A stretch of DNA of 32,795 nt, taken from Saccoglossus kowalevskii. Taxonomy: Eukaryota; Hemichordata; Enteropneusta; Harrimaniidae. This document shows, in pieces, positions 1 to 32,795 of the stretch. Each line of letters opens with the position of its first letter. The first letter of the stretch is position 1. The position numbers and the translations under genes were made by a program. The stretch spans positions 899,779 through 932,573 of the forward strand of contig NW_003119426.1 in assembly GCF_000003605.2 (NCBI RefSeq), read 5' to 3'. The notes beneath the pieces are model-generated. The model was not told where the DNA came from. It worked only from the letters and a program-made list of their open reading frames with translations, and did not search any database.

Positions 1-158
1 GGCCAAAATAAAACCTGCAGCCAATGGAGAATTATGTCAATTTGATGAAAATTTAACCAAAAAAATTATAGAAAAGAAAATTAAAATATGATAAATACTG
101 AATCAAAATTTTGGTTGGAAACATTATGGCCATTGAAGAAACTAAAGTAAAAACTTAC

Positions 159-235
159 CGTACTAACTGCCCTACACTGAATTTCCAGGAGGTGTTAGGT
201 TCTCGCAAAACAACTTCATAACCATGCATCTTAGC
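159..235 (-). CDS. N4BP2: N4BP2-like exon 5: kinase EPNTSWKF segment
   Basis: Encodes residues 371-395 plus two bases. The acceptor is cctgacag (weak pyrimidine tract) and the donor is TACG|gtaagt. HGYEVVLREPNTSWKF (374-389) matches the family segment after the DNTN strand. The next exon would need to supply one base to complete the codon starting CG, and it lies left of position 1. Positions 1-158 are intron with nothing else recognised. Confidence 0.87.
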
Positions 236-3200
236 CTGTCAGGAATACACAATACAATAGATTTTTGTATTTGATCTTGCATGCTTTATTACCATACATA
301 CGTTTTCAAACAGGCCTAGCCAAGATATGTTGACTTATCAGCAGAATTGCAATCAAAACGATTTGTGGGGAGGGAGGGGGGGGGGGTCATCACAACAAAT
401 TATTATACATCTGTGTGCTACAACAAAAACACAATCTCATACAGCCTACAGAGTTTCTATACTTTTGCGTTTCTCATGATCACCTAATTGTTATACTTTT
501 ATTTTTCTGCTTGTAGTTATAATTTAAATATAACATCCCGGATTGCCAGTGAAAATATTTCCGACATTATTCTATTTTAGTTAGGCACTGCAATGTTGCT
601 ATAAAGGAAAAGGGTTCAAATGTTGAATTATTATGTCATAACATTTTTAAAAAAAGTAATTACTGTGGAATACTTTATTTTCGCTGGAATTAATTTTCGC
701 TGAAAAGACTCTTTGGGTGTTTTGTATGGAATTTATTTTCACTGATTTTTGATGAGTTTTAATGTGAAATGTAGGAAAAAAAGTATATTCGGTGGATTTT
801 ATTTTCACAGAATCATCCCTTCAGTGAAAATAGCAAAAATAAATTCCAAGCGAAAATAAAGTATTCTACAGTAATTCAAATGTGACTTTATACTAGCGAA
901 TGAAATGGATTTTACTGCGAGATGAATTATATATAACCAAACCAAACATGAGCTTAATATGCTTCAGTGCCTTAAATAGTTGCTAATTATGCATGTTATT
1001 TGAGCTGTTCAATTCAAAACAAATATAAGAACACTCCTTGGAAATATTTTTCTGGTCCAGAGACTACTGATATTATGAATATTTCAGAAAAGAAAAGCTG
1101 ATACCATTTACACATAATTAGTATTCAAATTAGCTAGATAAACTGCAGACAAATGATTTTCATTTACCTACACAAGCATTTATGTACCAGTTCACTCCAT
1201 TTGAGAAACAGTTATAATTAGTATGCAAATTAGCTAATTAATATTCACAGCTAATTAATATTCATTTTTTTCTTGGCATGCCAAAAGTGAGCATAAGTAT
1301 ATTATTTTAAGCATTTTGTGAGGAAAATACAGCTTGGAAAGTCATCATAATCAAAAACGACAACAATGAAAATAAAGAAAGACATTTTCCCATCATACAC
1401 ATTACCTTTCATCTACAATGATACAAAGTAAACATGCTAAAAGCAATTAATTATGCAAATTTTTTCATTTTCAAACAATTATCAGTCATGCGACTACACA
1501 AAATGTGGATGTGTATTAAGTTTTAATACATTTCAGAAAACTATTAAAATATGAACAAAACATGCTGAAAGTAGGTACCAGTAATTACCCCCCGGTAGTA
1601 TGTAAATTAATTTGGACAGAATAATTACAAACGAGGGTTTGACATTCAATTAAGCACACAGTATATGCAAGTACCAAGTTCAAAGTCAACTGAAAAAGAT
1701 TTTTAAGATACAGATTAAACAAGCATTTTTGCAATTGTGCTCTGGATTCTCAATAATTACATTTTCCTGACTTGTTGTAGAAACCATTCATGTGCGATTC
1801 TGACGACAAATGTACCGGTATATAAAAGGGCTGTATGGCAAACTTTCTGGCATAATGACAATTCAATGGACTGTCTTGGCATCAACCAGGCCAAGTCAAA
1901 CACAATCCCTTGTAGACCACATCGAAGTAGCCACTAAAGTCAGACACATTAGTAACAGTGGCTTCAGGTTTTACATTTAAGTCCATTGCACACTCACACA
2001 GGTACAAAAAACTCTGGGTGATTTATAATTGAAAATGCCACTTACAATGGAAACGTAGGGAACCATTTCCCAGAACTGTACATTTGTATTGTCAATTATG
2101 ATTGGTGTTCTGCCAATCTGCATTGCAATCTTAGCTGAAATGAAACAGAAAGTCTTACAATCATAACCATGTGCAACTTAATCATGTATGCATAATCATG
2201 AACAGCAGAAGTGAACTTTCATGCATTGCAAGTGTTTGAAAGCAACCCCAATCCACACTGACAAATTTAGAAGGGGTGCAGGATGTTTCATTTTTGATAA
2301 AAGCCCAAGAAGATGCCTGAGTAATAAACCAAATCTCACCTCGTTTCTGATTCCATTCATGTGCCTGTCCCACCTCATAAGGAATATACTGATATCTGCC
2401 GTTTCGCCAAAAATAGTCATCCGTGCTATAGATACTACCACCACCAACCAATTGTCTGGTAATGAGAATACATCAATATACTACAAGCGCAATTTTTTGT
2501 CAGAGAAACTCGTACAATCTGCTGTCTCATAAAACAGTATGTATACCATTGCAAAATAAACACAAAAAACATAAATGCCAATATTACTGTGTGGTAGGTA
2601 TACCTACATGTTTGATTACATGTATACATGTGTGAAATCCTGATAACACCCGTTTGTTTGTATGCATGTGACAGTAATCTTAGGTACATGAGTTCACGAG
2701 TTGCCAAAAATAATGTGACAGAATATCACATGCACGATTTAATCTAAATTTTATTTATTTTTCACCATATCATATAGCCACTGATGGAACCACAGCATGG
2801 CCCAAATACAAAAATAGTTATGTTAGATAATATCATAAACTGATTATATTGAGTATATCATTTTACTAATAATCAATATTTTACATTAAACATTAATGAT
2901 ATTTTACCTTGCTAGAGTTGATTTTCCACTTCCCGGAAGCCCTCGCATTAAACAAAGCACTTTCCCACTGGGCAAGGATTCAGATACCTGTTCAGAAACT
3001 TTCTGAAGTTGTAAACTATCCGGATCAGCTGGATCAGGCGGATCAGGCTTTTCTACCACTTTACATCCAAGATCCCAAGCACGAATGTTGAATTTACAAC
3101 CACCAGAATCATAAAATCTCCGAAAATAGGCTGGATTTGGAAAAATTTCTATGAGATTTGGATCCACAGGGCTTAATGCACATGAAGCCATATTACGGTC

Positions 3201-6200
3201 TGCCGGTATCGTTGGTGGGTCTTTACGATAAACTTTCAATTTATCTGCAATGTATCCATTAATTCCTAATTGTAGGTTGTCCTTCCAGCGTGGATCATGA
3301 AACAATTCCGTAACAGTACTATTTTTGATCTCATCGTCAGTCATTCGGCCATCATGGATGATAACGTTACCCGGCTTTCTGTTTGCATAACTGCTCTTAC
3401 TGTACTTTGACCTGCTGGAATCAGTACTGACAGTGGTGCTGACAGTGGTGCTGACAGTGCTGCTAACAGTGGTGCTAACAGTGGTGCTGCTGCTTTTCTC
3501 TGGCTCGTCTAGGTTCATCATGTTGCTAAAACTTAGTTTGGGTGGAGGAGTACTGTCAGGTATGTCCACTGATGGATCATTGAGTTTAAAAAGAATGTCC
3601 AATGCCACATCAACTGTATATGAATAGAAGAAAAAAAAGACAACGAAATAAGAAACAACACCCACTATTAATTAAGCAAAAATAAAGAAAGTTCAGAGTA
3701 CATGACATGAAAACAGGATTATTCAGTGGTGTCAATTTATCTACGGGTAAACGTAAAATGTCATAAGCAAGAAGCTGAGCAAACAGTTTATTATCAATCC
3801 TATTTGAAAGGATTGAATATCGATGATTGGTAAAATATAATTGTCATCCAATTGTAAACACAGCAACCAATTTTAGTACATGTACAATATTAAAATATCA
3901 CAGTATTATGGCCCTTCTCAAAGGTTTACAATTTCAACAAAAGAAGTAGCTGACTGTTTGTCTGAGGCAAATAACCATTACTCAGTCAACAGCAAATACA
4001 TTAATATTGTCACATTGTATTAACATGTTTAAGACATCATGTTTTTTGGAGAGCAGATAAAATTAGATTCCTGTCATTAAGTAATACCTTTTCAAAGGGC
4101 AAACAACAGGCCATATATCATAAATATGCATATACCGGTACACTATACACTCAGAAGTACTTGTCGAGATAGCAACTCTTCCAGCTTGAAATTAAACATT
4201 TAGCTGATGTAGTGAAACATGTCATATGGAATTCAGGGATTGATGCTATGTGCATTTGTCCAATATGATATCTGATGTATACTGTAAAAAGATTAATTAT
4301 TCACTGGGTTTTAATTTTGCTTATTTCGCTGACTGGAAAATGCGCTATTAAAATTAAAATCCAGTGAATATGTAAAACTTAGCATAGAACACATTATCTA
4401 AATGATAAAACCATGAATTTAAAACCCACTGAATATGCATGAAATGCTAAATCAGCAAAATTTAAACCCAGTGAAAATTAGTTATTTTACAGTATGTGAA
4501 GTTTGAACTTGATCAGTCCAGGCATGTCAGAGATATGGAACCGGAACTGCATTCTTTAAAACAAAACATACTACTTGTCATTTATTTTTATATTGTTTTT
4601 CGATGGGCAAATTTCATTTCTGACTATAACCCTGCTGTATGAGACAATACTCGTCTGGAATATCTGATATCTTGTATCGTCCAATCCATATCCTACATAG
4701 GACAGAGTGGTGGAATATTCGAGTCATAATATTTCAATAATTAACTTTAAGGCAAACTGAAATAACAATCAATATGTTACATACCTTTAAAGTACTCTAT
4801 ACATGGACAATAGACACATTAAAACATATATGTATATGTATGGTAAGCCATGCCATACAGTTATTGCTATTTAACAAAACCGAATAAAGTGTGATTTAAC
4901 CTCAAAATCTGAATTGAACATTTCAAATGCGCAATGAGCGTAGGCGTGCATTATGCAAACATGTACAGACAAGTCCTAATTGTGATATTTCAACCAATTT
5001 GATTAATCTTTCACCCGTTTAACCAATAAATCTTTACATACCAAGGTCACTTCAGTATGATTTAAAAGCCCCTTAAAATAAACTATTAAGTCACAATTGA
5101 AAAAAAAAAAATTCTAAATAGTTGGCACAATGTTTTAATTTGTCTAATAATAATTTTGGAACATAAACTTTGAGTATACTTTGTATTTTAGTCCATTAGT
5201 TTGACAAAATTTGTGTAGTCATAGAAACCAAAATAGTTTTATTGCCTTATATAATTTATCATATGGTGGTGTAGTCAGGTTTTTGGTTTCTGATCAGTAT
5301 ACACAAACAGTTTAATCAGAGGTCACACTGGCCTTGCTGATCCTAAAATACATGTGGCCAAATCAGGTGTCCTCTAGATGTTATATCTACCTCCCCCAAA
5401 CATAACAATCTACAACAAAAAATAGATTTAATTATATTTATCTTCATTTAGTAACAAACAAGAATTTATCAGATTTAAAAGCAAAATTATCAAACAGTGG
5501 TTCACATGATAAAAATGTTCATTCGAACATAAATTTGGGAGTCATAGTATTTATTTACCAATTGACCGTTTTGATCAAAATTGTCTTCTCCCAGTCTCTT
5601 ATATGTACATGTACTCAAATCTGAATACAGTTGTTTACTCTGTCATTGTTAAGTTGACTTGTTAAGTTTATTGTGAACATACTTCTTCAAGATCTAGATT
5701 TAATACTGAGACATTATTTATTTTGATTTCTTCATTTTCTATCTCTATATGTCTATACAAATAATAATATTATCTTTATTACATTTTAATGAATAATGAC
5801 AGTTCATCTTAAGTTGAAATAATAAAGTATATAAAAGTAGAAGTACAAGACAATAAAGACACAGATCAAAAAAAAAAGAGTACTACAGTGTATATGTTTA
5901 CTAAATGAAGTTTTTAAATAATGAACAACCTGTCTGATCAGGTGTATGTCTTGAGTGTTCATTGTTGGAATAAACTTGTTTGTCTTAGATAGGTAATCAA
6001 AGTCTAGAATTTGTTTCGAGAAATGGCGATACATTTTTGCACGTTCATAACTGTTGCAGGTTGTAATAAAATGAATTTCATTTCCCACAATATTGTACTT
6101 TTAGCATAGTCTATCCTCCTTAGGTAATTTAGGTCGTTTCTAGCTTATGGTTACTTAGTCTGAGGTGTGACATCATTTGAATATCATTTATGTTTAAATC

Positions 6201-8525
6201 AAATTAAAATAATTTTGCTTATTTTGAATTTTACTTTTTCTGTGTTCGTAATAATTATCGTAATTTATTGTATCACACTCGTTTTAATGTAACTTTGAAA
6301 GATAATGTTGAAACTTCTATAATTAGTTTGTAGGTTCTATTGGTAAACCCTCACACATTGCTCTGTCATCAGACCAAATTTCACATGATTTTACTATGTT
6401 ACAGAGTCAACAAAATGTTTGTAGCTCATATTATGATAATAAACTTCAGAGATGTACAAAGAAACATTTTTATAATGAATTTGATTATAAATTAACCGTG
6501 AGTTGAAAAATCTTATAATATTACCCACAGGCCAATGCGATAATGTTGCTTACTTACTAGTCTTTCAGACAAGCAAATAGTTTTCATCCTACAAAAACGA
6601 TTTTATTTTTTAATGAAGTCAAAAAAATCTTGGAGTATTTGTAGTTCTTTTTTTTTCTATCCAATCATGGACAGAAATAACCGAAAAGAAAAAAAACCCA
6701 TCCAAGACGAGAAAATGGTTTGGTTCGAGTGTAAATCTGTGCGTCAAATGAGGTGCATTTGTAAAATCTGTTTACACCCACCCAACAACCAACTGCTATG
6801 CAATACTACTGTCCGATTATCAATTTGTATTTAATGGTGAATGTAGTCTAACGCCATGACCAATATTTATCAATTAAATTTTAGTGGGTGGTAGGGGGGT
6901 TTGGAAAAAAACTAAAGGAATTAAGTTTGTTATCCGACATCGCTCTTTTGACGTCGTTCCTTAATTCAATAGGAAAGAATTTGATTGATCTGTTACAGGT
7001 GGAAAATGTCAATTTTCTAATCGAGGAACTTTATTTTTATTCACGCTTTACAACTAAACCAAGAATTTGTTGCATTTCAGTTAAGTTGTTCAGTGGGAAA
7101 ATCTCTTGTGGTTTGAAAAGAAATAAAATTCAGCAATATAATGACAGTAAAGACAAGCATAAATTCCTGATAGACAAGTTGGCTCTTTCTATTCGTCATG
7201 CGTTTTAGAAAGATCTAAATCTAGTTGTAGTTGGTGGATCGGTTTATTGTGCTTGTTTTGTTATATTATTATATACAGTATAATTTATGGGTGCCATTTT
7301 GTTTTTGATTTACTGAACTTACTTGTTGCGTTATCAGTGGGTTGGCCCCTCTTATAGTAAGAAAACTGCATTCAACCATAATATTTTTTTAATTTTTCAT
7401 GTGAATGTGATATGTATATTTACTTTTTGGTGATGTGGTAAGTTTTTTTCTCGGATGTTCGTATTATGATAAATCACAGTAATATGTTCTGTTCTGTTTG
7501 CAGTTTGTGATTGCAGTGCTTAAGTTAGTGTACGCTCAGCTTTGTGGCTAATTGTCCAAGGAGTGAACGGTTTATTTACCTGCAACCAGCCCTGGGACAA
7601 TATACTGCTAAGGGTTTCCAGACCGGGGATAAAGGGTCTGTGATATACAACAGCAATAACGTTAAATCCATGTGCACAAGAATTCAACTAGTATCTCAGG
7701 AGCGGATCCAGTTTTTGACACCGAGTACCACATAGGAAATTTGATATTTGTCATGTCATTAAAATTCTGAAGAAATGTTATCATTTTTGGTATTTTCTGA
7801 CAAAATTCTTACCATTTTTGGTGAATCTGACTACCACATGACATACTTGGTGTATGCCTTGATTCACATCTGTAACTTGCAATTAGAAGTTCAATTAATC
7901 TTTTTACAAACATAGTCAAGTTTCTTGTTATCATGATAGTTTGTGATAGATAGTTTCATCAAAAACAGTTTGCATCAATTTACTACGTATAAGTTCACCC
8001 GATCTATTGCGATTTTGAGTTGGCAACCGACCACCTGCCACCAGAGGATTAATAACGCTCACTCTGGCAACCATACATGTACGTGTTTAGATCTGGAGTA
8101 GGGAAATTACTATGAGATGTGTACCATAAAAATTGGCTCCAGTTAGATCTGCATTACAGGTATGCGTGCAAAGATAGGACTGGCTAAGCGGACGTGAAAC
8201 ATTGTACAGCACGTAACAGTACAGTATATAAAATGACCTTTGTACAGTAGACATACAGTACAACTTTGGTCAGTCTGGATGAGTTCGAAGTCGTGTACAA
8301 TTTTCAGACCATTTCTCGTTCCTTACCTTTGAAATCATTCTCCGATAATATCATATAAATGACTTCAGGATCTATACTTCCTGCAAATACTTCTTGTAGC
8401 TGTTTGAACGCATCTTCTTGCTCATTTTTAACCGCTGACGCATATGAATTCTGTTTCGGTGGCCTATTTCCAAAGTTTGATGTAGCGCCGCTCCGCCTCT
8501 CATCGCGATTTCTTTTTGGCGGCAT
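159..8525 (-). CDS. N4BP2: N4BP2-like protein (CUE + P-loop kinase), 5' half, five exons
   Basis: Joined minus-strand exons 8525-8327, 3613-2908, 2455-2340, 2134-2046 and 235-159, all with GT-AG introns and consistent phases (1, 2, 1, 0), give the first 395 residues of a protein that continues off the left edge. Residues about 40-78 form a CUE domain. Residues 110-129 are a TTVS-type repeat in a Ser/Thr-rich linker. GLPGSGKS at 291-298 is a Walker A loop, followed by STDDYF (312-317), HEWNQ (334-338), DNTNV (355-359) and EPNTSWKF (382-389), the order seen in the N4BP2 polynucleotide-kinase-like domain. Family knowledge: N4BP2, yeast Cue2 and worm NONU-1 couple CUE domains to an Smr endonuclease, and Cue2/NONU-1 act in no-go mRNA decay on collided ribosomes. 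The Smr domain would be encoded outside this window, so that role is inferred. The ATG at 8525 is the first in frame and follows a CpG-containing promoter-like stretch. N4BP2L1/L2 paralogs are less likely because a CUE domain is present. Confidence 0.9.
236..2045 (-). other. N4BP2-like intron 4
   Basis: AT-rich 1.8-kb intron. It holds a G-run (GGGGAGGGA followed by 11 Gs, 367-386) that could form a quadruplex on the strand opposite the mRNA, a TA-flanked MITE (658-876), and short AATTAGCTAATTAATATTCA-type repeats at 1110-1265. The open frame on the plus strand at 1737-1937 begins with GTG and shows no recognisable motif. Confidence 0.75.
658..876. mobile_element. MITE family A, copy 1 (TA-flanked)
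   Basis: Terminal inverted repeats begin TACTGTGGAATACTTTATTT on the left and, reverse-complemented, TACTGTAGAATACTTTATTT on the right. Similarity continues inward for about 45 bp (TTTTCGCTGGAATTAATTTT). TA dinucleotides at both ends fit a TA target duplication. It encodes no protein. An inverted copy lies at 19974-20163 in the septin gene and shares internal sequence such as TTTGGGTGTTTTGT. Confidence 0.85.
2046..2134 (-). CDS. N4BP2: N4BP2-like exon 4: kinase DNTN segment
   Basis: Encodes residues 341-370 (30 codons once the leftover G is added). The acceptor is tttcag and the donor is TCCATT|gtaagt. It contains TPIIIDNTNVQFWEM (350-364), the conserved core strand and helix of the N4BP2/AAA_33 kinase fold. 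At 89 bases with no start codon of its own it is easily missed by ORF scans. Confidence 0.88.
2340..2455 (-). CDS. N4BP2: N4BP2-like exon 3: kinase STDDYF segment
   Basis: Encodes residues 302-340 plus one base. The acceptor ends accag and the donor is CGAG|gtgaga. The STDDYF motif (312-317) supplies the paired aspartates that in T4-PNK-like kinases include the catalytic Asp. HEWNQKR at 334-340 is characteristic of N4BP2-type kinases. Confidence 0.9.
2456..2907 (-). other. N4BP2-like intron 2
   Basis: A 452-bp AT-rich intron. Apart from the splice sites I see only short TACATGTA-like palindromes (2595-2635). The 205-bp intron 3 (2135-2339) holds nothing notable. Confidence 0.75.
2908..3613 (-). 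CDS. N4BP2: N4BP2-like exon 2: end of CUE, Ser/Thr linker, Walker A
   Basis: Encodes residues 67-301 plus two bases. It starts after catatacag with VDVALDILFKLND, completing the CUE domain (L71 and L74 in the usual C-terminal leucine positions). A proline/serine linker and the TTVS repeat follow, then a region of unknown fold, and the exon ends within STLAR just after the P-loop. The donor is GCAAG|gtaaaa. The reading frame stays open upstream of the acceptor to 3665, but the sequence there is polypyrimidine-rich intron. Confidence 0.92.
3429..3488 (-). repeat. 12-bp coding minisatellite, five units
   Basis: Five consecutive 12-bp units of GACAGTGGTGCT (plus strand) with one or two substitutions lie in frame in N4BP2-like exon 2. 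They encode TTVS/STVS repeats (residues 110-129). Because 12 is a multiple of three, unit gain or loss would keep the frame. Confidence 0.9.
3614..8326 (-). other. N4BP2-like intron 1
   Basis: A 4.7-kb intron splitting the CUE domain. It contains an inverted-repeat element at 4279-4495 and otherwise unremarkable AT-rich DNA. Open stretches at 5804-6088 (minus strand), 6613-6834 and 6888-7208 (plus strand) show no family motif or codon pattern that I can recognise. GGAGCGGATCCAG near 7698 resembles one terminus of hAT-type MITEs, but no opposite terminus was found. Confidence 0.7.
4279..4495. mobile_element. MITE-like inverted-repeat element (family B)
   Basis: Left end ATACTGTAAAAAGATTAATT and reverse-complemented right end ATACTGTAAAATAACTAATT, both continuing into TTCACTGGGTTT and TTTTGCTTATT-like sequence. 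About 215 bp, non-coding. It shares the TACTGT terminus with family A, but the interior differs. Confidence 0.75.
8327..8525 (-). CDS. N4BP2: N4BP2-like exon 1: N-terminus and first part of CUE domain
   Basis: Encodes residues 1-66 plus one base. A basic, polar N-terminus (residues 1-35) is followed by the first CUE helices, with V46-F47-A48 where the family usually has Met-Phe-Pro, then DPEVIYMIL at 52-60. The donor reads AAAG|gtaagg on the minus strand. The single leftover G joins TT of exon 2 to make Val67, so the CUE domain is interrupted by a 4.7-kb intron. Confidence 0.9.
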
Positions 8526-8756
8526 ATTCGAATTAGGGTCTGTGACGTCGATCGGACATTAACAAGACATACAAAAGTGTCTTTTTTAGTGTTTTTTTCT
8601 TCAAATACTGCGTTATATTTCATGTAAAATACTCATTCGAGCGGTTGTTGGAAAACTCACTTCGCTTCCTGGAACTGATGGCGGATCTGGGTTACAAAAC
8701 AAAACCTTTGACCTCTACGTCAGGAAATGTTTGTTGGGAAATTCATTTCTCGTGTT
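8526..8756 (-). promoter_or_regulatory. Probable 5'UTR/promoter of the N4BP2-like gene
   Basis: Sequence immediately upstream of the ATG is richer in CpG than the introns. It carries a CRE-like TGACGTCG (about 8541-8548) and a second CGTCA at 8718-8722. No TATA box is evident. The transcription start cannot be fixed from sequence. Confidence 0.4.
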
Positions 8757-8876
8757 TACAGTGGGCGCAACTTAGGAGGGACTGTGCACTGTGCATACAA
8801 TTCCCGCACCCGGTAGGCGATTAACGGGGGACTTTGCAACATTTCCAGACACTCCAGTGACCGTTATAGACGCAAG
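8757..8876 (+). repeat. Diverged inverted repeat, left arm
   Basis: TACAGTGGGCGCAA through ACACTCCAGTGACCGTTATA and GACGCAA corresponds to the reverse complement of 10265-10409. The shared blocks GACTTTGCAACAT and ACTCCAGTGACCGTT are exact, and the spacing between blocks differs by indels. This is either a dispersed repeat in two orientations or the ends of a decayed 1.65-kb element. Confidence 0.75.
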
Positions 8877-8895
8877 TTACAGTTTACAGCCTACG

Positions 8896-8993
<98 letters not shown>
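8896..8993. repeat. (TTA)n microsatellite, about 33 units
   Basis: Uninterrupted TTA repeat of 98 bp, roughly 370 bp upstream of the N4BP2-like start codon. Together with the (AAT)n tract at 9075-9168 it forms an inverted pair with an 81-bp spacer. Confidence 0.98.
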
Positions 8994-9073
8994 CTCACAT
9001 ATTTTCACAATTTACTTGTATTTATTTACTTTACTTATTTATTGATTCCCCTGTAATACTTACATTCTATGGC

Positions 9074-9074
<1 letters not shown>

Positions 9075-9168
<94 letters not shown>
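9075..9168. repeat. (AAT)n microsatellite, about 31 units
   Basis: Uninterrupted AAT repeat of 94 bp, complementary to the (TTA)n tract at 8896-8993. The spacer 8994-9074 is AT-rich and not repetitive. Confidence 0.98.
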
Positions 9169-9662
9169 GAAACAGAAATAGCACAATATGGCTAGTCGAG
9201 TCTGTTTCCCTTTATCAAACAATGTTATTATTTCATGCATAAATATGCTCGTTCTATTTTGAACATTTCACGAAAATCTGCGAGATCTGTGTCTCATATA
9301 AACCAAGATGGCGATTTTTACCGTTACGAGTGCAAACTGAGAGGTTACCAAGCTTCAGCTGGGTATATTTTGGTGGTGTTTTGAAGGTTTTATTTCATTA
9401 GAAAGGCACATTGAGTTATGAGAAAATCAATGTTTATCAACACAAATGTCGCACATGCGCGGCGCGACGACTATCGCCCTTTAAAATATATCCTTTACAT
9501 ACATGTATAATGAAATTACCTTAATTACCCTCGTGAGAAAAGTTTAGCTTTGAATGCAGGTTCCGATTTTGAACTCATCGTTGATGGTACAATTATTGCC
9601 ATGATTATGTCAAAGCGTGTAGAAGAAGAAACTCGAACGTCAGGTTATTCGCCTTTTCTTAG
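9169..9662. other. Intergenic, CpG-containing, with a YY1-like site
   Basis: Contains CAAGATGGCGAT (9304-9315), which resembles a YY1/TISU site, although the ATG there opens only nine codons. GGCGCGACGACTATCGCCCT followed by TTAAA (9461-9485) resembles the right arm of the inverted repeat at 10994-11125. No gene is recognised. Confidence 0.45.
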
Positions 9663-9886
9663 GTGGAAATAGTGTGCGCACGATCGATCGCCAATAAAGT
9701 TGGACAAGCGAGGGCAACGGTTCAAATGATCAAATTGTGCGGCATTACCGTCGCACCCGTTGGATACGTTTCGACAGGAGCAGCGGCCGTCGGCTCGTCG
9801 ACTAAAGGCTACACAAGAAATCGTTTATCAAATTTAGTGTCAGAACTGAAGGGTATTTGCAACTGGTATATGGTGACTGTATGGAG
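9663..9886 (+). CDS. Candidate exon of unknown identity
   Basis: A 224-bp CpG-rich segment bounded by a plausible acceptor (GCCTTTTCTTAG before it) and donor (GGAG|GTGAAA at its end). One frame stays open from boundary to boundary, and its only stop falls inside the donor (gTGA). The translation is about 75 residues with a small-residue-rich stretch (VAPVGYVSTGAAAVGSSTKG) and matches no family I know. It contains no start codon before ATG at about residue 23. It could be an internal exon of an unannotated plus-strand gene, part of a non-coding transcript divergent from the N4BP2-like gene, or chance. No partner exon was found nearby. Confidence 0.25.
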
Positions 9887-10545
9887 GTGAAATTGAAAGT
9901 AGAAGATTCTAAGAAAGATTGACTGGGCGATGAAAGTTCTGGGAACTGGCAATGGGACATGCCATTATACGAGAAATGAACTACTATACCGTAGAACGAG
10001 GCACTCACAACGCTGATATTATTACTAGTCGTATAAGCGCAATGACAACACTACCAACGGAATTTACATTATAATATCATTCCTAGTTAATATTCATTCC
10101 CAGTTTTATGTATTATATTTCTTCCAAGTGTTACACAGCAATGATTGTTGTACCTACAATGCAACTACGTCGTCTCCCTTGGCCATACATTAAATCGCCG
10201 TGATTAAATACATACCGCGTACGTTTTTTTTGATTAACTGTCACGTGGGTGGGTATGTAAATTTATTGCGTCTACAACGGTCACTGGAGTGTTCAGGAAA
10301 GTTTCTGGTGATGTTGCAAAGTCAGAGTTAATTGCCTGCCACATGCGGCAAGTAGTCCCTCAAGCTCGAGGGACGGGGGTTGTATGTAAATATCTTGCGC
10401 CCGCTGTAGTCCGTTTAAATAATGCACATAACCACGATTACTAGTAACCGTGACATAGATGATGGATTTAACATATAGACATATAGTTGTTACTTTTTAC
10501 ATTTGTTATCTCTGTAATCAATGCTGTGCCACAGTGTAGAGATGC
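9887..10545. other. Intergenic stretch
   Basis: Includes the right arm of the inverted repeat (10265-10409), a CACGTG E-box at about 10243 and AT-rich filler. No gene is recognised. Confidence 0.5.
10265..10409 (-). repeat. Diverged inverted repeat, right arm
   Basis: Reverse complement reads CTACAGCGGGCGCAA, then an insertion with the small inverted repeat GTCCCTCGAGCTTGAGGGAC (10351-10370), then GACTTTGCAACAT and ACTCCAGTGACCGTT. It pairs with 8757-8876. No coding potential was seen. Confidence 0.75.
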
Positions 10546-10770
10546 TGAATTGTTCGAGTTACAAAACCATCGAATTACAAAAATGATTTAGGTTTTTTTA
10601 ACTCGAAATTCGGTTAACTTTTAATTAACACTAACGTCAGACAAAACAAAAAAAATCATTGTTGCCCGTAACTCGATGTTTGTTCAACTGTTAATTAAAG
10701 TTCGAGTTACAAAATGTGGAGGTTCAACAACAACAAAATATGTAACTGTTCAACATCGAGTTACAATTTG
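10546..10770. repeat. CGAGTTAC-rich repeat block
   Basis: CGAGTTAC occurs at 10555-10562, 10703-10710 and 10757-10764, and in inverse (GTAACTCG) at 10668-10675. Each is embedded in GTTC/CAAC and TTAATTAA context. This looks like a short internally repetitive, partly palindromic element, probably a degraded MITE. No clear ends. Confidence 0.5.
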
Positions 10771-10993
10771 GGCGTTGTTTCGCAAAAGTGGGTGTGGTTT
10801 CTAAAAAAAAAATGGACATGGTCATGTTATCCGTAACTAGAACAATTCAATCTACTTGTTATAATATAAAGTTTGATATAATGTTTATTTTTAGGCAGTT
10901 TTGTTTTGTTTTTTGCAGAGACAACTGTCTACTTTTGTTTCCTATCCCTGTTTTCATAAATAAAAGAAAGAAAAAACTGTTTCCGTCGCTATT

Positions 10994-11125
10994 TTAGAGG
11001 GCGGTGGTCGTAGCGTATCACGTGTTCGAATTTCACGTAAATAAACATTGTATTTTACACGCGTTGTATACGTCGCTATGAGTTCTATATCTAACAAGAC
11101 GCGGTGCGACGACCGCCGCCTTTAA
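10994..11125. repeat. Short GC-rich inverted repeat element
   Basis: The left arm GGGCGGTGGTCGTAGCG (10999-11015) is nearly complementary to GCGACGACCGCCGCC (11106-11120), enclosing about 90 bp. A similar arm followed by TTTAAA occurs at 9461-9485, which suggests a dispersed element. Confidence 0.5.
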
Positions 11126-12480
11126 AGTTTTACTCATGTCGATTGGCCAGTGAATTTGTTTAACATGTAATTATTCTGATTACATTCTAAACATAAAATT
11201 TTCTATTTTTGTATAACTACACTCTGGCACCCATAGTAGACTATGGATAGGAAAGATGTTGGTGGTGACGTAGCTTTGTTTTCAGTTTTGTTTTGCTTTT
11301 TTTGACAATCTCGGACAATACTAGTGGTCTATTTCCCACTGATTTTTTCTTGTTCGAGATGTTTTCTTGTGATATATACTTTTGAATGCAAATGAAACGA
11401 TGACGACTAGACCGGTTACTATAGTATCAACTTTATGTAAACAGTGGATAGGGTAAACCAATGTTTTATCTCTCACTGTTGTAGAAATGGGGATCCAAAT
11501 TCGATATGTCCTTATGACAACTAACTTCAAAACATTCATAAACATTTTTAGCAAAATATTCTAAAGCCCGCTGCCCGACGCGTGCACAAAATCTACGTTC
11601 AGTTGCGTCCAAACTTCGCGACTGTGCAAAGCACACTGCTACGACTGAACACATACGATTTGCATTCATCCAGCTCACTTTTTATCATATTTCCCAGCAT
11701 GCAACGTGCCAGATGGCGTTTACTTTGATTCATTTTTTGTCTGCTACATTTTCTGTTTTTTGCTAATGCTCTTGCCGTGTTGCGGTATCACAAGTGACTG
11801 CAAGAAGTAACCTTGTATTCTGTAATGGTTTATATCAGGTACAATACTAGTATTGTAAATGAAGACGAATGTTTGGTTATAGCGCCCTCTATCATTTGTG
11901 AAGAATTATCTTTATTTTAGAATTCTCTGATTGGCCTGTTATAGGGTCTATGGTTATATGTAGCACATTTAAGGTGGGTTTTACCATCATAATCAGCACA
12001 GGGAGTAAGGCAATTGTCACATTTAGTATTCCAAGGAAGTTTTTCTGATCGTGTCTACATATGTATGTGCAGTTTCTTTTGCTGAAATCAAAATCATTAG
12101 CCTCATACAATTAGGTGAACTGGTTTGTCTGTTTTGGGGGAAATTTAGCCGATTTTATTTCCCAAGGGGCGGGACATTTGCCACATGTCACAACATTTAT
12201 TTCCAAGTACCAAAGAAAAGGCAAGTCTGACATTTGCTGGAGCATTTGTATATATGGAAATGGTCACTTTGAAAGGCAAACTGGATGGTCAAACTTTTCA
12301 ACAATAATAAGAAGTTAGTACCCTCTTCTCCGCTCAACCCACTATGAATTAAATGACTGTATATATGGCACCTTTTCATGGTTTCGTGTTTCCGATGGAT
12401 AACGATTTAATTTTATCTTCTATACCCACTCGTGTAGAGTCCATCATACACACCAAAAGGGACAATTGCACAAAGTGTAC
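11126..12480. other. Intergenic stretch
   Basis: No gene recognised. TTTCCCAGCATGCAA (11690-11704) resembles a ZNF143/STAF-type site, with CAGATGGCG just beyond. The open minus-strand frame at 11466-11678 starts at GTG rather than ATG and has no known motif. Confidence 0.45.
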
Positions 12481-12620
12481 TTTATTTTCATCAAAGCGGG
12501 GGATTCGTCACGTGCGCATGCGTCAGATGGCCATAGCGTGCCATTGTTTACATGAGCCTTTGTGTTTTTAGCGTGTGTTGTTATCGTCGCTTGGGACTCA
12601 ATTCCCGCGCGTGTGTGAGT
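12481..12620. promoter_or_regulatory. CpG-rich promoter-like segment
   Basis: Contains CACGTGCGCATGCGTCA (about 12508-12524), combining an E-box with an NRF1-like GCGCATGCG, in a local CpG-rich stretch that includes TTCCCGCGCG. No start codon or exon could be tied to it. Confidence 0.3.
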
Positions 12621-12645
12621 GACGATATGGGGCAATGCATTGCTT

Positions 12646-12870
12646 CTTAGCAACAACCAATGCCAATATATTGCTGGTAACTCTTGGAACATTGCTTGTT
12701 GTTGCCTAGGTATCAGAGGCCATAATTTAAACGATGTTGCCTAAGCCTTATCTTTAATGTATTAATGGATAAAACTTAAACATTCATGCCGAGGTAGTTG
12801 AAGTCATATTTGTAATGTTGCCTAGGTATTAGAGACCATATATGTAGTGTTGTTGCCCAGGCATTTATCG
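12646..12870. repeat. Cluster of GTTGCC half-sites in a degenerate repeat
   Basis: GTTGCCTAGG at 12701 and 12817, GTTGCCTAAG at 12736, GTTGCCCAGG at 12852 and the inverse CTTAGCAAC at 12646. Two copies extend to about 24 bp (GTTGCCTAGGTATYAGAGRC, then CATA). The core resembles RFX X-box half-sites. This may be regulatory or just a decayed tandem repeat. Confidence 0.45.
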
Positions 12871-13799
12871 GTCAAAATTCTCCTTTAATTGTGCATACAA
12901 ATGACGATCTCGTGTTCTTTTTTCGAGAAGGTTTTGAACTCCCAGCTACGTGTTTCTAAACTTTGTTTTGATCCTCACGTACAAAAACAGTTAATTAAAG
13001 TGCCTGTGCAATGTCCACCCTCACGTTTCACATTTTAGATCTGTGTCCCACAGAAAAGCGTAGTTATTGATTTTTTTGCTGAAAATGATTACTCGTATTC
13101 AAGTAAATTTGGAATATTTCTCGTGTTGTAGCCACGCCCACCTATCGTGAAACGGTCGACTGTTTCCGGATTTCCGACTCTCGCCGAAAGTGCGCCACCA
13201 AATGACAAAGTGTGAGAGGAAGTCATACGCCTGAGCCGTAATAACACTAGTCGTTCAGTACACTTTTAAACGATATACATTTTTAGGTCGGCGTTTTTTC
13301 TTTTTTTTTTGTCTATTTTATTTATTTTTTTTGAGATAGAGTTTTTAGATGTTGTGTTGTGGGCAGTTGCAGTGAAACGTATAGCCATAGTGTATGTATT
13401 CACACGTTTCTAATCGATCCGAAGGTGCGACATCACTTAACCTTAGATTCATTCAACTGTCCTCGTCCATAAAAAAACGACTAGGTTTAAAGAGAAACGC
13501 CGACAACGTAAACCTGGCGCAACACTTTTGAAAGAAATAGATTCCGGACCAGCCCATGATCACCGAGGCGGATTTCAGAAGTGAGAGAGACGTCCGGCAA
13601 GTGTTTCAAATCAGTTGACTTTTTTTGCGATCCTATTATCGTTTTATAGAGACCATTTAGTCCCTGTTAAGTAAAAGGTAGCAATAATTTTGACAGTGAC
13701 ACGAAAACGAAGCGTCGGACAAACAGGAAATTACACAGCCCTTAGACACTGCTAACTGTTTTCATTTTCGAAGGCTAAAAGTTTCTGAATTGTTTGGTG
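12871..13799. other. Intergenic, partly CpG-rich, before the gap
   Basis: 13130-13250 and 13480-13610 are CpG-rich and may be promoter or 5' exon sequence. A 20-codon ORF starts at ATG 13556 and ends at TGA 13616-13618, and a possible donor (CAGAA|gtgaga) lies inside it. It does not match the phase required by septin exon 2. No firm gene. Confidence 0.35.
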
Positions 13800-14380
13800 N
13801 NNNNNNNNNNNNNNNNNNNNNNNNNNNNNNNNNNNNNNNNNNNNNNNNNNNNNNNNNNNNNNNNNNNNNNNNNNNNNNNNNNNNNNNNNNNNNNNNNNNN
13901 NNNNNNNNNNNNNNNNNNNNNNNNNNNNNNNNNNNNNNNNNNNNNNNNNNNNNNNNNNNNNNNNNNNNNNNNNNNNNNNNNNNNNNNNNNNNNNNNNNNN
14001 NNNNNNNNNNNNNNNNNNNNNNNNNNNNNNNNNNNNNNNNNNNNNNNNNNNNNNNNNNNNNNNNNNNNNNNNNNNNNNNNNNNNNNNNNNNNNNNNNNNN
14101 NNNNNNNNNNNNNNNNNNNNNNNNNNNNNNNNNNNNNNNNNNNNNNNNNNNNNNNNNNNNNNNNNNNNNNNNNNNNNNNNNNNNNNNNNNNNNNNNNNNN
14201 NNNNNNNNNNNNNNNNNNNNNNNNNNNNNNNNNNNNNNNNNNNNNNNNNNNNNNNNNNNNNNNNNNNNNNNNNNNNNNNNNNNNNNNNNNNNNNNNNNNN
14301 NNNNNNNNNNNNNNNNNNNNNNNNNNNNNNNNNNNNNNNNNNNNNNNNNNNNNNNNNNNNNNNNNNNNNNNNNNNNNNNN
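13800..14380. other. Assembly gap (N)
   Basis: 581 undetermined bases between the divergent genes. Open frames running across it are artefacts. Confidence 1.
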
Positions 14381-15660
14381 ACCCCTTGAAACAAAAATTG
14401 ATACTATGTGTTTATTATGGTCCATTCTTCCTCGACGAACAAGTACATAAGTGACAATATAGTCAAAGACGAGAAAACTGCACAAGAAATTTGCCTTATT
14501 TACACGTATCGGCAATGCAAGCTGCCATGCGACTTCCCCTTCTGACGTCACAAGGGGAATTTCTGTATGCGAATGAGAAGCTAATGAGGAGCCTCGTTTT
14601 AAAATACACAAAAATAAAGTTGCTGTAGACTGAGTTTAAAACACATTTTTTTCACTTAATAAAAATAATTCATGCTTAGAAACATAAAAATTAATAATAT
14701 TTATGTATCAATTGATAATTTTAGGCGTGAAAATAGCAGCCATTTCACAGGCACTTTAAACTATAGAGATACTATTTATGTGACCGTTAAAAATATTCAA
14801 AAATCTTCGAAAATCCAACAAGAGGAGTCGGGTTACTCACCGTCCGGTGTTGAGGGACGGTGGGTTACTGTACTGTTGTTCAAAATTCTGAAATAAAAAA
14901 TATGTGGTCACCGAACTAAGTTTTCCACAAAACGATCTCGAAAATTGATCACGTTTTTTTTGAATAGTTTATAATTGGTTCCTATGGCAAAAACATTCCA
15001 TCATATCTCACAATTGTTATAGTGTTATGAGGGCTACATATCGGCGGTCATAAAAACGTAAACAAATCTCCGGGTACGGTCGGAAATTTTCGGAAGAAGG
15101 CGCGAGAAATAAAGCGAATTTTCACGCTTTCAACTTAGCTGGAAAGATTTTAACATATGTCATTGAAAGCAGTGCAACTTCAATATGAGTGTAAGTTATT
15201 CATAGAATAATGTGTTTACATATGGAATGCTATGGAAAATGTTTCAAAATGGCCGCTTTTTAGCTTATTTTGCATCTGTTTTCTTCTTTTCCTTGAAAAC
15301 ACATTCTTCTTTCTTTGTAAGAACTTCAAATATAAATGACGTACATGTATGTGAATCATCAAACAACAGTTTTGAATGATTTAATGTGATACATTTTTTC
15401 CATGTTTTAATGGTAGCGAACTACCTTAACAATTTAAATCCATGATGGAGACCTTCCCCCGACTCTTTGGCAAAAAATCCACCAACATCGCGTTGTGTCG
15501 TCACAGGAAGCGCTGTCTCAGTTTCTAATAGTCAACCGTAGTTATGTTATTTTAAAGTCACGTGATACTATGACTGAACAAGGAGCGTCCCGAGAAAAGT
15601 TAGGTGACTCATGCGCATTTCGGCTATAATCGGATAACTTCGGCAAAGAAACGTCATTTT
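14381..15660. other. Upstream region of the septin gene
   Basis: Besides the CRE palindrome, it holds a small hairpin (CACCGTCC at 14838-14845 against GGACGGTG at 14855-14862) and an E-box CACGTG (15559-15564). 15060-15130 is moderately CpG-rich. No coding exon is recognised. Non-coding 5' exons cannot be excluded. Confidence 0.5.
14534..14559. promoter_or_regulatory. 26-bp near-palindrome centred on a CRE
   Basis: TTCCCCTT-C-TGACGTCA-C-AAGGGGAA is self-complementary except for the single base pair flanking the core. TGACGTCA (14543-14550) is a full CREB/ATF site. It is followed directly by GGGGAATTTC (14554-14563), which resembles an NF-kB-type site with one mismatch. Confidence 0.6.
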
Positions 15661-15699
15661 TACCGGAAGGGCGGCTTATTTCCGATTCAAAATGGCGGC
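15661..15699 (+). promoter_or_regulatory. ETS site and TISU-like initiator at septin start
   Basis: ACCGGAAG (15662-15669) is an ETS-type site 23 bp before the ATG. The start codon lies in CAAAATGGCGGC (15688-15699), one mismatch from the TISU/YY1 consensus SAASATGGCGGC used by mRNAs with very short 5'UTRs. This suggests a TATA-less promoter with the transcription start close to the ATG. Confidence 0.45.
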
Positions 15700-15718
15700 T
15701 GAAGTGGAGCGAAATGCT
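15692..15718 (+). CDS. SEPT6-like: Septin exon 1
   Basis: Nine codons, MAAEVERNA, then GCT|gtaagt, phase 0. The short first coding exon is plausible for this family, since the conserved domain starts in exon 2. Confidence 0.85.
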
Positions 15719-18700
15719 GTAAGTAGCGAAGTTTTCATGCTTTTCCTATCATATTTACCACATTTTCCCACTGTTGTTACGTCTTTCGGACAATAAACAG
15801 AATATGTACATCCACTGCTGAGTATAGGTAGAAATAATATTTATTTTTATCCTCACTAACAAAATCTCGTCTTGGACGTATTATTAAATCTGCAGACAAA
15901 AAGGTTCACACTCAAGTCAATATTGTAATGTAATATTGACTGTTTAAAACATGAAGTTGTTACTATCGGCATATAATAATTACTTATTTTACTTTCAATG
16001 TGCTTTGTTGCACCATTAATAATAACCTCAGTTCATAGTGACGTTTTTAATATTCGCACGTTGTTTAGTGATTTAAAAATAACATTAAAAAGTTGACAGA
16101 TGTTACGATAATAATATTGCCGAACAAAAAATGCTGGCTCAGATGATGCTAGCAATGGTTGGCCGCGAGTCAACTATTAAATGTTTTCGTTGATATTATT
16201 TTATTACACTGTAAATATAAATTTAGACATTGTGAGAAAATTATAGTTGTGTCTTCTTTTCTGATGTACATTTATTTCTTCTCAAAGTATTTTGAAAATG
16301 ACAATTTCAACAATATTTCCATAGTTTTAATAATTTAGTGCATTGCATCTACAACAGTGTTTTAGAATTATAGATATAATATATATAATATACACAATAT
16401 TTCTGACTCCACCCAAAATACATTATTATTCCATTATTAATTATTATAAATCATCACTATGAGAATTAGAGGTTTTTATAATGTCATTACTTTACATTAC
16501 ATGTATCATCTCTATTCATAAGTAAATTCATTCCAGTAAAAAGCCTTCAAATTTAATTGAATTTGTTTAATTTTGTTGCTTGTGATTTATAACAATGTGA
16601 GAAATCGTCTCTAAAAATCTTCAGAGAAGGGTCTTACCTTGCTGTACATGTAAACCTTTCTTGTCATATTGTGCTGTTGGGGATTTATTATTGTTTAAAC
16701 AGTTAAAAATGTGTTATTATTCCATTATTCACCAACAGTTTGATGTTAAATTTTTAGTTTGAGATTTCCAAGTTAACACGCCTTCTGCAATTTACTTCAA
16801 TATTGTTATTCTGTCTTCCTGTCACAAAATGTGTCACTGAATCAGGATGTCAGAAAGGAAGACGTGCATGCTGTGTTTACTCAAGTACAGTATAGTTGAA
16901 TCATTACAAACATACAAACTTGGTAGTTGATACACGTATTACATTTATATAGTATTTTTGGCAGCTAGGGATGTCAAAATTGCTAACATCCAGTCGCAGT
17001 GTACACCAATGGCTAAATTTCAAACTGCTATAATTCGGCTTAGTCTTTTCCACGAAACGAAACGAAACGAAACCCAAACCCTAACCCTAACTCGCATTTT
17101 TGTTTTCATTGGCCCAATAATATCTGAGAAAATTTCACACTGTGAAATACGGACGTGACGATGTTTGAGGTCGTTCAAAATCTAAGGTTAGGGTTTCGTT
17201 TCGTTTCGTTTTATTTTGTTTCATTTCGTTTCGTGGAAAAGACTAAGCCCTATAATTCGCTTTAATTTGTGAGAGACAAGTGTCAGTGACTTTCAACTAC
17301 TTTTGTAAGTAGCAAAAATTTCCCTGGGGTTCTATGACATGGCGAGTATCTGTGACACAAAAGAATGTCATTTAATGAATCAATTTGATGAGAAAACAGT
17401 TGTTCCTGCTCAAAAAAAAACAATAAGTTGTTCAGCAAATACTTTTAAATAAATAAATAAATAATTATTAATTATAATTTGATGGAATGTTTTTTTTAGG
17501 GTCCTAATACAAGGCATCTAAAGCTGCAAGGTCATGTTGGGTTTGATAGTCTTCCAGATCAGTTGGTCAATAAATCAGTTGCCCAGGGATTCTGCTTCAA
17601 TATATTATGTGTTGGTAAGTATACTTACAGCTATGTTATATCATTCAATGATTTGACGTATGCCAAGTCACTCAGCTTAATGTAATTTACCTTATTTTTC
17701 TGTCAAATGCACATCTCTAATAAGAAGGGCACATACAGGAATAATTGCTTTTATTGTATGCTGAACTATTAAAATTTTACTCATGTTGACTATTGACACT
17801 AATGTCATATACATGCACTACTAATAAAGCAAATACAGATTAGAATTAAAAATGTACTTCTCAAAGTCCTTTTCTCCTACTTAAAATACTGATGGGGGAG
17901 GTGTGTGGTAATCGTCATGATTGAAAATGTGACCCAATTTTGGTTCCTGTGTAAATAATTTGTAGTAAACCACTATACAGGGTTCTTCACGGTTTGAAAA
18001 TTAAACAGGGTGCGCCAATGTAAAGTGGGCGTGGCACATTCGTAACTTGCATCATTGGCATAGACATTGAAAAAATGGAAACCAAAAAATCTATTAATCT
18101 ACATATTATTACATATGCATAATATATATATATTTATTATTACAAAATTAATGAGAATTTTGAAGAGCTATTATTAAGTAAATGTCAGCACGTACAATCA
18201 GCTGATTTTAGCTGCACGATTCATCACGCGGCGACATCAGTTGTTTACCAGTAATGATAACGTCAAAAAAAAGACGTAAAAGTTTTACCAAATAGATACA
18301 TACATGCTTTATTTAATTTTTAGCAAAAATTGTAATTTATATTTATTTGGACATAGCAAACTAAATGATGTCGCACAAACGTTCGTAATTGGTTCATTGA
18401 AAAACTTGCATGAATGATCAAACAAAATAAAGTCTACACAATAGAAGATTTTTGATCTGCAGTTAACAGTTATTATCAAAAATAATAGAATTATGTATAA
18501 AAAAAATACATACTTAGAAGAAGAATTTTCATTCGTATCGAAAGTTTGTTGATGTCTGCTTTGTTAAAAACAGCAGTGATCCGGAAACAGTTCATTTTAC
18601 TGTGTGCATCCTGATATTATGTAACGATGCCTTTGATTGGCCAAAGCCACGCATTGACGTGAAAAACAACCAATCAGAATATTTGTTTCAAGAAAAGCAC

Positions 18701-21700
18701 AAGTAAATTTATTTCCTCCACTTATGATGCGAGTTGAAAGGATGGCTGTTTTACCAGGGTTTTTAAATAGTGATTTAAAGAAAATTCAACTTTAAATAGT
18801 GACATTCGTCAAAATATAAACATTTACATGTTTAAGCAAGCATTCATGTGGACTTCTTGGTGATCAGCAATGTCTGTGATGGTACGTCGACTGCGCTGGT
18901 CGTTTACTGATCGTGCAAGAGCATGGCTGCCTTTGTTCCGCTCGGCGGTGACGATGTTGCTGCTACCAGTCACGACGTGAACTTGGTTTTAACCATAGAT
19001 CTTATGTTTTAACGAATGGTTTTACCGATAAAGATTTTATATATTTGACTTCACCCTGGCAGTAAAAATATGGGTACGGTAATACACTTTTCTAGGCCAC
19101 ATGTTCATTTTTAATCGTGTAGAAAAAAACTTGCAACTTTTAGTTCGGTTGTAACATAGATGTACTAACAAGCCGGAATTTTCACACCTTAAAACAATGA
19201 ACCAGTTACCCTGAGCACGATGAATCATCTTCGGAAGACAATGAGTGATGGCCTGTTTTGTAAACAATTCTTTGTCTGGGACCATGCAGGGCGCCAATTT
19301 CAGATAACAGGGCGCGGGGCCCTGTTAAAACCCCTCGTGGAGAACCCTGACTATAGTAAATTTAATTGCATAGATTCAATGAATCAAAGTTTTAAGTGGA
19401 ATTCAAAATATAAAAATTTAGTAATGTGTCTGAAAAATTTTGTCTAATTTCAGTGCTTTAGAACATTAAATTGTGATGGATTCAGGTGCTATATGAAGAC
19501 TTTATTACTTTTAATGCATGCTTCTACATAATGAAAAAAATGCAATGCAAACTATTTATTAGGCAATGAATTGACTTTTAGGTGAAACTGGTCTTGGAAA
19601 GTCCACTATGATGGATACACTATTTAACACAGAGTTTGAAAGTGACGCTGCACCCCACACATTGCCTGGTGTGAAACTGAGTGGCAAAACATATGGTAAG
19701 AATAGTGTCTTCAAGTAATACAAACCTTTGTTACCGATATACTGTAAATGCATTAATTTTTTTCACTATGGACACAAAATAAAAATAGATTGACACTAAG
19801 CTAGTGTGTAATTTTGATGACCCACCGAGAAATTTGTCACCGAACCTTGATAGAACACTGCTGACTAATGGTCTTTAATAGGTGTGTCAAGTAGAACAGT
19901 ACAGTGATGGAATTGTTGACAAGTAAAAACCACATTACTATTTTATTGGCGCGATGGCTGTTGGTGTGTTGACTACTGTCAAATACTTTATTTTCGCTTG
20001 GAATTAATTTTTGCTGAAGGAATGATTCAGTGAAAATAAAATCTAGCTAATTTCCTATATTTTACACTAAACTGGTCAGAAATCAGTGAAAATAAATTCC
20101 ACACAAAACACCCAAAAAGTCTTTTCAGCAAAAATGAATTCCAGCTAAAATAATTTCACAGTACATTAGTCTACTATCTATTTCAATGTACACTCACTCA
20201 TCTTAATATTATATTACAGATCTTCAAGAAAGTAATGTCAGACTCAAGTTGACTGTTGTAGACACTGTTGGATTTGGGGATCAAATTAACAAGGCAGACA
20301 GGTATACCCTTTACCAGTGGATTTCTTTGATATATGCTAGAAAAAAAACTTGCACAATCTTTAGATCTGACCATTACCAAAACAACATTCAATACCTGCT
20401 AACAGTGTACCCTTGAAGTTGCACAGAACTATTATGTGACACAACTAGCTGTTTTGGTGCAACAATGATGCAACAGAAAATTTCACGTTGATATAGTAAT
20501 CTTCAAAAACATCTTAGTAATGGAATTTGTAATTTTTTAATCTAATATTCAAATATGAACAAAATATGTGTAAAAAAATCTCAGGAAATTCTTCTTAAAT
20601 ACCTATCTCCCTAGCAGTCACTGTGGTGTCCCAACCTTTCGGAATTCCTTTGTCACTCAAGATCTATACAAAACCAGTCCTGCACATTGCCTAGTAAACT
20701 CGGCATTGTATACCTATTTTTCTTTTCCTTTGTTTGCAGCTACAAGTCAATCGTAGAATATATAGACCAACAATTTGAAAATTACCTGCAAGAAGAATTG
20801 AAAATCAAGAGAGCTATTCATTGTTACCATGACGCTCGTATCCATGCCTGTCTTTATTTTATTGCGCCTACTGGTCATTCATTGAAGTCTCTAGATTTAG
20901 TTACGATGAAGAAATTGGACAGTAAAGTCAATATCATCCCTGTCATTGCCAAAGCCGATACTGTATCTAAAGGAGAGTTACACAAGTTTAAAATAAAGGT
21001 TTGTGATAAAAATCAATTCTGCACGCTTTGGTACTTCATATGCTTTGTTGAACCTTTTCAGTTTTGTTGTCAACATTGGTTGACATCCACACAATAGTCA
21101 GACCCAGAGCAGTGTTTTGTTCTTGTAGCATGCAAGCAATAGCTGATTTATGTTCACTGCAAGGTTTCGCGTAATGCATAAACTGTGCAAAAATTAAATA
21201 ATTTGATTAAGAACCTGAATTTTTTTCAATATCAAAATGCTAATTTATGGAAATATGCCATTGCGTTCCCCTTACTTCATAAAAATTGACTATCTGCAAA
21301 TGTGTGTTGCACATTATTGATCTTGGAAATACCCCAAAAAGTAATTTTGTGTTTGTTGAATTCTATGCAATGTTTTGATGACTACAATGCTATGACCTTT
21401 GTCCTGGTTTTACATTTGATGTTCATGCACAGAATCTTACAGTAAACAGAAAATCTGCCTGATAGGGATTTGGATCATCATTTTGTGATTTAGTATGTAG
21501 TCAGGTGTCACCGATGACCAAAGCCTCTATCTTCTAATTTTGTGCAATAAAATTGACAGAATTTAGTTTAAATATTATTTTGTCACTTCATTCCAGATTA
21601 TGAGTGAGTTAGTTAGTAATGGTGTACAGATTTATCAGTTTCCCACGGATGATGAGACAGTAGCTGAACTAAATTCAACAATGAATGTAAGTAGTCACTG

Positions 21701-24597
21701 TTTATCTCATTCATATTTTATTTTTTCCTCTCATCAATATAGTGCAAGATACTGAGCTATATAAGGTTATCATGAAATTATCGTAAATTATTATTATACA
21801 TCTGACATAAAACAGTAAAATTCATCCATTCGTGAAACACTCTACAGACAAGTTCAATAATGTTGCGCATTTGAATGTTTTTCTTATTTGAAAAATGTTC
21901 ATGTTTTTGTCACATTTCAACATGACACTGAGTGTCAGCAATTTTGCGAAATTTTGTTTTCACAGAATGTCCTAAAATTCTAAAATCATGAAAATTAAGG
22001 TGTTTACAGTGGACATGTATGTTGGTATTGTAGTTTACTCCCATTTTAAATTTTGGAATAAGTACAAATTGCAAATGTATTCAACAAATGACTGCTAAAG
22101 TCTATTGTTTTACTGGCTGGTTATCATGTGAATAAAGTTATGTTTTTGTACATTTAGGGTCATTTACCATTTGCTGTTGTTGGTAGCAATGAAGAAGTGA
22201 AGATTGGTAATAAAACCGTGCGAGCAAGACAGTATCCATGGGGTGTTGTACAAGGTAAGTAGGACATTAATCTGTAAAAATCTGTATTCACAGTATCAAA
22301 CACCTACGCTGTGATATTAAACCTGTCATATGCTTGGCTTAGAATGTATGTTTTCTTTACAGTTGAAAATGAGTCACACTGTGACTTTGTTAAACTGCGC
22401 GAGATGCTGATACGCACAAATATGGAAGATTTGATTGAACAGACTCATGCACGTCATTATGAGCTTTACAGAAGATGTCGTCTTGAAGAGATGGGCTTTG
22501 TTGATAGTCATCCAGATGGTAAAGCATCAAGGTGAGTCAAGTATATTATTGTGTGTTGTTGTATAATAATGTGCTTAATGTAAAACGTTTTATTTTCGCT
22601 GCTATCAATTTTCGTGGGGTGATGATGATAGAATAAAAAGATCTCATGTCATAATGACCTAGATGAAACATTTACCTAAAATTTTGTAATTTCCTTGTCA
22701 AATTTGGATAGATAATCTTGCACCACCAAGTTCCATGTGACGATATCATAAATTTCGCCTTCCTAAACACCAAACGCCTTCCTGAATGTTCTGTTGATCC
22801 TTTGTACGTGTATTTTTTTGTATTTATTCTGTTTATAACAACACAATGATTTCCTTTAATCTTGGGACTTAATAAATTTATTTCTATTGGAAGAGAGACA
22901 TTACCATAATGCAGGATACATTTCTTTATAATGCCTCACCTGTGAATGCTTTGATGCTCTACAAATGACTGAAATATTTCCTTCATTATAATCAGTCTAC
23001 GGCATTTTTGGAAATTTTAGGTTTTAAAATTGTGCCCCCTCTGAAGTATCAAAGTTGAATCACTGATAATTGTTTTTTTTATTCAATGTATAGTCTTCAA
23101 GAAACCTATGAAGCCAAGCGAAATGCACATATGCAGCAATTACAACAGAAGGAAGATGAGATGAGACAATCTTTTGTTGTCAGAGTTAAAGAGAAGGAGG
23201 CAGAACTTAAACAAGCTGAAAAAGAAGTGAGTAGATAACAAAAATATGAGGATACTTAAACTTTGATAGTGTATGGATCGTATACATGAGGTGACAGTAT
23301 TGTAGGTGCATTGACCTATGTCTTTGCTTGTAGCTTTCATGCAACAACCTTGTAATAATATTTGACAATAAGTCAAAAAAATTGACTATAAAAGCCTAGT
23401 GATTTTTACGTCACAGTTTTGTGTTGATAACCGTTGATTTGGCATAAGTCAAAAAAATTGACTATAAAAGCCTAGTGATTTTTACGTCACAGTTTCGTGT
23501 TAATAATCGTTGATTTGGCATGACAACCCCCAACTTTTTAATACTGCAGATTAAAACAATGATATCCTGAACCTGTTCATGTCACAAAATTGTTTCATTG
23601 TTGGAGAGTGTGACTTGTCACCTACAAAACACATCCATGTCCTGCTGTTTCTTAGATACAAGAAACTTTATGTCTGACTATAAAAGTTTTTTTATCATAA
23701 ATCTGTAAGACTATGTTTGTCCAGATCTGCAATGAGTAGAACACGTTTGTGTTTGACTCGAACAGGCCAAGTAGGATTGATATTACAAATTAATATATTG
23801 AATGTTTGGTCACTAAATTGTTCTCCATAATTTCATGATTTTACAGTAGTACTTTTCATTCACCTGCATACATGTATTTTAAATAGTCATTGACAGTCAG
23901 CACATTTATTGCTAAACAGCATTTATCAATCACTGACTGCACATATTGTATAAAATCTTACTATCTTTTACACCTTAGTAACTTTGATGTTTTCTCCAGG
24001 ACAAGTGAAGCTAAATATTAATTTTGTTAATGCATAAAATTGTTGCAATTAAGAAACTTTAATGCACATCTTGGTGTGGTCACTGAGCTCATTGTATGCA
24101 AATGATACGTTAACCTTTTCACCACCAGTTTTCCCTCTTTTCATCACAAATTCACAAATACCGGTAATTCTGTTTATAGTCTGCATTATCTTTCAAAAGA
24201 TCGGGACAAAAATAACCTAATTTTTTAAGTAAAAACTAAAATTTGACTCAAATTATTTCCATTGGCTTCTAAATTGGGGTTCATTTCCAGAAATATTGAA
24301 GAATACAAGAAAAAAGTGCAGAAAAATTTGGGCGAGAAAGTCTGGTGGTGAAAAGGTTAATAAAAGGAACACGGATGATAATGCTGTCTTTCACATTTCT
24401 TCCACACACAGTTACACGAAAAATTTGACAGTCTCAAAAAACAGCACGCCGAGGAAAAGAGAAAACTGGAACATCAACAGAACAAATTGAAAGAGGAACA
24501 AGATAATTTTGTTAAAAGGAAAATGATATATGAGCAGGAAGTATTAATGGCCCAGCAAGCCGCACAGTCACAGACAATCAAGGGCAAGAAAAAGTAA
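15692..24597 (+). CDS. SEPT6-like: Septin, SEPT6 group (isoform A, ten exons, 423 aa)
   Basis: Exons 15692-15718, 17500-17614, 19582-19695, 20220-20301, 20740-20998, 21597-21686, 22158-22254, 22363-22531, 23094-23226 and 24412-24597 join with GT-AG introns and matching phases into 1272 bases. The protein is a filament-forming GTP-binding cytoskeletal septin. The SEPT6-group helix [12 protein letters not shown] lies at 21-32. The P-loop GETGLGKS is at 48-55, DTVGFGDQ (G3) at 100-107 and AKAD (G4) at 183-186. The septin unique element with RQYPWG is at 253-258 onward, and a charged coiled coil covers about 318-410. Length and segments such as [20 protein letters not shown] match SEPT6/8/10/11. 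Aligned by eye to catalytic septins, the switch-I threonine is replaced by Gly77, as in the non-hydrolysing SEPT6 group. Such septins pair with SEPT7- and SEPT2-type partners. The ATG at 15692 is chosen for position and context. A spliced alternative 3' end is listed separately. Confidence 0.97.
15719..17499 (+). other. Septin intron 1
   Basis: 1.78 kb, AT-rich. Contains the foldback element at 17037-17249, a short (AAAT)n tract at 17447-17463 and an 8-bp inverted repeat GTCTTCCT/AGGAAGAC at 16813-16863. Confidence 0.85.
17037..17249. mobile_element. Foldback MITE with telomere-like units and 9-bp target duplication
   Basis: Both ends begin GGCTTAGTCTTTTCCACGAA (26 identical bases), followed by CGAAA repeats and then CCCTAACCCTAA on the left and CCCTAACCTTA on the reverse-complemented right arm. 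The element is flanked by perfect direct repeats CTATAATTC (17028-17036 and 17250-17258). A 9-bp duplication and long inverted ends fit a Mutator-like (MULE) derivative. Non-coding, 213 bp. Confidence 0.88.
17500..17614 (+). CDS. SEPT6-like: Septin exon 2
   Basis: Residues 10-47 plus one base. The acceptor is tttttttag and the donor GTTG|gtaagt. Carries the alpha0 region [16 protein letters not shown] and the first GTPase strand FCFNILCVG. Confidence 0.97.
17615..19581 (+). other. Septin intron 2
   Basis: 1.97 kb, mostly made of the inserted element at 17978-19349. The remainder is AT-rich with no other feature. Confidence 0.85.
17978..19349. mobile_element. Non-autonomous DNA transposon, CAGGG termini, 1.37 kb
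   Basis: Left end CAGGGTTCTTCACG, reverse-complemented right end CAGGGTTCTCCACG, then TTTTAA and ACAGGGYGCGCC-like blocks in both arms. ACTATA directly flanks both ends (17972-17977 and 19350-19355). The ends resemble hAT elements, but a clean 8-bp duplication is not visible. The interior has a GC-richer patch (18880-18980) and no transposase. Confidence 0.6.
19582..19695 (+). CDS. SEPT6-like: Septin exon 3: P-loop and switch I
   Basis: Residues 48-85 plus one base. The acceptor is gacttttag and the donor TATG|gtaaga. Encodes [20 protein letters not shown] and the switch-I segment HTLPGVKL, which has Gly77 where catalytic septins have Thr. Confidence 0.97.
19974..20163. mobile_element. MITE family A, copy 2, inverted, in septin intron 3
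   Basis: Begins TACTGTCAAATACTTTATTT and ends in ACAGTA. Its reverse complement aligns along nearly its whole length with the 658-876 element, including the internal CTGAAAAGACTTTTTGGGTG segment (copy 1 reads CTCTTTGGG). It ends only 56 bp before the exon 4 acceptor of the septin gene. Confidence 0.85.
20220..20301 (+). CDS. SEPT6-like: Septin exon 4: switch II (DTVGFGDQ)
   Basis: Residues 86-112 plus two bases. The acceptor is attacag and the donor ACAG|gtatac. Contains the G3 motif DTVGFGDQ. Confidence 0.97.
20302..20739 (+). other. Septin intron 4
   Basis: 438 bp of AT-rich intron. Nothing beyond splice signals. Confidence 0.8.
20740..20998 (+). CDS. SEPT6-like: Septin exon 5: central GTPase domain, AKAD
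   Basis: Residues 113-199. The acceptor is gtttgcag and the donor AAG|gtttgt (non-consensus beyond GT). Includes [20 protein letters not shown] and the guanine-specificity motif AKAD (183-186). Confidence 0.97.
20999..21596 (+). other. Septin intron 5
   Basis: 598 bp. Exon 5 reads open 99 bases into it before a stop. No other feature seen. Confidence 0.8.
21597..21686 (+). CDS. SEPT6-like: Septin exon 6
   Basis: Residues 200-229, containing [20 protein letters not shown]. The acceptor is cattccag and the donor AAT|gtaagt, phase 0. Confidence 0.96.
21687..22157 (+). other. Septin intron 6
   Basis: 471 bp, AT-rich. Nothing notable. Confidence 0.8.
22158..22254 (+). CDS. SEPT6-like: Septin exon 7: start of the septin unique element
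   Basis: Residues 230-261 plus one base. LPFAVVGS forms the last GTPase strand region and [11 protein letters not shown] opens the septin unique element (Trp257-Gly258). The acceptor is catttag and the donor CAAG|gtaagt. Confidence 0.97.
22363..22531 (+). CDS. SEPT6-like: Septin exon 8: septin unique element
   Basis: Residues 262-317 plus two bases. [20 protein letters not shown] and [11 protein letters not shown] are hallmark septin-unique-element segments. The acceptor is ctttacag and the donor CAAG|gtgagt. Intron 7 before it is only 108 bp. Confidence 0.97.
22532..23093 (+). other. Septin intron 8
   Basis: 562 bp. GTTTTATTTTCGCTG and TCAATTTTCG near 22588-22614 look like a decayed arm of MITE family A. 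Confidence 0.5.
23094..23226 (+). CDS. SEPT6-like: Septin exon 9: coiled coil, part 1
   Basis: Residues 318-362, containing [10 protein letters not shown] then a Gln/Glu/Lys-rich helix ([15 protein letters not shown]). The acceptor is aatgtatag and the donor GAA|gtgagt, phase 0. Confidence 0.96.
23370..23521. repeat. 76-bp tandem duplication
   Basis: Units 23370-23445 and 23446-23521 differ at three positions, all transitions. Each starts with the palindrome GTCAAAAAAATTGAC and contains TTTACGTCACAG, a CRE-like site. Confidence 0.93.
24110..24360. mobile_element. piggyBac-like MITE, 251 bp
   Basis: TTAA at both ends (24110-24113, 24357-24360) directly followed inward by CCTTTTCACCACCAG in inverted orientation. 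The TTAA target and CC(Y)TTT terminus fit piggyBac-type elements. No transposase. Confidence 0.8.
24412..24597 (+). CDS. SEPT6-like: Septin exon 10: coiled coil, part 2, and stop
   Basis: Residues 363-423 ending KGKKK-stop. The acceptor is ccacacacag. Continues the charged helix ([20 protein letters not shown]). The final codon AAG plus TAA reads AAGTAAAT, so the stop also forms part of a possible donor with its GT at 24594-24595. Confidence 0.95.
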   Translation, partial: LHEKFDSLKKQHAEEKRKLEHQQNKLKEEQDNFVKRKMIYEQEVLMAQQAAQSQTIKGKKK

Positions 24598-25282
24598 ATG
24601 AGTAGTTCTACCTACTTTCATGTAAGCAATGTATGCTACAATGCTCACTGCTAGTTCAAAACACTTACAACTATCAAGATAAATGCACTTTTGTATAAAT
24701 CTGAAATATTTATCATGCTTCTTGGATAAAGCATGTCAAAAAATTCCTTGCATGTCTTTTTTTTCTTTTGAAATGAATTTGACTATTTATTATGTTCTAA
24801 ATGATGAATTTATTGTAACCGGCTACAATTCATGCATGATTTCTATTTTTCACATACATCTGTGAAGGGATAAAACCTCTCGGTATTTCAAAGAGTTGCA
24901 TTTATTGATGGTTGTTGTCTCCAATATTTTATGTTGTACACACATTTTATGTTGGGTGTTGGGTCAGTGCATGCTAACCTTATCTCACTGCCATTTGTTG
25001 TCTTCAGCATCTCAATCCTATTCATATTCAATGCATACCCGTGGATGGAATTAGCATGTCCCACTTGTTTGTAACTTTATATCAATTTGCATCTAGGTTA
25101 TCTTATGAATGCAGTGGTGGGTTGATCGGGGTGGTGCGAAGTTTGAATTGTGCTCGTTATAGTAAAAATTTTGTTGGCATTAATGTTCATTTGCAGTTTT
25201 CTGTAATGTTTTTCTATTTTTTGTGGACATGTTATTTTTCTTTGTTTAAATATGCCATTTTTTGTTTGTATATTGCAATAAA
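24598..25282 (+). other. Probable 3'UTR of septin isoform A
   Basis: Follows the exon 10 stop without interruption and ends at an AATAAA signal. No coding potential. Confidence 0.5.
25277..25282 (+). terminator. Candidate polyadenylation signal, isoform A
   Basis: AATAAA with T-rich sequence (AAACATTTTTTTTCC) about 20-30 bp downstream, 680 bp after the isoform A stop. Confidence 0.45.
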
Positions 25283-25921
25283 GCACTAGTTCCCTAAACT
25301 TTAAACATTTTTTTTCCTGAAATATGCTTACTAATATAAATTAAGTAGTATTTGTATGGCAAGTCTGTGGTGTAATACTGCAATCTGCAAGAGTGTGGGG
25401 ACCATTAACTAAATTAGATGCAGTATTCCCATGTCAAAACATTGCACGACAACTTATTTTATTCTGTAAATTAAAAAGACTGAAATGTTGTACCTAAAAA
25501 AAAAATACTCTAAAAACAATGAAGAGAATGAATGAGAATCTAGGTAATGACTGAACTTGTCAAGAAGAGAATAAAACTATGCTTCCTTATATCTTGCAGA
25601 GTTGATCAATTTAACACAAACTGACTGTATCAAATACTTTCTTTACATGCAAGGGAACGTTTTAATGCATGGTCAGAAAACAGTAAATAACTACTACGGC
25701 CATGCCATGTACATAACGATGTATTCTTAAAAAGTTAAAACTTTATTGTGCATGTTGAGTTCTTGGTGTGTGAATGGTTGGTCCTAATAGAATTCCTAAT
25801 TACCCCCTGTTTCTACCTTTTCTGTACTCCAGTTGTGATTACCGTTATTATTTGTGGTGATCCAGAAAACCTCAGAGAATATCAGCAGTTAGCATCTGCA
25901 GCAGACAGTATTGTCTATGTT

Positions 25922-26011
25922 TTAACCCATTCACTGCCTTTGAATGGAATGACCCCCAATTACTATTTATGGGCTATCCCATCTGTTTGAAAATGGGGGT
26001 GAAAGGGTTAA
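25922..26011. mobile_element. Short piggyBac-like MITE, 90 bp
   Basis: TTAACCCATTCACTGCC at the left and, reverse-complemented, TTAACCCTTTCACCCCC at the right, with TTAA at each boundary. The same general type as 24110-24360, but a different sequence. Confidence 0.65.
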
Positions 26012-26501
26012 GACTGGGTTTCACAGTAAATTACTGCACTATGTATTTGTGTGTGTAAATAGCTGCCATTCACATTTCATGCTAAGTATAATAACAATCA
26101 TCTTCATCATAATTGACTTGCATATGTTCATTCTCATAGTGGTCTATGCTTCGGATGTGTTCTGTATGGTTTATGGAACGGTGTGTAGCCAACCGTTCAG
26201 AAGAGACTCAGCATTTGATGCAAGAATTTCAGAGGCACACATGAACACACCTTGAACCTTATCTACCTTTTAACTCATTGTAATTAAAATAATAACCATC
26301 AACTACTTGTACTTACCGTCATATAATCTACTTATACATCTTGTAGATCTTAGAAAAATGTACTTAAAAATTGTATGCACGCTTGATGCACACTACATTT
26401 CAGTTTTATACATTGGTTCACTAATGTTTATTATTATCACTGTTGATGAGCAAAATTGTGACTATCCCACTGAGCAAATTTATTGCAAATCTTAATAGTT
26501 A

Positions 26502-26638
26502 CTGCATTTGCTCTATTAATAACACATATTCTCATTCAAATAACAGTCGTGTGTCTGTTTTTATGATCTTGTATACAATACATGCAACTGTTGGTTTTTG
26601 TATGCTTTTTATTTGTACTTCAAATAGAGCAAATGCAG
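26502..26638. mobile_element. TA-flanked MITE, 137 bp
   Basis: Perfect 16-bp inverted ends CTGCATTTGCTCTATT, flanked by TA on both sides (26500-26501 and 26639-26640), fitting a Tc1/mariner-type element. A single related arm occurs at 31431-31450. Confidence 0.82.
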
Positions 26639-29500
26639 TATGCTTACTACCCAAATTTTGGTAGTTACTGTATTTAGATCGATTTTTGTGTGGTAGTCAT
26701 GGCAACTGTGGTGTACTCACAAAAAAAAAAGCAAGTCGTTCATTGTCATTCTTTCTTCCTGCATATGTAAGAAAATCTTAGTTGTCTTGGTTTGCCTATC
26801 GAGAAGACTAAAGTAGCTGGTTCATGTAGCAGTCTCATCGAAGACAAGTTTCTCAAATCAGAAAAGCAGCTGAGAAGTAGACTGAATTAATACGAATAGT
26901 GGCTTGTATCAGTTTTTGCTGTTATGTCATGCCTTATGTGAAAGCTTTCTCTGTAGGCTGGCTATTGAAGAACTACAGTGTACAGATAGTAGTACTTATT
27001 GCAGTCTTCCTGAGAAAATATTCTTTGACTTCTATCTTGGGAGATGTTTTGTGATGTGTGTTGCATAGCGCGTCAAGTTTCACTTTCTGTAGAACATTGC
27101 AATTGGGGATGAAATAATATTACTAACATCATCGTAAAAGTTGTTTACAATTAAATGCACATGTTGAAATTCTTCTGTTCTATCCCCTTCGCATCAACTA
27201 CACACTGTTGACACTAAGTTTTCTTCTTGTCCAAATTATGTGACCAATCCTTTATACATACTAACACTTTCCCAAGTTTTGTTATTGAAAGTACATGACC
27301 AACCTTTATACACTTCAACTATAATTGTATTCATTTTGTGTGTTTGAACAGTGGTCCAATAACTTTGAAATCTCCAGTATATAGTGGAGAAATATACTAT
27401 TATTGTATGTTTAATTAATGCAACTATTATAGCAAATAGTAGACAGAAAGTATTGTTTTTTTTTTTTAGAATACAACCAAGGACCATGTGCATTCTTTGG
27501 ATTCAGAGATTGTGTTAACCCCTGGACCTCCATTATTATGGAGGAACTCAATTTCTGTACACTGTCCCATTTGTTATAAACAAATGCGTAGAATAAGACT
27601 CTACACAAAAGTTCTAACGCAGTCCCTGATTGCTGTGTAAACTTGTAGCAAACTGACAAATACGCTTTGCTGTCCTTGGTTGTATTTAGATCTGTAGAAA
27701 GCTTTATGTTTAAACTTTCTTAAAATACCTGTCTATGCAATGTTTTTTTACATGTGTATTTATAATAACTTAGGTTACATTTAATGACTAAAAATGTATA
27801 AAGCCCTAATTCCTGCTACAAGTATAATGGATTAAGTTCTCATAGACCATAGACCATATTCATAATTTAAGTGTATTGTGTAATGGTTTTGACCAAATTG
27901 GATCTTGATTGAACACAACTCTGCTTATCACAAAACATCTGTGCAACCTGAACTATCTATTTCATAATGCAACATTGTGAATTGCAATATGGTCTATGTA
28001 CAGTAAACCTTAACTTTACTGTATGTTAACATTAAGGACTGTTATTCCTCAATAAGTTTGTATGAAATGTCTTTCTAAACCAAACTATGTTCAGTCTCTT
28101 CTGGCGTAAAGCATAGACAGATTTTATTATACCAAAATTCATATTTTGTTTCACAACATCACATATATCACAGCATTTTTTTTGTGCCATTTCAGTAAAG
28201 TTAACTCCACTTGTTACATTTCACATGCTGGATCCATTGCTTTAAAATGTCATGTTGTAATTGAAAAATCAATGCTTACTCCTCGATGAGTGGTTGCGAT
28301 CAATGCTTGCCAAGCCTCGAAAATGACAAGTTAAAACAGCACTGATTCTAATTTCTGCCATTGCAGACAATCAATGTTAATAATTTGTAAATGATTCCCT
28401 CTAAGCAATTTTTGTACTGTGCAATTTTGCGGTTTTCACCAAGAAATTTTGTACCATGTAATGAAATTTGACTGCAACATGGTGATGTCACTGAGCTGTG
28501 CAAAAATGAGTTTAATGTTGAGAATGGAGTCAGGTGTAAAATTATAAAATGGTGCTCCATCAATGACCAATTTTAACTCGATCCTTGATTTTTTTGTGTC
28601 TGTGTGAATATGTTGTAGCCCATTTCCTTCAAACCTATTTCTATGCTGGGTTATTTGAAAATGTTCTTGTCCTTGTAATTTATGTGCAAAGGAGCAGCTA
28701 ACCTGAAATCAATCTTTATTACAAAGCTGTGTACACAGATATTAATCCATAAGTTGTTGGGAACACCATTTAGTGCAAGGGACGTCAATGTGCTTTTATG
28801 TAAATGAGGTCTTTAAGTGTTGGCAGCTAATCATTCATAAAGGGGTTTGCGTGTGCGTATAAATGTATCAATAATTTTCTATAAATTACATACTATATTG
28901 CTGTTTCTACCTTATTTCTTACTCTGAAGTTATTTCAAATGTTACCGTATCACCTCTCTGACCTTCCCAGATCAGTACCAAGCATTACCACATTCTGCCA
29001 ACCTGTCTAAATGCAATCTTTAGCCAGCCGCAGCCATGAGGTTCACAATTCTTGCATTCTTTTCAACTAACTCCATACATCTGGTAAACCAAGTGATAGC
29101 TCATAGATACTAATAGAAGTGTATTTGTTGTTGATAAATCTTTGGCAATCAAAGTTAATTTCAATGTACTTTACAAATGTACTTAACTTTGTATTTAGAT
29201 TTGATGTGCGAGTTTATGACATGCGCCAGTGTGAATTTCAAGCAACTACAACTTGAAACACCCAAATTCTGTTTGAGTGACATTGTCACTACACAGAAGT
29301 AAAGGTAGAATGGCTTGTCTATCTTTAATGTCAATTTGGCTTGAAATTGGAAAAAAATTGGAAAAACATCTTTGTAGTGAAAGTATTACGTTAAACTATG
29401 AAAAAAAAAACTGGAAAGAAGATAACAAAATTTGTACATCTACTGGTGTTTCAGTTATCCCGACGTGTTGCTTTTTGTTTTTTTTCTTGTTTATTTATAG

Positions 29501-29591
29501 AGTGCCAGTGGAGAATACTTGCATGGAACTGGCCATTCCAGCACACCGTAGTAGACCGGTTACAAATCCTAAGAAATGTTTGGTTTCGTGA
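29501..29591 (+). CDS. SEPT6-like: Alternative septin terminal exon 11 with CAAX box (isoform B)
   Basis: A very strong pyrimidine tract (29470-29493) and TTATAG precede this segment. Splicing from an exon 10 donor at 24593|24594 (AAAAA|gtaaat) leaves two bases, AA. The first base here, A, completes Lys423 and the frame continues VPVENTCMELAIPAHRSR and on to TGA at 29589-29591. Isoform B is 452 residues. Its last six residues are K447-K448-C449-L450-V451-S452, a CAAX box with a basic residue pair before it, of the kind farnesyltransferase favours (X = Ser). The phase match, acceptor strength and terminal CAAX together argue for a real exon. The donor is only moderate (A at -1 and +5), which suits regulated use. 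No transcript evidence is available here. Confidence 0.62.
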
Positions 29592-31711
29592 TGAAAATAC
29601 GTAACACTGATGAACATGAATGTGTCACGGTGATTATTGTGCTATATTACCCATGATGCCCTTTGTTTAGCTTTTATGTATAATTGCATACATGTCGGGT
29701 ATACTTTGAAGGAACTGAGTACCCCCGTAAGAATAAGACAAACTTTTGTGGTTGCATAACTCAAATGCATGTATTTGCATCTATTCATCTAATTCAGTAT
29801 TATTTGGCATGTATCAGTGCACTATTCATTTCTCTCATGCATGGCTAACGCGATTGTTTACAGGCTATGTTGTGCTAGAATTTTTGGGGGATATGGTTTT
29901 TACTTGGTGATAACATTTGAAGTAACGTCAGGGACTAAGAGATGGTGTAAAAACAGATTTGTAATGACCACAGGGTTACTGCAGAGTAGAACAGGGTTTT
30001 GACATGTGCAAGACTCACTTCTGTTTCAAAATTGCTGTTTGTGAAATTCAGTTAATGTTATGACTATTTAGCCTACTGACTGCCATCATTTCTGAACCCC
30101 ATTTTTCGGTGCCATGGATGTCAGTTTTTTAAACTGAGTGCAGCTGAACCGACCTGTGTTTGATACAAGTCGTGTGCTTTTTGTACCCAGTCCCGATGAT
30201 AGATGGACTGTGATGTACCTGTAAAATGCATTGTTGATACAAAATTTGACTACATGCTGCAATAACCATTATAGCAGATGCTTGACATTAAAACAAACCA
30301 TCCATAGGTTTATTAAATGAACAGTTTTTGAATACAGTATTGTATCTTGCACATTGCCATCATTTGTATAAACTTCACTTTTACAGTTTAGTAATATTAG
30401 ATTGTCCATGTGTGTATTGCTAGGTTCCACTGGTAGGGAAAGGAGGGACAGACTGACTGACTGACCGTGGTAATATCGGAAGAAAGTACCAGACAATAAT
30501 TACGACGACAATGCAAACAGTACTACCCGAATTGAATCTCTTTCAAAGGTGCAACGTTTCACCCCTGTGTTGTAATGGTATGTCCCATAAGTTGTCCTTT
30601 GTTAGCATCATGGGGGTGAGAAAGATTTATTTCTATGATACATTTGTATTTAATTAGAGATGTTATTTTCTATTTGGTTGTCATTTGTGTGTCCATCACA
30701 TTTTGACCCCATTCTAAAGTATATTTTGAGTACTGTGCAATGAATCTTGAGGATACAGTGTGAAGTTTGGAATCAGTGAGGAAATATACTTGTGCTAGTG
30801 TCTCTCCACTGTGACCTAGAATCGTTACTCTGATTACATATGCATGTTGTGGGAGTGACAGGGTTAGTACTAAACATAAATTGTGCATAATGTCTTTTAC
30901 TTCACTCTTTTTTGAAAACTTTTTAAACCATCAAAATTAAGTACAAAACTCAAATTGATTTGGATTTCTTTATCTTCAGCATTAAATTATCTCTTCCATA
31001 TATACATATTCAATTCAAATCGTTATTTTTGTACAACAATATTAGTGATAAGCATAAGTGTAATTTTATTTTACAGTAATGTTTTATTGTATTTGTACCA
31101 TGCTTCAATTCTAGTGTTTATGACATTTAATATATTACATCTTAAAAATCTCATTATAATATACTGTTATAATAAGTCTGTTCAAATGAGTCCTACATTT
31201 TGAACCAAGCATTGTCAAGGAGGTAAAACATGAAAAAGTTGGTAAAAAAAATAAACAGGTTTTGTATCTCGTGTGCGATATGAGCAAATTCACATGCTAA
31301 TCACCAAATACCATATCTCCATCTCCAATTAAGGAACATGTCAACTGAAAATTTTTTTGCTTGGATTTTCGGTCACATCAAATTTATACTGATCCTGTTA
31401 ACTTTTCTTCATATCACATGTACTCTATTACAATAGAGCAAATACAGTGAAGGAATTAACTTTAATTTGAAGCTAAAAATGTTATGGGATAATTTGTCTA
31501 GACCACTACTTATATTCTTCTGATCACAACTGTGTTGAAGTTATAATCTCACTTGAATGTTATTAATTTTAAAGCTGCCATGTATTGTGTAATTCTGTTA
31601 TCTGATAATCAAAAGTTTTTTTTGTTTTTTTTAACTGTGTAAAAAAATTTATTATATAGAATAATGTTTGAGATGTAGGCTGGTATTATAATATTGTTTT
31701 GTATTAATAAA
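29592..31711 (+). other. Probable 3'UTR of septin isoform B
   Basis: About 2.1 kb after the exon 11 stop with no convincing coding region. AATAAA occurs at 31250-31255 and 31706-31711. 31431-31450 carries a single arm (CAATAGAGCAAATACAGTGA) of the MITE at 26502-26638. Confidence 0.4.
31706..31711 (+). terminator. Candidate polyadenylation signal, isoform B
   Basis: AATAAA followed within 30 bp by a T/GT-rich stretch (GTCTTTTTGTTTGAG). An alternative signal lies at 31250-31255, also followed by GT-rich DNA. Confidence 0.4.
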
Positions 31712-32795
31712 TATTGTTTTACTATTCATCTCAATGTCTTTTTGTTTGAGAATGATGTACATTGTATGTTATGAGAGAAATGCTTGTAATTTGTGAATGT
31801 CCATTGCCGAGATACTGAAAGACCCATTTTATTGTAGGTCTTCAAATTCGGACAATCTAATACCCATCTTCATACAAAGAACATGCAAAAAGTTTATAAT
31901 TTCTGTTTTAATTAAACGGTTCTTTGTTTTGGAGATCCCCCGTTCGTACATTTCGTCTCGTTTTTGAAAAGAAACTTTGAAAAGTTTATATTTTCATTTA
32001 AGCTTGCATAAAGTGAGCACTTTTCTTATTCAATCACATGTCATCATAGCTTGATTATCTTGATTTAAAAGACAATTGGAAAGTGTTAGTTGATCAGTGT
32101 ATAGAATTGCACGCTGTACACATTAACAATTTAAGATATACATCTAGGTCTGAAATTAACACTTGTTGAATGATGAAATTCCCATGATGCATTGCATATG
32201 AGGTAAACATTTTTTGGGAATGAACAAAGAAGTGATGCACAGCACAGCAAGAATTAAATGGACCCCCTGTTAGTATAAGTAGGCTGGAGTTTTAGGGTTG
32301 CAATGGACTGAAGTTAAATGTTTTCGCAAAATTCTCAATATGGCTGAACCAATCAACACACAAACCTTTAATTGAACCCAGTGAATCCACTTTCACAGTA
32401 ACTGGATTAAATTTGGGAGTCGGAGAGTATAGCATGTGTGACTTTAAAGATAAGCCATGCATGGCACAGTCCCCGTTAGTTATCAAATTTAAGATGTATA
32501 GTTTTGTTTATAGTAATATAGCTGGAATATAACCATGACAGGAATATGATTTTTTAACATTAAAATGATTGACAGTTGTATCTGATCGTCAAACAAGTAC
32601 ATGTCCATATTGAGAGATATTGCTCTGGAACAGCATTAAAAAATCAGCCATTTTGATTACATGTATATATATAACGTATAACGAATATATAAAATTTAAA
32701 TATAATAAGTCAGAGCATTTAAGAGATATGGCTCTAGAAGCCCAATCAAAATGGCCGCCAGTCAGGCATTTTGAATCCAATCTGAAAAATAAAAT
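31712..32795. other. Downstream region
   Basis: AT-rich with no recognised gene. From about 32610 to the end, two related segments (GAGATATTGCTCTGGAA at 32615 and GAGATATGGCTCTAGAAG at 32723, each followed by an AAAATGGCCGCC-like or CAGCCATTTTG stretch) suggest a diverged repeat. Confidence 0.45.

Follow-up and report, generated by a model that had tools for sequence, protein, structure and literature searches.

SEPT8 is a member of the SEPT6 group of septins. In the mouse, Sept8 harbors alternative last exons (10a and 10b), the distal of which adds a palmitoylated tail; the palmitate was shown experimentally to lie on a CC pair (C469/C470), and the choice of the last exon is regulated by the RNA-binding protein NOVA through YCAY sites (PMC6092797, in the part of that paper considered here). 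In C. elegans, furthermore, one isoform of UNC-61 carries a transmembrane domain (credited to Perry et al. 2023 in the part of PMC11238149 considered here). The preliminary description of the DNA analysed in this work named polybasic or amphipathic segments as the normal means by which septins reach membranes; it left out SEPT8 and UNC-61, which are known exceptions.

We analysed a stretch of 32,795 nucleotides of the acorn worm Saccoglossus kowalevskii (the window), where a septin gene of ten exons on the + strand codes for a product of 423 residues with the C-terminus SQTIKGKKK (isoform A; Table 1). The septin GTPase domain PF00735 is present at residues 38–305 (Pfam, E 3.3e-98). The best PDB matches were, in order, SEPT6 (698 bits), Ciona SEPT6, a septin (4kv9), SEPT11, SEPT6, and SEPT8, followed by a chain named Septin-2 (8dkt_B, 475 bits), which we take to be fly Sep2, a SEPT6-group member, and by a septin (12zn_A, 389 bits); human septins of other groups score lower (SEPT7 318, SEPT2 266, and SEPT9 244 bits). 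Since the nearest chains over its length, coiled coil included, are SEPT6-group ones, the gene is, judging from its sequence, a SEPT6-group septin, as the preliminary description had it. Ciona SEPT6 (9bht_B, E 3.6e-198) and human SEPT6 (2qag_B, E 4.5e-209) can both be aligned with it, as one and the same protein, as far as the Lys-rich end. Beyond it, and unlike the predicted isoform B described below, the Ciona chain stops at KKK and the human chain ends at 427 aa, four residues after the aligned part.

Table 1. Positions in the window of the septin exons, candidate splice sites, motifs, and poly(A) signals.
Feature	Positions	Strand	Remarks
Septin exon 1	15692..15718	+	start codon, MAAEVERNA
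Septin exon 2	17500..17614	+	
Septin exon 3	19582..19695	+	P-loop GETGLGKST
Septin exon 4	20220..20301	+	
Septin exon 5	20740..20998	+	
Septin exon 6	21597..21686	+	
Septin exon 7	22158..22254	+	
Septin exon 8	22363..22531	+	
Septin exon 9	23094..23226	+	coiled-coil region; alignment with human and Ciona SEPT6
Septin exon 10, coding part	24412..24597	+	isoform A end KGKKK-stop; Ciona SEPT6 chain end TGKKK aligned
Weak alternative donor GTAAAT	24594..24599	+	overlaps the TAA stop
Stronger donor GTAAGC	24622..24627	+	possible 3'UTR intron, 24 nt beyond the stop
Three UGCAUG, Rbfox-type	24749..24973	+	at 24749, 24833, 24968
AATAAA	25277..25282	+	candidate poly(A) signal of isoform A, weak evidence
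Acceptor with U-rich tract	29481..29500	+	
Candidate tail exon, coding part	29501..29591	+	...NPKKCLVS-stop
Three UGCAUG	29520..29843	+	at 29520 (in the tail coding part), 29766, 29838
AATAAA	31706..31711	+	candidate poly(A) signal of the tail exon, weak evidence

Joining 24593 to 29501 keeps the reading frame and yields a predicted isoform B of 452 aa that ends in NPKKCLVS; the 29-residue tail (VPVENTCMELAIPAHRSRPVTNPKKCLVS; stop at 29589–29591) is encoded 4.9 kb downstream of the end of exon 10. The agreement in phase with a donor inside the end of exon 10, the tail ending in K-K-C-L-V-S and stop, and its Cys449 had all been reported from a first inspection, and we re-derived them from the sequence. 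The Cys lies four residues from the C-terminus, as in a CaaX box, and by the usual aaX rule we take CLVS to be of the farnesyl type; together with KK and a polar linker, such an end presumably has the typical look of a prenylation signal. Ras-type tails (HRAS, KRAS4B) have a C-terminal CaaX together with basic residues and a polar linker some 25 residues long. The predicted tail resembles them in all three respects, whereas it would be carried by a filament-forming septin and be optional by splicing. As in mouse Sept8 (PMC6092797, part considered), the C-terminus of a SEPT6-group septin would be changed by an alternative last exon, the distal one encoding a predicted lipid tail, and at the sequence level a distal terminal exon with a usable acceptor and an in-frame junction is found. 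Unlike in that system, where the exons join exon 9 via alternative acceptors and palmitate sits on a CC pair, the acorn worm tail has no CC pair to be palmitoylated in the Sept8 manner, and a prenyl CaaX is predicted instead. With UNC-61 (PMC11238149, part considered), the predicted isoform would share a membrane anchor on a septin transcript isoform, the UNC-61 anchor being a transmembrane domain and not a lipid.

Mouse Sept8 also differs, in the same part of PMC6092797, in having NOVA YCAY sites; at the acorn worm septin we found UGCAUG. This hexamer, which we take to be the Rbfox-type motif, occurs six times (0.25 expected) in 24598–25000 and 29501–30000, stretches chosen post hoc in that the cluster in the former was spotted by eye before the count, while the latter was counted without prior sighting. 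Among hexamers it ranks first in the two stretches taken together, first in the former and third in the latter alone, and only sixth when the first stretch reaches 25276 (24598–25276). Clusters at both ends suggest a switch of the Rbfox type, which may be tissue-restricted. YCAY is found 79 times in intron 10 (52 expected), and likewise 118 times in the earlier part of the gene, 15720–23093 (78 expected).

The acceptor ending at 29500 (TTTTTCTTGTTTATTTATAG), previously called strong, deserves the name: it scores 6.3 bits, beats five of the nine real acceptors of the septin gene, ranks second among the 308 AGs in 24601–31730, and has a score reached by 47 of 11,400 sampled AGs (top 0.41%). A point against the tail exon is that, in the last 60 nt before 29501, no yUnAy branch point was found at a usual distance, the only ones being 3 and 7 nt away. 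Three other joins were tried and rejected: exon 9 directly to 29501 gives SASGEYLHGTGHSSTP-stop and no CAAX, the exon 10 donor to 27470 gives a 15-residue tail ending in RLC, and exon 9 to 27470 gives a 56-residue tail with no Pfam match at E 0.1. The GC content of the tail is 0.46 (flanks 0.32 and 0.37), a value reached by 1.3% of the 91-mers nearby and by 5.3% of those sampled from the genome. An origin from a repeat or transposon is not supported: in the 572-Mb assembly, the tail peptide and positions 29441–29640 have one match each (very frequent words being passed over in the DNA search), and the tail was not found again as a spliced copy elsewhere.

Donor 24593|24594 (AAA|GTAAAT) contains the TAA stop of exon 10 (24595–24597) and scores below all nine constitutive donors of the septin gene; 111 of the 1,120 GTs in the window, and 15% of sampled genomic GTs, are as good. 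A Lys(AAG)-TAA ending alone already spells GTAA. Donor 24621, 28 nt away, has 3.85 bits, beats four of the nine real donors, and has a score reached by only 1.25% of sampled GTs. The preliminary description was silent on the weakness of the one and the presence of the other. Since donor 24621 sits past the stop, its use would make 29501 only a 3'UTR exon, and the good acceptor would be explained without any CAAX protein. According to this explanation, the gene makes the 423-aa protein only and the CAAX frame is coincidental; by the usual 50-nt rule, an intron 24 nt past the stop is not far enough away to trigger nonsense-mediated decay. This explanation accounts equally well for the acceptor and the UGCAUG clusters, and the unremarkable codon usage of the tail agrees with it: the tail does not look like coding sequence, with 12.7% of 8,204 stop-free null stretches scoring as high and only 7% of the septin gene's own coding windows as low (in the training of the score, two blocks ran into introns and hence held an in-frame stop). 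What the 3'UTR exon leaves to chance is the tail itself. Phase-2 CaaX tails of at least eight residues followed just 1,598 (broad CaaX) or 546 (strict) of 277,826 simulated acceptors; per 7.1 kb, the in-phase expectation is 0.0019 (strict CaaX, acceptor at least equal to 29500) to 0.035 (broad CaaX, acceptor at least equal to the weakest real one), and 0.11 for any phase and broad CaaX. In 374 strand-kb of natural sequence, 218 acceptors yielded 130 phase-2 tails eight residues long or longer, one with a broad CaaX. Moreover, 46 of 3,749 natural open-frame ends have a CaaX and none also has two K/R before the Cys and a polar linker, a pattern defined after the tail was seen. Coincidence alone is thus a poor explanation of the in-frame CAAX tail, in line with what had been supposed at first, and we consider the non-coding 3'UTR exon somewhat unlikely.

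A second alternative is that exon 10 is an ordinary last exon with poly(A) near 25277, and that the acceptor is a chance pyrimidine tract beyond the gene. The Ciona chain stopping at the same KKK and the AATAAA at 25277 are consistent with it; poly(A) signals in 24598–32795 are not clearly above chance (AATAAA 5, 8.3 expected; ATTAAA 11, 8.8 expected). About 0.9 acceptors as good as 29500 are expected by simulation per 7.1 kb, and the one at 27470, which has no CAAX tail, scores even better. This alternative requires the CaaX, the phase, the linker, and the UGCAUG to coincide jointly, and we regard it as improbable. Lastly, that the tail exon is coding and its Cys bears no prenyl group, the tail altering the coiled coil or partner binding, appears very improbable: the alternative C-terminal tails of mouse Sept8 work, in the part of the source considered, through another lipid, but CLVS with KK and the polar linker has the look of a prenylation signal noted above, and the 29 residues have no other likeness in PDB or Pfam, a short query of little power.

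The sequence data lead us to read the gene as a septin gene with a composite end, and we put the existence of its CAAX isoform at slightly below an even chance. Splicing or poly(A) regulators would let transcription pass exon 10, and use of donor 24593 would remove the stop, so that the septin would gain a polar linker ending in KK-CLVS; farnesyltransferase would then anchor the subunit in membranes, nearby lysines (KGKKK, KK) possibly assisting as in Ras tails. More tentatively still, the choice between donors 24593 and 24621, probably Rbfox-gated, may set the end of this SEPT6-group subunit, KGKKK or farnesylated KKCLVS.

As to the machinery, exons matching the Prenyltrans family PF00432 are present on three contigs, an assignment at the family level and not to farnesyltransferase itself. 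The Ciona and human SEPT6 chains, single isoforms each, do not match the tail. Probing prokaryotic and viral collections, the wrong kind for this purpose and of little weight, with the exon 5 peptide gave 59 (genome_contigs) and 24 (viral_contigs) pattern matches and no confirmed relative. The C-terminus of a longer isoform of human SEPT6 may be NPWLCTE, a faint likeness to NPKKCLVS of no evidential weight; these letters were not found in the literature text surveyed. No prenylated septin was found in the literature surveyed by title and start of abstract, a scope outside which most subscription journals and preprints lie, and the parts of PMC10924143, PMC8060510, and PMC5898269 considered hold nothing on septin prenylation.

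The recruitment of septin filaments to membranes is a topic of current interest. Splice-switched lipid tails are already known in the SEPT6 group (mouse Sept8, from the part of PMC6092797 considered); a prenyl version would be new and, if true, the optional lipid tail of Sept8 would have a counterpart in another animal with another lipid. An isoform bearing a prenyl group would anchor the septin directly, in a way testable with a farnesyltransferase inhibitor, and the donor switch would let the cell tune how tightly septin filaments grip the membrane.

The septin gene (table) encodes a product matching the Septin family at E 3.3e-98 (Pfam), and its best PDB chain was human SEPT6 (698 bits), the other top chains being Ciona SEPT6 (9bht_B, 662 bits), a Septin chain (4kv9), SEPT11, and SEPT8. 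The next chain, 8dkt_B (475 bits), is named Septin-2 and we take it to be fly Sep2, a SEPT6-group member. Lower scores came from human SEPT7 (318 bits), SEPT2 (266 bits), and SEPT9 (244 bits). The SEPT6-group assignment made in the preliminary description is correct. The TGKKK at the end of the Ciona chain aligns with the KGKKK of the product, and this supports termination at the stop of exon 10 as an ordinary end of the protein. A PF00735 search placed other septin exons on at least three contigs (C177, C4616, and C3298); compared by eye, they resemble members of the SEPT2 and SEPT9 groups, and the same comparison revealed no clear SEPT7 among the genome's matches listed.

Features of the septin locus and its surroundings
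Feature	Position	Strand	Observation
Open frame, 255 aa	2904-3671	-	C-terminal P-loop start (LMRGLPGSGKSTLAR)
Run of N	13800-14380		gap or withheld sequence; upstream of the septin start
Septin gene	15692-24597	+	ten exons; 423 aa, C-terminus SQTIKGKKK
Inverted repeat	17030-17256		CGAAA-type runs; 43-nt arms with 88% complementarity, separated by 141 nt; resembles a MITE by eye
Tandem duplication	23368-23519		intron 9; 76-nt unit, 96% identical
Donor-like site CAT/GTAAGC (24621)	24622-24627	+	24 nt past the septin stop
UGCAUG cluster	24749-24973	+	three copies
Acceptor-like site, T-run	27470		strongest of the downstream region, 8.3-8.4 bits
Candidate tail exon, coding part	29501-29591	+	
UGCAUG cluster	29520-29843	+	three copies

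The 255-aa frame gave a weak AAA_33 match (E 0.0046, below the cut-off) and is perhaps an exon of a NEDD4-binding-protein-2-like gene.

Joining the donor at 24593/24594 to the acceptor at 29500/29501 is in frame and yields a predicted isoform of 452 aa with the tail VPVENTCMELAIPAHRSRPVTNPKKCLVS, in which Cys449 occupies the position four residues from the C-terminus; re-derivation returned the same coordinates and residue number as previously proposed. At 4,907 nt the intron would exceed every other in the gene, whose remaining nine span 108-1,967 nt. The tail exon had a single match in searches of the 572-Mb assembly and is therefore not repeat-like. The assembly also contains a COX1 frame that stays open under the invertebrate mitochondrial code, with the reading of ATA as Met assessed by eye, and the organism is taken to be an animal.

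An order-4 Markov model, trained on a sample of the genome, supplied 321 Mb of sequence for estimating how often such a tail arises by chance; the count covered phase-2 tails of at least eight residues behind a qualifying acceptor. If any acceptor no weaker than the weakest real one qualified, 0.035 (broad CaaX) or 0.012 (strict CaaX) were expected per 7.1 kb, falling to 0.0056 and 0.0019, respectively, when the acceptor had to equal 29501. Admitting every phase gave 0.11 for broad CaaX. In natural sequence, the 218 acceptors reaching the weakest real one led to 130 phase-2 tails of at least eight residues, five with Cys at -4 and one with a CaaX; none of the 25 tails behind the 47 acceptors reaching 29501 had one. 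Among 3,749 natural open stretches with 20 or more codons, 46 terminated in a broad CaaX; a pair of K/R directly ahead of the Cys, together with no more than one hydrophobic residue among the preceding ten, occurred in none of the 46, a combination defined only after seeing the tail. The observation is confirmed, and the CAAX tail exceeds chance (0.0019-0.035 expected per 7.1 kb in phase). The GC content of the tail is 0.46, against 0.32 and 0.37 for the 300 nt on either side; among 91-mers, 1.3% of those from the local sequence and 5.3% of those from the genome sample reach this value. No support for a coding tail comes from codon usage: its score was equalled or exceeded by 12.7% of 8,204 stop-free null stretches, and only 7% of the gene's coding windows score as low.

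The scoring matrix for the acceptor combined the nine acceptors of the septin gene with a prior, 29501 being left out. The acceptor reaches 6.3 bits, above five of those nine and attained by 47 of 11,400 AGs (both strands of 19 loci, 187 kb of this genome in all), so that its description as strong holds. It ranks second of 308 AGs in 24601-31730, behind 27470; joined to the latter, exon 9 would continue into a frame of 56 residues, for which Pfam gave no match. The weak point of the case for the CAAX isoform is the 24593 donor, AAA/GTAAAT, which scores -1.3 where the nine constitutive donors range from 0.59 to 8.4, and is equalled by 15% of sampled genomic GTs and by 111 of 1,120 in the window (on a slightly different background); moreover, GTAA arises from every AAG-TAA end, and the donor is therefore not independent evidence.

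The main rival, which the preliminary description did not mention and which we consider rather unlikely, is that 29501 opens a 3'UTR exon and the CAAX is coincidental. It would employ the 24621 donor, likely the start of a 3'UTR intron or an alternative donor, which at 3.85 bits is stronger than 24593, lies above four of the nine real donors and is reached by 1.25% of GTs; pairing it with 29501 would excise a 3'UTR intron and leave the 423-aa form unchanged. Poly(A) signals are uninformative here (five AATAAA in 24598-32795 vs 8.3 expected). UGCAUG, a Rbfox site, was the standout among four motifs counted: three copies against 0.11 expected in 24598-25000 (as many occurred in 2 of 896 null bins) and three against 0.14 expected in 29501-30000. 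Among hexamers occurring in the two stretches combined it ranked top (6 vs 0.25 expected, Poisson 2.9e-7; two copies of the reverse complement), although the stretches were hand-picked and the first cluster had been spotted by eye beforehand; alone, it ranked first in the first stretch (sixth if this runs to 25276) and third in the second. As UGCAUG can be active in introns or 3'UTRs, the clusters support regulated RNA processing and not the CAAX frame itself. That nothing is spliced into 29501 at all seems quite improbable, and a tail that is coding but unprenylated appears more improbable still.

A real CAAX isoform is, in our judgement, a plausible but unproven reading at slightly less than an even chance. 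Exons of the Prenyltrans family (PF00432) lie on three contigs of the genome, a family-level match in which farnesyltransferase itself is not singled out. An open-access literature search showed no prenylated septin among the papers listed; a term search for "prenyl" and "CAAX" in two surveys of septins (main text of PMC3868516 and of PMC6323724) gave no hit, and neither word occurs in PMC11238149. In mouse Sept8, NOVA promotes exon 10b, which encodes a palmitoylated C469/C470 motif; through this motif the 10b isoform favours spines and the branching of dendrites (PMC6092797). Septin8 poly(A) choice in mouse brain is cell-class specific (PMC10691540), and a C. elegans UNC-61 isoform has a transmembrane domain (cited in PMC11238149). 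The Sept8 and UNC-61 isoforms therefore already establish an optional membrane anchor in septins, and the new element here would be a prenyl anchor on a septin.
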